From positions 1-64,000 of the forward strand of contig NZ_FXTX01000003.1 in assembly GCF_900182795.1 (NCBI RefSeq): 64,000 nucleotides of DNA, given 5' to 3'. The notes under the pieces were generated by a model that did not search any database, was not told the origin of the DNA, and was given only the letters and a program-made list of their open reading frames with translations. This DNA comes from Venenivibrio stagnispumantis (GTDB taxonomy: Bacteria > Aquificota > Aquificia > Aquificales > Hydrogenothermaceae). Both the position numbers and the translations under genes were made by a program. Shown in pieces: positions 1 to 64,000 of the stretch. Each line of letters begins with the position of its first letter. The stretch's first letter is position 1.

Positions 1-69
1 TTATCAGAAAACCATCTTAAGAGTTTAACTTTTTATCCTTATATTAAGGAGGCTTTTAATGTGATATAA
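1..69 (+). CDS. 3' end of a gene upstream of cas2, possibly cas1
   Basis: An open frame enters from the left edge and stops at TAA 67-69, giving 22 residues that end in FNVI. It lies 93 bases before cas2 on the same strand. In type I-B and III-A loci the gene directly before cas2 is normally cas1, so Cas1 is the best positional guess. The tail is too short to show any Cas1 motif, so the call rests on position only. Confidence 0.4.
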   Translation, partial: LSENHLKSLTFYPYIKEAFNVI

Positions 70-130
70 TTATCATTCCTTTTCGGTTTTGGTATTATAA
101 ACTTTATAAACATTTTTTAAGAGAAGAAAT

Positions 131-172
131 TTACAAACCATTTATACATTCTTGGTAAGAAAATGTTTGTAA
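131..172 (+). promoter_or_regulatory. Inverted repeat enclosing the cas2 ribosome-binding site and start codon
   Basis: Bases 131-143 (TTACAAACCATTT) can pair with 161-172 (AAATGTTTGTAA), about 12 pairs with one bulged C. The 17-base loop holds the weak Shine-Dalgarno GGTAAG, and the cas2 ATG (163-165) sits in the 3' arm. If it forms in the mRNA it would bury the start codon. No experiment supports it; the pairing is visible in the sequence. Confidence 0.4.
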
Positions 173-429
173 TACTTGTTTATGATGCAAATGAAAAAAG
201 GGTTCAAAAATTTCATAAAATATGTAAAAAATATTTAACATGGGTTCAAAACAGTGTTTTTGAAGGTGAAATCTCTGAAGCAAACCTAAGAATATTAATA
301 GATGAATTGGAAGAGATAATGGATATTAAGGAAGATAGTATCTTGATATATAAATTTAGAACAAAAAAGTATTATGATAGAGAAACTATTGGAATTCCAA
401 AACCTTCACATGAAGATTTATTTATCTAA
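163..429 (+). CDS. cas2: CRISPR-associated endonuclease Cas2
   Basis: Cas2 is the structural partner of Cas1 in the spacer-integration complex. The 88-residue length is normal. The N-terminal beta strand VILVYDANEKRVQKFHKIC carries the conserved Asp (residue 8) of the ferredoxin-like fold, followed by Y-L-x-W-V-Q-x-S-V-F-E-G, a Cas2 hallmark. The gene runs opposite to the cas effector operon, and its stop overlaps that of cas3 by 4 bases in a tail-to-tail arrangement. It probably belongs to a separate cas1-cas2 transcript entering from the left. Its start codon lies in a predicted hairpin. Confidence 0.95.
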   Translation: MFVILVYDANEKRVQKFHKICKKYLTWVQNSVFEGEISEANLRILIDELEEIMDIKEDSILIYKFRTKKYYDRETIGIPKPSHEDLFI

Positions 430-2762
430 AACCCAAAATAAAATTTATCTTTGATTTTAAATCCGGTTTCTAAATCATAAAAATATTCCAAATTGGAATA
501 AGGTACATAATAAAATCCATTTTCTATATGTGGTGTATTATCTTTTATAGGGACAGATATAATATATTGATAAAACTTAGCTTTTAAATCATCAAAAGCT
601 TTTTTCTTTTCAAAAATATCCCTTATTTGTATTATCTGACAAAATTCTTTCCATATTTTTTGGGCTTCTTCATCAACTTCAACAAATATATCTTCTTTAT
701 AATAATCTTCTTCAATCAGAACAAAATCTTTTATAGATGTTATTTTGTTTTTTTCTTTTTCTCCATCAAATTTTAAAGAATAAAGCATATTAAGTAAATC
801 TATAGAAATTTTATCTGATTTTCTTTTTTGAATTTCATTATAAAAGTTATGAACAAGATTTAATATATCTTTTTCTTCGTAATAATCTTTATATAATATT
901 GATTTTGTGATAGAAATTAAAACAGCATCATAAACATAAAAACTATATTCTTTATTATTGTTATCTACTAAATTTATGATATAAAAATTACCTTTGGATT
1001 TATTGCTATTGCGATTACACCTTCCGGCAGATTGGATTAGGCTATCTAAAGGGGCAAAATCTCTATAAACTACATCAAAATCTATATCTACGCCGGCTTC
1101 TACAAGTTGTGTTGAAACTACTATTCTTTTTTTACCTTCTTGAATTTCTTTTATTCTTTTAAATCTTTCTTTTGGAATTATATAAGTAGAAAGAAAGGTA
1201 ATTTCTTCTTGATTAAATTGGTTTTTTAGCCTTTCGTATAACTCTTTTGCAGAATTTACAGTATTTAGTATAAATAAATAACTTTTATCTGGTTTTATAT
1301 CAAGATTGCTACAAAATGCTTCTATGGTTTGTGGTGTTTTGTTTATATAGATGTTGTATCTATTTAAATTTTCAAAGTAATAATTTGAATTAATAGCAAG
1401 TTCTTTTGAATTTTCAAAAATAAATGGTTGTGTAGCTGTTGATAATATAACATAAAAATTGAACTTTTCTGCCATTTTTGTTAAAAATTCATTTATTAAA
1501 AGCCAGTATTTATGAGGTATTGATTGAATTTCATCAAGGATAATGATTGAGTTTGTAAATCTATGAAATTTTCTTATCATTTTATTTTTATTTGTAAATA
1601 TAGAATAAAAAAATTGCATAAATGTAGTTGTAATAATCTTACTATTAAAACCTTCAATTAAAATTCTTGAACTATCATAATCAAATTCATCTTCTTTTTC
1701 TCTATAGCTAAAACCGGTTAAATGATGGTATTTTAATAATAATGTATTATCAACAGATATTTTAGAATGTTTTAAAACTTTTTCAAAAACATTATGATTT
1801 TGTTCTATTACAGATAAAAATGGTAAACTGTATATTATTTTTAAATCAATACCTCTTTCTTTTTTTACTTTTTCTGCTATTTTTAAAGCAAGTTTAAAAG
1901 AGATTAAAGTTTTACCTATACCGGTAGGTAAAGTAATTGTTAATATTTTATTGTTTATATCAATATCTTGATTTGTAATTTCTTCAAAAGCTTTTTTCCT
2001 CAAATTATTTATTTTATTATCTCTTTGAGATAATGCTCTTACATAACTATCTACAATGTTACTTTCTAAATCTATATCTTTAAACAAAATAGATTTATCA
2101 ATTTTAATACCTACATCCGATTTATCAGCATCTAAAAGAAGAGAAAATAAAAGTAATGTATTAAGATAATAATCTAATGATTTTTTTTCTTTAAGATTTC
2201 TTATAAATCTTTTTATTTCTCTTAATTTTTTATTAATTTTATCAAAATCTATATCTTCAAAAGAAAATTTTAATAAATCTTTGTTTTTAATGTTTAAATT
2301 ATTTAAAAATACATTAAATTTTTCTTTATCTATTGCATTTATTTGATTTTTTAGTAATTCTATTTCGGTATCTTCTAAAATAACTTCATTTAAAAAATCT
2401 CCTAAATTACCATGATGTCTTTTTGGTAATATAAATCCAAGAGAAAGTAAAAATAGGTCATTTATATTTTTAGAACTTAAATATCTTTCTGTAAGACATA
2501 AACCTATTACTCCGCCAAGTAAAGCATGTTTTGTTTCAGGTCTATTTCTAAGGGTTTTATCTCCTTTTATGTATTCTTGAAAATAATCGGTTGATTTTCC
2601 AATATCGTGGGAAAATGAAATAATAGTTAGAATATCTTTTAAGATTTCATTATAGATATTATCTTTTTCAAAAAATTTTAGAGATAACTTTATCACACTA
2701 TTAATATGCTCTTCTAAAAGCCTATCTGGATGAGAAAGAAGTCCTGAATTAATTTTATCCAT
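426..2762 (-). CDS. cas3: Cas3 helicase-nuclease of the type I-B system
   Basis: Cas3 is recruited by the Cascade complex to unwind and degrade target DNA. The 778-residue protein has an N-terminal HD nuclease domain (H19, H52-D53 in FSHDIGK, H79) followed by a superfamily-2 helicase. Walker A LPTGIGKT lies near residue 280, a DEIQ box near 407 and motif VI QSAGRCNR near 576. HD and helicase are in one chain, the usual I-B form, and all key motifs look intact. It is the last gene of the cas operon, 3 bases after cas5, so it is transcribed furthest from the promoter. Confidence 0.96.
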   Translation of the reverse strand: MDKINSGLLSHPDRLLEEHINSVIKLSLKFFEKDNIYNEILKDILTIISFSHDIGKSTDYFQEYIKGDKTLRNRPETKHALLGGVIGLCLTERYLSSKNINDLFLLSLGFILPKRHHGNLGDFLNEVILEDTEIELLKNQINAIDKEKFNVFLNNLNIKNKDLLKFSFEDIDFDKINKKLREIKRFIRNLKEKKSLDYYLNTLLLFSLLLDADKSDVGIKIDKSILFKDIDLESNIVDSYVRALSQRDNKINNLRKKAFEEITNQDIDINNKILTITLPTGIGKTLISFKLALKIAEKVKKERGIDLKIIYSLPFLSVIEQNHNVFEKVLKHSKISVDNTLLLKYHHLTGFSYREKEDEFDYDSSRILIEGFNSKIITTTFMQFFYSIFTNKNKMIRKFHRFTNSIIILDEIQSIPHKYWLLINEFLTKMAEKFNFYVILSTATQPFIFENSKELAINSNYYFENLNRYNIYINKTPQTIEAFCSNLDIKPDKSYLFILNTVNSAKELYERLKNQFNQEEITFLSTYIIPKERFKRIKEIQEGKKRIVVSTQLVEAGVDIDFDVVYRDFAPLDSLIQSAGRCNRNSNKSKGNFYIINLVDNNNKEYSFYVYDAVLISITKSILYKDYYEEKDILNLVHNFYNEIQKRKSDKISIDLLNMLYSLKFDGEKEKNKITSIKDFVLIEEDYYKEDIFVEVDEEAQKIWKEFCQIIQIRDIFEKKKAFDDLKAKFYQYIISVPIKDNTPHIENGFYYVPYSNLEYFYDLETGFKIKDKFYFGF

Positions 2763-2765
2763 TTT

Positions 2766-3464
2766 TCACAGAAAAGAGATTATACTATCTCCCACTTTAT
2801 AACAATTTTTAAACTTGCCTTCAAGAATATTACCTACAAGTTCCATAACTACATCTTTATAAGCTAAGGGTTCTCTATTTATATTCATATCTGTTGGTAA
2901 TTTTTCTTTAAAATATTTTTTACCTTCTTTGATTTCTATTTCTTCTATATTTTCTGAAAGTATAGCTGTATCAACTTTATTTGAAATAGATAAAGGCTCT
3001 GCATTAGCTACATTAATAAAGGAAAAATTTGCCAATAAATTAGCAAGTCCTAAGGAAACGGTATAATAACATTCTTTATTTTGCACTTTCTCAATCAGTT
3101 GGTTAAATAAATCATCATTATCTATATTTATAAATAATCTATAAGCCGGTTGTTTTAAAAATTCTGTTTTAATCTGTGTCCGCGATTTTATAAGGTTAAA
3201 ACTTCCTGAATTTTTTGTATCTATCAAGTTTAGCGTCATTCTTGTTTTTTTAATTGGTTTTAAAATTTGAATAGCTACCTTAGTGTTTCTACCATTTATA
3301 TGTTTCAGATAATCATTTTTAGATAGCCCTAATATTGCTCCTAAAATTCCATAGATTGCTGTTGGTGGTGGGATAGAAAATGTAAGTGGTGAAGATGTAG
3401 TATAAAATTTTTTAAAATGTCCAAATTCTCCCCAAATGTCAAATATTAAAGTTTTTTTAGACAT
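2766..3464 (-). CDS. cas5: Cas5 subunit of type I-B Cascade
   Basis: Cas5 caps the 5' handle of the crRNA in Cascade. The 232-residue protein begins with a beta strand TLIFDIWGEFGHFKKFYTTS and continues with the Cas5 signature SPLTFSIPPPTAIYGILGAI (a P-P-P/S-T-x-x-G-x-L-G element). The length fits the Cas5h/Cas5b group. Its start overlaps the end of the nucleotidyltransferase gene by 8 bases, so translation is probably coupled. Cas3 follows directly. Confidence 0.93.
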   Translation of the reverse strand: MSKKTLIFDIWGEFGHFKKFYTTSSPLTFSIPPPTAIYGILGAILGLSKNDYLKHINGRNTKVAIQILKPIKKTRMTLNLIDTKNSGSFNLIKSRTQIKTEFLKQPAYRLFINIDNDDLFNQLIEKVQNKECYYTVSLGLANLLANFSFINVANAEPLSISNKVDTAILSENIEEIEIKEGKKYFKEKLPTDMNINREPLAYKDVVMELVGNILEGKFKNCYKVGDSIISFL

Positions 3465-3750
3465 TTATAGCCTCTGAATATATATACTTTTGAAGTTCTT
3501 TCCTTACTGCTTCTTTTATAACAAGGTCAACTTTCAAACCAAATAAATCTTCTAAATAAAATTTTAATCCCATATAATTGTCAAAACTTTTTCTCCCTTT
3601 CTCAAACTCTACAAGAATATCAATATCACTTTCTGGAGTTTGCTCTCCTCTAACATAAGAACCAAAAATATATAAATTTTTCACACCATATTTTTCTTTT
3701 AGCTCCGGCATTCTCTCTTTCAAAGTTTGCTTTATTTCTTGTAAATTCAT
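3457..3750 (-). CDS. Minimal nucleotidyltransferase (MNT/MntA-like) inside the cas operon
   Basis: A 97-residue protein of the pol-beta minimal nucleotidyltransferase type. It shows IFGSYVRGEQTPESDIDILV (residues 28-47), which is the G-S-x-x-R-G...S-D-x-D active site with both metal-binding Asp residues. Such proteins usually act as antitoxins that AMPylate a HEPN RNase encoded next to them. Here there is no HEPN partner: cas7 is upstream and cas5 overlaps its 3' end by 8 bases. It is therefore a solitary MNT wired into a type I-B operon. The target is unknown, and it could equally be a passenger. Confidence 0.85.
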   Translation of the reverse strand: MNLQEIKQTLKERMPELKEKYGVKNLYIFGSYVRGEQTPESDIDILVEFEKGRKSFDNYMGLKFYLEDLFGLKVDLVIKEAVRKELQKYIYSEAINV

Positions 3751-3781
3751 CTCTATTCCATTTTTAATAAAATTTTTTATA

Positions 3782-3803
3782 AAATAATTCTAAAAAATTA
3801 TTT
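3782..3803 (-). promoter_or_regulatory. A+T-only hairpin at the cas7/MNT boundary
   Basis: AAATAATT and AATTATTT (8 pairs, 6-base loop) overlap the cas7 stop codon and precede the MNT gene. It has no GC pairs, so it would be weak at high temperature. It could mark a processing or attenuation point between the first ten and the last three genes of the operon. Confidence 0.25.
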
Positions 3804-4692
3804 CTTCAAATTTAATTTTATCAGAGCTTAAATCTTTGCTTAATATTAAATTTCTATCTTTTTTATAAAATACTTTTTGTATTTTTTCTGCTTCTTCTTC
3901 CAATATCTCTAAAAGTTTATCAATATTTAAGATAAAATCATCTGTGCTTCGTAGTTCTTCATCTGTTTTTTCGCTTTCTATTTTTATATATCTGTGAAGT
4001 TCTCCTATATGAGAATTGATGCCTTCTTTATAAATTACTTCAATAAGTAATCTTGGCATTTGGTTTTTAGAACGGGTTATCAGATTTTTTGTCCCTTCCC
4101 AGATAGCCTTTTTAAGAAGTTCTAAATCTTCATTTGTTAATTTTGTTAATTTTGCTGCATTTTGATTTGCTACTCCATGAAAAGCAATAAATGAGTATGG
4201 AAGTATCCATTCTTCTCTAAAGGTTTTCTGCTCTTTCCCTGAGCTTGATGCAAAGGCTCCTGTTCCTTTTATAAATTCAAGTTTAACTCTGTGGAGAGAT
4301 TGTCCCATACCAAATTGCACTGCTCCTGTATATGTGATAGAGCTATCTTTACTTTTTCCGGTAGTTATTGGTATAGTTCCACCAAATAATCTAACATCAA
4401 TACATTCATTTAATATTTTTTCAGGATTGTTATCAAAATCTTTTGCTCTTGCTTTTGCATCTTGAATTTTTCCATCTTCGTTTGCTATTTCTCTAACGAA
4501 TATTTCCAGTCCTTCAAACTCTTTTAAATAATCTCTAATAGTTCTTTTGAGCCTAACATCTGTAACAATATTTCTACCGGTTTCTTCATCTATTCTTGGT
4601 TTGTTTTCATCGTTTGGGTCACCGTTTGGATTTGCAAAGCTAACATCATACAAAAACAAATACTCTCTTCTGTTTTTAATAATTTCTCCCAT
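3790..4692 (-). CDS. cas7: Cas7 backbone subunit of type I-B Cascade (Csh2)
   Basis: Cas7 polymerises along the crRNA spacer. The family signature is present near the N-terminus: YLFLYDVSFANPNGDPNDEN, then RIDEETGRNIVTDVRLKRTIRDY, as in Csh2/Csd2 proteins. The 300-residue length is normal. I place the start at the ATG at 4692, because GAGGTGATTAAG precedes it at good distance; the GTG three codons earlier lies inside that Shine-Dalgarno. Cas8b is upstream with a 76-base gap, the largest within the operon. Confidence 0.95.
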   Translation of the reverse strand: MGEIIKNRREYLFLYDVSFANPNGDPNDENKPRIDEETGRNIVTDVRLKRTIRDYLKEFEGLEIFVREIANEDGKIQDAKARAKDFDNNPEKILNECIDVRLFGGTIPITTGKSKDSSITYTGAVQFGMGQSLHRVKLEFIKGTGAFASSSGKEQKTFREEWILPYSFIAFHGVANQNAAKLTKLTNEDLELLKKAIWEGTKNLITRSKNQMPRLLIEVIYKEGINSHIGELHRYIKIESEKTDEELRSTDDFILNIDKLLEILEEEAEKIQKVFYKKDRNLILSKDLSSDKIKFEEIIF

Positions 4693-4777
4693 CTTAATCA
4701 CCTCTTAAATAATTTTTCTTATAAAGTTCAAATTAAAACTCCTTTTTGGCTAAATATATCTTTTGTAATTTCCTTTA

Positions 4778-6457
4778 TCAGACAGTCTGACTTTCTTTCT
4801 CATTTTCATAAACCACATTTGCAACATCTTTATATAATGCCATTCCGGATACAAAATAAAAGTTGATTTCATCTATATTTAATTTAAATTTATCCTCTGA
4901 TAATAAATTTTTACTTATTTCCTCAGCTATTTCTTTTTTACCTTTGTCATATTTATCATATTCCATTAGCTTGTTTATAACTTTTGCAAGTAAGCCTTTT
5001 ATATCTTCTTCATTCATTTTTAAGCCTTTTAGATTTTTTACAAAAGGTGTGCTTTGCCTTTCTTGAGCTTGGATATTTAAAAGCATTTGAGTTAATGCTC
5101 CAAGTAAAAATATTCCCCTTTTAGCCGGTGTGTTTAAAGATTTTCCTACTTTTTGATAAATTTTTTCAAATTTTGAGTTTTCCATAATTTCTCCCTCATA
5201 TTGTAATAAACCAATTTCTTCAAAAAATTTAATATTCATTAAAGCATCAAAAACAGTATAACTAAAATTATTACCATTAAGAAAATTTTCCCGTATTTTT
5301 TTATTAAAAATCTGTATCAATGTTTTAAAATCAATTTTTCCTTCTTTAAAAATTTTATCTATAACTTCATAAAATGTTTTATCAAATTCATCTAAAAATC
5401 TAACAATTTTTCCAAAATTATATTCTTGAGAGAAGATTTTATCAACTTTTTCTTTTGCATCAAATATTTTATGTATTCTTGACGGAAGAACATCCTCTAT
5501 GGATAGAAGTATTCTTTCAGCAGCGTTATCTTTTTTTAAAAAGAGCAAATAAAAACTAACTACATCTTTATAATCTTTCAATATTTCAAATATTTCTTCC
5601 TTATCATCTGTTATTAATTTTTTATTTTCTAAGGTTATTTTTCCAGCTTCATAAGACAATATCTCATTTATTTCTTTCAAAGCTTCCGGAGTATCTAAGA
5701 TTAATTTAGGAATAATATAATAATCTTTTCCATAAAATTTAAATTTAAGTTTTTCTTCTATATATTTTTTGGCATAATCTATTTTTAGAAAACATTCTTC
5801 GCATATAGGAAAATTTTTCCAAGCATCTTTTTTGCTAAATCCAGACGTTATATAACATTCTTTATCAAGTGTATAAAATTTATAAATTAAGGAAGTGGTA
5901 AAAACTTCATCTTTTTTTTCTCCACATACACTACAAACAGCATCTTTTTTAGATACTTCTTTTATTTTTGCCATAAAATCATTTATCAAAATCTCTTTAA
6001 AATTTGGTTCTTCTATTTCGTATAGATATTTTCCATCTATTTTTAAGGTGATAATTTTGCCGTCTTTTGTTTGGTTTTGTTTAATTTTTGTCAAGATTTC
6101 TTCTTTATGATTTTCTAATTCTTTGTAGATTTTGTTTATTTCCGGAATATTTTTATGATTTTCAAACCATCTTAAAATTTTATTTTCTAATGTTTTTTTC
6201 GGTTCAGTTATTCTGGAAGTAGGAGAAAAATCCGGAGCATTAGAGCCGGAAGCTCTTTTATATAGATATATTTTCCAATTCTCACCTTTAAACTCTTCAA
6301 CTACCACATCTTTAAAATTTAAATCTTTATCAAATTCTAAAACAAATACCGTCTTATATGTTCCATTACTATCCGGATTTTCAAGGAGAATATCAACAAC
6401 TTCTTTTTGTTCATTTTCTAAAAGCAACTGTCCAATGTATTTAAGTGCTGTTAGCAT
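4778..6457 (-). CDS. cas8b: Cas8b large subunit of type I-B Cascade (Csh1)
   Basis: Cas8b is the large Cascade subunit that recognises the PAM. This protein has 559 residues, slightly short for Csh1. A treble-clef-like zinc site is visible as C-x-x-C (CSVCGEKK) and, after about 45 residues, C-x-x-C (ICEECFLK), in the family's usual place. The assignment also rests on its position directly upstream of cas7 and cas5. The sequence is otherwise poorly conserved. It follows the CARF-RelE gene by 12 bases, which ties the I-B genes to the III-A genes in one transcript. Confidence 0.9.
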   Translation of the reverse strand: MLTALKYIGQLLLENEQKEVVDILLENPDSNGTYKTVFVLEFDKDLNFKDVVVEEFKGENWKIYLYKRASGSNAPDFSPTSRITEPKKTLENKILRWFENHKNIPEINKIYKELENHKEEILTKIKQNQTKDGKIITLKIDGKYLYEIEEPNFKEILINDFMAKIKEVSKKDAVCSVCGEKKDEVFTTSLIYKFYTLDKECYITSGFSKKDAWKNFPICEECFLKIDYAKKYIEEKLKFKFYGKDYYIIPKLILDTPEALKEINEILSYEAGKITLENKKLITDDKEEIFEILKDYKDVVSFYLLFLKKDNAAERILLSIEDVLPSRIHKIFDAKEKVDKIFSQEYNFGKIVRFLDEFDKTFYEVIDKIFKEGKIDFKTLIQIFNKKIRENFLNGNNFSYTVFDALMNIKFFEEIGLLQYEGEIMENSKFEKIYQKVGKSLNTPAKRGIFLLGALTQMLLNIQAQERQSTPFVKNLKGLKMNEEDIKGLLAKVINKLMEYDKYDKGKKEIAEEISKNLLSEDKFKLNIDEINFYFVSGMALYKDVANVVYENEKESQTV

Positions 6458-6469
6458 TTTGGTTTTCCT

Positions 6470-7600
6470 TTATTTTAGATGAGCATCTATTTTATCCAAA
6501 ATATATTTCCCATCTTTGGATTTTATATATAACCTTCTGTTATCATTACCATCAAATGGGTATATTTCATATTGGTAAGTTTCTGAAATATTACCTTTTA
6601 GTTCGTGGAATCTCAAAGATTTTTTGCAATCTTGAAAATTTCTTTCTATACAGATTTCAAGGTCGTCAATTTTTTTATTTAATTGTAAGCGTTCAGAAGG
6701 ATTTAAAGATTCAAATTGTTTCTTTAATTGAGTTGACATTTCTATTCTTTTTGAAATTGGTTCAACTAATCTTTCTTTGTAAACTTCATCTTTTATATTT
6801 TGCCATATAAGTTCTCCCCAAGGAGACATAGCAAAACCATTATCAATTTTTAAATAAACAATTTCAGGTAATTTATCTATCTCTTCTTTTATAACATCTT
6901 GATATATTCCTAATTCTAACATTCTAAATAAATTTAGGTTTTCCTTGAAAATACCTTCCTCTATCTTTATTGGTAATCTTGGTATTCTTAATAAATTCTC
7001 ACTTGTTTCAAATATATATATACTTTCATCTGCATATAAAGAAGCTACAGTTTGTAGAAAACTATTTATACTTTTAAATCCACCGGTAAGGTTAAAAATT
7101 ATTTTATATCCACCTGATTTGAAAGGCTTTATTATTTCATTGACTAAATTTTTTGCTAAATCTGACAAAGAAATTTGAAACTCTTCAAAAGAAGATGTTT
7201 TTAAATCTTTAGCTGTAATTGATTCTACATTTGTAATTCCCTTATTTTTAAATAACTCTATTAAAATTTCTGCAACTTTCTTACCTAAGTATGTATCTGT
7301 ATGAAGAAAATAATGATAATCCATTTCAGGAAAGTTTTTAATATCATTTTGGTAAAAATTTATCAAAGCATTTAATTCTGCACTTGTTTCTTTTAGCTCT
7401 GATAAATTAAACTTTAATAACTTTTCTTTTACATCTTTTATAAATTTATCAAACTTTTCTTTTTTTTCCTTAGGAAATTCTTTTTCTGTATAATTAGAGT
7501 ATTTATATATATTTTCATCAAAGTTCAATTCTTTTGCCATATTTGTAAGAATGCTTAAACCACAGCTTGTAAGAATAAAATTTCCTACGATTTTATCCAT
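6470..7600 (-). CDS. CARF-RelE fusion, candidate cOA-activated mRNA interferase (Cami1-like)
   Basis: The N-terminal part is a CARF sensor of the APE2256/TIGR02619 type: TSCGLSILTN at residues 11-20 and FNLTGGFKSINSFLQ near 168-182 are the two ligand-lining motifs. The middle has the FAMSPWGELIW stretch typical of this group. The last ~85 residues look like a RelE/HigB-fold toxin, with HELKGNIS, then R355-R356-L-Y358 and a terminal I-D-A-H374. In CARF-RelE proteins such as Cami1, cyclic oligoadenylate from Cas10 activates ribosome-dependent mRNA cleavage. It overlaps the csm5 end and lies within the III-A gene set, which fits that role. Activity is inferred. Confidence 0.8.
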   Translation of the reverse strand: MDKIVGNFILTSCGLSILTNMAKELNFDENIYKYSNYTEKEFPKEKKEKFDKFIKDVKEKLLKFNLSELKETSAELNALINFYQNDIKNFPEMDYHYFLHTDTYLGKKVAEILIELFKNKGITNVESITAKDLKTSSFEEFQISLSDLAKNLVNEIIKPFKSGGYKIIFNLTGGFKSINSFLQTVASLYADESIYIFETSENLLRIPRLPIKIEEGIFKENLNLFRMLELGIYQDVIKEEIDKLPEIVYLKIDNGFAMSPWGELIWQNIKDEVYKERLVEPISKRIEMSTQLKKQFESLNPSERLQLNKKIDDLEICIERNFQDCKKSLRFHELKGNISETYQYEIYPFDGNDNRRLYIKSKDGKYILDKIDAHLK

Positions 7601-8541
7601 CCTAATACCTCATTTTCTTTAGTTAATCTTCTTGTTTTTGGGAAAGAAATGTTATATCCGGTTTTTTTAGAAAGCAAAACGATTGTATGACTTAGTTTTC
7701 CGGTAAATCTTCCTATTCTTATTAATGGATTTTCTTCTGTATTTTCATTTTCAAGATTTTGATAAAATTTTAAAATCTCTTGATTTTTATCTTTCCAATA
7801 TTCTTTTTCTACATCTATTAAATCTTTTGCATATTCATAACAGCTTTGTTTCCAATTGATTATGTATTTATTGTATTTGAAATTTTGAAATTCTCTTCTA
7901 TTTTGGAATATTTTTATTTTTGTTTCTAACTTTGTATCTTTTTTAAGACATTCTGCATATTCTGAAAATTTTTTCCTTGTATTTATAATTTCTATTTTTT
8001 TGGCTACGAGATTTTGTGTTTCTATCGGCTTTGTATCTTCTACCATAAAAAATTTCATTATATCATTTGATATTTTTCCGAATGCTTTTTCTTCTATTTC
8101 TCTTGCAATTTTATTATTTTTATCTTCATTAACAAATTTCAATTTATCTTTAAATTCCTGTAAATTATTTTTAACTATGCTATATAAAATAGCAGTTCTT
8201 ATTGCTCCTTTTATTTCTGACCCCGGAATATAAGGTTTATCTGCTGTTTTTATAAACTCATGGATTTCATTTATGTTTGTATCATTTACATTTAAGCTAT
8301 ATCTTTTTATATCATTTAGGTATTTTCTTATTAAATTTTCATCTATTTCATTATTACTTTCTATTTGTGCAATTATATTTTCCAGCTGTTTTTCATCAAG
8401 TTTTGATAAAAATTTATTTAGACTATATATAACTATATTTCTGCCTTCCGGTATATATTCAAGTTTTGTTATTTTTTCGCCTGAACCTATATGAACCGGT
8501 GATTTTATAGTAAGATTTATTTTTTCTTCAATATATCCCAT
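7585..8541 (-). CDS. csm5: Csm5 RAMP subunit of the type III-A Csm complex
   Basis: Csm5 caps the 3' end of the crRNA in the Csm complex. The N-terminal RAMP motif INLTIKSPVHIGSG and the G-rich element YIPGSEIKGAIRTAILYSI are characteristic. The C-terminus ends in EVLGWIK, close to the G-W ending common in Csm5. I choose the ATG at 8541, because GGAG lies 9 bases upstream, rather than the GTG at 8550. The start sits just after the csm4 stop, and the end overlaps the CARF-RelE start by 16 bases. Confidence 0.92.
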   Translation of the reverse strand: MGYIEEKINLTIKSPVHIGSGEKITKLEYIPEGRNIVIYSLNKFLSKLDEKQLENIIAQIESNNEIDENLIRKYLNDIKRYSLNVNDTNINEIHEFIKTADKPYIPGSEIKGAIRTAILYSIVKNNLQEFKDKLKFVNEDKNNKIAREIEEKAFGKISNDIMKFFMVEDTKPIETQNLVAKKIEIINTRKKFSEYAECLKKDTKLETKIKIFQNRREFQNFKYNKYIINWKQSCYEYAKDLIDVEKEYWKDKNQEILKFYQNLENENTEENPLIRIGRFTGKLSHTIVLLSKKTGYNISFPKTRRLTKENEVLGWIKS

Positions 8542-8543
8542 TT

Positions 8544-9479
8544 TTACCACTCCATATATACAGGAAATTCTAAGCCGTATTGGTATATATCATTACTAAT
8601 ATGTTTTAAAACTCCGGCAAACTGGTTGGTATCTTGTTTTTTTATTATTGAACCTTCTTCTATATAATCAATCTTACCTTTTAATTTTGGTTTCTCAAAA
8701 CTTCCATCTGTATATGAGACAAATGTGTAAAAGTTATAATAGCTATTTTTTAAATTTATATTTTTTGCAATTATAGGAGAAAGGGTTATAAATTTATCCG
8801 TTTCTTTTCTTCCTAAGAATGAAAAATTTTTATCATCTTCTAAAATCTCTACCTTTCCCCAACCAATATTTTTATTTCCACCTAAACCAAGCTCCTGAAC
8901 TATTTTTAATATTTTTTCAAACTCATTTATAAATGATTCATCAATAAATTTAACTAAAAAATATTTTTCTTGATTTTCAAAAGGGACAATCCCTTCCTCA
9001 AAATAAAGATTTTTAGATTCATTATTAATCCTATTTATCTGATTATGGACAAATATCTGATTTTTACCGAAATTTAAACTACTAAGATTTTCATCATTAT
9101 CATAAATTACTCCGGATTTAACATTTAGCTTCATTAAATCATTTTGGTTTTTAACTTCTCCTTTTATAATCTTCTCTAAAACTTTTTGGGTAATATATAC
9201 TGCATTTTTATATGGTTTTCTTTTTAATTTTTCTAATATTTTTATATCTGATGATAGCTTAAGTTCAAAAAATGGTTTAGGGAATAGATATATATCTTCT
9301 ATAACCGGAAACGGAGAGGATATTAAAAATTTTGGATTTTCTGAAAATTCTTTTAAGAAATTTTCTAATCTATCTTTTCCATATAAAAGTCTATAAGCCC
9401 AACAAAAAGCACCGAAAATTGTATAGCTTTTTATAGTGGTATATGGTGATAAAAATTTTATTCTATAAGCCTTTATCAT
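8544..9479 (-). CDS. csm4: Csm4 RAMP subunit of the type III-A Csm complex
   Basis: Csm4 binds the crRNA 5' handle next to Cas10. The 311-residue protein starts MIKAYRIKFLSPYTTIKSYTIFGAFCWAY, a typical Csm4/Cas5-like first strand and helix. It contains the glycine-rich loop QELGLGGNKNIGWGKVEI near residue 200 that marks RAMP proteins. It lies between csm3 and csm5, as in canonical III-A operons, 2 bases after the csm3 stop. Confidence 0.92.
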   Translation of the reverse strand: MIKAYRIKFLSPYTTIKSYTIFGAFCWAYRLLYGKDRLENFLKEFSENPKFLISSPFPVIEDIYLFPKPFFELKLSSDIKILEKLKRKPYKNAVYITQKVLEKIIKGEVKNQNDLMKLNVKSGVIYDNDENLSSLNFGKNQIFVHNQINRINNESKNLYFEEGIVPFENQEKYFLVKFIDESFINEFEKILKIVQELGLGGNKNIGWGKVEILEDDKNFSFLGRKETDKFITLSPIIAKNINLKNSYYNFYTFVSYTDGSFEKPKLKGKIDYIEEGSIIKKQDTNQFAGVLKHISNDIYQYGLEFPVYMEW

Positions 9480-9481
9480 AA

Positions 9482-10258
9482 CTACTGCCCGATTTTAGTT
9501 ATTTTATCTATCTCATCTTTTAATTTCTCAATTTCTATTTCTTTTTCAACCCCATTTATATCTATTATTTTTGCTTTTTTGGGTTCGCCTATTTCTACTC
9601 TTCCATATCCTCTTGAACCACTTCCACCAAGATAATCATTTTCAAGTAGTTTTATACCTTTTTGTAATATTTCTAGTGTATTTTGATAGCTATCTCCTTC
9701 AAAGAGTCTTATTATTATATTTCCTTTAAATATTGAACCGGGAATAACTCTTTCTTGATGTCTTGGATGTGCTGCTGTGCCGGTTATTCTATTTATAGTA
9801 TTTTCTGTTTTGATTTCTGTATATAAACCTTCAAGCACATCTTCCCACATCTGTATGGTTTCCATTGTAGGATAAAAATCATCAAATCTAACTCTTACAG
9901 GTTCTGTTTGATTTTTGCCGGCTTTATGAGTTCCAAAAAGTTTGCATATATTACATTTTCCACAGTTACAAGGTTCTCCATTGTTAGATATTGCAATTGG
10001 AAGATTTGGATTATTTTGAGGTTTTTCTACCCATTCAAGTAAAGCTCTTATTTTACCTTTTAAAGATGAACCGGGAATATATGGAACATTTCTTTTTCCT
10101 TCATAATAAGGTGTTTTTATAACTATATTATCTATTCCACCTATTTCTATACTCTCCTTAGAACCGCCTATATGCAATCCGGTTAATACTTCAATTTCAT
10201 AGCTTAATTTTAAAATAGCTTTTAATGGCTTGTTAAAAGTAGCTTGATTGTTTGACAT
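9482..10258 (-). CDS. csm3: Csm3 backbone RNase of the type III-A Csm complex
   Basis: Csm3 forms the helical backbone and cuts target RNA at 6-base intervals. D43 in IEIGGIDNIVIK matches the catalytic Asp position of the family. The RAMP motif YIPGSSLKGKIRALLEW follows, then a Cys cluster CNCGKCNICKLFG (zinc site), and near the end GGSGSRGYGRVEIG. The 258-residue length is normal. A strong AGGAGG-type ribosome-binding site precedes the ATG. Confidence 0.96.
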   Translation of the reverse strand: MSNNQATFNKPLKAILKLSYEIEVLTGLHIGGSKESIEIGGIDNIVIKTPYYEGKRNVPYIPGSSLKGKIRALLEWVEKPQNNPNLPIAISNNGEPCNCGKCNICKLFGTHKAGKNQTEPVRVRFDDFYPTMETIQMWEDVLEGLYTEIKTENTINRITGTAAHPRHQERVIPGSIFKGNIIIRLFEGDSYQNTLEILQKGIKLLENDYLGGSGSRGYGRVEIGEPKKAKIIDINGVEKEIEIEKLKDEIDKITKIGQ

Positions 10259-10261
10259 CTT

Positions 10262-10750
10262 TTATTCCTCCTTTGGATGATGATATGTATGATAAGCAAT
10301 AATTGCTTCAAAAATGTGGTCAAAAGCTTCAAAATCTTTTCTTTTGCCATCTTTTAATTTTAGAAGTAATAATTTCATAAATTCATAAAAATTCTTATCT
10401 ATAGTTTTTCTACCGGAAGCATAAGCAAGTTTTGGTATAAGGGCAGTTACTCTAATACGGATATCCGGTTTTAAATTTTCATCCGGTTTAATTTCTACTA
10501 TCTTTTGTTTTAATTCTTTTACTTCATTGAAAAATTTTCTTAACTGGCTTCTTTTTATTGTTGTTTCTTTGGCTATTTTTTCTGCAAATCCGTTCGGTTC
10601 TATAAATTTCTCAATATCAAGTTCAGATATATTTTTTCCTTTTAAATTTCTTTCAAGCACAATATTAAATGCGTATAAAAAATCTACATTATTCCATCCT
10701 TTAGTTCTTTTTATTTCTTTAATTTCGTTATAAACTTCTTCAACAGTCAT
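10262..10750 (-). CDS. csm2: Csm2 small subunit of the type III-A Csm complex
   Basis: Csm2 is the small alpha-helical subunit that lines the target RNA. At 162 residues it is a little longer than many homologues. The C-terminal half shows the conserved helical pattern, with KLAYASGRK and FYEFMKLLLLKL. The assignment leans on its place between cas10 and csm3. The rest is Lys/Glu-rich helix without catalytic motifs, as expected. Confidence 0.88.
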   Translation of the reverse strand: MTVEEVYNEIKEIKRTKGWNNVDFLYAFNIVLERNLKGKNISELDIEKFIEPNGFAEKIAKETTIKRSQLRKFFNEVKELKQKIVEIKPDENLKPDIRIRVTALIPKLAYASGRKTIDKNFYEFMKLLLLKLKDGKRKDFEAFDHIFEAIIAYHTYHHPKEE

Positions 10751-10751
10751 C

Positions 10752-13445
10752 CTAATTACCTCCTCTGGTTTTCATTAATACTAAAGGGATTATAACATCT
10801 AAATTTTTTAAAACATTTTTTGTGGTTATTAAAATTTTGCCATTTTCTTTAAAACCTTCTTTTATTAACGTATTTTCAAAAAATTCTCTGACATCATTAT
10901 CTTTTATATTTCTTGCAATTTGATAGTAGATTTTAGGATATATCATAGCTTTTATCTTTTCCTCTTTTCCTATATAACTTTGATGAAATCTCAATAATTT
11001 AAATAAAAAGCTTCTGCTTATTTTATCTTTTTCGTAATATTCTATAATTTTATTGGCTAATTTAATGATATACTCGTAAAATACAACTTCTTTATTTTCT
11101 TCCGGATTTGATATTCCTATATTGTATAAAATAGAGTTATCATTGCTATATTCATTCTGGATAAGGATTTCTAAGGTTTTTCTTCCTTGATAATCTCTCC
11201 ATCTAAATGGTTTATCTAATATAGCTATGTTATCTTTTAAAATAATATTACCATTTTGTTTAAACATTGTTTTTTTAGCGATATTTTCAAGATTTTCCGA
11301 AAATTTAGCAGTCATGTGGATAGGTGTTGTAGGGGAAGATATGTATATTCCACCGGATAATCCAAAATCTAAATTTTTTCCGGTATATTTATAAAATTCT
11401 TCCCTTAATCTTAATGCAAAATCTAAAATTATGTTATAAGGTGCTATTAAAAATAAATCATCACCACCGGAATAAACAATATATATTAAAGAGTTTATAT
11501 TTTTCAGTTCTATCTCTTTATTTCCTACTTTCTTTTTAATTGGTAAACTCTCTTTTGTAAAATCCTGAACTAATTTATTGATATATCCACTAAAAAATAA
11601 ATCAAGCATTCTACTTAATGTAGCAACCCTTGATATTGTGTATCTTTCGGAGTCATTTTTGCCTTTTTTTCTAAGTCCATCGCTAAAAATTAATCCGAGA
11701 TTATCTACATCGGCTCTGAATATACCAAGTTTTTTATCACCTTCTGATAACTCAGCTAACCAAGAAAAAGGAACAACATTTGCTTTGAGAGTTTCATCCC
11801 CTTTTTTGAAAGTTTCATTATCTTTATTTTCAGCTATGATTTTGAAAAATTCTTCATTATCTTCATCTATAAAAGGCACTGTATTTCCTAAGAATTTAAA
11901 ACCATTATTTTTTTCAAAAGTTGTATCATTTAATAAAAGTATTTCTTCTGCATCTTTAAATTTATCAATATTTTCCTCTTCTACAAGATAGACCGTTCCA
12001 AAATTTCCAAGAGTAATGGAAGTAATATTATTTTGATTAGTTATATTTTTACCGAATACTATATACTTAATTTTTGGTAATTTATTTCCTATTTCATTTG
12101 ACTTTTCACAAAGATAACAGATAGCATCCTCTTTTTCAACCGGTAGTTTTTTACAAGAAGGACATATAAATTCTTTTTTGCTTTCATTTTCATCTTTTCC
12201 GATTTGTTTATCAAATCTTTGTTTTTTCTTTTTATCAAGTAAAATTTGAAGTTCATCTATAACATCTGCATAATTTTTATGGTCTTTTCCGGTAAGATAC
12301 TCTCCGGAAAATTCTTTATAAGCTATTGTTATTCCAAGTTCTGCAAAAAATTCTTTATAAAAATATTCTTGAAGTTTTTCTTTTATTTCTTCTAATTTTT
12401 TATTATTATTCTCTGTATTTGCAACTAATAATTGGAATTTTCCACCACTTGTATATATTGCATTTGTGATTGTATATCCAAGCTCATTTAATATATGTCT
12501 TGATATAATCTCCGGTATCATAGAAACTAAGAATGAACGACCTCTTAATGCTTTGGATATTGAAAAATTTTTTATACCTTGAGTTTTTCCTAAGTTATAT
12601 ATAAATTTTTGAATTCCGTTTATATCTGCTTCTATCAAGAGTAAAAAGTCTTGTTTTTCCAATGCGTTAAAATCCAGTTTTGATATATCTAATCCGGTTT
12701 GTTTTGCATAATCGTATATAGCACAGGCAATTGCTGATAATATTCTTGAATGGTCAAATAAAGATATATCCGGATAATGTCTGCTTTTTTTCTCAATATC
12801 ATAAGTAGATGCCGGCACACACCAAAGATATTTTTGAAGCAGATAATATATAAATATAAATGCTTGTTTCCCTTTAAATCTTGATAATTTTTTTAGTTCA
12901 TTTATAAATTCATTCCATAAATCCTTATAATTTCCAAGTTCTTCTTCTATTTCTGCTTTATTTTTGCCTATAAATCTTATAAAATTACCTTCATAAATAC
13001 CTTCATAGGTTTTTGGAAAAATTCTTTCGTCTAATGCCAAAGGCTCCAATCTATAATATCCAAAATCTTTTCCTCCTGTATCTGATTCTCCTGTAAATGA
13101 TACCCTTTCAAAAACTGTATGTAAAAAGTTTATTTCATCTTCTCTTATTCGCTCTCTTTCGGCAGAGGAAAACCAATCTGCTATCTGCATTATTTTTTCA
13201 AGCTCATTTGAAGGATTATGATGCTTAGATGCTATATTTGCTATCTCTTCCGGATTAAGATTTAGATTTTTTTCTAAATATTCTCTGAAAAATTTTTTTA
13301 TTGCTATATATGAATATAATGCATGGTCATATTTAAAATCTTCTTTATTGTAATTTGAGATATTTTCTTCCGGTTTTGTCCTTAAATAAAACTTTCCAAT
13401 ATCGTGAAGCAGACCTGCTAAGGCTAATTTTTCTATATTATTCAT
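10752..13445 (-). CDS. cas10: Cas10/Csm1 with intact HD and cyclase sites
   Basis: Cas10 is the signature subunit of type III systems. Upon target RNA binding it cuts ssDNA with its HD domain and makes cyclic oligoadenylates with its palm domain. The 897-residue protein has HD motif GLLHDIGKF (H14-D15), a zinc ribbon with C-P-S-C and C-Y-L-C near residues 427-445, and the catalytic YSGGDDLFLIA (GGDD) near 658. All are intact, so a second-messenger output is expected, which matches the CARF-RelE gene in the operon. The start has AGAGGT five bases upstream. Confidence 0.96.
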   Translation of the reverse strand: MNNIEKLALAGLLHDIGKFYLRTKPEENISNYNKEDFKYDHALYSYIAIKKFFREYLEKNLNLNPEEIANIASKHHNPSNELEKIMQIADWFSSAERERIREDEINFLHTVFERVSFTGESDTGGKDFGYYRLEPLALDERIFPKTYEGIYEGNFIRFIGKNKAEIEEELGNYKDLWNEFINELKKLSRFKGKQAFIFIYYLLQKYLWCVPASTYDIEKKSRHYPDISLFDHSRILSAIACAIYDYAKQTGLDISKLDFNALEKQDFLLLIEADINGIQKFIYNLGKTQGIKNFSISKALRGRSFLVSMIPEIISRHILNELGYTITNAIYTSGGKFQLLVANTENNNKKLEEIKEKLQEYFYKEFFAELGITIAYKEFSGEYLTGKDHKNYADVIDELQILLDKKKKQRFDKQIGKDENESKKEFICPSCKKLPVEKEDAICYLCEKSNEIGNKLPKIKYIVFGKNITNQNNITSITLGNFGTVYLVEEENIDKFKDAEEILLLNDTTFEKNNGFKFLGNTVPFIDEDNEEFFKIIAENKDNETFKKGDETLKANVVPFSWLAELSEGDKKLGIFRADVDNLGLIFSDGLRKKGKNDSERYTISRVATLSRMLDLFFSGYINKLVQDFTKESLPIKKKVGNKEIELKNINSLIYIVYSGGDDLFLIAPYNIILDFALRLREEFYKYTGKNLDFGLSGGIYISSPTTPIHMTAKFSENLENIAKKTMFKQNGNIILKDNIAILDKPFRWRDYQGRKTLEILIQNEYSNDNSILYNIGISNPEENKEVVFYEYIIKLANKIIEYYEKDKISRSFLFKLLRFHQSYIGKEEKIKAMIYPKIYYQIARNIKDNDVREFFENTLIKEGFKENGKILITTKNVLKNLDVIIPLVLMKTRGGN

Positions 13446-13484
13446 CTTTACCTCTTGCAGTTTTTTATATTAAAAACATAAAAT

Positions 13485-14228
13485 TTAATCAATTTCTGAC
13501 ATTACCTCTATCATCCCAAAACCTTGGGAGTTTTTTGCTCCAAGTCCGGCATCATAAACAACTTTAAACATATCCGGATTTGTTTTTATTTTAAATATTC
13601 CTTCATAAGCCTCTATCGGAAAATCTTTATATTTGAATAATACTTTTTTTATATCTTTTGCCGGCTTTATATCTATTGGAAATTCTTCTATATTTTCACC
13701 AGTTATAAGATTATATTTTTTAGTTAGATTAATTTTTATTAGCTCTGCAAAATCTTTTTCCGATGGAGAGTAATATTTGTAATATTTTTTATCATTTTCT
13801 ATGGTTCTATAAACTGTTATCGGTGATAAGGTTTTTATATAAAACTCTTCTTTGAATTCTGGCTGTTTTTGAATTTCTATCTCTTGTAGATAAAGGTTAT
13901 TCTTTCCAAGGAAAATCCTATCTTTTCTTATAAAATTTTCTCCCCATCTGTGTGGTATCTCTTCTATGGCTGAGGATATATATATGCTGATTGGTGATTT
14001 GTATTTTATCTTTTTATCTTTTAAAAGTGGAAAATATTGCTCTGAATAGATTTTTGAAAATGTAAATAATTTAAAAGCTCTGTTATTATAAAAAAATCCT
14101 ATATCGTGTAGGTATTTGGCAAGTGGTTCCGGTAGATTTCCATAAAGCATCCCCTGAATATATTCATTATGATGGATAGGAAGATATATATATTCTTTAT
14201 CTGCTGAAAAAGATATTTTTAATCTCAA
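13485..14228 (-). CDS. cas6: Cas6 crRNA-processing endoribonuclease
   Basis: Cas6 cleaves the repeat RNA to release crRNAs with an 8-base 5' handle. The 247-residue protein has the N-terminal feature LPIHHNEYIQGMLY with a plausible catalytic His, and the C-terminal glycine-rich loop AGLGAKNSQGFGMIEV, both typical. It starts with TTG at 14228, supported by GAGGGG eight bases upstream. It is the first gene after the operon promoter and the only cas6 seen. It presumably supplies crRNAs to both the I-B and III-A complexes. Confidence 0.93.
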   Translation of the reverse strand: MRLKISFSADKEYIYLPIHHNEYIQGMLYGNLPEPLAKYLHDIGFFYNNRAFKLFTFSKIYSEQYFPLLKDKKIKYKSPISIYISSAIEEIPHRWGENFIRKDRIFLGKNNLYLQEIEIQKQPEFKEEFYIKTLSPITVYRTIENDKKYYKYYSPSEKDFAELIKINLTKKYNLITGENIEEFPIDIKPAKDIKKVLFKYKDFPIEAYEGIFKIKTNPDMFKVVYDAGLGAKNSQGFGMIEVMSEID

Positions 14229-14260
14229 AAGTTTTTCCCCTCTTTTTTATAACTTTGAAA

Positions 14261-14289
14261 ATTATAAAAAATTTTTTGGAAATTTGCAA
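14261..14289 (-). promoter_or_regulatory. Candidate sigma-70 promoter of the cas6-to-cas3 operon
   Basis: Read leftward, TTGCAA (14289-14284), 17 bases, then TATAAT (14266-14261). Transcription would begin near 14254, about 25 bases before the cas6 TTG. It is the only good consensus I found upstream of the twelve-gene operon. Confidence 0.6.
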
Positions 14290-14351
14290 ACGGATTTTTA
14301 TGAAAAAATTTGAGTTCTAATATGGTAAAAAAGGATATTGATATAAATTAA

Positions 14352-14828
14352 TTAGTCCTTATTTTTCAATTCTTTATATGTAAGTATGATATTAATATTT
14401 TCTTCTAAATCTAAGTTAGCAAAATCTTTATCCAAAGTGATTAAATTATTTATATCTTTTTCTATACAGATAGCAAGAATTAAAGCATCTTTAGGTAATA
14501 ATCCGTATCTTTCGCAAATATTAAACAAAATTTCATGTGTGTTTTTACTTGGCGAAATAACTTTAAAAAAGGTTTTTAGAATACTTTCAATTAAAGGAAT
14601 AACAATTTTGTATGTATCTTTTGCTATGTTAGGATTGTGCTTTAAATCCCAGTAAGATTTTTTAGAAAAATGTTTTACAAGAACATACAATATCTCTTCT
14701 ATTGCATCTAAGGTTAGATAATATTCATTGTTAGGATTGCTTTTAACAAAATTAACAATATTTACTGCTTCAGGATTACCTTTCATATATTCAATAATTA
14801 CATTACTATCTACCATAAATTTCTTCAT
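14352..14828 (-). CDS. VapC-like PIN-domain toxin
   Basis: A PIN-domain RNase with the acidic residues of the active site: D7 in MVDSNVIIEYMKG, a Glu in AIEEILYVL, D in LPKDALILAIC and D in TLDKDFANL. The length of 158 residues is normal for VapC. I choose the ATG at 14828, six bases after GGAG; the upstream TTG overlaps that signal. It overlaps the antitoxin gene by 23 bases, which is typical of a toxin-antitoxin pair. The pair separates the CRISPR leader from cas6. The RNA target is unknown. Confidence 0.85.
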   Translation of the reverse strand: MKKFMVDSNVIIEYMKGNPEAVNIVNFVKSNPNNEYYLTLDAIEEILYVLVKHFSKKSYWDLKHNPNIAKDTYKIVIPLIESILKTFFKVISPSKNTHEILFNICERYGLLPKDALILAICIEKDINNLITLDKDFANLDLEENINIILTYKELKNKD

Positions 14829-15015
14829 AAATTTCTCCAATAAGTTCTTCAGCCGATTTATCTGTTTTTAATATTCCTTTAAGTTTATCAAGAGCTTCCT
14901 CGCCTTTTTTTCTTTCTTCAAATTCTTTTAAAATCTTTTCTATTTCTTGTGATGTCAATGATGTTTTTATTTTTAATTCTTTTTCATCTTTTGTTTCAAT
15001 GATTACTTTACCCAT
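14806..15015 (-). CDS. Putative antitoxin partner of the PIN toxin
   Basis: A 69-residue, highly charged helical protein (MGKVIIETKDEKELKIKTSL at the start). A beta strand is followed by long Glu/Lys helices, a layout seen in small thermophile antitoxins. It lies directly upstream of and overlaps the PIN toxin gene. GGAG is seven bases before the ATG. I do not recognise the DNA-binding family; antitoxin function is inferred from context. Confidence 0.7.
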   Translation of the reverse strand: MGKVIIETKDEKELKIKTSLTSQEIEKILKEFEERKKGEEALDKLKGILKTDKSAEELIGEIYEEIYGR

Positions 15016-15427
15016 AACAACACTCCATAAAATGAAATCTTTATTTAGAGTTTTAAAAATCGCTATTCAGTTAATATTATAGCAAGTTTTTCGTGATAAT
15101 CTATAACAACCCCCTTATCTTTTTACCCCTTAAACTTCTAATTTATCCATATCTTTTTTCATAACAACTTTTTTATGAAAAAAATTTGAGTCTGTCGATG
15201 TAGATTTTTTAGGACTAATTGAGACAAAATCTCACAGTAAAAAATGGCAAAAATTGAGAGTTTGGCTTACAGTATCAACGATTAGCCGATGTCCAGGGTT
15301 TTTTGCAAGATTGGAGGTCGACTGAAAATAAATTCAATTTGACAGAAATAATTTTTTGTATTATGATATAATATAGATAAGTAATTGTAAGCATTACTTG
15401 GCAACTGAATAAGATATAAAATTTCGG
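15016..15427 (+). other. CRISPR leader and vapB upstream region, no gene
   Basis: These 412 bases hold no convincing gene. The right part (about 15170-15427) is the presumed leader of the array, because the array's degenerate repeats are at the far end and the promoter points into it. Motifs seen are T-runs at 15204 and 15300, two AATTGAGA elements (15217 and about 15254), CGATGT at about 15197 and 15283, and a locally GC-richer segment 15265-15325. A copy of TTTTTATGAAAAAA(A)TTTGAGT also occurs before cas6 at about 14295. Confidence 0.7.
15339..15367 (+). promoter_or_regulatory. CRISPR leader promoter
   Basis: TTGACA at 15339-15344, 17 bases, TATGAT at 15362-15367: a near-perfect sigma-70 promoter reading into the array. 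The start would be near 15374, about 54 bases before repeat 1. A TATAAT at 15367-15372 is an alternative but is too far from the -35 element. Confidence 0.75.
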
Positions 15428-16869
15428 GTTTGTAGCGTGCCTATAAGGAGTTGAAACATAACTTCCTTTAATAGAGTTTCTACTATTTTCTTTGCTTGTT
15501 TGTAGCGTGCCTATAAGGAGTTGAAACATCTCTTCACTGTTTTGTGCTATTTTGATTACCGATAGTTTGTAGCGTGCCTATAAGGAGTTGAAACTGATTA
15601 AATTTTCATCTTCTACTAATAGGAAATTATTAGTTTGTAGCGTGCCTATAAGGAGTTGAAACTGATAGCTCTTGCTGTAATTTCTTCTATTTTGATATTG
15701 TTTGTAGCGTGCCTATAAGGAGTTGAAACAAGAACTGAATTTGTGAATTCTCCCTATTGAAATCAGTTTGTAGCGTGCCTATAAGGAGTTGAAACTAATA
15801 ATATCGATTTCGGTTAAACATTTGTTTAAATTGTTTGTAGCGTGCCTATAAGGAGTTGAAACTTTTTGGGGGTTTTGTAATGACAGATAAACAGACAAAA
15901 GTTTGTAGCGTGCCTATAAGGAGTTGAAACCGTTGTCAAGTTTTTCTATTTCATCTTTTAACATTAAGTTTGTAGCGTGCCTATAAGGAGTTGAAACAAT
16001 CCACCATCAATAGAGATACAGCAGGGTATAATGAGTTTGTAGCGTGCCTATGAGGAGTTGAAACTCGCTAAAATATCAGGAAAGCATAATAAAGAATTAT
16101 CGTTTGTAGCGTGCCTATGAGGAGTTGAAACGAAGATATCCGGATAGAATAGGCTCTATCCTAAACAAGTTTGTAGCGTGCCTATGAGGAGTTGAAACTA
16201 CAAAAATCCCCATACATCCCAGAACAATCTATCAAGTTTGTAGCGTGCCTATGAGGAGTTGAAACAACACTTCAAGTAACCCTTGAATGATAACACCCTT
16301 TGTTTGTAGCGTGCCTATGAGGAGTTGAAACATCCGGAACAGAGGAATCATCAGAAGAAAAAATCAGAAGTTTGTAGCGTGCCTATAAGGAGTTGAAACT
16401 TTTAATCTATTTAGTATTTCTTCCAATTTATACCAGTTTGTAGCGTGCCTATAAGGAGTTGAAACTAATATCTCCATTATCTAATTGTCTTGTAATAAAT
16501 CGTTTGTAGCGTGCCTATAAGGAGTTGAAACAATTTTATTGTCAATATTTCGCTAAATTCTTAGCAGAGTTTGTAGCGTGCCTATGAGGAGTTGAAACGT
16601 CTCAATCTGTTTTTGAGATTTAGTCTCAATTGGGTTTGTAGCGTGCCTATGAGGAGTTGAAATAATAAATTGGTGTTCTTAATTTCTATAAATAATCCTA
16701 AAGTTTGTAGCGTGCCTATGAGGAGTTGAAACGCTATTCTTTCTAAATTAAACATAGAATTACCATAAAGGTTTGTAGGGTGCCTATAAGGAGTTGAAAC
16801 TTTATACAATGGTCGCATGCTATATTCCACAACTCTGGAGTTTGTAGCGTGCCTATAAAGAGTTGAAAT
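15428..16869 (+). CRISPR. CRISPR array, 22 repeats of 30 bp and 21 spacers
   Basis: The repeat starts GTTTGTAGCGTGCC and ends AGTTGAAAC (30 bp). Spacers are 35-40 bp, mostly 36-38. Repeats start at 15428, 15498, 15565, 15633, 15700, 15766, 15833, 15901, 15968, 16035, 16102, 16169, 16236, 16302, 16370, 16436, 16502, 16569, 16634, 16703, 16771 and 16840. Position 18 is A in repeats 1-9, 15-17, 21 and 22, and G in 10-14 and 18-20. Repeat 19 ends in T, repeat 21 has G at position 9, and repeat 22 has A at position 19 and a final T. Decay at the right end puts the leader on the left. GTTGAAAC would be the 8-base crRNA handle. Confidence 0.98.
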
Positions 16870-16935
16870 AATAAATAAAAGTAGATAGTAAATATGGCTT
16901 AGCGATTAATAGTTATAAAGATTTAAAGCTTAGAT

Positions 16936-18483
16936 TTATGTTTGTTTTTTAAACAAATCTGTAATAAGCATATAAACGATTGGGAGAGAGCCTAAGAGAC
17001 CGAATAAACCAGCGATAAAAAAAGTATCTTGAAATGAAAAATTTAAAGCCTGTAAGTTTTGCACTGCATAGATTACAGCTTTTGCTTTTTGCTCTATTAT
17101 ATTTTCCGGCACAAATCCATCCATCTTAGATATTAAACCCTGTAAAAACTCAGAAACATAACCATAATTTTGCATAGCATTTATACCTTCAAAATGCTCA
17201 TACTGATGCCGGTATAAATCATTTGTAGCTATAGCCGTTCCGAAAGAACCACCTACAAATCTTGCATAATGCATTAAACCGGTTCCGAGAGAAGTTTTTT
17301 CACCTAAATATCTAAGTGCTAAGGTTGTAGTTGGAGCAAAAAACATACCCATAGAGATACCAAGAGGAATAGTCATAATAGCTGCTTGCACAGAAGGAGT
17401 ATAATAATCAAGCTTTGGCAGTATAAACAAAGAAGCAATAATATATATAGTAGCACTTATATAAATTACATATTTTTCATTCCATTTATCAGACAAAATA
17501 CCAGCAACCGGAGAAAACATAGCTATAAATACAGCAAAGGCCAAAATATGCAATCCTGCATCAAAAGTTGATAATCCTTTTAAATTCTCAAAATATAAAG
17601 GAAGCAAATAAAAAACCTGATACATAGAAAATCCAAGAAGTAAAAAATATATAATAAATCCAACCGTATATTCTTTAACCATAAAAATAGAAAAATCTAT
17701 AAGTGGTTTTTTTGAAATAATCTCTGAAACTATATAAAATAAAAAAGAAAAAATAGATATGATAGCAAGATAAACAATAGTATCGGACATAAACCAGCCA
17801 AGCTGTTGTCCTTTTGAAAGAAGTATCAATAAAGATATAGTAAAAGATGATAAAAAGAAATATGAAACAAAATTTAATTTTTCTTTTGTTCTATGCAACG
17901 ATGTTTCCGGAAGATAAAATATTGCAAGCAAAGTGGTAATAACTCCAACAGGTAAATTTATAAAAAATACCCATCTCCAATCAAGATATTCCGTTAAATA
18001 TCCACCGAGAGTTGGACCAAGTGCCGGTGCAAAGCTAACACCAAGCCCAAATATCCCCATAGCCATACCTTTTTTTTCTACCGGATATACCGAAAAAAGA
18101 ATAGTCTGGGCAGTTGCCATTATGAGAGCTTCTCCGGTTCCCTGTAATATTCTGGAAAAAATCATCCATTCTATGCTTTGAGCTTGTCCGCATAAAAAAG
18201 ATGCAGTGGTGAAAATTATAATTCCGGCTATATATACTATTCTCAGTCCTATTACTTTATCAAGCCATTCTGATAATATTAAACCGGTGGCTGCTGCTAT
18301 CATATATGCAGTTATCACCCATTGGATACCATATAAATCTGTGCCAAGTGGAGACATCATCTTTGGCACTACTATATCAACAATGGTAGTATCCAAAATA
18401 GCCATAAAGGCACCTGTCATAACAATAAATGTTATTAAAACCCTTTCTCCTGTTGATATTCTTTCATAAATAGGTTTTTCCAT
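16936..18483 (-). CDS. emrB: EmrB-like MFS drug/H+ antiporter (DHA2 family)
   Basis: An inner-membrane exporter of the 14-helix DHA2 group, 515 residues. Motif LDTTIVDIVVPKM follows the first helix, then a long series of hydrophobic segments. The antiporter motif GLGVSFAPALGPTLGGYL (motif C) marks it as an exporter. It is the last gene of the efflux operon, 1 base after the EmrA-like adaptor, with which it should form a pump reaching the TolC-like channel. The substrate is unknown. Expression is probably set by the TetR protein of the same operon. Confidence 0.92.
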   Translation of the reverse strand: MEKPIYERISTGERVLITFIVMTGAFMAILDTTIVDIVVPKMMSPLGTDLYGIQWVITAYMIAAATGLILSEWLDKVIGLRIVYIAGIIIFTTASFLCGQAQSIEWMIFSRILQGTGEALIMATAQTILFSVYPVEKKGMAMGIFGLGVSFAPALGPTLGGYLTEYLDWRWVFFINLPVGVITTLLAIFYLPETSLHRTKEKLNFVSYFFLSSFTISLLILLSKGQQLGWFMSDTIVYLAIISIFSFLFYIVSEIISKKPLIDFSIFMVKEYTVGFIIYFLLLGFSMYQVFYLLPLYFENLKGLSTFDAGLHILAFAVFIAMFSPVAGILSDKWNEKYVIYISATIYIIASLFILPKLDYYTPSVQAAIMTIPLGISMGMFFAPTTTLALRYLGEKTSLGTGLMHYARFVGGSFGTAIATNDLYRHQYEHFEGINAMQNYGYVSEFLQGLISKMDGFVPENIIEQKAKAVIYAVQNLQALNFSFQDTFFIAGLFGLLGSLPIVYMLITDLFKKQT

Positions 18484-18484
18484 C

Positions 18485-19618
18485 TTATTTATCCTTCTTT
18501 ATCTCAACTTCTCCACCAAGACCAACCCTTAATAAAGAAAAATCGCCTTTTGTTATTCTTATTTTTACGGGTATTCTCTGGGCTACTTTTGTAAATTCAC
18601 CGGCAGATATATCTCTCGGCACGAGGGCATATGTTGCAGCAGAAGCATATCCTATCTCTTCTACTACTCCTTCAAATTCTTTATCCGGATAAGCATCAAG
18701 TTTTATATAAGCTATGCTTCCTTTTTTTATACCTTTTAGTTTTGTTTCTTCAAGTAAAACATTTATATAAAAGCTATCTTTTTTGATAACTGAATAAATC
18801 GGTATACCGGATTTTACAATATCTCCAATAGAAACAAATTTTTTTGCTATAACCCCATCAAATGGTGCTCTTAAAGTAGTATAATTTATCTGATTTTCTA
18901 AATCTTCTTTTTGTTTGTTTAAAGCTTCTATCTGTTTTTGTAATGAAAGAATGGATTTATCAAGTTCTGAAATCTGGATTTTTTGCACTTTTGCAAGATT
19001 TATTCCTTCTTCTGCTTTTTTTATGGAGACATTTAGTTCTTCTAAATTCTTTTCAAGGGCTGATTTTTGTTTTTGTAAAACCGAAAGCTGGGTTTGTATC
19101 TGTTCAAATTTTTGTTTTGGTATTAAGCCTTTATTTAATAAATTTTCATATCTTTCATAATCTTTCTTTGTCTGGTTAATTTGGGCTTCTACCTGTTTTA
19201 TCTGCTCTGATAGTGCCTCTTTTCTTTTGTTTATCTCTTCTTTTGTTAAACTGCTATTTATCTGATTTATATCTAATTCTTTTGATATTCTATCTTTTTT
19301 AATCTCCAGTTCTTCTTTTTGGTATTCAAGGCTTTCTATCTGTTTTTCTATCTGCTGTAGGGAGATTTTATAATCTGTATCATCTATTTTTGCAAGTTCT
19401 TGCCCTTCTTTTACAAAATCTCCTTCTTTTGCAAAAAGTTGTATCACTTTACCGGATACCCTTTGAAATCCTATGTTTGATATATAATCGCTTTCAACAA
19501 ATACTGCATCTGTTATAGCATACTCCATTCTATGTTTTATCCATTTTATTGCTACAACGGCAAACAATAATATAAGTATTCCTACAATTATTAGACCTAT
19601 CTTCTTTTTGTTATCCAT
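18485..19618 (-). CDS. emrA: EmrA-like HlyD-family periplasmic adaptor
   Basis: A membrane-fusion protein linking the MFS pump to an outer-membrane channel. There is one N-terminal transmembrane segment (IGLIIVGILILLFAVVAIKWI), a lipoyl-like half motif (VIQLFAKEGDFVKEGQELAKID), a very long alpha-helical hairpin of Lys/Glu/Gln heptads (about residues 80-245), then the second lipoyl half TTLRAPFDGVIAKKFVSIGD and a beta barrel. Its 377 residues are normal for EmrA. The stop is 1 base before emrB. Confidence 0.92.
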   Translation of the reverse strand: MDNKKKIGLIIVGILILLFAVVAIKWIKHRMEYAITDAVFVESDYISNIGFQRVSGKVIQLFAKEGDFVKEGQELAKIDDTDYKISLQQIEKQIESLEYQKEELEIKKDRISKELDINQINSSLTKEEINKRKEALSEQIKQVEAQINQTKKDYERYENLLNKGLIPKQKFEQIQTQLSVLQKQKSALEKNLEELNVSIKKAEEGINLAKVQKIQISELDKSILSLQKQIEALNKQKEDLENQINYTTLRAPFDGVIAKKFVSIGDIVKSGIPIYSVIKKDSFYINVLLEETKLKGIKKGSIAYIKLDAYPDKEFEGVVEEIGYASAATYALVPRDISAGEFTKVAQRIPVKIRITKGDFSLLRVGLGGEVEIKKDK

Positions 19619-19621
19619 CTC

Positions 19622-20881
19622 TTACCTCTCTTTTCCTGTTAGATATTCTATATCTGCCAATGTTTTAAGATATTGATAATAAGATATTTCTCTACTTGAT
19701 AAAGCTCTTGTTAATGCTGATTCTGCATTTATTAAATCTGTTCCGGTTGCTATCTGATTTCTGTATTGCTCTTTTACAAGCTCATAATATTCCTTTGCAT
19801 AAGATAGATTTTCTTCTGCCACTTTTAGATTATCTTTTGCTGTTTTTAGCTCTTCATAAGCTTTTTCTATCAAAAGTTTTAGATTATTTTCTAAATCCTG
19901 TATTTGATACTCAATCTTTTTTGTGTCTGATTTTGCCTGTAATATTTTATAATATGGTTTAATTCCCTGAAATTCTACACCGGCAGATATACTAAGTATA
20001 AAATTTCCTTTTGGATTTAGATAATCTACCTGATTTGTGTATTGATAACCTGCCTGAGTATATATCTTTGGTAAAAACTGAGATTGTTCTATTTTTTCTT
20101 TTTCTTGAAGCTGTCGTAGGGTAAATTTTAATGCTTTTAATTTATCAGAATTTTGTATGGTTTCTTTTTTTAGTTCTTCTATATCTTCAATATCTTTTAT
20201 AGGAATATTTACCGGCTCAAAATTTTCATTTTTTAAACTTTCTCCTACCAATCTTTCAAGATTAGATAATGCAACTTTATATCTTCCTTTTGCATCTCTT
20301 AAATCTCTTTCAACCTCTGCTTTTCTTACTTTTGCCTGCAATAGCTCTACTTTTGTTACTAATCCCTGCTCCAAAAATCCTTCTGTCTCTTTAAGATGGG
20401 CATCCACATTTTCAAGCTCTTTTTGATATATATCTACCAATGCCTTTGCTATCATTAAATCAAAATATGCTTTTTTTACCTCTGCTTTTAAAGATTTTAA
20501 TGTATCGTTATATAAATATCTATCTGATGTTAGCTGATACTTGGATATATTTATAGATGAGCTTCTTAAACCGGCTGTATATATATCATATTTTAACCCT
20601 ATATTAAAGGTTGTAAAATTTTTATTAGATTGTTTGAAAGAAAGAAATGGTGCAATCTCCATTCTAGGTGTCTTAGAATAAAAGATTTCTGATATATTTG
20701 TAAAAAATGAAGGATAATATAGCTGTTTTTCTGCTTCAAGATTAAATTTTGATGATTCTACTTGCTGATTATAGGCTTTTAGCTGTGGATTATTATTTAT
20801 AGCTTTTTCTATTAACTGGTTTAGGTTCTCTCCAAAGCTAAAATTTGCAAAAATCATTAATGATATAAAAATCTTTTTCAT
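19622..20881 (-). CDS. TolC-like outer-membrane efflux protein (first copy)
   Basis: A 419-residue outer-membrane factor with signal peptide MKKIFISLMIFANFSFG. The internal duplication typical of TolC is present: NPQLKAYNQQVESSKFNLE and a second long helical pair in the C-terminal half, with YYELVKEQYRNQIATGTDLINAE. It sits between the TetR and EmrA-like genes, so it probably serves the EmrAB-type pump. A second, distinct TolC-like gene lies across the divergent promoter. Confidence 0.9.
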   Translation of the reverse strand: MKKIFISLMIFANFSFGENLNQLIEKAINNNPQLKAYNQQVESSKFNLEAEKQLYYPSFFTNISEIFYSKTPRMEIAPFLSFKQSNKNFTTFNIGLKYDIYTAGLRSSSINISKYQLTSDRYLYNDTLKSLKAEVKKAYFDLMIAKALVDIYQKELENVDAHLKETEGFLEQGLVTKVELLQAKVRKAEVERDLRDAKGRYKVALSNLERLVGESLKNENFEPVNIPIKDIEDIEELKKETIQNSDKLKALKFTLRQLQEKEKIEQSQFLPKIYTQAGYQYTNQVDYLNPKGNFILSISAGVEFQGIKPYYKILQAKSDTKKIEYQIQDLENNLKLLIEKAYEELKTAKDNLKVAEENLSYAKEYYELVKEQYRNQIATGTDLINAESALTRALSSREISYYQYLKTLADIEYLTGKER

Positions 20882-20894
20882 TTTTCACCTCTTG

Positions 20895-21464
20895 CTATTT
20901 TATTCCTTTTAAAACAATATTTAAAGATTCTTCCAATAAATTTCCAAACTCTTCTTTGGTTTTATTATCCGTTAAAATAAGCTCTAAAAAGTTTTGCCTT
21001 ATACTGCCTATAATTATATTAGCAATAACTTCTTCATTATTATATCTAAATTTTTTCTGATTAATACCTTTTTTTACAATCTGTAAAATATAATCCTTTA
21101 ATTTTAACATTTTTTGTATGTATATCTTTTTAAAATCTTCATTCAGGCATATCATCTGAAATAAAAATATAGAGGCTATCTCTTTGTTTTCATATATACA
21201 ATTTGCTATTTTATTTACAATATTTTTCAGTATATTTTCAGCATCTTCTTCTGCGTTGCAACAATTTTCTATTTCTTTAAATATTTTTTCATTTATGCTA
21301 AATATTAACTCTTTGAATATATCTTCTTTACTTTTGAAATATATATAAAATGTCCCCTGAGCAACGCCGGCATCTTCTACAATATCAGATACTTTTGTAT
21401 CGTGGTATCCTTTTTCTGAAAATATCTTTTTTGCAGAAATCAATAATTTTTCCTTTGTATTCAA
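20895..21464 (-). CDS. TetR-family transcriptional repressor of the efflux genes
   Basis: A 189-residue TetR protein. The N-terminal helix-turn-helix is clear: EKLLISAKKIFSEKGYHDTK, then VSDIVEDAGVAQGTFYIYFKSKEDIF. The C-terminal ligand domain is unremarkable. It lies inside the leftward pump operon. The perfect palindrome at 25706-25723 between the divergent pump genes is its likely operator, so it would repress both directions and its own synthesis. The ligand is unknown. Confidence 0.92.
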   Translation of the reverse strand: MNTKEKLLISAKKIFSEKGYHDTKVSDIVEDAGVAQGTFYIYFKSKEDIFKELIFSINEKIFKEIENCCNAEEDAENILKNIVNKIANCIYENKEIASIFLFQMICLNEDFKKIYIQKMLKLKDYILQIVKKGINQKKFRYNNEEVIANIIIGSIRQNFLELILTDNKTKEEFGNLLEESLNIVLKGIK

Positions 21465-21467
21465 TAT

Positions 21468-22610
21468 CTACCTCGCTAAATTCAGTATTTCTTTTATTAC
21501 TTCTTTTGTATATATTTTATCAAGATTCCATAATTTAGCCGTAATCATAACATTGTCTGCTATTGCATCTATATCTTTTATACCTACTTCTGATAAAGAA
21601 ACCGGTGCTCCTATGCTGCTAAACCATTCTTTTATAGCCTGTGGCAATTTTGTGTAATCATCTAAATTAAATATTTCCTTTGCAAATCGCTTAAATTGTG
21701 GTTTATTATTTTCAAGATACCATTTTGTCCATGCAGGTATTACTATTGATAAACAGGCTCCGTGTGGTAAATCATATAAAGCTCCTATGGAATGGGCTAT
21801 CATATGGTTTGGAAAATATCCACCACCGACACCGGTTCTTGTTATTCCATTTAATGCAAGGGTAGAAGCCCACATAAATTCTGCTCTTGCATTATAATTG
21901 GTAGGTTCTTTGAGTATTATATCTGTGGTTTCTTTTATGGTTTTTACAATGCTTTCTACCAATCTATTTTGAATATTAGGACATACTTTGCAAGTAAAAT
22001 ACCATTCCACACTATGGGCTGTTATATCTACTGCTGAGTATGCAACATACTCTTTTGGCACGGTATATGTAAGCTCTGGATTTAAGATTGAAACTTTTGG
22101 ATATATATAAATAGAAGAGATTGATAATTTTTCTTTTGTTTCTTCATTTGTGATAACGGCATAACCATTCATCTCTGTTCCGGTAGCCGCAAGGGTTAAT
22201 ATATCATATACCGGCAGGGCTGATTTTATTTCTTCTCCTCTTTCAAAATATATCCATATATCTTTATCCGTTTTTGCTCCTACTGCTATTGCTTTTGCTT
22301 CATCAATAACAGAGCCACCACCTACTGCCAATACTGCATCAACATTATTTTCTTTTGCTTTCTGGATACCTTCTCTTGTGTGGGATAAAACCGGATTTGA
22401 TTTTACACCGCCGTGAAGGATGTATTCTATGCCGTTTTGATTTAATAAATTTATAACTTTATCAAATAATCCGGTTTTTTTGATGGATTCTTTTCCATAC
22501 ACAAATAAAACCTTTTTTATTCCATCATTTTTTAAAATCTCTCCTATCTTTTCTTCTGTCTTTTTACCAAATATTATTTTGGTAGGGTTATGAAACTCAA
22601 AATTTTCCAT
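21468..22610 (-). CDS. Iron-containing alcohol dehydrogenase
   Basis: A 380-residue group III metal-dependent alcohol dehydrogenase, butanol-dehydrogenase-like. It begins FEFHNPTKIIFGKKTEEKIG and has the NAD(P) loop AVLAVGGGSVIDEAKAIAVG. The metal ligands are an Asp in YSAVDITAHSVEW and His residues in HMIAHSIGALYDLPHGACLS. Its place between a pump gene and its repressor is unusual and suggests detoxification of an aldehyde or alcohol that also induces the pumps. That link is inference. Confidence 0.9.
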   Translation of the reverse strand: MENFEFHNPTKIIFGKKTEEKIGEILKNDGIKKVLFVYGKESIKKTGLFDKVINLLNQNGIEYILHGGVKSNPVLSHTREGIQKAKENNVDAVLAVGGGSVIDEAKAIAVGAKTDKDIWIYFERGEEIKSALPVYDILTLAATGTEMNGYAVITNEETKEKLSISSIYIYPKVSILNPELTYTVPKEYVAYSAVDITAHSVEWYFTCKVCPNIQNRLVESIVKTIKETTDIILKEPTNYNARAEFMWASTLALNGITRTGVGGGYFPNHMIAHSIGALYDLPHGACLSIVIPAWTKWYLENNKPQFKRFAKEIFNLDDYTKLPQAIKEWFSSIGAPVSLSEVGIKDIDAIADNVMITAKLWNLDKIYTKEVIKEILNLAR

Positions 22611-22615
22611 CTTTC

Positions 22616-25600
22616 TTACCTCCTAAGGGCTGATTTTAAAAATAGTTCAACTTTATCAAATAACATATACACAATAGGTATAACAAATAAGCTAAGAGGT
22701 AATGCCGATAATAAACCTCCTATTACTGCTATTGCAAGAGGTTGTCTCATCTCTGAGCCTTCTGTTATTCCAAGGGCTACCGGTATAAGAGATGCTATAA
22801 TTGTTAATGTTGTCATAAGAATTGGTCTTAATCTTTCTTTTCTTGCTTGAAGTATTGCATCTAAGGTTTGTTTACCATCTTTTTTAAGCTGGATTATTCT
22901 TTCAATGAATAAAACAGAATCCCTTGTAACAAGACCGATTAATAATATTATTCCAAAATAAGAAGTTACATTTAAAGTTGTTCCGGTTATAAGTATAAGT
23001 GCAAATGTTCCTACTATTGCAAAAGGAAGCATCAATAAAACTGTGAAAGGATGGATTAAGCTTTCAAATAATGCTGCTAAAATCATATATACTGCAACAA
23101 TTGCCACTATCAAAGCAGCTCCTAAGTATGCAAAAGTTCTTTTAAACTCTTTTGTTTGCCCGCCGATTTCATAAGTATAACCTGCCGGTAGGTATTTTTT
23201 GATAATATTTTCAACCTGAATTATTCCTTCCGATACTGGTTTTCCGGATGCCATATTTGCATAAATGGTGACAGAGTATTGTCTGTTATATCTGTTTATA
23301 ACATTAAATCCGGGAGCCGGTTCAAATTTTATAAGATTGGATAACGGCACAAGATTTGAGTTTGCTGCCCTTACATATATCCTGTCTAAATTGTTATACT
23401 CTTTTAGAAAATCTGTATTTGCTTTTACATAAAAATCATAACTTTCTGAGCCTTCTTCAAATGTTCCGACCTGATATTTTCCAAAAATTATATTTATAGT
23501 ATCGGCTATATCTTTTGTAGAAACTCCAAGCATTAATGCTTTATCTTTATCTATGGTTATTCTTATTTCCGGCTTATTTATTCTAATATCTGTATCTACA
23601 TCCACAAAAGAAGGATTAGAGCGAAGCTCTGATTCTATATGGGAAGATACTTTTGCAAGTTCATTTATATCAGAGCCTTTTATTATATACATAATATCTG
23701 CCGAACGGCCGGCTCTTGGACCTACTGCCGACGGAATATCTATTATTGCCCTTACATCAGGAACTTTTCTCAAATCTTTTCTTAGCATATCCATTATTAC
23801 TTTTTGGTGTGGTCTTGTTTTTCTATCTTTTAATGTGATAAAAAATATTCCGCCATTAACTTCCGGTCTTCCGGCTATTCCTTCACCGAGGGCTACTCCA
23901 TATCTTAAAATATAAGGATTTGAAGAAATTATTTTTTCCATCTCTTTTGCTTTTTTATTTGTAAATTCAAAAGATGAGCCGGTAGGTGTTTCAAATCTTA
24001 TTAAAAATCTTCCTTCATCAACAATAGGGAAAAACTCTTTTCCTGTTTTACCTGCTAATTTAAAACCTGCAATTACCGTAATAAATGCAACTGCTAAAAC
24101 TATCAATTTGTGATTTAAAGACCATTTTAAAGCTTTATCAAAACCATTTTCAAATTTATCATAAAGTTTTTGGAATATATTTTTTTCTCCTACTTTTATT
24201 ATTCTTGCAGATGCCATAGGTGTAAAGCTAAGGGATACTATATAAGATATTGCAATAGCAACGATTAATGTAAATGCAAAACCGATAAAGAATTTACCTA
24301 TTACACTTTTTATAAATAAAACCGGAACAAATATAACGATTAAAGAAGCAGTAGAAGCAAGTAATGCAAATATAACCGTTTTTGTTCCTTTTTCTGCTGC
24401 TTCTATTCCTTTTAGTCCTTCTTCATTTCTTCTATAAATGCTTTCCATAACAACTATAGCATCATCTATAACAAGACCAACGGCTACTGCCATAGCAAGT
24501 AATGTGATTGTATTTAGAGAATAACCAAATAGATATAAAAATGTGATTGCTCCAAGGATAGAAACAGGAATAGCCATAGCCGGTATAAATGTCATTCTAA
24601 AACTTCCAAGGAATAAGAAAACAGTTAAAGCAGTAAGCAAACCACCTATCACTATCTCTTCAAGGGCATCATGGACGCTTCTTTCTATAAATGTTGAAGA
24701 ATCATAATTAATATCAAGTCTCATTCCCGGTGGAAGTTGTTTATTTAGCTCTTCCATTTTTTGTTTTACTTTATTTGATACTTCCACCGTATTACTTTTT
24801 GATTGTTTATATACAATAATAGCTACTGCCGGTTCAGCTTCTTTTGCATCAAATGCTTTAAATCGGACTGCACTTCTTTCTTCATCAAAACTAAATTCAG
24901 CATTTCCTATATCTTTTATTCTTACATTGTTTTTTATTATTATATTGTTAATCTCATCTGCCGATTTAGCCTTTGAATAAATTCTTAATATATATTCTCT
25001 ATTTTTTGAATCTATTCTACCGGCAGGGGTTTCAAGATGGTTTGATTGTATTGCATTGACAACATCAAGGGGAGCAAGATTGTGCCCTGCAAGTTTTTCA
25101 GGGTTTAGCCTTACCCACATTACCCTGTCCCTAAAACCACCTAAATCAACCTCTCCAACTCCCTGAACCCTTTCTATCTCTCTTTTTACAATTTTATCTG
25201 CATAATAAGAAAGCTCTGAATAATCTACATTTCCGTGTAATAAAATAGCCATAATTGGAGCAAGTGATGTATCTACTTTTCTAACAACAGGAGGGTCAGT
25301 GCCTTCAGGAAGTTTTTTTATAATCCTATTTACTGCATCTCTAACTTCCTGAGCTCCTATATCTATATCTTTATCAAGGTCAAATATAACAGTAATTCTT
25401 GATTGACCGGTATAACTTTGAGAAACTATACTTTCAATTCCACTTATTGTAGCAAGCTCATCTTCTATTTTTCTTGTTATATTAGTATCTACAACATAAG
25501 GAGAAGCACCCTGATAAGTTGTAGAGATAGAAACAATTGGAAAATCAACATCCGGATTTCTATCTATCGGAATATTTTTTAGGGCATAAATACCGGTTAC

Positions 25601-25660
25601 TATAAAAGCCAAAATAAACATCCATGTTGTTATCGGTCTTCTGATAAAAAAGCTATACAT
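22616..25660 (-). CDS. RND-family efflux transporter (AcrB/MexB-like)
   Basis: A 1014-residue inner-membrane RND pump. Features are FIRRPITTWMFILAFIVTGI at the N-terminus, two large periplasmic loops, and the TM4 proton-relay motif AVGLVIDDAIVVMESIYRR with two Asp residues. The AcrB-type repeat of the fold is clear, and the length is normal. It is the first gene of the leftward operon. Its adaptor and channel are encoded divergently, starting 84 bases away. Hydrophobic drug or solvent export is the usual role of the family; the actual substrate is unknown. Confidence 0.94.
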   Translation of the reverse strand: MYSFFIRRPITTWMFILAFIVTGIYALKNIPIDRNPDVDFPIVSISTTYQGASPYVVDTNITRKIEDELATISGIESIVSQSYTGQSRITVIFDLDKDIDIGAQEVRDAVNRIIKKLPEGTDPPVVRKVDTSLAPIMAILLHGNVDYSELSYYADKIVKREIERVQGVGEVDLGGFRDRVMWVRLNPEKLAGHNLAPLDVVNAIQSNHLETPAGRIDSKNREYILRIYSKAKSADEINNIIIKNNVRIKDIGNAEFSFDEERSAVRFKAFDAKEAEPAVAIIVYKQSKSNTVEVSNKVKQKMEELNKQLPPGMRLDINYDSSTFIERSVHDALEEIVIGGLLTALTVFLFLGSFRMTFIPAMAIPVSILGAITFLYLFGYSLNTITLLAMAVAVGLVIDDAIVVMESIYRRNEEGLKGIEAAEKGTKTVIFALLASTASLIVIFVPVLFIKSVIGKFFIGFAFTLIVAIAISYIVSLSFTPMASARIIKVGEKNIFQKLYDKFENGFDKALKWSLNHKLIVLAVAFITVIAGFKLAGKTGKEFFPIVDEGRFLIRFETPTGSSFEFTNKKAKEMEKIISSNPYILRYGVALGEGIAGRPEVNGGIFFITLKDRKTRPHQKVIMDMLRKDLRKVPDVRAIIDIPSAVGPRAGRSADIMYIIKGSDINELAKVSSHIESELRSNPSFVDVDTDIRINKPEIRITIDKDKALMLGVSTKDIADTINIIFGKYQVGTFEEGSESYDFYVKANTDFLKEYNNLDRIYVRAANSNLVPLSNLIKFEPAPGFNVINRYNRQYSVTIYANMASGKPVSEGIIQVENIIKKYLPAGYTYEIGGQTKEFKRTFAYLGAALIVAIVAVYMILAALFESLIHPFTVLLMLPFAIVGTFALILITGTTLNVTSYFGIILLIGLVTRDSVLFIERIIQLKKDGKQTLDAILQARKERLRPILMTTLTIIASLIPVALGITEGSEMRQPLAIAVIGGLLSALPLSLFVIPIVYMLFDKVELFLKSALRR

Positions 25661-25669
25661 ATTGGCTCC

Positions 25670-25699
25670 TTGACATTTTTTATAAATTTAGTCTATAAT
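25670..25699 (+). promoter_or_regulatory. Rightward promoter of the RND adaptor operon
   Basis: TTGACA at 25670-25675, 18 bases, TATAAT at 25694-25699. The predicted start is near 25706, the first base of the palindromic operator, so a bound repressor would cover +1 to +18. Confidence 0.7.
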
Positions 25700-25724
25700 A
25701 TCACATGACTGATAAATCAGTCAA
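25695..25724 (-). promoter_or_regulatory. Leftward promoter of the RND pump operon
   Basis: Read leftward, TTGACT (25724-25719), 18 bases, TATTAT (25700-25695). The operator fills the -35 element and spacer, so one repressor could shut both promoters. Confidence 0.6.
25706..25723. promoter_or_regulatory. Perfect palindromic operator, likely TetR site
   Basis: TGACTGAT-AA-ATCAGTCA: 8-base arms without mismatch around a 2-base centre, in the middle of the divergent efflux promoters. The symmetry and length fit TetR-family sites, and the TetR gene is in the leftward operon. Confidence 0.75.
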
Positions 25725-25744
25725 TATATTTTGAAGGTGGAGAA

Positions 25745-26806
25745 ATGAAAAAGATAACTCTTTTTTTGATACTATTTAGCTTTATACTATCTTGTCAAAA
25801 AAAAGATGAAACAAAAAAAGAAAAACCTACTCCAAAGGTTAGTATAGTTTATCCAAAAGAAACCTATATAAATATTCCTTATATAGCAAATGGTATTTTA
25901 GAAAGTCCAAAATCGGCTTATATAAAACCGGAAGTATCCGGAAGAATAGTTAAATTATATGTAGATGAAGGCTCTATTGTAAAAGCAGGGCAACTTCTTG
26001 CAAAAATAGAACCTGAACCTCAACTCTATCAGGTAGAATCATCTCAGGCAAATATATCAAAACTTGAAGCAATTTATAAAAACAAAAAAGATTATTATGA
26101 AAGAAGGAAACAGCTATACGAAAGAGAGCTAATCAGCAAAGAAGAGCTTGACCAAGCAGAAGCAGATATGAAATCAGCATTAAATGATTTATTATCAGCA
26201 AAAGCCAATCTAAAAGAAGCATCAAGAAACTTAAAAGAGACAAATATAATAGCTCCATTTTCCGGAATTATAGATAAAAGATTAGCCAATGTGGGAGATT
26301 ATGTTGACCCATCAAAAGATATATTTTATATATTAACATTAAATCCTATCAGGGTAAAATTTAGCGTTCCTCAAGAACTGGTTAAAAATATAAAATTGGG
26401 ACAAAAAATAGAAGTGGATATAGAAGGATTTGGTAAAAAAGAAGCACAAGTTGTTTATATCTCTTCATCCTTAGACCAAAATAGCCTTGTAACAATCAAA
26501 GCCCAGCTTCCTAACCCAGATGGAAATCTAAAAGAAGGAATGTATGCAAAAGTAAATCTTATAAAAGATACCGTAAAAGGTTTTGAACTACCGGAAGAAG
26601 TGGCTATAATGGAAGGGACAGATAATTTTCTGTATATAGTAGATAACCAAAATAAAATTCAAAAAACAAAGATAGATATTTTAAATCAAACCTATGGCAA
26701 GATTTATGTAACCGGAGATTTAGACCAAAATACAAAAGTAGTGGCTACAAATATTTTTAATGTAAAACCATTGATGACAGTTCAGATTATCGGAGAGAAA
26801 AAATGA
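25745..26806 (+). CDS. RND periplasmic adaptor lipoprotein
   Basis: A 353-residue membrane-fusion protein with a lipoprotein signal (LFSFILSCQKK; Cys17). The lipoyl halves are SGRIVKLYVDEGSIVKAGQL and TNIIAPFSGIIDKRLANVGD, separated by a short helical hairpin, and the beta-barrel domain ends the chain. This is the MexA/AcrA layout. It partners the divergently encoded RND pump. The stop overlaps the next gene by 4 bases. Confidence 0.92.
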   Translation: MKKITLFLILFSFILSCQKKDETKKEKPTPKVSIVYPKETYINIPYIANGILESPKSAYIKPEVSGRIVKLYVDEGSIVKAGQLLAKIEPEPQLYQVESSQANISKLEAIYKNKKDYYERRKQLYERELISKEELDQAEADMKSALNDLLSAKANLKEASRNLKETNIIAPFSGIIDKRLANVGDYVDPSKDIFYILTLNPIRVKFSVPQELVKNIKLGQKIEVDIEGFGKKEAQVVYISSSLDQNSLVTIKAQLPNPDGNLKEGMYAKVNLIKDTVKGFELPEEVAIMEGTDNFLYIVDNQNKIQKTKIDILNQTYGKIYVTGDLDQNTKVVATNIFNVKPLMTVQIIGEKK

Positions 26807-28032
26807 AAAGATTATTTATAACAGCTTTAATTATAAATTTAAGCTATGCTTCAACTTATGAAGAAGTTATCCAACTTGCAACCCAAAGGGCTACCGATAT
26901 AAAACTTTCAGAAGAAGATATAAAAAAAATAGAATATCAGATAAAAGAAGCAAAAAGCAATTTATATCCATCATTATCAATAACCGGAAGTTATACCAGA
27001 TGGGACCCAAACTATATAAGCGGATTTACACCGAAAAATCAATATAATGCAAAATTAACATTATCACAAACAATATTTGACCAATCTATATTTGAAACAT
27101 TAAATATAGCAAAAAAATCTTTAAAACTTCAAAATGCAACAAAAGAAAATGTAAAAATAAATGTAATAGATACGGCAAGAAGATTATATTATGATGCTTT
27201 ATATAAAAAATCTGTTTTAAAACAAAAAGAAGAAAATCTAAAATATTGGCAGGAAAATCTGAAATTAGTAGAAAATAAATATCAGGTTGGACAGGTCGCA
27301 AAATACGATTATATGACAGCAAAAGCCCAATACCAATCAGCAATATCAGACCTTGAATTAGCTAAAGCAAATTACGAAAAATCTATAATAGAGTTAAAAA
27401 GATTTTTATTTAAAGAAGATTTAACCCCGCCGGAAGGAGAGTTATCAAAGATAGATTATAATTTAGATGAAGATTTTGATAAACTACTTGAAGAAAATCC
27501 GGATATAAAAGTTTTAAAAGAACAGATAGCAGTCCAAGATAGCCAGATAAAATTAGAAGAGGTAGCAAACAATCCAACAGTTTCATTTCAGGCTAATTAT
27601 CAGACAAATAATATAATGAAATTTCCACAAAATGAAGAAGCTTGGAAAAAAGGATATAATTTTAATATATCTGCCAATATGGTAATTTTTGATGGATTTA
27701 AAAAAGATAGCAGAGTAATGCAGGCAAAAATAGATAAAACAAAATACAATATCCAGCTTGAGGACAAGAAAAACAGCGTAAAAGCCCAGATTAAAGAAGC
27801 CCTGCAAGATTTAAATGCTCTACAAAAGCAGATAGATGCAAATAAAGCAAATCTTGAAGCTTCAGAAGAAGCTTTAAGATTATCAACAGAAAGATACAAA
27901 GTAGGTGTAGCTAACATTGTAGAGCTTCTTCAATCAAAATCAAATTATGAAACAGCAAAACTTAATTATTTAACATCTATTTATAGCTATAATCTACGAT
28001 TGTTTGATTTAATGAAACTCATAGGAAAATAA
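26803..28032 (+). CDS. TolC-like outer-membrane efflux protein (second copy)
   Basis: A 409-residue outer-membrane factor with a short signal peptide (MKRLFITALIINLSYA). The two TolC repeats are visible, for example NLYPSLSITGSYTRWDP and RYKVGVANIVELLQSKSNYE. It is translationally coupled to the RND adaptor by an ATGA overlap, so it is probably the channel of the RND tripartite pump. It differs clearly in sequence from the copy at 19.6-20.9 kb. Confidence 0.9.
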   Translation: MKRLFITALIINLSYASTYEEVIQLATQRATDIKLSEEDIKKIEYQIKEAKSNLYPSLSITGSYTRWDPNYISGFTPKNQYNAKLTLSQTIFDQSIFETLNIAKKSLKLQNATKENVKINVIDTARRLYYDALYKKSVLKQKEENLKYWQENLKLVENKYQVGQVAKYDYMTAKAQYQSAISDLELAKANYEKSIIELKRFLFKEDLTPPEGELSKIDYNLDEDFDKLLEENPDIKVLKEQIAVQDSQIKLEEVANNPTVSFQANYQTNNIMKFPQNEEAWKKGYNFNISANMVIFDGFKKDSRVMQAKIDKTKYNIQLEDKKNSVKAQIKEALQDLNALQKQIDANKANLEASEEALRLSTERYKVGVANIVELLQSKSNYETAKLNYLTSIYSYNLRLFDLMKLIGK

Positions 28033-28042
28033 ATATATTTTA

Positions 28043-28104
28043 AATCCCTCATTCTTTTCTTCTATATGATAAAATTTTAATAACATTGTGCTTTGAGAGG
28101 GATT
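28043..28104 (+). promoter_or_regulatory. Inverted repeat that can hide the trpE ribosome-binding site
   Basis: AATCCCTC (28043-28050) is the exact complement of GAGGGATT (28097-28104), which contains the trpE Shine-Dalgarno. The loop is 46 bases. It matters only if the transcript starts upstream of 28043. Confidence 0.35.
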
Positions 28105-28105
28105 A

Positions 28106-29584
28106 ATGTATAGTTTAAGTATAGAGCAGTTTAAAGAATTAAGTAAGGATTACAATGTTATTCCGATTTATAAAGAGATTGTGTTAGATATAGATACTCC
28201 TTTATCTGTATTTTTAAAAATATCTTCTGAAGGCAGATTTAACTTTCTTTTTGAAAGTGTAGAAAAAGGCGAAAATGTAGGAAGATACTCATTTATAGGC
28301 TCTTCTTCTTCTGTTTATATAAGAACAAAAAAAGATTTTGTAGAGATATATAATAAAGGTAAAATTAGGTATGATAAAACAAAAGACCCATTAAATACAT
28401 TAAAAGAGATTGTAAATAGTTATAAAGCTCCTAAGTTGGAAAATTTACCACCATTTTGGGGTGGTTTTGTAGGATATGTTGGTTATGATGTGATATATTT
28501 TTATGAACCTATTCCGGATATAAAACCGGATATATTACAAATTCCGGATATTTTTTTCTTTTTAAGTGATGAAGTTATCGTTTTTGATAATGTATATAAC
28601 ACAATAAAAATTTTCGTTTCTGCTATTATTGACAATCGAGATGTAGAACAAATATATAAAGAAAATATTGAAAGAATTGAAAAAATTGAAAATCAATTAA
28701 ATAAAGAAATCCAGATTAAAAGAATATCCATAGAAAAAAAAGATGTTGATATTACAAAATGGAAATCTAATTTTAGTAAAGAGCAGTTTTTAAATGCAGT
28801 TTTGAAGGCAAAAGAGTATATTAGAGAAGGTGATATTATTCAGGTTGTGCCATCTCAAAGATTTAGTAAAAAATTTAAAGGAAATCCGATAGATATTTAC
28901 AGAGCAGTCAGGGTAATAAATCCATCTCCTTATTTATTTTACCTTGATTTAAAGGATATAAAAATTATAGGTTCTTCTCCGGAAATACTTGTTTCTGTTA
29001 AAGATAAAAAAATCATCACAAAGCCAATAGCCGGCACAAGACCAAGAGGAAAAACAGAAGAAGAAGATAAAAAGTTATCAGATGAACTTATAAATGATGA
29101 AAAAGAAAGGGCAGAACATCTTATGCTTGTAGATTTAGCAAGAAACGATGTTGGAAAAGTTGCAAATATAGGCTCTGTAAAGGTTGATAAATTTATGTAT
29201 ATAGAATATTATTCTCATGTTATGCATATTGTTTCTGATGTTTCAGGAATATTAAAAGAAGGATTAACAGGTATAGATGTTTTAAAATCTGTATTTCCTG
29301 TTGGAACTGTAAGTGGAGCCCCAAAGGTAAGAGCAATGCAAATTATAGAAGAGCTTGAACCTGAAAAAAGAGGTGTATATTCCGGAGCAGTAGGTTATAT
29401 ATCATTTGATGGCAATCTTGATACTGCGATAGCCATTAGAACAGCTGTTTTAAGAGATGAAGAAATATTTGTTCAGGCAGGTGCAGGTGTCGTAGCAGAT
29501 TCAATTCCGGAAAAAGAGTATGAAGAAACAATAAATAAAGCAAAAGCTATGATAAAAGCCGTAGAGATAGCAGAAAATATATGA
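28106..29584 (+). CDS. trpE: Anthranilate synthase component I
   Basis: TrpE converts chorismate to anthranilate with ammonia from TrpG. The 492-residue protein has the feedback-binding N-terminal [16 protein letters not shown] and the chorismate-domain motifs [34 protein letters not shown] and [15 protein letters not shown]. These distinguish TrpE from PabB reasonably well. No trpG is adjacent. The gene heads a rightward run with tatBC. trpA lies over 30 kb away, so the trp genes are scattered, as in Aquificales. Confidence 0.93.
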
Positions 29585-29594
29585 GGTAAGTAAA

Positions 29595-29933
29595 ATGTTT
29601 GGAATAGGTTTTCAAGAATTACTTGTTATAATGGTTGTTGCATTGATAGTTTTAGGACCAAAAAGACTTCCGGAAGTAGCAAGAAGTCTTGGTAAATTTT
29701 ACAGAGAGCTAACATCTTCTCTTAATGAAGTAAAATCTTCTGTAGTTTCAGATTTATCTTCTATAAAAGATATAGAAAAAGAAAAAATTAGCTTAGATGA
29801 AACAAAAACAGAAAAAAAAGATACATTTGAAAAAGAGTTTGAAGCCCATATAAAAAATAAAAAAGAAGATATACAACCACAAAGGGAAGTAATATCCTTT
29901 AAAAAAGAGGTAAAAGATGAGCAAAAATCCTGA
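29595..29933 (+). CDS. tatB: Sec-independent translocase subunit TatB (TatA/B family)
   Basis: A 112-residue protein with one N-terminal transmembrane helix ([24 protein letters not shown]), the G-P-K-R-L-P-E hinge, then an amphipathic helix and a charged tail. The Glu at residue 8 and the tail length favour TatB over TatA. Its end overlaps tatC by 17 bases, which supports a role with TatC in receptor formation. Confidence 0.88.
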
Positions 29934-30675
29934 AGAATTTGAAGCCCCCATAACAGAGCATTTAGCAGAATTAAGGGATAGATTAATAAAAATCATTATA
30001 GCAGTATTTATAGGTATAGTAATATCTTTTACTCAGGCAAGTAAGCTTTTTGAATTTTTAAAATATCCATTACAAAAAGTAAACCCAAATATGAAACTTT
30101 ATTTTTTATCTCCTACAGAACCATTTTTTACAGCATTAAAAATATCTGCATTAGCCGGAGTAATAATAACTTCTCCTATAATTTTTTATCAAATCTGGAA
30201 ATTTATAGAGCCTGCTTTGTATGAAAATGAAAAGAAACTTGTTTTACCTTTTGTTTTATTTACAACTATATTTTTTATCGTAGGATGTGCTTTTTGTTTT
30301 TATCTTGTCCTACCGGTTGCCCTGAATTTTTTCATAAATTTTGGTAATATACAACTTGGGGCAGAAGCAATTTTTTCTGTAAAAGATTATATATCTTTTG
30401 TAACCAGAATGATTTTTGCATTTGGTATTACTTTTGAACTTCCTGTTATACTTTCTTTACTTGCAAGAATTGGAATTATAACCCCTGAACTTTTAAAAAA
30501 ATATCGTTCTTATTTTATTGTTGCTGCATTTGTAATTGCAGCAATTTTAACACCTACCCCCGATATGTTTAGCCAATTAATGCTTGCTTTACCGTTAGTA
30601 GCATTTTATGAATTATCAATATTTATAGCAAAAATACTTTATCCAAGAAGCACAAAAGCTCAAAATGAGGTTTAA
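29917..30675 (+). CDS. tatC: Sec-independent translocase subunit TatC
   Basis: The core receptor for twin-arginine signal peptides in the inner membrane. The 252-residue protein has six hydrophobic segments and the family signatures [12 protein letters not shown] near the N-terminus, [15 protein letters not shown] in the first periplasmic loop, and [10 protein letters not shown]. It is translationally coupled to tatB. Confidence 0.96.
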
Positions 30676-30677
30676 AA

Positions 30678-31343
30678 ATGGCAAATAACTATCAGATAAA
30701 TGAACTAAAAAAAGAAGAAGCTTGGCGATTATTTAGAATAATTGGCGATTTTATAGATGGATTTGATATTATGCCTGATTATCAGCCATCTGTAACTATC
30801 TTTGGTTCTGCAAGGGTTGATGAGAATGACCAATATTATCAAGCAGCAAGAGAAGTTGCCTTTAAATTAGCTAAAAAAGGTTTTAGTATTGTTACCGGTG
30901 GTGGACCCGGTATAATGGAAGCCGGAAATAGAGGTGCTTATGAAGCCGGAGGAAACTCAATTGGTTTAAATATAGCCCTTCCTACCGAACAAATACCTAA
31001 TAAATATGCAAATGTTATTTTAAATTTTCATTATTTCTTTGCAAGAAAAATGATGCTTGTAAAATATGCTTCAGCATTTATTTTATTTCCAGGAGGATAT
31101 GGCACCTTAGATGAATTAACAGAAACATTGGTTCTTATTCAGACAAAAAAATTAAAGCCATTTCCGGTAATACTTTATGGAAAAGAGTATTGGGAAGGTT
31201 TATATAACTGGTTAAAAGATAAAGTTGTAAAAGATGGATATATAGATGAAAAAGATTTAAATTTATTTAGAATAATGGATGATATAGATGAAATAGTTGA
31301 ATATATTGAAGAAAGTTATATAAAGAAATCTGCGGAGAAATAA
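30678..31343 (+). CDS. LOG-family nucleotide hydrolase-like protein (TIGR00730)
   Basis: A 221-residue Rossmann-fold protein with the family motifs FGSAR, VTGGGPGIMEAGNRGAYEAGG and FPGGYGTLDELTE. Relatives cleave nucleoside monophosphates (cytokinin-activating LOG enzymes, PpnN); older annotations call them lysine decarboxylase-like. The catalytic P-G-G-x-G-T-x-x-E is complete. It lies 2 bases after tatC. Confidence 0.85.
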   Translation: MANNYQINELKKEEAWRLFRIIGDFIDGFDIMPDYQPSVTIFGSARVDENDQYYQAAREVAFKLAKKGFSIVTGGGPGIMEAGNRGAYEAGGNSIGLNIALPTEQIPNKYANVILNFHYFFARKMMLVKYASAFILFPGGYGTLDELTETLVLIQTKKLKPFPVILYGKEYWEGLYNWLKDKVVKDGYIDEKDLNLFRIMDDIDEIVEYIEESYIKKSAEK

Positions 31344-31344
31344 T

Positions 31345-31953
31345 ATGATTTTAGATATAAAAAATTTAGATGAATCACAAATATATAAATTGATGATAAG
31401 CACAATTGTGCCAAGACCTATTGCATGGGTATCTACAGTAAGTAAAGAGGGAATTTATAATATTGCACCATTTAGTTTTTATATGGGAATATCCAGCTCA
31501 CCTCCACTTATTGCTATCTCAATTGGTAAAAAAAATGATATTACTAAAAAAGATACATGGAAAAATATAGAAGAAGTTGGAGATTTTGTTATAAATATTG
31601 TTGATTATGATTTGGTTGAAAAAATGAATATAACAGCATTACCTTTTGATGAGCATATAGATGAATTTAAAGAAGCCGGTTTGACACCCATCAAATCAGA
31701 TATTGTAAAATCCCCAAGAATAGCAGAGTCTCCTATAAATATAGAATGTAAAAAATTTGCTATAATAGAGATTGCAGATATGGGATTGATAATTGGAGAA
31801 ATTTTAAGATACCATATAAGAGATGATTTAATAAATGAAAAAGGATATGTAGATACATCAAAATTAAAAATAGTTGGAAGACTTGGTTCTGCAGATTATT
31901 GTTTAATTACGAAGGAAAATATCTTTACATTAAAAAGACCGGATAAGGGGTAA
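31345..31953 (+). CDS. Flavin reductase-like FMN-binding protein
   Basis: A 202-residue split-barrel flavoprotein of the flavin reductase-like type. The signature is TIVPRPIAWVSTVSKEGIYN, followed by IAPFSFYMGISSSPPLIAIS, typical of the FMN-binding group also seen in archaeal ferric reductases. The electron donor and acceptor cannot be told from sequence. It is embedded in the tat-fur run and precedes a Fur regulator by 2 bases, which hints at a redox or iron link. Confidence 0.85.
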   Translation: MILDIKNLDESQIYKLMISTIVPRPIAWVSTVSKEGIYNIAPFSFYMGISSSPPLIAISIGKKNDITKKDTWKNIEEVGDFVINIVDYDLVEKMNITALPFDEHIDEFKEAGLTPIKSDIVKSPRIAESPINIECKKFAIIEIADMGLIIGEILRYHIRDDLINEKGYVDTSKLKIVGRLGSADYCLITKENIFTLKRPDKG

Positions 31954-31955
31954 GA

Positions 31956-32384
31956 ATGAAGCTTAAACAGATAGAAGAAAGCTTATCCTCAAAAGGTTTT
32001 AAAATAACAAAGCAAAGAAAACAGATTTTAGATTTTATATTAAAAACAAAAGGCCATTTTGAGATAGAAGATATAGTTTATAAAATGAAGAAAAAAAATA
32101 AAAATGTTTCAAGGGCTACAATTTATAGAACAATAGGTTTATTAAAAGAGCTTGGTTTTGTAGAAGAAGTTATTAAATATGATAATAAAACAATATATGA
32201 AATTGCAGGGAAAGGGCATCACGACCATCTTATATGTATAAAATGCGGAAAAATTATAGAATTTGAAGATAAAAATATAGAAAAACTGCAAAATAAGATA
32301 TGTAAAAAATATAATTTTAAACCTATTTATCATAGACTTGAAATATTTGGAATATGTGAAGAATGTCAGAAAGGTGAAAAATAA
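31956..32384 (+). CDS. Fur-family metal or peroxide-responsive regulator
   Basis: A 142-residue Fur protein. The winged helix is KGFKITKQRKQILDFIL...VSRATIYRTIGLLKELGF. The metal-binding part has GKGHHDHLICIKCGKIIEF and a C-terminal CEEC, giving a two-C-x-x-C structural zinc site plus the H-H-D-H sensor site. It could be Fur or PerR; sequence alone does not decide. The next gene starts 1 base after its stop. Confidence 0.9.
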   Translation: MKLKQIEESLSSKGFKITKQRKQILDFILKTKGHFEIEDIVYKMKKKNKNVSRATIYRTIGLLKELGFVEEVIKYDNKTIYEIAGKGHHDHLICIKCGKIIEFEDKNIEKLQNKICKKYNFKPIYHRLEIFGICEECQKGEK

Positions 32385-32385
32385 A

Positions 32386-33939
32386 ATGATAAAAAAAATT
32401 GGTGTATGTGTTGGAGCTACAAAGCCAAATAAAGTAAATTTTGTATCTGCTGAACCTCTCAGGATAGGGCAGTTTGTTATTCTTGAATATGAAGAAAATG
32501 GAGAAAAATATAAATTACTTGGAATGATACAACAACTTATAAGAGAAAATCTTTATATTTCAGATGGAAAAAGTTTTGAAGAAGCAGAAAAATTAAAAAG
32601 ATTTGTCCATAACACAAATATAAAAGGAGAAATTCAGATACTTGGTAAAATTGTAGAAAATCAAAATGAGATATTTCTTGAAATACAAAGAACACCGCCG
32701 CTTCCCGGTTCTGATATATATGAAGCAGACCCTGAAATACTAAAAAAATTATTCGGAGCAAAAAATGAAAGATATATAAAAATCGGTAAATTATTGTCAG
32801 AAAAAAATGATATTCCGGTTTATATAGATATATCACAGGTTGCATTAAGACATCTTGCAATTCTTGCAATTACAGGAGCAGGTAAATCAAACACGGTTGG
32901 AGTTTTGCTAAAAAATATAGTAAATCTTGGTGGGACGGTTATTGTATTTGATTTTCACGGTGAGTATTCTAAAACAAGATTTACAAGAGATGGAAAGGAA
33001 GTTATAAATCAGATTAAACCAATAATTAATCCGGCAAAGTTAAAAATAGATGAATTTGCAAATCTTGTTGGTATAAGCTCAAAAGCCCATGTCCAGAGAA
33101 GATATTTTAGAATAGCTTTTAAAAAATTAATTGAGCAACTACAAGATGAAAAAGGTAAAGATTGGTATAACTATATAGATACAGATGATTTTATAGAAAG
33201 ATTTAAATTGATATTAGAAAGTCTTGATGAAAGCGAGGAAATAAAAGGATTAAAAAAAGATTCTTTATATGAAGTAATAAATAAATTAGAAGATACCCAA
33301 TCAGAACTTGGACATATTATAAAAATAGGAGAAAATCATCTTATAGAAAAAATAAAACATGGATATATAAATGTGATAGATTTTTCCGAAATAGATGAAA
33401 ATGTAGCAGATGCGGTAGCTTCAAATATATTAAAAGTAGCATTAGAAGAAAGAAAAAAAGCAGTTAGACAGGAAGAATCAAAACTACCTTATCCGGTAAT
33501 CGTAGTAGTAGAAGAAGCACATATTCTTGCTTCTGATAAAAGAGATACCCAATCAAAATACTATATGACAAGGATAGCAAGAGAAGGAAGAAAATTCGGT
33601 ATTGGACTTACAATAGTTACCCAAAGACCAAAAGGACTTGATAAAGAAATCCTATCCCAGATGAATAATATGATAATTTTAAAATTGGTAGAGCCGGAAG
33701 ACCAAAAACATGTCCAATCTGCATCTGAAGCATTATCAGCAGAACTTATGGAATATTTACCGGCATTAAATCCGGGAGAAGCAATAATTATAGGAAATAT
33801 GACAAAATTACCACTTCTTATAAAGATAGATAAAGCAGAAGAAAAAATACAAGGAAATGATATAGATATTATCTCTAAATGGAAAGAAAGTTTAAAAAAT
33901 GAATCCGGTAGGAGAAAAATAAACCTTGAAGATTTATAA
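32386..33939 (+). CDS. HerA-like DNA-translocating ATPase (DUF87)
   Basis: A 517-residue HerA/FtsK-superfamily ATPase. An N-terminal barrel-like domain is followed by Walker A ITGAGKSNTVG near residue 163, Walker B VIVVVEEAHI and the arginine-finger region RIAREGRKFGIGLTIVTQRP. HerA works with the NurA nuclease in end resection, but no NurA gene is adjacent. I place the start at ATG 32386, 1 base after the fur stop with AAAGGTGA upstream, not at the in-frame ATG inside fur. Confidence 0.88.
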   Translation: MIKKIGVCVGATKPNKVNFVSAEPLRIGQFVILEYEENGEKYKLLGMIQQLIRENLYISDGKSFEEAEKLKRFVHNTNIKGEIQILGKIVENQNEIFLEIQRTPPLPGSDIYEADPEILKKLFGAKNERYIKIGKLLSEKNDIPVYIDISQVALRHLAILAITGAGKSNTVGVLLKNIVNLGGTVIVFDFHGEYSKTRFTRDGKEVINQIKPIINPAKLKIDEFANLVGISSKAHVQRRYFRIAFKKLIEQLQDEKGKDWYNYIDTDDFIERFKLILESLDESEEIKGLKKDSLYEVINKLEDTQSELGHIIKIGENHLIEKIKHGYINVIDFSEIDENVADAVASNILKVALEERKKAVRQEESKLPYPVIVVVEEAHILASDKRDTQSKYYMTRIAREGRKFGIGLTIVTQRPKGLDKEILSQMNNMIILKLVEPEDQKHVQSASEALSAELMEYLPALNPGEAIIIGNMTKLPLLIKIDKAEEKIQGNDIDIISKWKESLKNESGRRKINLEDL

Positions 33940-34588
33940 AGATAGAAAAGAAGCAGCTAAAATATTAGCAGAAGAGCTATCAAAGCTCAATTTAGATAAA
34001 GAAAATACAGTTATTGTTGCTATACCAAGGGGAGCAGTAATTATTGCTTATGAAATTGCAAAAATATTAAAAATTCCATTTACATTTGTAATAACAAAAA
34101 AGCTTGCACCGTTATATGAACCGGAAGCGGCATTTGGAGCAATAGCATTAGATAAAACAACAGTTATAAATGAAAGATTAAAAGATTATATGAATGTATC
34201 GGATAAAGAGCTTGAAATAATTAAGGAAAAAGCATTCAATGAAGTTAAAGAAAGATTTAATAAATATTTAAATGGTAAAGAACCTGATGTAAAAGGCAAA
34301 ACCGTTATAGTAGTTGATGATGGCATAGCAACCGGTTATACAGCCATTGTAGCTGCTAGATATCTTAAAAATAAAGGCGCTAATAAAGTTATTCTTGCAG
34401 TTGGAGTTTGCCCTTATGATAGTTTATTTAGATTAAAAGAAGAGTTTGATTTGGTTATCTGTCCATTAATAGAAGATACTCCGTTTTTTGCAGTAGGAGC
34501 ATATTATGAAGATTTTCAACAGGTAGAAGATGATGAACTTTTTTCTATTGTAAAAAAAACAAAAGAGGAAAATCTATTTTATGAATAA
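33926..34588 (+). CDS. Phosphoribosyltransferase-like protein
   Basis: A 220-residue type I PRTase with the PRPP loop VIVVDDGIATGYTAIVAARY. The N-terminal part FKDRKEAA-like (KIYKDRKEAAKILAEEL) and VAIPRGAVIIAYEIAKIL match the broad family of PRTases often found next to stress genes. The start is TTG at 33926, 12 bases after AGGAG and inside the end of the HerA-like gene. Substrate unknown. Confidence 0.82.
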   Translation: MKIYKDRKEAAKILAEELSKLNLDKENTVIVAIPRGAVIIAYEIAKILKIPFTFVITKKLAPLYEPEAAFGAIALDKTTVINERLKDYMNVSDKELEIIKEKAFNEVKERFNKYLNGKEPDVKGKTVIVVDDGIATGYTAIVAARYLKNKGANKVILAVGVCPYDSLFRLKEEFDLVICPLIEDTPFFAVGAYYEDFQQVEDDELFSIVKKTKEENLFYE

Positions 34589-34605
34589 AATCAGGAGGTA
34601 AAAAG

Positions 34606-35187
34606 ATGAAGAAATATATTGCTCTATTATCTGCATTTGTAATTGGTTGTAGCACAACACAAACACAAATTCCGGAAGAAAAAAAAGCAAAGATAGAAGA
34701 AATCGGAGAAAAAAATGCTATGGTTTTACTTAAAACCTTAAAGGGAGAGCTTATTAAAGCAATGTCAGAAGGTGGAGCAGAAAATGCTTTAACAGTTTGT
34801 AATAAAAAAGCTATGGAACTAACACAGCAAGTAGAAAAAGAAACAGGCGTTCAGATGAAAAGAACAACATTTAAATATAGAAATCCGGCAAATGCACCGG
34901 ATAAATACGAAAAAGAAGCCCTTGAATATTTTGAAAAATCTATAAAAGAAGGAAAATTTCCTAAGAATTATATACAGGTAGTAAATGAAAACGGAGTTCT
35001 AACTTACAGATACTATAAGCCTTTAAAAGTAGAGCCTATTTGTTTAACCTGCCATGGAGAAGTTATAGATGAAAAACTTGCGGCTAAAATAAAATCTTTA
35101 TATCCAAGTGATAAAGCTACCGGTTATAAAGATGGAGATTTTAGAGGAGTAGTTAGAGTTTCTATTCCGGCAGATAAGATTCAATAA
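34606..35187 (+). CDS. DUF3365 haem-binding lipoprotein
   Basis: A 193-residue exported protein with a lipobox (VIGC, Cys15) and one c-type haem site CLTCHG (C146-x-x-C-H). The fold signature IQVVNENGVLTYRYYKPLKV before the haem site fits the DUF3365 (Tll0287-like) family, a PAS-like haem sensor domain. A redox-sensing or electron-transfer role in the periplasm is possible. A strong terminator follows. Confidence 0.85.
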   Translation: MKKYIALLSAFVIGCSTTQTQIPEEKKAKIEEIGEKNAMVLLKTLKGELIKAMSEGGAENALTVCNKKAMELTQQVEKETGVQMKRTTFKYRNPANAPDKYEKEALEYFEKSIKEGKFPKNYIQVVNENGVLTYRYYKPLKVEPICLTCHGEVIDEKLAAKIKSLYPSDKATGYKDGDFRGVVRVSIPADKIQ

Positions 35188-35196
35188 TCTTCTCTA

Positions 35197-35220
35197 AACC
35201 GGCTTTGCCGGTTTTTCTTT
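35197..35220 (+). terminator. Rho-independent terminator after the haem lipoprotein gene
   Basis: AAACCGGC-TTT-GCCGGTTT (8 pairs) followed by TTCTTTT. It ends the rightward run that begins with trpE. Confidence 0.9.
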
Positions 35221-35281
35221 TAATTAAAGTCTCAAAAAAAATATCCGAAAAATAATGTAAACCTAATAGAGGAGCAGATTT

Positions 35282-36232
35282 ATGCTTAATTTAAAAGATA
35301 TAAAAGTTAAGTTGCCTACTTTAAATTTATCTTTAAAAAAGAAAGAGTTATTGGGAGTAGAGATAGATTCAGATTATATAAGAGTAGCAGTTTTAAGAGA
35401 AGATGGAGAAGATTTAATATTAGAACCGGCACCTTTTGAGATAAAAAATATAGATGATATAGCTCAATCTATAAAGAGAAATTTAGAGCTAAAAGATATA
35501 AAAGCAAAAGATGCTGTTTTCAGTTTACCAATATCTGCAACTTTATACAAAAGCATAAAATTACCGAAAGTATCAGATAAAGAACTTCAAGATGCGGTAG
35601 AATGGAATATAAGAGAAGATATAAAAACTTTAAAGGGTAAAACTTTTTATGATTATGATGTTTTAAACGAAGAAGGTGATTTTCTTAATGTTATTGTTGT
35701 TATTGCAAAAGTAGATGATTTAGAAAGATTGGAAAATATAGCTTCACAAGCTGGATTAAACCTAAAAATAATAGATTCAGCAGCAATATCTCTACTTAAT
35801 TTAGCATTACTGCAAAGAGATAAATATTATCCCCAAGAAAAAAATTTATCTGTTTTACATATAGATGAAAATGAATCTAATCTTTTATTTTCTAATAATA
35901 ATTTAATTATACAACCTCTTGATTTTAATATTAAACATTATAAAGATTTATCCCCTGATGAGAAAGAAGAGGAAGTTTTAAGATTAATAAATGAGATAAA
36001 TTATTTCTTTCTAACAATAACAGAACCAAAAATTATCTTTGTTTCCGGATTAGTTGGAAAATATGTAGAAATAAGAGAGTATATGCAGTTTAAATTCGGA
36101 CAGAGATTTACAGTAGTAGATTTAGACCCAAGATTGTCACTTAATATAAAAGTAGACAAAGATATACCTATTACCGTTTATAACATTCCAATAAGTTTAG
36201 CTTATAGAGGTTTGACAGATGATAAAGATTAA
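35282..36232 (+). CDS. pilM: Type IV pilus assembly protein PilM
   Basis: A cytoplasmic actin-like ATPase that links PilN to the inner-membrane assembly platform. The 316-residue protein has the phosphate-1 motif LLGVEIDSDYIRVAVLRE and the ATPase-fold elements DAVFSLPISATLYKSIKLP and FVSGLVGKY. The gene order pilMNO-P-Q is canonical. Its end overlaps pilN by 14 bases. Confidence 0.92.
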   Translation: MLNLKDIKVKLPTLNLSLKKKELLGVEIDSDYIRVAVLREDGEDLILEPAPFEIKNIDDIAQSIKRNLELKDIKAKDAVFSLPISATLYKSIKLPKVSDKELQDAVEWNIREDIKTLKGKTFYDYDVLNEEGDFLNVIVVIAKVDDLERLENIASQAGLNLKIIDSAAISLLNLALLQRDKYYPQEKNLSVLHIDENESNLLFSNNNLIIQPLDFNIKHYKDLSPDEKEEEVLRLINEINYFFLTITEPKIIFVSGLVGKYVEIREYMQFKFGQRFTVVDLDPRLSLNIKVDKDIPITVYNIPISLAYRGLTDDKD

Positions 36233-36815
36233 TTTAAAACCAAAAAAAGAAAGAAAAATAAAAGGTGTTCCAAAAATCAAATTAGGTGGATTACCACAAT
36301 TATCACTAAAAAGTCAGATTATATATTTTGTGCCTGTAATTTTCTTAATAGGAGAAATCTCATATTTGTTTTATATAAATAAACAAATTTCAGATTTAAA
36401 TACTCAAAAAGAAGAGCTTGAACAAAAGAAAACAAAACTTAATGCTTTTAAAAAGAATATTGATGACCTTTTAAGAGAAATTAATGAACAAAAAAAATTA
36501 AAAGAAGAGGTTAATTTAAGAATCGCAACAATAGAAAATTTATCTAATCAAAAAAAAGATTTTTCAAAACTGCTTGATGCTGTGGTTTATTCTTATACAG
36601 ATGGAATTTGGCTAACTTCTGCTAATTTATCAATTGAAAAAAGTTCATTAAGCGGTTTTGCTTTTTCTCCGGATTATATATCTACTTATTATAGCAATTT
36701 GAATAGATATTTTGATAGCATATCTTTTTCTCAAACAGAAATGAAAGTAGCAAATGCCGGATTTCCATATTATAGCTTTAATTTTGAAATTTCAAGTTTT
36801 AAAGGGGGATTATAA
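36219..36815 (+). CDS. pilN: Type IV pilus assembly protein PilN
   Basis: A bitopic inner-membrane protein. The cytoplasmic N-terminus MIKINLKPKKERKIKGVPK carries the INLxP-like motif that binds PilM. One transmembrane segment (QIIYFVPVIFLIGEISYLFYI), a coiled coil (about residues 60-105) and a periplasmic ferredoxin-like domain follow. The length of 198 residues is normal. Confidence 0.9.
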   Translation: MIKINLKPKKERKIKGVPKIKLGGLPQLSLKSQIIYFVPVIFLIGEISYLFYINKQISDLNTQKEELEQKKTKLNAFKKNIDDLLREINEQKKLKEEVNLRIATIENLSNQKKDFSKLLDAVVYSYTDGIWLTSANLSIEKSSLSGFAFSPDYISTYYSNLNRYFDSISFSQTEMKVANAGFPYYSFNFEISSFKGGL

Positions 36816-36818
36816 TCT

Positions 36819-37484
36819 ATGGATGATTTAAAACAGCAATGGGAAAACCTTCCCCAATGGCAAAAATTATTAGTTATTTTTGGATTTTCTTTTGCATTGA
36901 TATACTTAATTTATACATTATTTTTATCTGAAAAATTAGATGAAAAAAATAAATTGGCTGAGGAAGTAGGTAATTTAAGCTCAGAAATTGAAACATTAGA
37001 AAATTCAATTAAACCCGAAAATAAAATAAGACTGCAAAAACAGCTCCAGCAGATAAAAAAAGAGATAGAAGAACTTAATAATAAATTGGCCGTTCTTGAA
37101 AAAAAGATACCTTCCAAACCTGAAACCAATGAAGTTTTAGATATAATTTATAAAGATGCAAAGCAAGCAAAGCTAACTTTATCCAATTTTAAAATAGAAA
37201 AAGAAGAAGATGTATATATCAGTTATAATCAAGAAACTAAAAAAGTAGATTTTTTTGTCCCTACCGATAAAAATAAAAACCCACCTCAAAATGCTATAAA
37301 ACTAAAAAAACAAGTAATCAATACATCTTTTGTTACTGATGATATGTCAAATTTATCTAAATTTATAAACATCTTATCAAAAGAAGAAAGATTTATATCA
37401 ATAGAAAATATGGAAATCAAAAAAGAAGGACAGGTTTTAAAAATTAACTTATCAATTTCAACATACTACTTAGGAGAGGTTTAA
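36819..37484 (+). CDS. pilO: Type IV pilus assembly protein PilO
   Basis: A 221-residue bitopic protein that dimerises with PilN. It opens with WENLPQWQKLLVIFGFSFAL, a transmembrane helix, then a Glu/Lys-rich coiled coil with LAVLEKKIPSKPETNEVLDI, as in PilO, and a periplasmic domain. It lies between pilN and the pilP-position gene. Confidence 0.9.
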   Translation: MDDLKQQWENLPQWQKLLVIFGFSFALIYLIYTLFLSEKLDEKNKLAEEVGNLSSEIETLENSIKPENKIRLQKQLQQIKKEIEELNNKLAVLEKKIPSKPETNEVLDIIYKDAKQAKLTLSNFKIEKEEDVYISYNQETKKVDFFVPTDKNKNPPQNAIKLKKQVINTSFVTDDMSNLSKFINILSKEERFISIENMEIKKEGQVLKINLSISTYYLGEV

Positions 37485-37486
37485 CA

Positions 37487-37861
37487 ATGAAAAAAATATT
37501 CCTTTTAATTTTAATATCATCTTTTGCGATAGCTGAAGAACTTCCACCATTAAAAGAGGTTGTAGGACAAAATAAAGAACAACAGCAACAACCTCAACCT
37601 GTGCAAAATCAAAACGAAAGTAATCAATCTAAAAATCAGCAATCATCACCGGAAAAGGCAGTTATAAATCCTCCAAACGATAATATCCCAAAAGAAAATA
37701 TAGAAAAATCAATATTTGAGCCAAAAGAAAATACTGTTGGTTATATTCAAACCGAAAAAGGAGAAAAATATATAATTCTTGAATCACCAGATGGAACAAA
37801 ATTAATAAAAGTTAAAGAAAATCCGAAACAATTATTAAATAAAGAGATGAAAAAAAGGTAG
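37487..37861 (+). CDS. Small periplasmic protein in the pilP position
   Basis: A 124-residue exported protein: signal peptide MKKIFLLILISSFAIA, a Gln/Asn/Pro-rich linker (about residues 28-60), and a short C-terminal part with GEKYIILESPDGTKLIKV. PilP normally bridges PilNO and the PilQ secretin, and this gene occupies that place. The similarity to PilP is weak, and the conserved beta domain appears reduced. Function by context only. Confidence 0.65.
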   Translation: MKKIFLLILISSFAIAEELPPLKEVVGQNKEQQQQPQPVQNQNESNQSKNQQSSPEKAVINPPNDNIPKENIEKSIFEPKENTVGYIQTEKGEKYIILESPDGTKLIKVKENPKQLLNKEMKKR

Positions 37862-37871
37862 GAGAGAAAAA

Positions 37872-39677
37872 ATGAAGTTAATAAAATTAGGAACAATAAC
37901 AGCATTATCACTGAGCTTTAGCTCCTATGCCGGAGAAAAGATTACAGCAGAATTTTTAGGAGCTAAAATAAGCACAGTAGTTGATGCTTTATCTATGGTA
38001 TCTAATCAAAATATAGTTTGGGACAAAGATGCAATAGCTCAGAAAGATAAAATAGTTTCTTTAAGTATAAAAAAGCCATTAGAAATAGAAAAAGTATTAA
38101 ATACCGTTCTTTTACAGAATGGATTTATAGCGGTAAAGCAGGATAATTTATATATAATCAAAGCCACTGATGAATATTTTGTTAATGTTCCACAAGAAAT
38201 AACATCTACATTTGGAAAAGATATTTTTGACACGATATTGTTAAATATAAAAAGCAAAGCCTCTTCTAATGCACAGATAGATGTAGATAGAAACAGTTAT
38301 TCTATATATATAAAAGATGATAAAGAAAGCATAAATAGAATAAAAAACTTTATGACAGCTTATCTGGATTATCTTAAAAAGGAAGCAGATAAAATATCAA
38401 AAATACAGCAGTCAGAAGGGAAAATAATAAAGAAAGAGTTTGATATATCTTATGAAGATTTTAAAAAGATAGAAAATAAAATTGCAGAAAATATATCACC
38501 TATTGGGAAATACAGCTATGATAAAGAGAAAAATAAATTAATCATCTTAGATACAGAAAAAAATTTATCCCAAATGGCAAATTTAGTAGCAAAATCCCAG
38601 CAAATACAGATAACTACTAAATGTTTTTATATTAGAGGATTAGAACCGGGTGAGTTAATACTGAATATAAAAGAAAATGATTTATCTCCAAATGGAGTTA
38701 TAATTTATCAAGGAAAAATAATATCTAAACCACAGCAAGAGGTAGGACAATCTCAAATAGGACAAAAAACTCAGGCTGCTCAGGTAGCAACCGGTGTGGA
38801 AACATTAGTTACATCACTTCCTAAGGTATGTATATCTGATGAGCCAAAAATTATAGAAAATATAAAAAATAAATATTCTGAAATTTTGCTTACTAAACCT
38901 TATCAAATAGCTATAGAAGCAAGAATAGTACAGATAGATTCTCAAAATCTAAAAGATTTAGGAATACAATGGGGAGGACAGGCTTCAGATAACACAAATG
39001 TAATCGCAGGTACAAATTCACCAAGTCCTATAGCAAGACCTGGAGTAACTGGGTTGACAACAATAAATGGAGCCGGTGGAGCTTATGCAGTAGATTTTCC
39101 TGCATCAAGTTCTCAACCTCTTGGTGGTTTTTCTCTTGGATTTATACATGGGGGACTTAATAATTTTATAGATGTAAGACTTTCTGCTTTACAAAGAATA
39201 GGTGTTACAAAAATACTTTCAAGACCAAAAATAGTTACAATAGATGGAGAAACAGCAGAAATTACACAAGGTTATCAAGTTCCTTATACTACCGTAACTT
39301 CTGTTGGAGGAGGAGCAAGTGCTGCTTCTGTATCTTTTAAAAATGCTGTGCTTAAATTAAATGTTACTCCAAGAACTACATCAGATGGAAATATTATTAT
39401 GGATATAAAGATTAATCAAGATATACCGGATTTTAAGAATTTGGTAGCCGGTAATCCACCTATACAAACAAAAACCGTAACAAGTAAAGTAGTTGCAAAA
39501 GATGGAGATACAATTGTAATAGGTGGAATACTTGAAAAAACAGAAGAAAATACTAAAAGCGGTGTTCCCGGTCTTATGAATATACCAATTCTTGGAGCAT
39601 TATTTAAAGAAGAACTAAATAGAGAACAAAATACGGAATTACTTATATTTTTGAGTGCAAAAATTATTTATGAATAA
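37872..39677 (+). CDS. pilQ: Type IV pilus secretin PilQ
   Basis: The outer-membrane channel for the pilus, 601 residues with a signal peptide. An STN-like N-terminal domain (ISTVVDALSMVSNQNIVWDK) is followed by N-domains and the C-terminal secretin domain with SRPKIVTIDGETAEITQGYQ, VPYTTV, and KDGDTIVIGGILEKTEENTK, then the end LLIFLSAKIIYE. It closes the pil operon. DNA uptake, adhesion or twitching are possible uses. Confidence 0.94.
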   Translation: MKLIKLGTITALSLSFSSYAGEKITAEFLGAKISTVVDALSMVSNQNIVWDKDAIAQKDKIVSLSIKKPLEIEKVLNTVLLQNGFIAVKQDNLYIIKATDEYFVNVPQEITSTFGKDIFDTILLNIKSKASSNAQIDVDRNSYSIYIKDDKESINRIKNFMTAYLDYLKKEADKISKIQQSEGKIIKKEFDISYEDFKKIENKIAENISPIGKYSYDKEKNKLIILDTEKNLSQMANLVAKSQQIQITTKCFYIRGLEPGELILNIKENDLSPNGVIIYQGKIISKPQQEVGQSQIGQKTQAAQVATGVETLVTSLPKVCISDEPKIIENIKNKYSEILLTKPYQIAIEARIVQIDSQNLKDLGIQWGGQASDNTNVIAGTNSPSPIARPGVTGLTTINGAGGAYAVDFPASSSQPLGGFSLGFIHGGLNNFIDVRLSALQRIGVTKILSRPKIVTIDGETAEITQGYQVPYTTVTSVGGGASAASVSFKNAVLKLNVTPRTTSDGNIIMDIKINQDIPDFKNLVAGNPPIQTKTVTSKVVAKDGDTIVIGGILEKTEENTKSGVPGLMNIPILGALFKEELNREQNTELLIFLSAKIIYE

Positions 39678-39744
39678 TTGAGTTGAAAAAAGCTAAATAT
39701 TTTCTATATTTAAGATTATAAAATTTAGTTAAATGAGGGAAGAT

Positions 39745-41121
39745 ATGTATGATTTAATAATAATAGGAATGGGGCCTGGAGGATATGAAGCTGCACTGAC
39801 AGCTTTAAGAAAGGGATTAAATATAGCAATTGTTGAAAAGGATAAACTTGGTGGAAATTGTTTAAATAGAGCTTGTATTCCTACAAAATATTTTAGGGTA
39901 GGTGCCCATTTTATTGAAAAAATAAAAAAATCGGAAAATTATGGAATAAAAATAAATGATTATAATTTAGATTATACAAAAGCTTGGGAGAATAAAGAGA
40001 AAGCAATCTCATTTTTAAGAAAAAGCTTAGAACAATTACTTTTGTCAAAAAAAGTTCCGGTTTATAAAGGAATAGGTAAAGTTATAGATAAAAATAAGGT
40101 TGAAGTTTTATTGAATGATGGTAGAAAAGAAATAATTGAAGGAAAATATATAATAATAGCAACCGGTTCTTATCCTGCTTCTGTTGGCAATCTTGTGCCT
40201 GATGGTAATTATATAATAACTACCGAAGATTATATGGATAAATTAACCTCTTTGCCTGAATCTGTTCTTGTTGTAGGTGCCGGAGTAGCCGGATGTGAAT
40301 TATCTTATATAATGGCAAGTTATGGTGTAAATGTTTATATAGTAGAGATGATGGATAGATTATTACCTTCTAAAATAATTTCTCCTGAAATCTCCAAATA
40401 TCTACTTAGAAAATTTAAAACTACAAATATAAAAACATATTTCAATACTACCATTAAAGATTTTAATATTAAAGACCAAAAAGTAGAAGTTATTTTATCA
40501 AATGATGAAAAAATAGTAGTAGATAAAATATTACTAACCATTGGGAGAAAACCAAATACAGGATTAATGGATATAATAGAAAAAGATGAAAAAGGATTTA
40601 TTAAAACAGATAGTTATTTAAGAACAAATTTTGAAAATATCTATGCTATCGGTGATGTTGTAAACTCACCTATGCTTGCCCATATAGCAAGTTATGAAGC
40701 AAAAGTTGCATTACATAATATCACCGAAGAAGAAAAAATATCGGTGGATTACTCTTTAACACCCTGGGCTATATTTACTGCTTATGAGATAGCCCATATA
40801 GGTCTAAATGAAGAAGAGGCAAAAGAAAAAGGTATAGATGTTGAAAGTGGTTATTATCCATTTAGTTATAATGAAAAAGCAATAGATGAATCAGAACCGG
40901 AAGGATATGTAAGATTGTATTTTAATAAAGAAAATAAAAAAGTGATAGGTGCAGATATTGTTGGAATTGGTGCATCTGAATTAATACACCAGGTAGCCAT
41001 ATTTATAAAAGAAGGATATACAGCAAAAGATATTCATGAATTTATATATTTCCATCCATCTTTAAGTGAGATTTTTGCTTTTGCTACTTATGATTTGGCT
41101 GTTGGTAAATTATTTAGATAA
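39745..41121 (+). CDS. lpd: Dihydrolipoamide dehydrogenase (E3)
   Basis: An FAD enzyme that reoxidises dihydrolipoyl groups. The 458-residue protein has an N-terminal FAD site MGPGGYEAAL, the redox disulfide GGNCLNRACIPTKYF, an NAD site VVGAGVAGCELSYIMA, FAD site YAIGDVVNSPMLAH, and the catalytic H-x-x-x-x-E as HPSLSE. GAGGGA precedes the ATG at 39745; an ATG four codons earlier has no ribosome-binding site. No E1 or E2 genes are adjacent, so the partner may be a glycine cleavage or lipoate-dependent sulfur system elsewhere. It converges with metK, overlapping by 12 bases. Confidence 0.9.
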   Translation: MYDLIIIGMGPGGYEAALTALRKGLNIAIVEKDKLGGNCLNRACIPTKYFRVGAHFIEKIKKSENYGIKINDYNLDYTKAWENKEKAISFLRKSLEQLLLSKKVPVYKGIGKVIDKNKVEVLLNDGRKEIIEGKYIIIATGSYPASVGNLVPDGNYIITTEDYMDKLTSLPESVLVVGAGVAGCELSYIMASYGVNVYIVEMMDRLLPSKIISPEISKYLLRKFKTTNIKTYFNTTIKDFNIKDQKVEVILSNDEKIVVDKILLTIGRKPNTGLMDIIEKDEKGFIKTDSYLRTNFENIYAIGDVVNSPMLAHIASYEAKVALHNITEEEKISVDYSLTPWAIFTAYEIAHIGLNEEEAKEKGIDVESGYYPFSYNEKAIDESEPEGYVRLYFNKENKKVIGADIVGIGASELIHQVAIFIKEGYTAKDIHEFIYFHPSLSEIFAFATYDLAVGKLFR

Positions 41122-42228
41122 TTTTGATAATATATCTTTATTTAATTCTTCCCATTTAAAATCATCATCATTTCTGCCAAAATGTCCATAAGAAGATGTT
41201 TTTTTATAAATTGGTCTTCTCAAATCAAGAAAATCTATTATTCCATTTACGGATAAATCAAATATCTCTTTTATATATTTTGTTATATTTTTTTCTTGAT
41301 ATATATTTACATTTATTGAAACCGGATAATCCATCCCGATAACATAAAGCATCTCTACATTACATCTATCTGCTAATCCGGATGCTACAATATGTTTTGC
41401 TATCATTCTTGCCATATATGATGCAGACCTGTCTATCTTTGTAGGGTCTTTGCCGGAGAAAGAGCTTCCACCGGATGCAGCTGCTGTTCCATAAGCATCT
41501 GCTATTGTTTTTCTACCTGTTAATCCGGTGTCTGCCATAGGCCCGCCTATAACAAATCTTCCTATTGGATTTATTATTATTTTTGTTTTTTCATCTATAT
41601 AATTTTGATACTGTAGCTTTTTGATAATTTCTTCCATTATAACTTCTTTTAACTCTTTTTCCGATACATAAGGCTCATGCTGAGCAAGAATTGTTATACT
41701 ATCAACTCTTACCGGTTTTCCATCTTTATACTCAACTACAACAATGGCTTTTCCATCAGGTCTTAAAAATGGAATTATATCATCTTTCCTTAGATTATCT
41801 AATTTTTCTGTTATTGAGTTTGCAATATTACAGGCAAGGGGCATATAATTTTCGGTTTCATTTGTAGCATATCCTACAATAATACTTGTATCTCCTGCTC
41901 CACCGGAAGGTATTCCAAGAGCAAGCTCTGGGCTTTGGTCGCTTATTGAGGTAATTACTCCGGCAGTATATCCATCAAATCCATACTCTGATTTTGTATA
42001 TCCTATATCTATTAATGTATTTCTGGCAATTGTAGGAATATCTGAGTAGGCAGTTGTTGATATTTCTCCTGCTACATATATTACACCGGTTGTTATTACT
42101 GCTTCTATAGATGCTCTTGTGTAAGGGTCTTGTCTAATTAAATCATCAAGTATAGCATCAGCAATAATATCTGCTATTTTATCCGGATGACCTTGGCAAA
42201 CTGATTCTGCACTTTGTATTGTTATCAT
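41110..42228 (-). CDS. metK: S-adenosylmethionine synthetase
   Basis: Makes S-adenosylmethionine from ATP and methionine. The 372-residue protein shows ESVCQGHPDKIADIIADAIL, PIGRFVIGGPMADTGLTGRK and SFSGKDPTKIDRSASYMARM. The usual GAGDQG loop reads GAGDTS here, a small departure in the flexible gate. Its start is 1 base from the ilvD stop, and its end overlaps lpd tail-to-tail. No SAM riboswitch is visible upstream of ilvD. Confidence 0.95.
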   Translation of the reverse strand: MITIQSAESVCQGHPDKIADIIADAILDDLIRQDPYTRASIEAVITTGVIYVAGEISTTAYSDIPTIARNTLIDIGYTKSEYGFDGYTAGVITSISDQSPELALGIPSGGAGDTSIIVGYATNETENYMPLACNIANSITEKLDNLRKDDIIPFLRPDGKAIVVVEYKDGKPVRVDSITILAQHEPYVSEKELKEVIMEEIIKKLQYQNYIDEKTKIIINPIGRFVIGGPMADTGLTGRKTIADAYGTAAASGGSSFSGKDPTKIDRSASYMARMIAKHIVASGLADRCNVEMLYVIGMDYPVSINVNIYQEKNITKYIKEIFDLSVNGIIDFLDLRRPIYKKTSSYGHFGRNDDDFKWEELNKDILSKLSK

Positions 42229-42229
42229 C

Positions 42230-43903
42230 TTACAAACACTCGTCGCTTAATACTGCACCTTTATTTGCAGATGTTACAAGTTTTGAATATCTTCTAAGCC
42301 ATGGGCTTTTTATCTCTTTTTTCTTCGGTTTAAACTCTTTCATTCTTCTGTTAAATTCTTCTTCTGATATAAGAAGTTCTATTTTTCTATTTGGAATATC
42401 TATTAATATTTCATCTCCATCTTGAATAATACCTATTGGACCGCCTGCTGCAGCTTCCGGTGATATATGTCCTACGCATGCTCCCCTTGTTGCTCCGGAA
42501 AATCTTCCATCTGTAATAAGGGAAACTTTATCACCAAGTCCCATACCCATAAGTGTAGATGTTGGGGCAAGCATTTCCCTCATACCGGGACCACCTTTTG
42601 GACCTTCATATCTAATAACTACAATATTTCCTTCCTTAACTTTTCCGTTTGTTATTCCTTCTATTGCTTCTTCTTCACTATCAAAAACTACTGCTTTTCC
42701 TTTATGCACCATTATCTTAGGGTCAACTGCTGCTGCTTTTACAACTCCACCAAAAGGTGCTATATTTCCAAATAATACAGCTAATCCTCCGGTTTCGCTA
42801 TAAGGATTATCTAAGGTTCTTATTACATTTGCATCTTTTATATCGGCGTCTTTAATTGCTTCTCCTACAGGTTTTAATAAAACAGTAGGATTATCTAAAT
42901 GGATTAATCCTTTTTTAGATAGTTCTTTCATTATTGCATATATTCCACCGGCTCTGTCTAAATCTTCCATATGATAGGAAGATGCCGGAGCTAATTTGCA
43001 TAAAGTTGGAGTTTTTGCAGAAATTTCATCTATTTTTTCTACAGGAAAATCTATACCGGCTTCATGGGCTATGGCAAGTAAATGTAAAACTGTATTAGAT
43101 GAACCACCCATTGCAATATCTACCGTAAAAGCATTTTCTATAGCTTTTTGATTTACTATATCTTTAAATCTAAGATTAGCTTTTACAAGTTCTATTATCT
43201 GTTTTCCTGCCTGTCTTGCAAGCTCTTTTCTTCTTGGGTCTATTGCAAGTATTGAGCCATTTCCGGGAAGTGCTACTCCAAGGGCTTCTGACAAACAGTT
43301 CATTGAGTTTGCAGTAAACATTCCGGAACAGGAGCCACAGGTAGGACAGGCATGTTGTTCTATATCTTTTAATGTTTCATTATCTATTAAACCTTTTTTT
43401 ATTGAGCCGACGGCTTCAAAAACGGTAGCTAAATCTATTGGTTTTCCTTCTTTGGTATGACCGGCAGCCATAGGACCGCCACTTACAAATATGGTAGGAA
43501 TATTTAATCTTGCAGCTGCCATTAACATTCCGGGGACTATTTTATCGCAGTTTGGAATGCAAACAAGACCATCAAGCTTGTGTGCCTCAACAACTGTTTC
43601 AACCGAATCAGCAATTAGCTCCCTACTTGGAAGTGAATAAAACATTCCGGAATGTCCCATAGCAATACCATCATCAACACCTATAACATTAAATTCAAAT
43701 GGAACTCCACCGGCTTCTCTTATTGCTTCCTTAACAATCTGTGCGAACTCTCTCAGATGAACATGACCCGGAATTATATCTATATAAGAGTTTGCAACAC
43801 CTATAAATGGCTTATTAAAATCTTCCTCTGATAATCCGCAGGCTCTGAGCAAGCTTCTATGTGGGGCTCTTTCTATTCCTTTTTTTATCTCTTCACTTCT
43901 CAT
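42230..43903 (-). CDS. ilvD: Dihydroxyacid dehydratase
   Basis: The iron-sulfur dehydratase of branched-chain amino acid synthesis, 557 residues. Cluster ligands are in PNCDKIVPG and [15 protein letters not shown]. The family motifs [18 protein letters not shown] and [13 protein letters not shown] are intact. It is upstream of metK in the same short operon. Normal length and normal start. Confidence 0.96.
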
Positions 43904-43966
43904 AATAAACTCCTATTAAAACTACACACATTATATATTTTAAGGCAAATTTTACTAATTTCAAAA

Positions 43967-44191
43967 TTACTGATTCTTAGAAAGGAACTCTTTTATTTTT
44001 AATTCCATTAAATCTTTTAAAAATAATTTTCTTCTTTTTAATCTTTCTTCTTCTGCTTCAAGTTCAGGGTCAGGTGGAAAATGTTTCTCTAATTTGGATA
44101 TTTTCCATTCAAGCTCTTTGTGCTCTTCATAAGCATGTTTAAATTCATTATCTGTTTCTAATAATTTTTGGATTGCCTCTTCTCTTGTCAT
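43967..44191 (-). CDS. Small YdcH/DUF465-like helical protein
   Basis: A 74-residue all-helical protein: ...EEHKELEWKISKLEKHFPPD, then EAEEERLKRRKLFLKDLMEL. The spacing and the K-L-F-L-K-D-x-M/L element resemble DUF465 (YdcH). It lies between ahcY and ilvD on the same strand. Function unknown. Confidence 0.65.
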   Translation of the reverse strand: MTREEAIQKLLETDNEFKHAYEEHKELEWKISKLEKHFPPDPELEAEEERLKRRKLFLKDLMELKIKEFLSKNQ

Positions 44192-44219
44192 AATGTTTCC
44201 TCCTTTTTTAATTTATTTT

Positions 44220-45518
<1,299 letters not shown>

Positions 45519-45681
45519 TTATGATGTGCAGAAATATAAAAAATGAGGCTGTTTAAAAATTCGTTAATGTTTGATACACTAAAGGTTAATCAACTCATTG
45601 AATTTTTGTATATTATTTGTTATTATTTATAAACCTTGGGATATAATTATGGTTAAAATTTTATCAGCTTAGAGATTTAAA

Positions 45682-45935
45682 GTGTTAGATTTTGGTAAAG
45701 CTACATTTTATTTTTTGGATAATGTAATAAAAAAGAGGCCTTATATTCAACCTGAATGGATAGAAAGAGCAAGAAATGGTGATATAGTTTTAAAGAAATA
45801 CAACCGGATGGCAGAATAAAAGTTTGGGTATTTATTGAAGAAAAAGATAAATATTTAAGAGTTGTTTTTTTAGAAGATGGAGAGACAGTTCATAATGCAT
45901 TTTTTGATAGAGGTTTTCATAGGAGGAAGCAATGA
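45682..45935 (+). pseudogene. Frameshifted DUF4258-like gene
   Basis: From GTG 45682 the frame reads MLDFGKATFYFLDNVIKK...EWIERARNGDIVLK and stops at about 45820. The -1 frame then continues KEIQPDGRIKVWVFIEEKDK and RVVFLEDGETVHNAFFDRGF to TGA 45933-45935. Loss of one T in the T-run near 45791 would explain the break. The restored protein resembles DUF4258-type small proteins, which often precede DUF2283 genes, exactly as here. A sequencing error is possible. Confidence 0.6.
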
Positions 45936-46144
45936 AATTTAAATATTATCCGGAAACAGATACTCTTTATATAGAAACAAAAGATGTTCAAAGTGTTGAA
46001 TCAGAGGAAATATTAGAAGGTATAGTTTTAGATTATGACGAAGATGGTAATATAGTAGGTATAGAGATAGAAGGGATTAAAAACTTAAAGAATTTAGATT
46101 TGCCAATAAAAGCAAAGTTTGAATTATATCAATCTTCTAAATAA
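45932..46144 (+). CDS. DUF2283 family small protein
   Basis: A 70-residue protein with the DUF2283 pattern KYYPETDTLYIETKD, then EEILEGIVLDYDEDGNIVGI and EIEGIKNL. The family is common in thermophiles, often beside a DUF4258 or toxin-like gene. AGGAGG lies just before the ATG, which overlaps the stop of the broken gene upstream. Function unknown; a toxin-antitoxin role is only a guess. Confidence 0.8.
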   Translation: MKFKYYPETDTLYIETKDVQSVESEEILEGIVLDYDEDGNIVGIEIEGIKNLKNLDLPIKAKFELYQSSK

Positions 46145-46145
46145 G

Positions 46146-46307
46146 ATAAAAATCAAAAAAATTATTAAAGAATTTAACACAACAGATGATAAAATATAAA
46201 TATGTGTAATAGAGGAAGACGAAGAAATTATAGATACGATACATTGGGACAGATATACGAAATTATGGATATGGATAGATGACGGTATTGAATTATTATT
46301 AAATTAA
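46146..46307 (+). pseudogene. Possible decayed small gene, unrecognised
   Basis: One frame reads KIKKIIKEFNTTDDKI, hits TAA at 46197-46199, then continues ICVIEEDEEIIDTI, HWDRYTKLWIWIDDG and IELLLN to TAA 46305-46307. The amino-acid-like composition after the stop suggests a small gene broken by a nonsense codon. No start codon with a ribosome-binding site is visible, and I recognise no family. Confidence 0.3.
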
Positions 46308-46323
46308 AAATGGTGGTGAGTTA

Positions 46324-47607
46324 TTGAAAAAATTAGCAGTTATAAGTTTAGGTTGTCCTAAGAATTTGGTTGATACGGAAAATATACTCGGAGCAGTAGA
46401 TAAAGAGAAAATAAAGTTTGTATCTAATCCGGAAGAAGCTGATATTATACTTATTAATACCTGTGGTTTTATAGAGCCGGCAAAAGAAGAATCAATAAAT
46501 ACAATATTTGAAGCAATATCTTTAAAAGAAAAATCAGATAAAAAGATAGTTGTAACCGGTTGCTTAGTAGAAAGATATAAAGAAGAACTGAAAAAACAGA
46601 TTCCGGAAGTTGATTTATTTATAGATTTAAAAGAAGAAAATAATATCCCAAATATTTTACAGATTGAAACGAAAGAGAAAAAAAGAGTATTAACAACGCC
46701 AAAACATCTTGCATATTTAAAAATATCAGAAGGTTGCGACCATACCTGTGCTTTCTGTGCCATTCCTTTAATAAGAGGAAAACATAGAAGTTTTCCAATA
46801 CAAAAATTGGTAGATGAAGCAAAATATCTTGTTGATTTAGGAGTAAAGGAGCTAAATATTGTTTCACAAGATACATCTTATTATGGATATGATATTTATG
46901 GCAAACAGGCTTTATGGGATTTAATAAAAGAGCTTGAAAAAATAAATGATTTAAAATGGATTAGGTTGTACTACCTTTATCCAACTACCGTAAATGAAGA
47001 TTTTATAAAAAATATGGCAGAAAGCGAAAAAGTGGTTAAATATATAGAGATGCCTATCCAACATACAGAAGATAATATATTAAAAGATATGATGAGAGGA
47101 TACAGAAAGAAAAAGATAGAGCAGATATTAAACTGGAAAGATAAATATCTACCGGATATGGCTATAAGAACATCTGTTATTGTTGGATTTCCAACAGAGA
47201 CAGAAAAAGATTTTGAAAATATGAAAAATTTTATAAAAGACGCTAAATTTGATTGGCTTGGGGTATTTAGTTATTCCCACGAAGAAGGAACGCCGGCTTA
47301 TAACCAATTTAAAGATAAAATACCTAAAAAAGAAAAAATAAGAAGATTAAATGAGCTAATAGCTATTCAAGAAGATATAACAGAAGAAAAAAATAAAGAG
47401 TTAATCGGAAAAGAGATAGAGGTTTTGATAGATGGATTTTCTGAGGAATGGGAAACATTGCCTATTGGAAGAAGTTATAAATCTGCTTATGAAATAGATG
47501 GAATAATATACTTAGAAACAACAGAGCCTCTAAAAGTAGGAGATTTTGTAAAAGTAAAAATAAAAGATACCGTAGATAAATATGATTTATTAGGAGAAGT
47601 GGTTTGA
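46324..47607 (+). CDS. rimO: Ribosomal protein S12 methylthiotransferase RimO
   Basis: A radical-SAM methylthiotransferase that modifies an Asp of ribosomal protein S12. The 427-residue protein has the UPF0004 domain ([13 protein letters not shown]...[14 protein letters not shown]...[10 protein letters not shown]), the radical-SAM [11 protein letters not shown] near residues 138-146, and a C-terminal TRAM domain. Features that separate RimO from MiaB are CPKNLVD and [13 protein letters not shown]. The start is TTG at 46324 behind GGTGGTGAG. The end overlaps mtnA. Confidence 0.94.
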
Positions 47608-48644
47608 GAAAGATAAAAGATTTAAGAGCCGTTGAGCTAAAAGGAGATTATATCTCTGTAATAAATCAGCTTAAATTACCTCACCAATTGGAATATCTTG
47701 ATTTAAAAACATTGGAAGATGTGGAAAAAGCAATAAAGGATATGGTAGTGAGGGGAGCACCTTTAATAGGTATTGTGGCAGCTTATGGTTTTGCAATAGG
47801 GATTAAACAATATCCTGACAAACCGGAATATGTATATGAAAAACTTAAAAATACAAGACCTACTGCTGTAAATCTATTTTGGGCTTTAAACAGAATGATG
47901 GATAAATATAATAGATTAAAAGATAAAGATAAAGAAACATTGATAGCCGAACTTTTTAAAGAAGCAGAAAGGATAGAAATTGGAGATTACCATGCAAACA
48001 AATCAATCGGTGGTTATGGAGAGGTATTAATTCCAAAAAAAGCAAATATATTAACCCATTGCAATACCGGTGCATTGGCAACAGGTGGATGGGGAACAGC
48101 CCTTGGAGTTATAAGGTCTGCATTTGAAAATGAAAAAGATATAACAGTTTTCGTAGATGAAACAAGACCTTATCTGCAAGGTTCAAGATTAACTGCTTGG
48201 GAGCTTGATTATGAAGGAATACCTCATTATATTATTACAGATTCATCTGCCGGTTTTTTAATTTCTAAAAAAATGATAGATGTAATAATCATAGGAGCAG
48301 ATAGAATAACATTAAATGGAGATGTGGCAAATAAAATAGGAAGTTATACATTATCAGTTTTGGCAAAATATCATAATATACCGTTTTATGTGGCAGCACC
48401 TACTTCAACATTTGATTTAAATACATTAAAAGGTGAAGATATACCGATAGAGCAAAGGTCTGAAAATGAAGTAAAATATTGCGGTGGTTGTAAAGTAGCA
48501 CCTGAAAATTCAAAAGTTATAAATTATTCATTTGATATAGTTCCTGCATCTAATATAACAGCAATAATAACCGAAAAAGGAATAATACAAAATCCGGATA
48601 AAGAAAAGATTTTAAAATTTTTCAACAAAAGGAGCTTGCTATGA
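47604..48644 (+). CDS. mtnA: Methylthioribose-1-phosphate isomerase
   Basis: Converts methylthioribose-1-phosphate to methylthioribulose-1-phosphate in methionine salvage. The 346-residue eIF2B-like protein has [33 protein letters not shown] (catalytic Cys) and [20 protein letters not shown] (catalytic Asp), and ends with an archaeal/bacterial-type tail. The start is TTG at 47604, overlapping the rimO stop, with AGGAG upstream. It fits the SAM-cycle genes metK and ahcY nearby. Confidence 0.94.
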
Positions 48645-49630
48645 ATGTAGTAGCAATAGGAGGAGGAACAGGATTATCATCACTACTTAGAGGGATAAAA
48701 CATCTTGTTCCGGATATTATAACAAATTTATCAGCAATTGTTACCGTTTCTGATAACGGAGGAAGCTCTGGAATATTAAGAGAGCAACTTAATATACCTG
48801 CTCCAGGAGATGTGAGAAACTGTATAACTGCATTGGCAGAAGATGAAGATATACTTACAAAAATTATGCAGTATAGATTTGAAGAGGGAGAAGGTTTAAA
48901 AGGGCATAGTTTTGGAAATCTTTTTTTAACGGTTTTAACAAAAATAACAGGAGATTTTTTAGAAGCAGTAGAGATAACATCAAAAATCTTAAAAATAAAA
49001 GGTGAAATTGTTCCTTCTACAGATAAATTAGTTCATCTTGTAGCAGAATTTAGTGATGGAAATATAATAGAAGGAGAAGTTCAGATAACAGAGTATGGAA
49101 AAAATTTAAAAGGAAAAATAAAAAAAATATGGCTCAAACCTGATAATGTTAATGCTCCTGAAAAAGCTATATCTAAAATTTTAAATGCAGATTTTATTAT
49201 ACTTGGTCCGGGCAGTTTATATACAAGCATTGTGCCAAATTTATTAATAAAAGATATAAAAGAAGCTATTTTAAATTCATATGCTTATAAAATATATATA
49301 TGCAATGTTATGACCCAATATGGTGAAACAGATGATTTTACAGCTTCAGACCATGTAAAAGTTTTAAATAAGATATTAACCGGTGATGAAAATAAAACTA
49401 TTTTAGATGCAATAATTTTAAATACAACAATCCCACCTGATGAACTTTTGAAAAAATACCTTAAAGAAAATGCTGAACCGGTTGTTGCAGATGCTGGAAA
49501 TTTATCAAGGATGGGACTAACAGTTTATGCAGAAGATTTATTAGATAAGGGTGATTATGTAAGACATAACCCTGAAAAATTGGCAAATGTATTGAAAAAT
49601 ATATTTGAGCAATATCTTGTGGAAAAATGA
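48641..49630 (+). CDS. yvcK: YvcK/CofD-like protein (gluconeogenesis factor family)
   Basis: A 329-residue CofD-fold protein with [34 protein letters not shown] and [15 protein letters not shown] near the N-terminus. YvcK homologues bind UDP-sugars and affect central carbon metabolism and cell shape. The start overlaps the mtnA stop (ATGA), and the end overlaps nadB the same way, so the four genes rimO-mtnA-yvcK-nadB are translationally coupled. Confidence 0.9.
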
Positions 49631-51192
49631 GATATTTTTTAAATTTTGATACAACAGATATACAGACCTTAAAGACAGACACAATAATAGTAGGTGCCGG
49701 TATAGCCGGATTATCTGCGGCTTTACAACTTACTAATCTCGGTATAAAACCGATAGTTATATCTAAAAAAAATGTTGGAAAATCAAACTCTTTTTGGGCA
49801 CAAGGTGGTATAGCTGCAGCAATTGGTAAAGATGATAATACCAATTTACATTTTCAGGATACATTAAAAGCCGGTAAAGGTTTATGCATAGAAGAAAATG
49901 TAAGAATATTAGTAGAAGAAGGTTTAGAAAGGGTAATAGATTTAATAAATATCGGAGTTCCTTTTGATAAAGATAAAGATGGATATATAAAATTAACAAA
50001 AGAAGGAGCCCATTCTAAAAACAGAGTTTTGCATGTAAAAGATAAAACAGGCTACGAAATAGGTAAAACATTAATAAATTTATTAAAAACAAGAGAAATA
50101 ACTTTACTTGATAATTACTATCTTGAAGAGATACTAACAGAAGATAACAGATTTATAGGAGTTATAATAACTAATTGTAATGAAAAGATTTTAATAAAAG
50201 CAAAATCAATAATAATAGCTACCGGTGGATATAGTGGTTTATTTAAAAGAAATACTGCGGCATATAAAGTATCCGGAGACATCATATCAGCGGCTTTTAG
50301 GGCAGGATGTATATTAAAAGATATGGAATTTATACAATTTCATCCTACAGCTATAAATCTTCCGGAAAAACCTGCATGGCTTATATCGGAAGCAGTAAGA
50401 GGGGAAGGAGCAATTTTGATAGATGAAGAAGGAAAAAGATTTATAGATGAGTTAAAACCAAGAGATGAAGTAGCTAAAGCAATCTTTCAAAAAGAGCTGG
50501 AAGGGAAAAAAGTATATTTAGATATATCTCCTTTACTGAAAAAAGGTATTGATTTTAAGGAAAGATTTCCAAATGTTTTTAATATCTTAAAAGAGTTTGG
50601 ATTAGAAAATGAAACAAAAATACCGGTTAGCCCTGCCGCCCATTATTCCATAGGAGGTATCCAAGCCTCAATAAACGGAAAAACAGATATAGATGGCATA
50701 TTTGCAATTGGAGAGTCATCATGCACAGGTGTCCACGGAGCAAATAGATTAGCAAGCAATTCATTACTTGAATGTATTGTATCCGGATATAAAGTAGCTT
50801 ATACTATATATCAATACAATATGTATAGGCATATAAAAGAAGATATAAAGATAAAAAATATCATAAAAGGTGATAAAATAGAAAAACCTGAAAGAGAAAA
50901 GATTTTAGATAGATTGAAAGATATAATGTGGAAAAAGGTTGGATTAATAAGGTCTGAAAAATCATTAAAAGAAGCATTAGAAGAAGTATTATCAATTAGA
51001 GATCATTTAAATAGATTTGAAAATGGAAGATATTTAAAAGATTTAATAAATTTATCTCAGGCAATAATAATATCTGCATTAAATAGAAAAGAGAGTAGAG
51101 GCGTTCATTATAGAGAAGATTATCCGACAGAAGATAATAATTATAAGAAACATACCATTTTGGATAATAGATTTAATATTAAATTAGTATAG
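49627..51192 (+). CDS. nadB: L-aspartate oxidase
   Basis: The first enzyme of de novo NAD synthesis, oxidising aspartate to iminoaspartate with FAD. The 521-residue protein has DTIIVGAGIAGLSAALQL, NSFWAQGGIAAAIG, EFIQFHPTAIN, EAVRGEGAILID and YSIGGIQASINGKTDIDGIF. The motif set favours NadB over fumarate reductase, because of the W-A-Q-G-G-I-A segment and the helical C-terminal domain. It is the last gene of the rimO operon. Confidence 0.93.
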   Translation: MRYFLNFDTTDIQTLKTDTIIVGAGIAGLSAALQLTNLGIKPIVISKKNVGKSNSFWAQGGIAAAIGKDDNTNLHFQDTLKAGKGLCIEENVRILVEEGLERVIDLINIGVPFDKDKDGYIKLTKEGAHSKNRVLHVKDKTGYEIGKTLINLLKTREITLLDNYYLEEILTEDNRFIGVIITNCNEKILIKAKSIIIATGGYSGLFKRNTAAYKVSGDIISAAFRAGCILKDMEFIQFHPTAINLPEKPAWLISEAVRGEGAILIDEEGKRFIDELKPRDEVAKAIFQKELEGKKVYLDISPLLKKGIDFKERFPNVFNILKEFGLENETKIPVSPAAHYSIGGIQASINGKTDIDGIFAIGESSCTGVHGANRLASNSLLECIVSGYKVAYTIYQYNMYRHIKEDIKIKNIIKGDKIEKPEREKILDRLKDIMWKKVGLIRSEKSLKEALEEVLSIRDHLNRFENGRYLKDLINLSQAIIISALNRKESRGVHYREDYPTEDNNYKKHTILDNRFNIKLV

Positions 51193-51195
51193 AAT

Positions 51196-51434
51196 ATATG
51201 TTATTATGGTATGCAGAAATATATAAAAATATCAAAAAATGAACAAAAATTCATATATCCCTGCATTTAAACCATTACACTAATTACTAATCCCTGTCGG
51301 CATAGATAATGTTTCTACGCAGAACAGGTTTGCATTTTAAGTAATTCTTAAGTAATTTTTACAATTACTTACTTTAATAAGCCCTTGCAAATATTGATGC
51401 AAGGAATAATTATCATCGCCATTGCAATTGGCAT
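51196..51434 (+). other. Hairpin-rich intergenic stretch after nadB, no gene
   Basis: No coding frame is credible. Several hairpins are visible: GCATAGA (51300-51306) with TCTACGC (51314-51320, one mismatch) inside a CTGT/ACAG outer stem; AAGTAATT with AATTACTT around 51350-51370 (8 pairs); CCTTGCA with TGCAAGG around 51383-51404 (7 pairs); and GCC/GGC around ATTGCAAT at 51418-51432. None has a classic U-tract. They may belong to the nadB 3' end or to an unknown RNA. Confidence 0.4.
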
Positions 51435-51463
51435 TTGCATATTCATTTTTTACAATATATAAT
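51435..51463 (+). promoter_or_regulatory. Candidate infC promoter
   Basis: TTGCAT at 51435-51440, 17 bases, TATAAT at 51458-51463. Transcription from about 51470 would give infC a leader of about 170 bases. Confidence 0.6.
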
Positions 51464-51529
51464 ATAATTAATTATTCTTAAATGTCAAGTTTTTTGTATG
51501 TTTTTAATTATTATTTACAAAATATATAA

Positions 51530-51596
51530 TTAAGGATAGCTAAATAGCGCCTGCCGGTTATGGCTATCCTTAAACGGCGCGATAAAAATAGCCGGC
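51530..51596 (+). promoter_or_regulatory. Pseudoknot-forming leader element of infC
   Basis: TTAAGGATAGC (51530-51540) pairs perfectly with GCTATCCTTAA (51563-51573). Inside its 22-base loop, GCGCC (51547-51551) can pair with GGCGC (51576-51580), and GCCGG (51553-51557) with CCGGC (51592-51596). The loop-to-downstream pairs would form a pseudoknot. It is GC-rich in an AT-rich setting and ends 43 bases before the infC start. It resembles, in style, known autoregulatory infC/rpmI leaders, but I recognise no family. Confidence 0.55.
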
Positions 51597-51639
51597 ACTT
51601 CTGAGGTTTTTTGCCTTAGAAGGTAAGAAGGTTTTAGCC

Positions 51640-52155
51640 ATTACAGAGTTAAGAATTAATAGGGAGATTAGAGCAAGAGAAGTAAGACTTATTGATGAAA
51701 ACGGCCAAAATTTAGGTATAGTTCCATTGGAAGAGGCTCTTAGAAAAGCAGAAGAGAAAGGGTTAGATTTAGTTGAAATTTCACCTAATGCAAATCCACC
51801 TGTATGTAAGATAATGGATTATGGAAAATACAGATTTGAACAAAAGAAAAAGGAAAAAGAAGCAAAGAAAAAGCAAAAAGTTCAAGTGGTTAAAGAGATA
51901 AAGTTTAGGGTAAATATAGAAAACCATGATTACCAAACAAAAATAAAACATATTAGAGAGTTTATACAGGAAGGTGATAAAGTAAAAATATGGATATGGT
52001 TTAGAGGCAGAGAAAATATTCATCCTGAAATTGGGGAAAAATTAGCAAATAAAATAATTGAAGATTTATCAGATATAGCCATGGTAGAAAAACCACCGGT
52101 TAAAGAAGGAAGAAATATGTTATTTACACTTGTTCCAAAGCAAGAGAAAAAATAA
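51640..52155 (+). CDS. infC: Translation initiation factor IF-3, AUU start
   Basis: IF-3 checks start-codon pairing on the 30S subunit. The conserved N-terminal domain (INREIRAREVRLIDENGQNL) lies upstream of the first ATG, so the gene must start earlier. Between the in-frame stop at 51589-51591 and the domain there is no ATG, GTG or TTG. ATT at 51640 follows AAGAAGG by 8 bases and gives a 171-residue protein of normal length. AUU is the classic infC start, used for autoregulation. The PNANPPVCKIMDYGKYRFE linker and the C-terminal domain are intact. No rpmI or rplT follows. Confidence 0.9.
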   Translation: MTELRINREIRAREVRLIDENGQNLGIVPLEEALRKAEEKGLDLVEISPNANPPVCKIMDYGKYRFEQKKKEKEAKKKQKVQVVKEIKFRVNIENHDYQTKIKHIREFIQEGDKVKIWIWFRGRENIHPEIGEKLANKIIEDLSDIAMVEKPPVKEGRNMLFTLVPKQEKK

Positions 52156-52179
52156 AAATAGGCAGGCTTTTAAGCCTGC
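52145..52179 (-). terminator. Terminator of the NtrC-type regulator operon, possibly two-way
   Basis: GCAGGCTT-TT-AAGCCTGC (52162-52179) forms an 8-pair stem. Leftward it is followed by TATTTTTATTTTTT, a good U-tract. Rightward the tail is only weakly T-rich. It overlaps the regulator's stop codon. Confidence 0.85.
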
Positions 52180-53738
52180 TCTTCTATACCAAATTCTTTT
52201 ATTTTTCTCCAAAGGGTTACTCTGTTTATTCCCAGTATCTTTGCTGCTAAACTTTTATTACCATTTGTTTGTTTCAAAACATCTTTTATTTTTTCTATCT
52301 CACTTTTTTGTTGATTTGATTGTTCTTTTATAAATATCTCTTCCGGCAAATCATTTATATCAATGACTCTTTTTTTGGCTAATATAACAGCTCTTTCTAT
52401 TATATTTTCCAGTTCCCTTATATTTCCGGGATAATGGTAATCAAGCAAAGCTTTTATAGCTTCAGGAGATATTCCTTTTATGCTTTTATTATACATTTGG
52501 GAATATTTATCAATAAAAAAATTTACTAAAAATGGAATATCTTCTTTTCTTTCTCTAAGAGGTGGTATGGTAAGTGAGATTACTTTTAATCTATAATATA
52601 AATCTTCTCTAAAATCTCCTTTCTTTATTGCTTCTTTTAAATCTTTATTTGTAGCAGCAACTATTCTTATATTTACTTTTCTTGTTTTTGTATCTCCCAG
52701 TCTTTCAAACTCTTTTTCTTGGATTAGATGAAGTAGTTTAGATTGTAGATAAAGTGGCATATCTCCGATTTCATCTAAAAATAATGTGCCTCCATCTGCT
52801 AATTCTACTTTGCCCGGTTTATCTCTTACTGCACCTGTAAAAGCACCTTTTACATAGCCAAATAATTCACTTTCAAGTAGATTTTCCGGTATGGCTGCAC
52901 AATTTATTTTGATAAATGGTTTATCTCTTCTTGAAGATAAAGAATGAATATATCTTGCAATAACATTTTTTCCTACACCGGATTCTCCCTCTAAAAGCAC
53001 AGATGCATTTGTATCAACTATGGTTTTTACAGTTTCTAAGATGTATATCATCTTAGGATTTTTTGATACAAGCCTTCCTTTTGCTTCTTGATTTAACATA
53101 CATTCCGGAATCACATAAAAAGAGATTAACCTACCTTTATCTTCTTTTAAAGGCGTAGATAAAAGAGAAACTTTTATATTTCCCAAAGCCGGAGTATTTA
53201 TATATATATCTTCTCTTTCTTCAGGTAGTTCATAAATTTTTTTACTAAGTAAAAATTCTATATTCATTCCTTTTATGTCAGATAATTCTTTGCACAGTAT
53301 CTGCTTAGCATTATGGTTGTAATCTATAATATTCCCAATTTCATCAACAACCAATATAGAATCTACAATAGAATCTAATATTTTTCTGCTAAACTCTTTC
53401 TCTTTTTTTATCTGCTTTAAATAGTTAGATACCTTAGTATAATCTCTAAATTCTTCTAATATCCCTATAACTTTATTATTTTCAATTACAGGGGTAATGG
53501 TATGACAAACTGTTAAATCACAACAATTTAATTTTATATCAAAATTTTCCCTTTTATTTTTATCCTTTTTTATATCTTCTAAAGGACAGTTTTCACATAT
53601 AGAAAATAAACCTACGCAACTCTCTCCTTCTTTCTTTTTTATTAATTTTTTTGCAGAGCTATTCATAAATATAATTTTTTTATCTAATCCTATAAATATA
53701 ACTGCTTGAGAAAGGTTATTTAAAACTGAAAAATCCAT
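52170..53738 (-). CDS. NtrC-family sigma-54 activator with PAS sensor domains
   Basis: A 522-residue bacterial enhancer-binding protein. Two PAS-like domains (about 1-105 and 115-215) precede an AAA+ domain with Walker A LEGESGVGKN, the sigma-54 contact loop GYVKGAFTGAVRD (GAFTGA), Walker B GGTLFLDEIGD and a Fis-type helix-turn-helix (GNKSLAAKILGINRVTLWRK). There is no receiver domain. The first PAS has a Cys cluster (C-x6-C-x2-C near residues 41-50, then C-C and C), which could hold a metal or sense redox. It likely binds the GTTGCAT sites at 54983-55020. Confidence 0.92.
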   Translation of the reverse strand: MDFSVLNNLSQAVIFIGLDKKIIFMNSSAKKLIKKKEGESCVGLFSICENCPLEDIKKDKNKRENFDIKLNCCDLTVCHTITPVIENNKVIGILEEFRDYTKVSNYLKQIKKEKEFSRKILDSIVDSILVVDEIGNIIDYNHNAKQILCKELSDIKGMNIEFLLSKKIYELPEEREDIYINTPALGNIKVSLLSTPLKEDKGRLISFYVIPECMLNQEAKGRLVSKNPKMIYILETVKTIVDTNASVLLEGESGVGKNVIARYIHSLSSRRDKPFIKINCAAIPENLLESELFGYVKGAFTGAVRDKPGKVELADGGTLFLDEIGDMPLYLQSKLLHLIQEKEFERLGDTKTRKVNIRIVAATNKDLKEAIKKGDFREDLYYRLKVISLTIPPLRERKEDIPFLVNFFIDKYSQMYNKSIKGISPEAIKALLDYHYPGNIRELENIIERAVILAKKRVIDINDLPEEIFIKEQSNQQKSEIEKIKDVLKQTNGNKSLAAKILGINRVTLWRKIKEFGIEEQA

Positions 53739-53739
53739 T

Positions 53740-54123
53740 TTACCACTCTGTAGGAATCTTTCCCATCATTCTTAAAGATTCTTCAAATGGACCCATATAC
53801 TTCATTGCAGTTATCATTGAACCTTTAAATTTTAGCTTTTTTGTTAGCATGGCTGCTTTTGGTCCCATTTCTCCTTTTGCTAAAGTCTGCCAATCTTTAT
53901 ATGTAGCCCACATTTCAAAATCATACTTACTATTATTATCGGCTTTTCCGGCTTCTGTTGCAACCCCATTTTCTACTTTCAAAAATACAGCCTCATTTTC
54001 ATTTCCATCTATATAATATTTTATAGAAGCAGAAAAATTTTTTAAGTCATTTTTAAGTTTTTCATTTTTATTCCATTCTTCTTTATATAAATTAATCCAT
54101 TCTTCTGTTAAAAATTTAGCCAT
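53740..54123 (-). CDS. SCP2 sterol-binding-like domain protein
   Basis: A 127-residue single-domain protein. The pattern AVFLKVENGVATEAG, then YDFEMWATYKDWQTLAKGEM and LKFKGSMITAMKYMGPFE, fits the SCP2-like fold, a hydrophobic ligand-binding domain. It lies 1 base upstream of the NtrC-type gene. It may bind a lipid-like effector or carry one; the function is not known. Confidence 0.75.
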   Translation of the reverse strand: MAKFLTEEWINLYKEEWNKNEKLKNDLKNFSASIKYYIDGNENEAVFLKVENGVATEAGKADNNSKYDFEMWATYKDWQTLAKGEMGPKAAMLTKKLKFKGSMITAMKYMGPFEESLRMMGKIPTEW

Positions 54124-54146
54124 TTATTTTTTCCTCCATTATCTTA

Positions 54147-54174
54147 AATAAAAAAAGGGGCTAATAGCCCCTTT
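54147..54174 (-). terminator. Intrinsic terminator after the DUF2173 genes
   Basis: Leftward, AAAGGGGC-TATTA-GCCCCTTT (8 pairs, 54174-54154) followed by TTTTATTT. It separates the DUF2173 genes from the SCP2 and regulator genes and should lower their expression from the upstream sigma-54 promoter. Confidence 0.88.
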
Positions 54175-54188
54175 CTGATATAACTTTA

Positions 54189-54512
54189 TCAAGAGAGTAA
54201 TGCTTTAAAAACTTCATTAAAAGATACTTCATCATTTTTTACAAATACGCCTTTATTTCCTGCTACACATACAGAATATTTTGGTCCGGTTAATGCCTAT
54301 CCAAGAAGTGGTGTCCATTCTTGACCTGAAAAAGCAGTATATCCATCTGTTTGCATTTTTGCCATTGCATTATTTGCAGCACACATTTGAGCTGCCATTG
54401 CAGCTTCTTCTTCTGTTATATCTCCTTCAAAAGCTACAAGATTTCCTTTTTCATCAAATTCTCCGGCAGCGAATACACCTTTTATTTTCATTAAATCTTT
54501 TAATGTAGCCAT
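54189..54512 (-). pseudogene. DUF2173-like gene with an in-frame amber codon
   Basis: From ATG 54512 (AGGAGG upstream) the frame reads MATLKDLMKIKGVFAAGEFD and SGQEWTPLLG, then TAG at 54297-54299. The same frame continues ALTGPKYSVCVAGNKGVFV to TGA 54189-54191. Aligned with the intact paralogue just upstream, the codon stands where that protein has Phe, and the downstream part matches KYAACIMGNVGVFV. So a full-length gene has acquired a nonsense codon, or the codon is read through. The truncated product would have 71 residues. Confidence 0.8.
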
Positions 54513-54528
54513 TTTTCTTACCTCCTTA

Positions 54529-54870
54529 TTAAATATATTTTGAAAGTGTTTCAAAGGTTTTGTCAAAATCTGCTTTAGAAAGTTCAACAAATACCCCTAC
54601 ATTGCCCATAATACATGCTGCATATTTACCTCCAGCTACTGCAAAACCTTGCACAGGATAAAATCCATCTTTACCGGTGTAAGCACTCCAACCTTTTGCT
54701 TGCATATTGCCCATTGCTTTGTTTGCTGCACACATAAGAGCCGCTATTTCAGCTGCTTTCTCCGACATGTCTCCATAATAAGATAGAAGTCTTCCATCTT
54801 CTGCAAACTCTCCTGCTGCAACTGCACCCGGAAGTTGCATTAATTCTTTTAGCTTTGATAATGTTGCCAT
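54529..54870 (-). CDS. DUF2173-like small protein
   Basis: A 113-residue protein: LKELMQLPGAVAAGEFAEDG, a Cys-containing helix IAALMCAANKAMGNMQAKGW, then FAVAGGKYAACIMGNVGVFV. This layout resembles DUF2173, a roadblock-like fold seen in chemolithotrophs. It is the first gene behind the sigma-54 promoter, with AAAGGAGG before the ATG, followed by a paralogue 16 bases later. Function unknown; control by the NtrC-type regulator of the same cluster is likely. Confidence 0.8.
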   Translation of the reverse strand: MATLSKLKELMQLPGAVAAGEFAEDGRLLSYYGDMSEKAAEIAALMCAANKAMGNMQAKGWSAYTGKDGFYPVQGFAVAGGKYAACIMGNVGVFVELSKADFDKTFETLSKYI

Positions 54871-54910
54871 GGCTAAAACCTCCTTTTAAAGTAGTTGTAT
54901 TAATTTATAT

Positions 54911-54924
54911 GCAAAAATTATGCC
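54911..54924 (-). promoter_or_regulatory. Sigma-54 promoter of the DUF2173 genes
   Basis: Read leftward, TTGGCATAATTTTTGCA contains GG and GC separated by exactly 10 bases, the -24/-12 signature (consensus TGGCAC-N5-TTGC). The start would be near 54899, about 30 bases before the first DUF2173 gene. An NtrC-type activator is encoded in the same cluster. Confidence 0.8.
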
Positions 54925-54982
54925 AAATATTGCAAGTTATTGAAAATTCAATATTTTTTATAAAAAGATTAAAATAAAAAAT

Positions 54983-55020
54983 GTTGCATTTTTGTTGCAT
55001 TGTTACATACAGTGTTGCAT
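54983..55020 (-). promoter_or_regulatory. Four-copy enhancer site for the sigma-54 promoter
   Basis: GTTGCAT at 54983, 54994 and 55014, and GTTACAT at 55002 (top-strand reading). They lie 84-121 bases upstream of the predicted start. The first two are 11 bases apart, and the second and fourth 20, close to whole helix turns. This is the normal place for an enhancer-binding protein. Confidence 0.65.
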
Positions 55021-55107
55021 AAGCTGAAACAAATTGAATTTTAAGAAAAAATAAAAGAAAAGCCCCCTTTATTAGGGGTTATATTTGAACAGAATATAAA
55101 AAATAAT

Positions 55108-55343
55108 GAGATAACATCAGATTTTATTATTATTGCAATAGGAAAGCATGAGGTACCCTTATAGATAGTAAAAGGTAATCAAATATAGTCAAAAGATTAT
55201 AAAAAATTATATCCTTCTACTATCTTGCAGAGTACCCGATTTTGCCTGCTACCCATTATTTGCAGTGTCTCCACTACAAACTCACGGGATACTTCCAATA
55301 ACTCCTTTAACTTTAAGTTTGTCCATTAGTGGCAAAGCCACTA
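55108..55343 (+). ncRNA. Candidate structured RNA of unknown family
   Basis: The 616 bases between the DUF2173 gene and aspS hold no credible gene, but 55134-55264 can fold into a long interrupted rod: TGCAA/TTGCA, AGCA/TGCT, GGTAC/GTACC, AGATAGTA/TACTATCT (8 pairs) and AAGG/CCTT, capped by TAATC/GATTA. A strong rightward terminator closes the segment. The rod-with-bulges shape recalls 6S RNA, but I see no diagnostic sequence, and the strand is not certain. RNase P, SRP, tmRNA and T-box signatures are absent. Confidence 0.4.
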
Positions 55344-55370
55344 TTTAATTTTTGATTTTTTTGTTTTTTT
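55327..55370 (+). terminator. Rightward intrinsic terminator before aspS
   Basis: TAGTGGC-AAA-GCCACTA (7 pairs, 55327-55343) followed by TTTAATTTTTGATTTTTTTG. No rightward gene precedes it within 3 kb, so it implies a non-coding rightward transcript. Confidence 0.85.
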
Positions 55371-55486
55371 TCTTATAAATTCCCTGCTATAATATTATAT
55401 AATCTTTCGCTATAGTTTCCAATAAGTTTTATAAAAATTAAAAACTATATAATAATATTCTAAAAACTAAAATGAAGGAGAGATAG

Positions 55487-57292
55487 ATGGTTGAACTTCT
55501 TAAAGATTTTAGAAGGGATTTATATTGTGGTGAAATAAATGAAACTAATATAGGAGATGAGCTTAGAGTTGTTGGTTGGGTTGATACTATTAGAGACCAT
55601 GGGGGTGTTTTATTTATAAATTTAAGAGATAGGGAAGGAATTGTCCAAGTTGTTTTTGACCCGGCAATTACTACATCTGATACTTATGAAAAAGCTAAGC
55701 ATCTAAAATCTGAATATGTGATAGGTGTAAAAGGTAGAGTTTTTAGAAGACCGGAAGGAACTGAAAATCCAAAAATGAAAACAGGAACTATAGAGATAAA
55801 AGCCGATTATTTGGTAATACTAAACAAATCAAAACCTCTTCCTTTCCAAATAGAAGATGATATAAAAGTTAGTGAAGAAGTAAGATTAAAATATAGATAC
55901 CTTGATTTAAGAAGAAATAAAATGCAAAGAAATATAATATTAAGACATGAAGTTTATCAGGCTACAAGAGAGTTCTTAGTAGGTAATGGATTTATAGAAG
56001 TAGAAACTCCAATGTTAACAAAAAGCACACCGGAAGGAGCAAGAGATTTCTTAGTTCCTTCAAGACTTGAAAAAGGTAAATTTTATGCATTACCTCAATC
56101 CCCTCAGTTATTTAAGCAGATTTTGATGGTTGCTGGTTTAGAAAGATATTTTCAGATAGTTAAATGTTTTAGAGATGAAGATTTAAGAGCTGATAGACAG
56201 CCGGAATTTACCCAGATAGATTTAGAGCTTTCTTTTGTTGATGAAGAAGATGTAATGGCATTATCAGAAGGTTTAATCCAACATATCTTTAAAAAAGTAT
56301 TAGGTATAGATATAAAAATACCTTTTAGAAGAATGAGTTATGAAGAAGCAATAAACAAATACGGCACCGATAAACCGGATTTAAGATATAGCTTAGAACT
56401 TATAGATATTACAGATATAGCAAAAGAAGTTGAGTTTAAAGTATTTAGTGATGTTGCAAATAGCGGTGGATTAGTTAAAGGTATTAATATAAAAGGTGGA
56501 GCTGTTTTTTCAAGAAAAGAGATAGATGAGTTAACAGAGTATGCTAAAAAATTTGGTGCAAAAGGAATGGCTTGGATAAAGCTTGAAAATGGTCAGATAA
56601 CTTCACCGATTTTAAAATTCTTTACGGAAGAACAGAAAAATAAACTACTACAAAGAATGCAGGCTGAAAATGGAGATTTACTTATATTTATTGCAGATAA
56701 AAAAGATATAACCCATAAAACTCTTGGATTTTTAAGAAAACATATAGCAGAAAAAATGAATTTAATACCGGAAAATAGATGGGAATTTTTATGGGTTGTG
56801 GATTTTCCTTTATTTGAATGGGATGAAGAAGAAAAAAGATTGGTGGCTATACACCATCCATTTACAAGCCCAAAAGAAGAAGATATAGAAAGGTTAGATG
56901 AAGCATTATCTGATGTAAATCTTGCTTTATCTTTTAAATCAAGAGCTTATGATATGGTTTTAAATGGAGAAGAAATTGGGGGTGGTTCAATTCGTATCCA
57001 TATACCGGAAGTTCAGGAAAAAATATTTCAGCTTTTAAATATTTCGCCGGAAGAAGCAAAAGAAAAATTTGGATTTTTAATAGATGCTTTAAGCTATGGA
57101 GCACCACCACACGGCGGACTTGCTTTTGGTTTAGACAGAATACTTGCTCTAATGACAGGTTCAGAAAGCATAAGAGATGTTATAGCATTTCCAAAAACTC
57201 AAAAAGGTATATGTCCTCTTACCGGAGCACCTGATTATGTTCAGGAAAAACAGCTCAAAGAGCTTGGAATTAAAGTAGAGGAAGAAGAGTAA
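55487..57292 (+). CDS. aspS: Aspartyl-tRNA synthetase
   Basis: A class II aminoacyl-tRNA synthetase of 601 residues, the long bacterial type with a GAD insertion domain. OB-fold anticodon domain: VVGWVDTIRDHGGVLFINLR. Motif 1 and 2 region: FIEVETPMLTKSTPEGARDF and FRDEDLRADRQPEFTQIDLE. Motif 3: GGLAFGLDRILALMTG. It may charge tRNA-Asn as well in organisms without AsnRS; that cannot be told here. A good GAAGGAGAG precedes the ATG. Confidence 0.97.
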   Translation: MVELLKDFRRDLYCGEINETNIGDELRVVGWVDTIRDHGGVLFINLRDREGIVQVVFDPAITTSDTYEKAKHLKSEYVIGVKGRVFRRPEGTENPKMKTGTIEIKADYLVILNKSKPLPFQIEDDIKVSEEVRLKYRYLDLRRNKMQRNIILRHEVYQATREFLVGNGFIEVETPMLTKSTPEGARDFLVPSRLEKGKFYALPQSPQLFKQILMVAGLERYFQIVKCFRDEDLRADRQPEFTQIDLELSFVDEEDVMALSEGLIQHIFKKVLGIDIKIPFRRMSYEEAINKYGTDKPDLRYSLELIDITDIAKEVEFKVFSDVANSGGLVKGINIKGGAVFSRKEIDELTEYAKKFGAKGMAWIKLENGQITSPILKFFTEEQKNKLLQRMQAENGDLLIFIADKKDITHKTLGFLRKHIAEKMNLIPENRWEFLWVVDFPLFEWDEEEKRLVAIHHPFTSPKEEDIERLDEALSDVNLALSFKSRAYDMVLNGEEIGGGSIRIHIPEVQEKIFQLLNISPEEAKEKFGFLIDALSYGAPPHGGLAFGLDRILALMTGSESIRDVIAFPKTQKGICPLTGAPDYVQEKQLKELGIKVEEEE

Positions 57293-57365
57293 TTTTTTGA
57301 TTTTTATCATACAATTGTTATGAATTATTAATAATAATTATTATAAAATTTATGAGGTTTTTAAA

Positions 57366-58211
57366 ATGGAAGGTCAAGATAAAGAACAAACCACATTAAA
57401 TCTATATATACAACAGATGGCTAAACATCCTCTTCTTACTCCGGAAGAGGAAAAAGAGCTTGCAATAAGAGCTAAAAAAGGAGATAAAGAAGCTTTAAAA
57501 AAATTAGTTGAAGGAAATCTTCGTTTTGTTATAAATATAGCTAAAAATTTTATGGGTTGGGGTGTTCCACTTGTTGATTTAATAGCAGCCGGAAATCTTG
57601 GTCTTATAGAAGCAGCAAAACGTTTTGACCCTGATAAAAATGTAAAATTTATATCTTATGCGGTATGGTGGATAAGACAGGCAATTATGCAAACGATTTT
57701 TCAGCAAACCGGAGCTGTCAGAATACCTATAAAAGAATCTTTATTTATAAGTAAAGTTAAAGAGACCTATGATAGATTAAAAGAACAGCTTGAAAGGGAG
57801 CCTACAATAGAAGAGCTTGCAAAAGAGTTAAAAGTAAGTCCAAGGAAAATAAAAAATGCATTGGCAGTAGTTAGAATGCCTGTTTCCCTTGATATGCCTA
57901 TAGGAGAAGAAGGGGAAGAGATGACCCTTCTTGATGTCCTATCAAAATCCGGCACAGAAGATATTGAAAAAGAATTAATAGAAGAATCATTACATAAAGA
58001 TTTGGAAAGTTTGTTAAATGCATTAGATGAAAGAGAAAGAAAGATTATAGAGCTAAGATATGGTCTTACAGGTGAAGAACCGAAAACATTAACAGAAGTA
58101 GGTGATGAGATAGGAATATCAAGAGAAAGAGTTAGACAGTTAGAACAAAGGGCTTTGAAAAAACTTAAAAATCTTGCTATGAAAAAACATCTTAAAGATT
58201 TTCTTTCATAA
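57366..58211 (+). CDS. Sigma-70 family RNA polymerase sigma factor without region 1.1
   Basis: A 281-residue group 2-like sigma factor. Region 1.2 (LNLYIQQMAKHPLLTPEEEK), region 2 (GNLRFVINIAKNF, DLIAAGNLGLIEAAKRFDP, AVWWIRQAI), region 3 and region 4 (LTEVGDEIGISRERVRQLEQ) are all present. Region 1.1 is missing and the non-conserved insertion is absent, so it is short for a primary RpoD. It may be an alternative RpoD/RpoS-like factor, or the compact main one. Its end overlaps bioF tail-to-tail by 20 bases. Confidence 0.9.
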   Translation: MEGQDKEQTTLNLYIQQMAKHPLLTPEEEKELAIRAKKGDKEALKKLVEGNLRFVINIAKNFMGWGVPLVDLIAAGNLGLIEAAKRFDPDKNVKFISYAVWWIRQAIMQTIFQQTGAVRIPIKESLFISKVKETYDRLKEQLEREPTIEELAKELKVSPRKIKNALAVVRMPVSLDMPIGEEGEEMTLLDVLSKSGTEDIEKELIEESLHKDLESLLNALDERERKIIELRYGLTGEEPKTLTEVGDEIGISRERVRQLEQRALKKLKNLAMKKHLKDFLS

Positions 58212-59325
58212 AACTTAAAATATCAAGTAGTTTGTCTATATCTTCATATTTATGACTATAAGATATAGTTATTCTAAGTCTTGAACTACCTATTGGCACA
58301 GTAGGGGGTCTTATTGCCTGAATAAATATATTGTTTTTAAGTAAATAATCTCTCCATATTAATGCTTTTTTCTCATCTTTTAAAATTATTGAAAATATAG
58401 GTGTATTATGAAACTCTATATTAAACCCTATTTCTTTTAATCTACTTGCAAAATATTTTGATTTTTCAAATAATTCTTTTCTTCTAAATTCTTCTTTTTG
58501 CATAATTCCTAAGTTTATAAGAGATATAAAATTTTGAACCGGAGATAATGCAGTAGAAAAAATAACAGGTCTTGCTTTATTAACAAGAAAATCTATTAAT
58601 AATTTTGAGCCGGATATAAATGCTCCAAAACTTCCTATGGCTTTTGATAATGTGCCTACCTGAATTATATTTTCATCAGGTTTAATATTAAACTCAAATA
58701 AACTTCCTTTTCCATTTCCTATAACACCGGTTGCATGGGCATCATCTATAATTAAAACTGCATCATATATTTTTGCTATCTGATATAACTCTTTTAAAGG
58801 AGCTATATCTCCTTCCATACTAAAAACGCCATCTGTGATTATAAAAATATTTCCTTTCGTTTTATTTTCTTTTATTTTATTTTCAAGGTCTTCTATATCT
58901 TTATGTTTATATATAAATTTTTTTGCTTTTGATAATCTTATTCCATCTATGATTGAAGCATGATTATACTCATCACTAAATATAATATCTTCTTCTGTTG
59001 TGATAGCTGATATTAAGCCAATATTTGCCATATATCCAGTTCCTACAACTATTGAGCTTTCTGTATCTTTCAGATTTGATAGATTTTGTTCTAATTTTTT
59101 TTGTATCTCATAATAACCGCTTACTAATGCAGATGCTCCACTTCCAACCGGTAAATCTTTTATAAACTCTTTCAATTTCTGTTTTGTATATTCATTATCT
59201 TTCAGTCCAAGATAATCATTTGAGCAAAAATTTATAATATTTTTATCAAGGATAAATCTTTCTCTATATAAATTTTTTTCCTTTATTTGATTTAGGCTAT
59301 TTTTTAGATATTCGTTAAATTTCAT
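58192..59325 (-). CDS. bioF: 8-amino-7-oxononanoate synthase (BioF-like)
   Basis: A PLP enzyme condensing pimeloyl thioester with alanine in biotin synthesis. The 377-residue alpha-oxoamine synthase has NFCSNDYLGL, GSGASALVSGYYE, IIDDAHATGVIGNGKGS and the PLP-lysine motif GTLSKAIGSFGAFISG. BioF and KBL (glycine acetyltransferase) are similar; the length and SRLRITISYSHK end favour BioF. It is the last gene of the leftward tig operon and overlaps hisH by 11 bases. Confidence 0.88.
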   Translation of the reverse strand: MKFNEYLKNSLNQIKEKNLYRERFILDKNIINFCSNDYLGLKDNEYTKQKLKEFIKDLPVGSGASALVSGYYEIQKKLEQNLSNLKDTESSIVVGTGYMANIGLISAITTEEDIIFSDEYNHASIIDGIRLSKAKKFIYKHKDIEDLENKIKENKTKGNIFIITDGVFSMEGDIAPLKELYQIAKIYDAVLIIDDAHATGVIGNGKGSLFEFNIKPDENIIQVGTLSKAIGSFGAFISGSKLLIDFLVNKARPVIFSTALSPVQNFISLINLGIMQKEEFRRKELFEKSKYFASRLKEIGFNIEFHNTPIFSIILKDEKKALIWRDYLLKNNIFIQAIRPPTVPIGSSRLRITISYSHKYEDIDKLLDILSFMKENL

Positions 59326-59935
59326 TCTTTACAAAATCTGCAAAATTTTGCAAAAATTTTAAACCTGTTGTTTGGCTTTTTTCAGGGTGAAACTGGACAG
59401 CCCAGATATTATCTTTTTCAATTGCAGAGCAAAAATCTACTCCGTAATCTGTATAAGAAGCTATAACATCTTCTTCATCCGGAACTGCATAATAAGAATG
59501 GACAAAATAAAAATAATCTCCTTCTTTTATATTTTTAAACATTTTATCTTTTTTCTTTATCCAGACTTGATTCCATCCCATGTGTGGTATTTTTATATTT
59601 AGTCTTTCATCAAATCTTATAACTTTACCTTTAATTATTCCAAGTCCTTCATGTTCTCCAAACTCATAACCATACTCAAATAATATTTGAAGTCCAAGGC
59701 ATATTCCAAGATAAGGTTTTCCTTGATTAATTGCCTGTATAATTTTATCTTTTAAGCCAAATCTTTCAAGGTTATGTATTGCATCTGCAAATGCTCCAAC
59801 TCCGGGAACAACAATTGCATCTGCTTTATCTATATCTTCCGGATTAGATGAGCGATTAACCTCAAGACCTACTTTTTGAAGAGCTTTTTCTACACTCCGT
59901 AAATTACCCATTCCGTAATCAACGAGCATTATCAT
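59315..59935 (-). CDS. hisH: Imidazole glycerol phosphate synthase glutaminase subunit
   Basis: Delivers ammonia from glutamine to HisF in histidine synthesis. The 206-residue class I amidotransferase has the nucleophile motif PYLGICLGLQILFEYG and the His-Glu pair in AVQFHPEKSQ. The N-terminal LVDYGMGNLRSVEKAL is a HisH hallmark. hisF is not adjacent. The start overlaps the trpA stop by 4 bases. Confidence 0.96.
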   Translation of the reverse strand: MIMLVDYGMGNLRSVEKALQKVGLEVNRSSNPEDIDKADAIVVPGVGAFADAIHNLERFGLKDKIIQAINQGKPYLGICLGLQILFEYGYEFGEHEGLGIIKGKVIRFDERLNIKIPHMGWNQVWIKKKDKMFKNIKEGDYFYFVHSYYAVPDEEDVIASYTDYGVDFCSAIEKDNIWAVQFHPEKSQTTGLKFLQNFADFVKNEI

Positions 59936-60699
59936 GCTTCTAAAAGCCCTTCTTTTAGATTTTTTACAAGCTCTGCAATTCCTTTAAAATCTTTTTGAGC
60001 TTGGAGTTTTACTACTGCACTTCCTACAATGACTCCATCTGCAAATGTTGATATTATTTTTGAATGTTCTTTTTTTGATACTCCAAAACCTACTGCAACC
60101 AGTTTATCAGTTATTTTTTTTATATTTTCTACATTTTGTTTAAGTTCATCCCATGGTAAATTTTCTCTTTCTCCGGTTATCCCTGTAAGAGATACATAAT
60201 ATATAAAATCATCTGTTAATTGGGAAATTAATTTTATTCTTTCTTCATTAGATGTAGGTGCTGCTAAGAATATCTGGGATAAACCAAAGCTATTTGCTAT
60301 CTTTTTAAAACTTTCTGATTCTTCCGGTGGTAAATCGGGAATGATAAATCCATCTATTCCGTTTTCTTTTGCTATCTTGCAAAACTGCTCTTCTCCCATT
60401 TTGAAGATTAGGTTGTAATAGGTCATAGCAATAAGTGGTATTTCCGGATATTTTTCTTTTATTCTTTTTGTTAGATTGAATATATCTATTGGTGTAATTC
60501 CATCTTTTATGGCTTTTTCATGGGCAACTTGAATTGTTACTCCATCTGCTACCGGATCAGAAAAAGGTATTCCAACTTCTAATATATCTGCTCCATTTTG
60601 GATTAATGTAATAGCTGTTTGAAAGCTATCTTCTATGGAAGGAAATCCTCCCATAAAATATGTAATTAAAGCCTTATTTTTAAATTTTTCTTTAATCAT
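59932..60699 (-). CDS. trpA: Tryptophan synthase alpha subunit
   Basis: Cleaves indole-3-glycerol phosphate to indole. The 255-residue TIM barrel has ALITYFMGGFPSIEDS, ILEVGIPFSDPVADGVTIQ with catalytic Glu and Asp, and VGFGVSKKEHSK near the phosphate site. I place the start at ATG 60699: GGAG lies 7 bases upstream, while the ATG seven codons earlier is inside engB without a ribosome-binding site. trpB is not adjacent. Confidence 0.95.
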   Translation of the reverse strand: MIKEKFKNKALITYFMGGFPSIEDSFQTAITLIQNGADILEVGIPFSDPVADGVTIQVAHEKAIKDGITPIDIFNLTKRIKEKYPEIPLIAMTYYNLIFKMGEEQFCKIAKENGIDGFIIPDLPPEESESFKKIANSFGLSQIFLAAPTSNEERIKLISQLTDDFIYYVSLTGITGERENLPWDELKQNVENIKKITDKLVAVGFGVSKKEHSKIISTFADGVIVGSAVVKLQAQKDFKGIAELVKNLKEGLLEA

Positions 60700-61285
60700 T
60701 TTCTTTCTCCAAACTTTCAAATATATAGCTCAGTAGTTCTTTTATTCCGGTTCCTTCTTTTGCAGATGTTAAAAATACAGGTTTATCTTTATCAAGATTT
60801 AGCTCTTCTCTTATTATTTTTGTTGTTTTTGCTTTTTCTGATTGGTTTAATTTATCTGCTTTTGTTGCTACTACAATATAATTTAATCCAAAACTTTCAA
60901 GCCAATCTTTCATTAATTTATCTAAACTTGTAGGTGGATGCCTGCTATCTACAAGCATTATTACATATTTTAAATTTTCTCTATTTAAAAGATATTCTTC
61001 TATCATTTTTTGCCATTTTTCTTTTTCTGCTTTTGATACAGAGGCAAAACCATATCCCGGTAAATCTACAAAATAGATTTTATCATTAAAAGAGAAAAAA
61101 TTTATTAATCTTGTTTTTCCTGGTTTTGCACTTACTTTTGCAATACTTCTTTTAAAAATAGCATTTAAGAGGGAAGATTTTCCTACATTAGACCTTCCGA
61201 CTATGGCTATTTCAGGTTTATCCGGTTTTGGATAATCTTTTATGTTTGTAGCACTTTTTACAAATTCAACTTTTAAGGCTGACAT
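60692..61285 (-). CDS. engB: Ribosome biogenesis GTPase EngB (YsxC/YihA)
   Basis: A small GTPase needed for 50S assembly. The 197-residue protein has G1 GRSNVGKSSLLN, G2 region KPGKTRLINFF, G3 DLPGYGFA and G4 TKADKL. The length is standard. It lies 1 base after clpX, and its end overlaps trpA. Confidence 0.96.
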   Translation of the reverse strand: MSALKVEFVKSATNIKDYPKPDKPEIAIVGRSNVGKSSLLNAIFKRSIAKVSAKPGKTRLINFFSFNDKIYFVDLPGYGFASVSKAEKEKWQKMIEEYLLNRENLKYVIMLVDSRHPPTSLDKLMKDWLESFGLNYIVVATKADKLNQSEKAKTTKIIREELNLDKDKPVFLTSAKEGTGIKELLSYIFESLEKEND

Positions 61286-61286
61286 T

Positions 61287-62513
61287 TTAGCTTGCTTTTT
61301 CTATTATGTATAATGGCTCTTTTTTCTTTAAAACAACATCTTTATCTATGATTACTTTCTTCAATCCTGTTTGGTGTGGTGCTTCATACATAACATCAAG
61401 CATTATATCTTCTATTATTGCCCTTAATCCTCTTGCTCCGGTTTTTCTTTGGATTGCTTCTTTTGCTATCTCTCTAATTGCATCTTCTGTAAATTCAAGC
61501 TCTATACCATCCATTGCAAGAAGATTTTTATATTGTTTTATCAATGCGTTTTTAGGTTCAGTTAATACTTTTACAAGAGCGTCTTCATCAAGCTCTTCAA
61601 GGGTTGCTATAACAGGAATTCTTCCTATAAACTCAGGTATTAATCCGAATTTTATTAAATCTTCAACCTGAACCTGAGAAAGTAAATCTTTTTCTTCTTT
61701 TTTATTTTTTATATCAGCTCCAAATCCTATGGATTTTTTACCAAGTCTTTGTCTTATAATATCTTCAAGTCCTACAAATGCTCCACCAAGTATAAATAAT
61801 ATATTTGTGGTATCTATCTGTATAAATTCTTGATGTGGATGTTTTCTTCCACCTTGAGGTGGAACATTTGCTATTGTGCCTTCTAATATTTTAAGTAATG
61901 CTTGCTGGACTCCTTCTCCTGATACATCTCTTGATATAGAAGGATTTTCTCCTGATTTTTTGGCTATTTTATCAACCTCATCTATATAAACAATACCTCT
62001 TTCTGCAAGCTCTACATCATAATCAGCATTTTGTAATAATTTTGTAAGAATACTTTCTACATCTTCTCCAACATAACCGGCTTCTGTTATATTTGTAGCA
62101 TCTGCTATTGCAAAAGGAACATTTAATATTTTTGCAAGGGTTTTTGCAAGCAATGTTTTTCCTGAACCGGTAGGTCCTATTAAAAGTATATTACTTTTTT
62201 CTATCTCTACATCTGAGTTTTTTATCTTATCCTTTGAGTACAATCTTTTATAATGGTTATAAACAGCTACTGACAATACCTTTTTTGCTCTTTCCTGTCC
62301 TACAACATATTCATCAAGTATCTTTTTTATCTCTTTTGGTGTTGGAAGCTTAGATATATTTTTAAATTTTCTTTCTTCAAGCTCATTTTTTATAATTGTT
62401 GCACATTCATCTACACAATCATCACATATATATACACCATTAGGTCCTTCTATTAGAACATTAACTTCTTTTTCTTTTTTTCCGCAAAAAGAGCATTCTC
62501 TTTCTTTTGCCAT
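61287..62513 (-). CDS. clpX: ATP-dependent Clp protease ATP-binding subunit ClpX
   Basis: The AAA+ unfoldase of ClpXP. The 408-residue protein has an N-terminal zinc-binding domain ([12 protein letters not shown]...[10 protein letters not shown]), Walker [18 protein letters not shown], Walker [12 protein letters not shown], and the sensor-2 region [16 protein letters not shown]. It is encoded next to clpP, with tig upstream, the usual trigger factor-protease order. Confidence 0.97.
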
Positions 62514-62517
62514 ATTA

Positions 62518-63120
62518 TTATTGACCTCTTTTTTCTATAACTTTATCTATTAAACCATACTCCATAGCTTCATAAGCAGACATAAAATAATCTCTCTCTG
62601 TATCTGCTTCTATTTTTTCTATTGGTTGTCCGGTATGTTTTGCAAGATATTCATTTAACATTCTTTTTAATCTTAATATTTCTTTTGCATGTATTTCTAT
62701 ATCGGTAGCCTGTCCTTGAAATCCACCAAGTGGTTGGTGAATCATTATTCTTGAGTTTGGAAGTGAATATCTTTTTCCTTTAGCACCGGCTGAAAGTAAA
62801 AATGCTCCCATAGAGGCTGCCTGTCCTAGGCATATTGTCACTACATCTGGTTTTATATAATTCATTGTGTCGTATATTGCAAAACCGGCAGTTACTACAC
62901 CACCGGGAGAGTTGATATACATATATATATCTTTTTCAGGGTCTTCTGCTTCTAAAAATAATAGCTGTGCAACAATTAGATTAGCCACATGGTCATCAAT
63001 AGGTGTTCCAAGTAGTATAATTCTATCTTTCAGTAATCTTGAATATATATCGTAAGCTCTTTCACCTCTTGGTGTTTGTTCAATTACTATAGGCACTAAT
63101 TGGTTTAAAATCTTATCCAT
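62518..63120 (-). CDS. clpP: ATP-dependent Clp protease proteolytic subunit ClpP
   Basis: The serine protease barrel of ClpXP. The 200-residue protein has the catalytic Ser in [20 protein letters not shown], the His in [11 protein letters not shown] and the Asp in [19 protein letters not shown]. The start overlaps the tig stop by 8 bases. Complete and standard. Confidence 0.97.
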
Positions 63121-64000
63121 TACTTACCTCTTCTGCTTGGTTTTCTTTTTCTTTTAATTTTGCTTCATACTCTTCCTTAGATAATTCTTTAATATTTGCC
63201 TTTTCTATTACTTTGTCAAGGGCTTTTTGTCTAAGGATATCTGATTTAATGCCTTCTATCATCCCTTTTTCCTGTAAATACGCTTTCATGTCTGAAGTAG
63301 ATACATCATATAATTTAGCCAATTCTTCTATTTTTGCATTAAGTTCTTCTTCTGATACTGATAATCCTTCTTTTTCTGCTATTTTATTTAAAATAAACAT
63401 AATTTTTACATTTCTTTCTGCAGATGCTATCATATTTGGCTTAACTGCTTCTATCATATCCCTGTTTGGTTTTATTCCATAATTTTTCAATTGGGATTCA
63501 TATCTATTTAAAAGAGCATTTGCTTCTATTTCTAATAAAGACACAGGGACAGGGAAATCATAATCTTGGGCTAATTTTCCTAATATTTGGTCTTCTATAT
63601 TTCTTTTTCTAGCTATTTGTAATGCATTTTCTATAATTTCTTTAATTTTTTGTCTTGCTTCTTCTACATTTTCACCAAGTTCTATGGATTTTACAAACTC
63701 ATCATTAAACTCCGGTTTTACTTCTTGTCTAACTTCCAATATCTTAATATTTACAGTTGCTTTTCCTATTTCTTTTCCTTCTGGATTGTATAATGGAACA
63801 TTTTCAAGTTTTACTTCATCTCCGGCTTTTTTTCCTATTAATGCATCTTCTATTTCTTTTCTGAGCATTCCGGCTCCAATTACTGCTTCAAATATATCTT
63901 TTTCTTCAGAGCCATCTTCTGCTACTATATGATATTCTATTTCAACTTCATCACCTATTTCTATTGCTTTGTCTGCTACTTCATACGTTATATTTTCTTC
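63113..64000 (-). CDS. tig: Trigger factor, C-terminal part (cut by window edge)
   Basis: A ribosome-bound chaperone. The open frame runs to the window's right edge without a start (frame aligned to base 64000), giving about 295 residues. The visible part begins in the FKBP-like domain ([40 protein letters not shown]) and continues into the helical arm domain ([20 protein letters not shown]). The N-terminal ribosome-binding domain lies outside the window. Confidence 0.95.

Follow-up and report, generated by a model that had tools for sequence, protein, structure and literature searches.

The window, a 64,000-nucleotide stretch of the Venenivibrio stagnispumantis genome, carries a CRISPR operon in which the genes are arranged on a single strand in the order cas6-cas10-csm2-csm3-csm4-csm5-CARF-RelE-cas8b-cas7-MNT-cas5-cas3, with gaps of no more than 76 nt. 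The features of the locus, with the supporting models in parentheses, are:

163–429, plus strand: cas2 (TIGR01573)
426–2762, minus strand: cas3 (TIGR01587, TIGR01596)
2766–3464, minus strand: cas5b (TIGR02592)
3457–3750, minus strand: MNT nucleotidyltransferase gene, MntA-like, within the I-B operon (PADLOC PDC-S09)
3790–4701, minus strand: cas7b/csh2 (TIGR02590)
4778–6457, minus strand: cas8b/csh1 of the I-B module (TIGR02556, TIGR02591)
6470–7600, minus strand: predicted CARF-wHTH-RelE effector gene, 376 aa, Cami1-like (Pfam, PADLOC, AF2 model, structure search)
7585–8550, minus strand: csm5 (TIGR01899, E = 2e-33)
8544–9479, minus strand: csm4 (TIGR01903)
9482–10258, minus strand: csm3 (TIGR02582)
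10262–10750, minus strand: csm2 (TIGR01870)
10752–13445, minus strand: cas10/csm1, with HD and GGDD (TIGR02578, E = 3.2e-170)
13485–14228, minus strand: cas6 (TIGR01877)
15428–16869, plus strand: CRISPR array, 22 repeats of 30 nt (GTTTGTAGCGTGCCTATAAGGAGTTGAAAC)

The NCBIfam subunit names identify a complete Csm set (csm1–csm5), and hence a III-A system, followed by a I-B part composed of Cas8b/Csh1, Cas7/Csh2, Cas5h, and Cas3, in agreement with the mixed III-A/I-B operon put forward in the original prediction. Cas10 has HD at 14–15 and, as had also been proposed, GGDD at 660–663, supporting a synthetase-competent enzyme. The CARF-RelE open reading frame is intact and begins with ATG; it shares 16 nt with the end of csm5, and a 12-nt gap separates it from the start of cas8b, so that its neighbours are csm5 and cas8b and no partner antitoxin gene adjoins it. 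The operon that carries it is apparently undamaged.

Several further genes and repeats accompany the locus. The space separating the array from the operon contains a PIN-domain (VapC-like) gene (14352–14840, minus strand), immediately upstream of cas6. Arrays of the window's 30-nt repeat, with variants, are present on five contigs of the genome (G000:C3, C4, C5, C20, and C29), and there are cas1 genes on C18 and on C20, the latter close to a contig end. Within the I-B operon, the MntA-like gene is situated between cas7b and cas5b and overlaps the latter by 8 nt. At a locus of another genome of the same family (L092:957-11671, G069), which can be compared with positions 426–4701 of the window, the same MNT gene has a HepT-like partner downstream of it, with an identical 8-nt overlap; this partner is missing in the window, and the MNT gene therefore looks orphaned. 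The L092 I-B operon contains three pairs of MNT and HepT/NTase-substrate-binding genes and one pair of Phd and RelE/YafQ genes, distributed over the cas8b/cas7 gap, the cas7/cas5 gap, and two sites between cas5 and cas3. In three relatives (L077, L079, and L083), the gene preceding cas3 in the I-B operon encodes a YafQ/RelE-like toxin and runs at its end into the start of cas3, and a Phd-like antitoxin was read beside it in L077 and L083; the window is without this insert, its cas5b-cas3 gap being 3 nt. RNA-based CreTA systems inside cas loci have been reviewed (PMC12737573), and a search of that review found no description of protein-based toxin-antitoxin pairs among Cascade genes.

As modelled, the protein encoded at 6470–7600 is composed of a CARF domain, a winged helix, and a RelE-fold domain:

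6956–7582, minus strand: CARF domain, approximately residues 7–215, CARF7/Cas_APE2256, with S16, E75, and K176 kept (Pfam, Sis0811 profile match, model strands E7–12 to E203–207, conservation)
6773–6958, minus strand: winged-helix-like segment, approximately residues 215–276 (H-H-H-E-E-H in the model; Sis0811 aligned over ~280 columns)
6470–6748, minus strand: RelE-fold domain, residues 285–376, with R356 nearly invariant (Cami1 and YafQ structure matches, profile-profile alignments, conservation)

The APE2256-type CARF sensor of the original prediction is borne out by a match of Pfam Cas_APE2256 to residues 70–209 (E = 1.8e-31). The PADLOC profile CARF7--CARF_RelE, which provides the comparison with the Cami1 family that had been suggested as a check, spans residues 7–375 (E = 1.7e-109) and is matched by every row of the 39-row family alignment. 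Sequence support for the C-terminal domain taken by itself is weak. Pfam detects no RelE part in the single sequence, NCBIfam returns RelE_StbE at E = 0.16, and a sequence search of the PDB with the C-terminal 96 residues alone yields no RelE match; the solved relatives found by sequence are CARF-region matches to Sis0811, Sso1393 (3qyf), and Cami1. In profile comparisons, the subgroup to which the protein belongs (subgroup A) matches subgroup B at 82%, and subgroup B matches YafQ-like toxins of related genomes at 52%; the direct alignment of subgroup A with YafQ toxins is co-linear, with 3% probability and a score of 17.9, where reversed controls score 11.8 and 12.0. The RelE domain is thus too diverged for a direct sequence match, and it is assigned from the structural matches and the full-length profile match.

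The AF2 model built from the 39-row alignment reaches a pLDDT of 90.9 and a pTM of 0.83; a single-sequence model was poor (pLDDT 49.6) and was set aside. The four best PDB matches to the model are Cami1 entries, the ribosome-bound 8phj (E = 8.7e-15, the lowest value) and the apo form 8phb (Mogila et al. 2023), aligned over about 389 columns, with Sis0811 next. Whole-chain TM-scores to Cami1 are moderate (0.48–0.54), and domain orientation may be the source of this. Among the weaker matches is the RelE-family toxin YafQ (4q2u), over about 90 columns and with a TM-score of 0.62 by target length. Structure prediction, which had been proposed as the means of comparing both ends of the protein with known folds, thus upholds the RelE-like C-terminus as well as the CARF domain, but the winged helix between them had been overlooked. 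In Cami1 such a winged helix reportedly lies between the CARF and RelE domains, and here the element is supported by the structure alignment. The wHTH of Sso1393 and Sis0811 has also been described (PMC10018336).

Conservation across the family bears on both the CARF pocket and the RelE domain. Residues S16, E75, T103, K176, and E198 are unvarying in 39/39 rows, and three of these, S16, E75, and K176, belong to the CARF pocket; the original prediction had named the absence of ligand-pocket residues as evidence against itself. In profile alignments S16 and K176 coincide with S12 and K169 of Sis0811, the positions altered in the S12A and S12G/K169G mutant structures (7pq6/7pqa), and S16, E75, and K176 correspond to S12, E70, and K167 of SyCsm6. 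Judged by its residues, the pocket is predicted to be of the ring-nuclease type, and the retention of the complete S/E/K set suggests that the protein probably breaks down the ligand that activates it, a point on which the original prediction was silent. The proposed RelE motif survives in part. R356 is present in 38 of the 39 rows, with K in the remaining one, and position 358 is Y or F throughout subgroup A, in which E345 is invariant; H332, R355, and H374, however, are not conserved. H332, from the HELKG stretch, is unique to the window protein (K in 13 and R in 1 of the other subgroup A members), R355 is variable, and H374 occurs in 6 of the 15 members of subgroup A.

The family is broad. 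Scanning genome contigs with the single protein recovered nothing, and scanning them with a four-row alignment recovered 48 relatives, from the Cyanobacteriota, Bacillota, Spirochaetota, Thermotogota, Synergistota, Planctomycetota, Myxococcota, and other phyla; the alignment used for the AF2 model and for conservation comprises 39 rows. A relative in Desulfothermus okinawensis (L058, at most 55% identical in a fragment) is frameshifted in the deposited contig and was excluded from alignments, and viral contigs and phage records held no relative at the sensitivity used. Five matches from the same phylum (L003–L007) are CARF-level; L003 and L006 were rejected as CARF-RelE relatives, being 480–482 aa long with a longer and different C-terminus, and L005, a locus of a same-order genome, encodes a CARF7-RelE protein of a different subtype (PDLC01936). 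In the tree the window protein sits on a long branch, and its exact placement is unsure. Thermophilic relatives, in Desulfofundulus and the Thermotogaceae, were already in the searched databases. The Desulfofundulus locus (L020) combines type III genes, CARF-RelE, cas6, cas8b, cas7, cas5, and cas3, matching the window in order and strand and showing that mixed type III/I-B loci with CARF-RelE are not unique; unlike the window locus, its type III module is not III-A and its CARF-RelE falls in subgroup B. CARF7-RelE proteins are a catalogued class, and a survey of 1113 type III loci found Cami1 in 135 of them (PMC11229360). The family is therefore not rare, and the original prediction, which saw in a hot-habitat member an extension of it, overstated the novelty. 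The protein is a further member of a widespread Cami1-like CARF-RelE family, and not something new.

Comparison with characterized systems places it more closely. Cami1 shares the CARF-wHTH-RelE order, the best whole-chain fold match, the type III context, and the conserved ring-nuclease-type CARF pocket, but identity in structural alignments is only ~15–17%, and Cami1 belongs to another CARF7-RelE sequence subtype with differing tail residues. The closest studied homologue is SyCsm6 (Sll7062) of Synechocystis PCC 6803, which is 33% identical over 99% of the length and is likewise in RelE subgroup A; its locus, however, is a plasmid-borne III-D system beside a Csx1 in a mesophilic cyanobacterium, whereas that of the window is a III-A system joined with I-B, and no Csx1-type CARF was found in the window's genome. 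The Crn1 ring nucleases Sis0811 and Sso1393 have the CARF7 domain, the winged helix, and the catalytic S and K, but act as stand-alone off-switches without a RelE domain. Csm6, in turn, is a CARF effector of III-A operons with a HEPN RNase domain where the window protein has RelE.

The same genome holds a III-B locus on another contig (L085:632-11799, G000:C19), with a second, Cmr2-like Cas10 that has GGDD, together with Cmr5 and Cmr6, a CalpL-related SAVED-Lon protease, a CRISPR-T (CalpT-like) protein, an HTH protein, a member of the C3a162 family, and a CARF-TM protein; the locus thus has CalpL/T/S-like genes. In Sulfurihydrogenibium sp. YO3AOP1, CalpL is activated by cA4 and also acts as a ring nuclease (PMC11417357). 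The L085 effectors, considered alongside this cA4-activated relative, suggest by analogy that the genome probably holds several cA4-type effectors.

We consider it very probable that the product of the gene is a Cami1-type CARF7-wHTH-RelE effector, triggered by cyclic oligoadenylate, cutting mRNA on the ribosome, and switching itself off. In such a mechanism, the Csm complex would meet foreign RNA and the Cas10 palm would make cyclic oligoadenylate, which the relatives suggest is most likely cA4. Its binding to the CARF dimer would release the C-terminal RelE domain, and the freed domain, by analogy with Cami1, would cut mRNA on the ribosome and stop translation. The CARF pocket, if it behaves as in the studied relatives, would then slowly cleave the ring and turn the effector off. 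Cami1 carries out cA4-activated mRNA cleavage in the A-site (PMC11229360) and has intrinsic ring-nuclease activity (PMC12409355). SyCsm6 is a dimeric ring nuclease without RNase activity on naked RNA, in which S12, E70, and K167 are ring-nuclease and ligand residues and K167A abolished cA4 breakdown (PMC9676260). Points that speak against this reading are the faint RelE signal in sequence, the lack of naked-RNA cleavage by SyCsm6, the H at position 332 where the rest of subgroup A has K or R, and the moderate TM-scores to Cami1.

The SyCsm6 results also lend themselves to a different reading, in which the main role of the protein is that of a ring nuclease and its RelE domain is weak or degenerate, the CARF domain destroying cA4 from the two Cas10 proteins of the cell and thereby restraining other effectors. 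The lack of detectable RNase activity of SyCsm6 on total RNA (PMC9676260), the invariance of the S/E/K set, and the presence of potential targets of such restraint, the CalpL-like and CARF-TM effectors, all fit this reading. Nevertheless, we regard it as unlikely, since RelE enzymes need ribosomes and a naked-RNA assay is no test of them, R356 and the RelE fold are kept across phyla, which is hard to explain without function, and both activities are present in Cami1. A CARF-wHTH transcription regulator of the Csa3 kind, with an inert tail, would account for the winged-helix segment and for weak Csa3 matches in sequence (E = 9e-4 to 0.14) and structure searches, but Cami1 and Sis0811 score far better in the latter and the tail is conserved at R356 and modelled at a block pLDDT of 79 or more, making this reading highly improbable. 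Lastly, a Csm6/Csx1-type CARF-HEPN RNase cutting free RNA, for which PADLOC Csm6 CARF profiles matching the N-terminal half could be invoked, is largely refuted by the structure match and has a negligible probability, as the C-terminal fold resembles those of RelE/YafQ and Cami1 rather than HEPN, and HEPN is detected neither by Pfam or NCBIfam in the protein nor by Pfam in its relatives.

The protein might also take part in a shared second-messenger network, in which the two GGDD Cas10 proteins (III-A and III-B) would feed three kinds of sensor effector, CARF-RelE, the CalpL/T/S-like proteins, and CARF-TM, and the divergent CARF-RelE subgroup would serve both as translation blocker and as off-switch of a common cA4 pool. 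This extension is speculative, and we hold it to be possible but doubtful. The protein is an intact representative, from a probably thermophilic host, of the SyCsm6-like CARF-RelE subgroup, which has received less study. It would be useful for structure work and for asking whether members of this subgroup share the ribosome-dependent mRNA cleavage of Cami1, the question left by the Synechocystis work.

Follow-up and report, generated by a model that had tools for sequence, protein, structure and literature searches.

TnpB, from which Cas12 descends, is believed to hold its transposon in place. In ISDra2 its guide RNA, the omegaRNA, reportedly overlaps the 3′ end of tnpB; stand-alone omegaRNAs have reportedly been mentioned for IscB, and phage TldRs are said to use such guides for repression. 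Among published systems, two bear most closely on the locus considered here. The first is the TnpB omegaRNA (or reRNA) itself, described in the cited part of one paper as a scaffold that ends at the right end of the element, with the guide lying outside it (PMC10278001). The second comprises the PATEs (palindrome-associated transposable elements) of Haloquadratum and Halanaerobium, short non-coding sequences whose ends are common with IS605-type elements (PMC7290912, PMC3119063). One PATE-like sequence of Halanaerobium, about 271 nt long, has a complete right end, together with the final 58 nt of tnpB and a portion of the left end (PMC7290912). In the cited sections of these papers, PATEs are treated as transposition ends and not as guide-RNA genes (PMC7290912, PMC3119063). 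We found no description of short elements carrying only an omegaRNA in the open-access literature searched; a report in subscription journals is possible.

We analysed a window of 64,000 nucleotides from Venenivibrio stagnispumantis, in which the sequence before aspS resembles both systems. Like PATEs, as far as the cited sections describe them, it is a short non-coding derivative with ends common with IS605-type elements; unlike them, it belongs to a group that in three genera has kept a whole omegaRNA-like scaffold, together with a promoter and a 5′ hairpin that covaries. Like a TnpB omegaRNA, its predicted scaffold runs to the right end with the guide outside, and the modelled fold of the TnpB in the same genome matches ISDra2 TnpB. 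It differs in having no nuclease gene in cis and a scaffold that matches no Rfam family.

Anatomy of the element and its same-genome copies

The preliminary description had placed a rod-shaped RNA of raised G+C in a 616-base gap before aspS. Both the gap (54871-55486, between the DUF2173 gene and aspS) and the composition (G+C 0.47 at 55230-55295 against 0.29 for the whole window) are borne out. The structured segment proposed at 55108-55343 is also real, but its strand and extent were misassigned, the true unit being 55151-55445 on the minus strand (Table 1). Among the candidates then offered (a diverged 6S RNA, a new regulatory RNA or a mobile-element RNA), the last was right. Although 6S RNA and the window segment both form a long bulged rod, we reject a 6S assignment: a scan of 54870-55490 at E ≤ 10 against Rfam lists no 6S, and the locus is homologous to tnpB elements. 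The matches in that scan, mir-133 and MIR169_2 among them, were all implausible; the whole-window Rfam scan placed no family at gathering score near the locus, and six related loci matched no family except tRNAs. A comparison of 55151-55445 with plasmid and phage collections gave no match. Elsewhere in the window, a minus-strand CRISPR array with 19 repeats matching RF01315 occupies 15428-16732, and two adjoining small minus-strand genes whose products look similar lie at 54297-54870, one of them the DUF2173 gene.

Table 1. Features of the locus upstream of aspS, in window positions
Feature	Position	Strand	Basis or remark
Non-autonomous IS1341/IS605-type element, 295 bp	55151..55445	minus	end homology to same-genome copies
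Left-end promoter TTGGAA-17-TATAAT	55394..55422	minus	10/12 consensus matches; sigma-70-like
5′ hairpin TAGTGGC-TTT-GCCACTA	55327..55343	minus	covariation across relatives
Relic of last 40 tnpB codons (NLKLKELLEVSREFVVETLQIMGSRQNRVLCKIVEGYNFL, stop)	55197..55319	minus	translation
Internal stem-loop of putative omegaRNA	55252..55288	minus	helix with 98.6% of cells paired, 4/9 pairs changed on both sides
Right-end rod, 9 + 13 pairs with internal loop	55151..55237	minus	putative 3′ end of omegaRNA scaffold; covariation
Predicted guide (flank start beyond right end)	55131..55150	minus	analogy with TnpB omegaRNAs
Terminator-like hairpin with T-rich tail, could end minus transcript	55063..55078	minus	sequence pattern
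TATA, candidate target site/TAM	55446..55449	minus	abuts left end; overlaps first bases of aspS -10 box
aspS -10 box TATAAT	55448..55453	plus	adjoins element left end; similar in relatives, judged by eye
DUF2173 gene	54529-54870	minus	left flank of gap
aspS	ATG at 55487	plus	right flank of gap

A genome search with 55000-55480 returned eight matches, one of which is the query itself. Three are 91% identical over about 170 bp (window 55148-55151 to 55319), one is 76% identical over 55218-55441, and three are further short matches, two covering the left end only. The three 91% matches are the right ends of elements of about 1.78 kb that are mutually 88-90% identical. Each has one ORF, of 556 aa, which in the copy L056 extends to 569 aa if an upstream start is used; a fourth copy, on contig C20, is broken into two ORFs. 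Pfam places OrfB_IS605 and Cas12f1-like_TNB in all three full-length proteins, which score 105.7, 97.9 and 94.1 against the NCBIfam guided_TnpB cut-off of 100 (one of three passing). The best PDB matches of an AlphaFold model (mean pLDDT 65) are Cas12f and ISDra2 TnpB (8exa, 8h1j; E 1e-8 to 3e-7). In sequence searches against PDB chains, a single TnpB sequence found nothing and a profile gave only a chance tapemeasure match. A TnpB-fold protein is available in the window genome from these three full-length copies, and the genome holds 14 matches to the TnpB domain PF07282. Outside the family, relatives of the TnpB at 43-46% occur in other Aquificota, in Desulfofervidaceae and in an Acidobacteria MAG.

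Read on the minus strand, the window copy opens with the left end and the promoter. An A-rich stretch and the hairpin follow, and after them come the 40 final tnpB codons and the right-end rod. Nearly all of tnpB is gone, and no transposase gene is present; the relic is 87% identical over 39 aa to full-length TnpB. Its left and right ends are common to the three full-length copies, the broken tnpB element and a second short copy on contig C6. The genome has no short copies besides this one and the window copy. The two have a common left end and agree in the hairpin and the joint that follows it, but the C6 copy is without part of the rod tip. Each boundary of the window element is uncertain by one or a few bases, the right one by one base because the T after GTACC is nearly constant there. 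The corresponding promoter region lies directly before tnpB in the full-length copies, and promoter-like sequence is also found in aligned copies, reading TTGACA-17-TATAAT in L116. That 55151-55445 is a short, internally deleted TnpB element of IS1341 type (IS200/IS605 superfamily) on the minus strand is well supported, and strongly so. Judged by sequence, the part that it retains matches the omegaRNA layout: the predicted RNA would be in tnpB sense, overlap the 3′ end of the gene and end at the right end.

We also note that the C6 copy (L059, about 3193-3440 of its contig) begins a short way before the probable ATG of another gene, and that its rod-tip deletion leaves a perfect stem.

Structure, covariation and strand of the predicted RNA

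The preliminary description had assumed a rightward transcript and terminator; on that reading the locus would hold a plus-strand small RNA or an aspS leader ending at 55343. On the plus strand, 55108-55343 does fold better than chance: its energy is -52.2 kcal/mol, shuffled sequences average -38.4 and none of 200 does as well (z -3.40); and a 7-pair stem with T-rich sequence at 55327-55343 does give a terminator-like pattern. However, the minus strand of the same segment folds more strongly (-73.1, z -5.32), as does the minus strand of the core at 55151-55343 (-67.0, z -6.27, against -44.9, z -3.93, for plus). On the minus strand, G-U cells outnumber A-C cells by 31 to 4 in one alignment and 34 to 6 in the other, which assigns the RNA to the minus strand, in tnpB sense; the plus strand has A-C mismatches where the minus strand has G-U. 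The supposed terminator corresponds to the 5′ hairpin that the predicted minus-strand RNA would form; in the full-length copies it falls within tnpB coding sequence. A rightward terminator is not supported. No such segment was seen by eye upstream of aspS in 29 relatives (only 40 nt of L069 were available), nor does it match an Rfam family. Strand asymmetry, tnpB homology and the conserved left-end promoter all point to leftward transcription; the minus-strand assignment is strong, and a rightward small RNA or leader is very unlikely.

Pairing is conserved among right-end relatives from the window genome's family, with compensatory changes in other genera. The covariation test over 31 pairs used 8 of 15 extracted sequences and the rod-only test 11 of 15; both alignments leave out L059 and L041 (rod-tip deletions) and L037 and L038 (insertions), and the smaller one additionally L036, L039 and L040. 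Across 8 sequences and 31 pairs, 92.3% of cells are paired (42-51% when slid), 8 pairs are changed on both sides, and the covariation score is 0.263 against 0.145 for shuffled alignments (0/500). The rod alone, in 11 sequences, has 91.6% of cells paired, 8 of 22 pairs changed on both sides and a score of 0.296 against 0.183 (0/500). Two results count against the reading: further pair types exceed the shuffles in neither alignment, and the inner rod helix is only 84.5-87% paired.

For the 5′ hairpin, in nine sequences (seven distinct), 41 of 42 cells are paired, two pairs are changed on both sides, and the score is 0.413 against 0.087 shuffled (0/500); in an earlier set of seven sequences, to which the larger set adds two from the genome G009, 54 of 500 shuffles reached the score. 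Both sets are without L056, L058 and L060 (identical to L057) and L120 (identical to L114). The arms read AGTGGC/GCCACT in the window genome, AGAGGC/GCCTCT in G015, G022 and G043, and ATCGGC/GCCGAT in the standalone copies of G009, one of which has a mismatch. In full-length copies the hairpin falls in tnpB codons K-V-A-M-P-L or K-E-A-K/E-P-L, and the change in pairing couples the V/E codon with a silent site of the proline codon, which argues for selection on the RNA. Conserved secondary structure is found in three covarying helices.

In comparisons with each of the three full-length copies, the window copy departs at 8-10 of 142 positions, yet all 37 tested pairs are kept, one of them through an A-T to G-C exchange; the probability under random substitution is a modest 0.003-0.03, and the comparison does not tell on which side the changes arose. 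Structural conservation of the window copy could be partly inherited from recently coding copies.

Standalone loci and mobility in the family

We searched 41 genomes of the family with a covariance model (R1) built from eight sequences, the window's among them; its match to the window, at 149.4 bits, is therefore to one of its own model sequences. R1 gives 17 matches in six of the 41 genomes, and these reduce to 16 loci, L120 and L123 overlapping one element. Eight loci adjoin tnpB (L107 to L113 and L117) and eight lie apart from it: the window (L119), the C6 copy (L121), L116 in G015, L115 in G022, and L114, L118, L120 and L122 in G009. L118 is not judgeable, its contig starting 157 nt upstream, and L115 is without the 5′ part. 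The remaining six standalone loci each have the left end, promoter-like sequence, the hairpin and the scaffold, and they span three genera, with G022 and G009 in one, G015 in another and the window genome in the third. The elements L114, L120 and L122, which are 336-371 bp long, are nearly the same in sequence but differ in their right flanks. Six standalone elements of the same plan, three of them near-identical in one genome, suggest spread without tnpB. In these three G009 loci additional hairpins are inserted into the internal stem-loop, and two of the loci have such insertions in the rod as well.

TnpB of the same type is found at E ≤ 1e-40 in six of the 41 genomes (the window genome G000, G022, G015, G043, G053 and G054). 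G009 has only a 166-aa TnpB end piece, at a contig end, and G053 has TnpB and no R1 match. In the C-terminal part of the full-length TnpB of G015 (L094, contig C9), NANAVGSYNILRK stands where four other aligned copies have NADAVGSYNILRK, a stretch whose Asp we take to be the third RuvC residue; given the changed Asp, this protein may, from its sequence, be catalytically impaired.

The Y1 transposase (PF01797) was found in 14 of the 41 genomes by a PF01797 search, which gave none in the window genome and, among the six R1-bearing genomes, only a fragment in G022. Since no Y1 was found in the window genome, the family must owe its movement to a transposase that has been lost or came from elsewhere, or else must now be stranded, and the window element may be immobile at present; the three near-identical G009 copies imply past movement. 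The absence of Y1 also fits a rival account, in which the element is an ordinary PATE- or MITE-like deletion derivative whose omegaRNA is an unused leftover and whose ends were kept as transposition ends. In the cited sections, IS605-type deletion derivatives that keep the tnpB end are known (PMC7290912, PMC3119063), and right-end palindromes are needed as DNA for transposition, which could alone preserve the rod. Against this, standalone copies of three genera have kept the promoter, the internal stem-loop and the end-distant 5′ hairpin; the 5′ hairpin covaries, and tolerance of G-U on one strand points to a constraint on RNA and not on DNA. We regard an inert relic as a real possibility that falls short of probable.

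Insertion site, predicted guide and candidate role

Of 13 copies examined, 12 have TATA directly beside the left end; in the other, L095, the left end was not located. It may be the target or a part of the element; by analogy with IS200/IS605 we take it to be the target and the TAM. Relatives have a TATAAT-like -10 box about 30-45 nt before aspS, and in the window the left end stops just before the corresponding box. No R1 match in another genome lies at aspS. By analogy with TnpB omegaRNAs, the flank below 55151 would serve as the predicted guide. Nowhere else in the genome do the first 16 nt of this guide match perfectly.

Such an arrangement, with a guide RNA next to a promoter, recalls TldR systems, and TnpB or a dead TnpB-like protein carrying the window guide could conceivably repress or tune aspS. 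In favour, the element adjoins the aspS -10 box, the sequence immediately upstream corresponds to the guide, and phage TldR reportedly offers a precedent. Several observations speak against this. The occupied site has no TATA-plus-guide target because the element separates the two; no dead TnpB adjoins the locus, and the three full-length TnpBs keep D/E/D-like positions, which we take to be catalytic-type residues. The 16-nt guide start has three other places within two mismatches, and no relative carries the element before aspS. Repression is a candidate role only, and domestication as a regulator is very unlikely.

Our preferred explanation is that the window element is a deletion derivative whose guide RNA is loaded in trans and retains it, to which, taken whole, we assign a probability of roughly 0.7. 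The left-end promoter (55422-55394) would transcribe leftward an omegaRNA of about 240 nt of scaffold plus a flank-derived guide, and TnpB from the full-length copies would load this RNA in trans. The complex would recognise the empty aspS promoter site next to the TATA motif and cut it, and cutting of the empty site would favour retention of the element, which would thereby parasitise its own transposon family with nothing but a guide RNA. That the guide RNA works, and does so in trans, is plausible, and the kept promoter, hairpin and pairing point to it. Transcription, trans loading by TnpB and any selected function of the window element are predictions of this explanation.

More tentatively, and with doubt prevailing, the TnpB families of the Hydrogenothermaceae may have yielded self-promoted, stand-alone omegaRNA genes, discarding the nuclease but keeping the scaffold, the place of the guide, the 5′ hairpin and the promoter. 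They would persist because TnpB made by full-length relatives takes up their guides in trans. If true, a selfish element consisting of RNA alone would be exploiting an RNA-guided nuclease. Nuclease-less elements with a guide RNA and a promoter would show that guides can be shared in trans among members of a family, and they would resemble a natural step from a transposon guide to free-standing guide-RNA genes. The window is a well-delimited case in which to test this, since its genome contains both partners.
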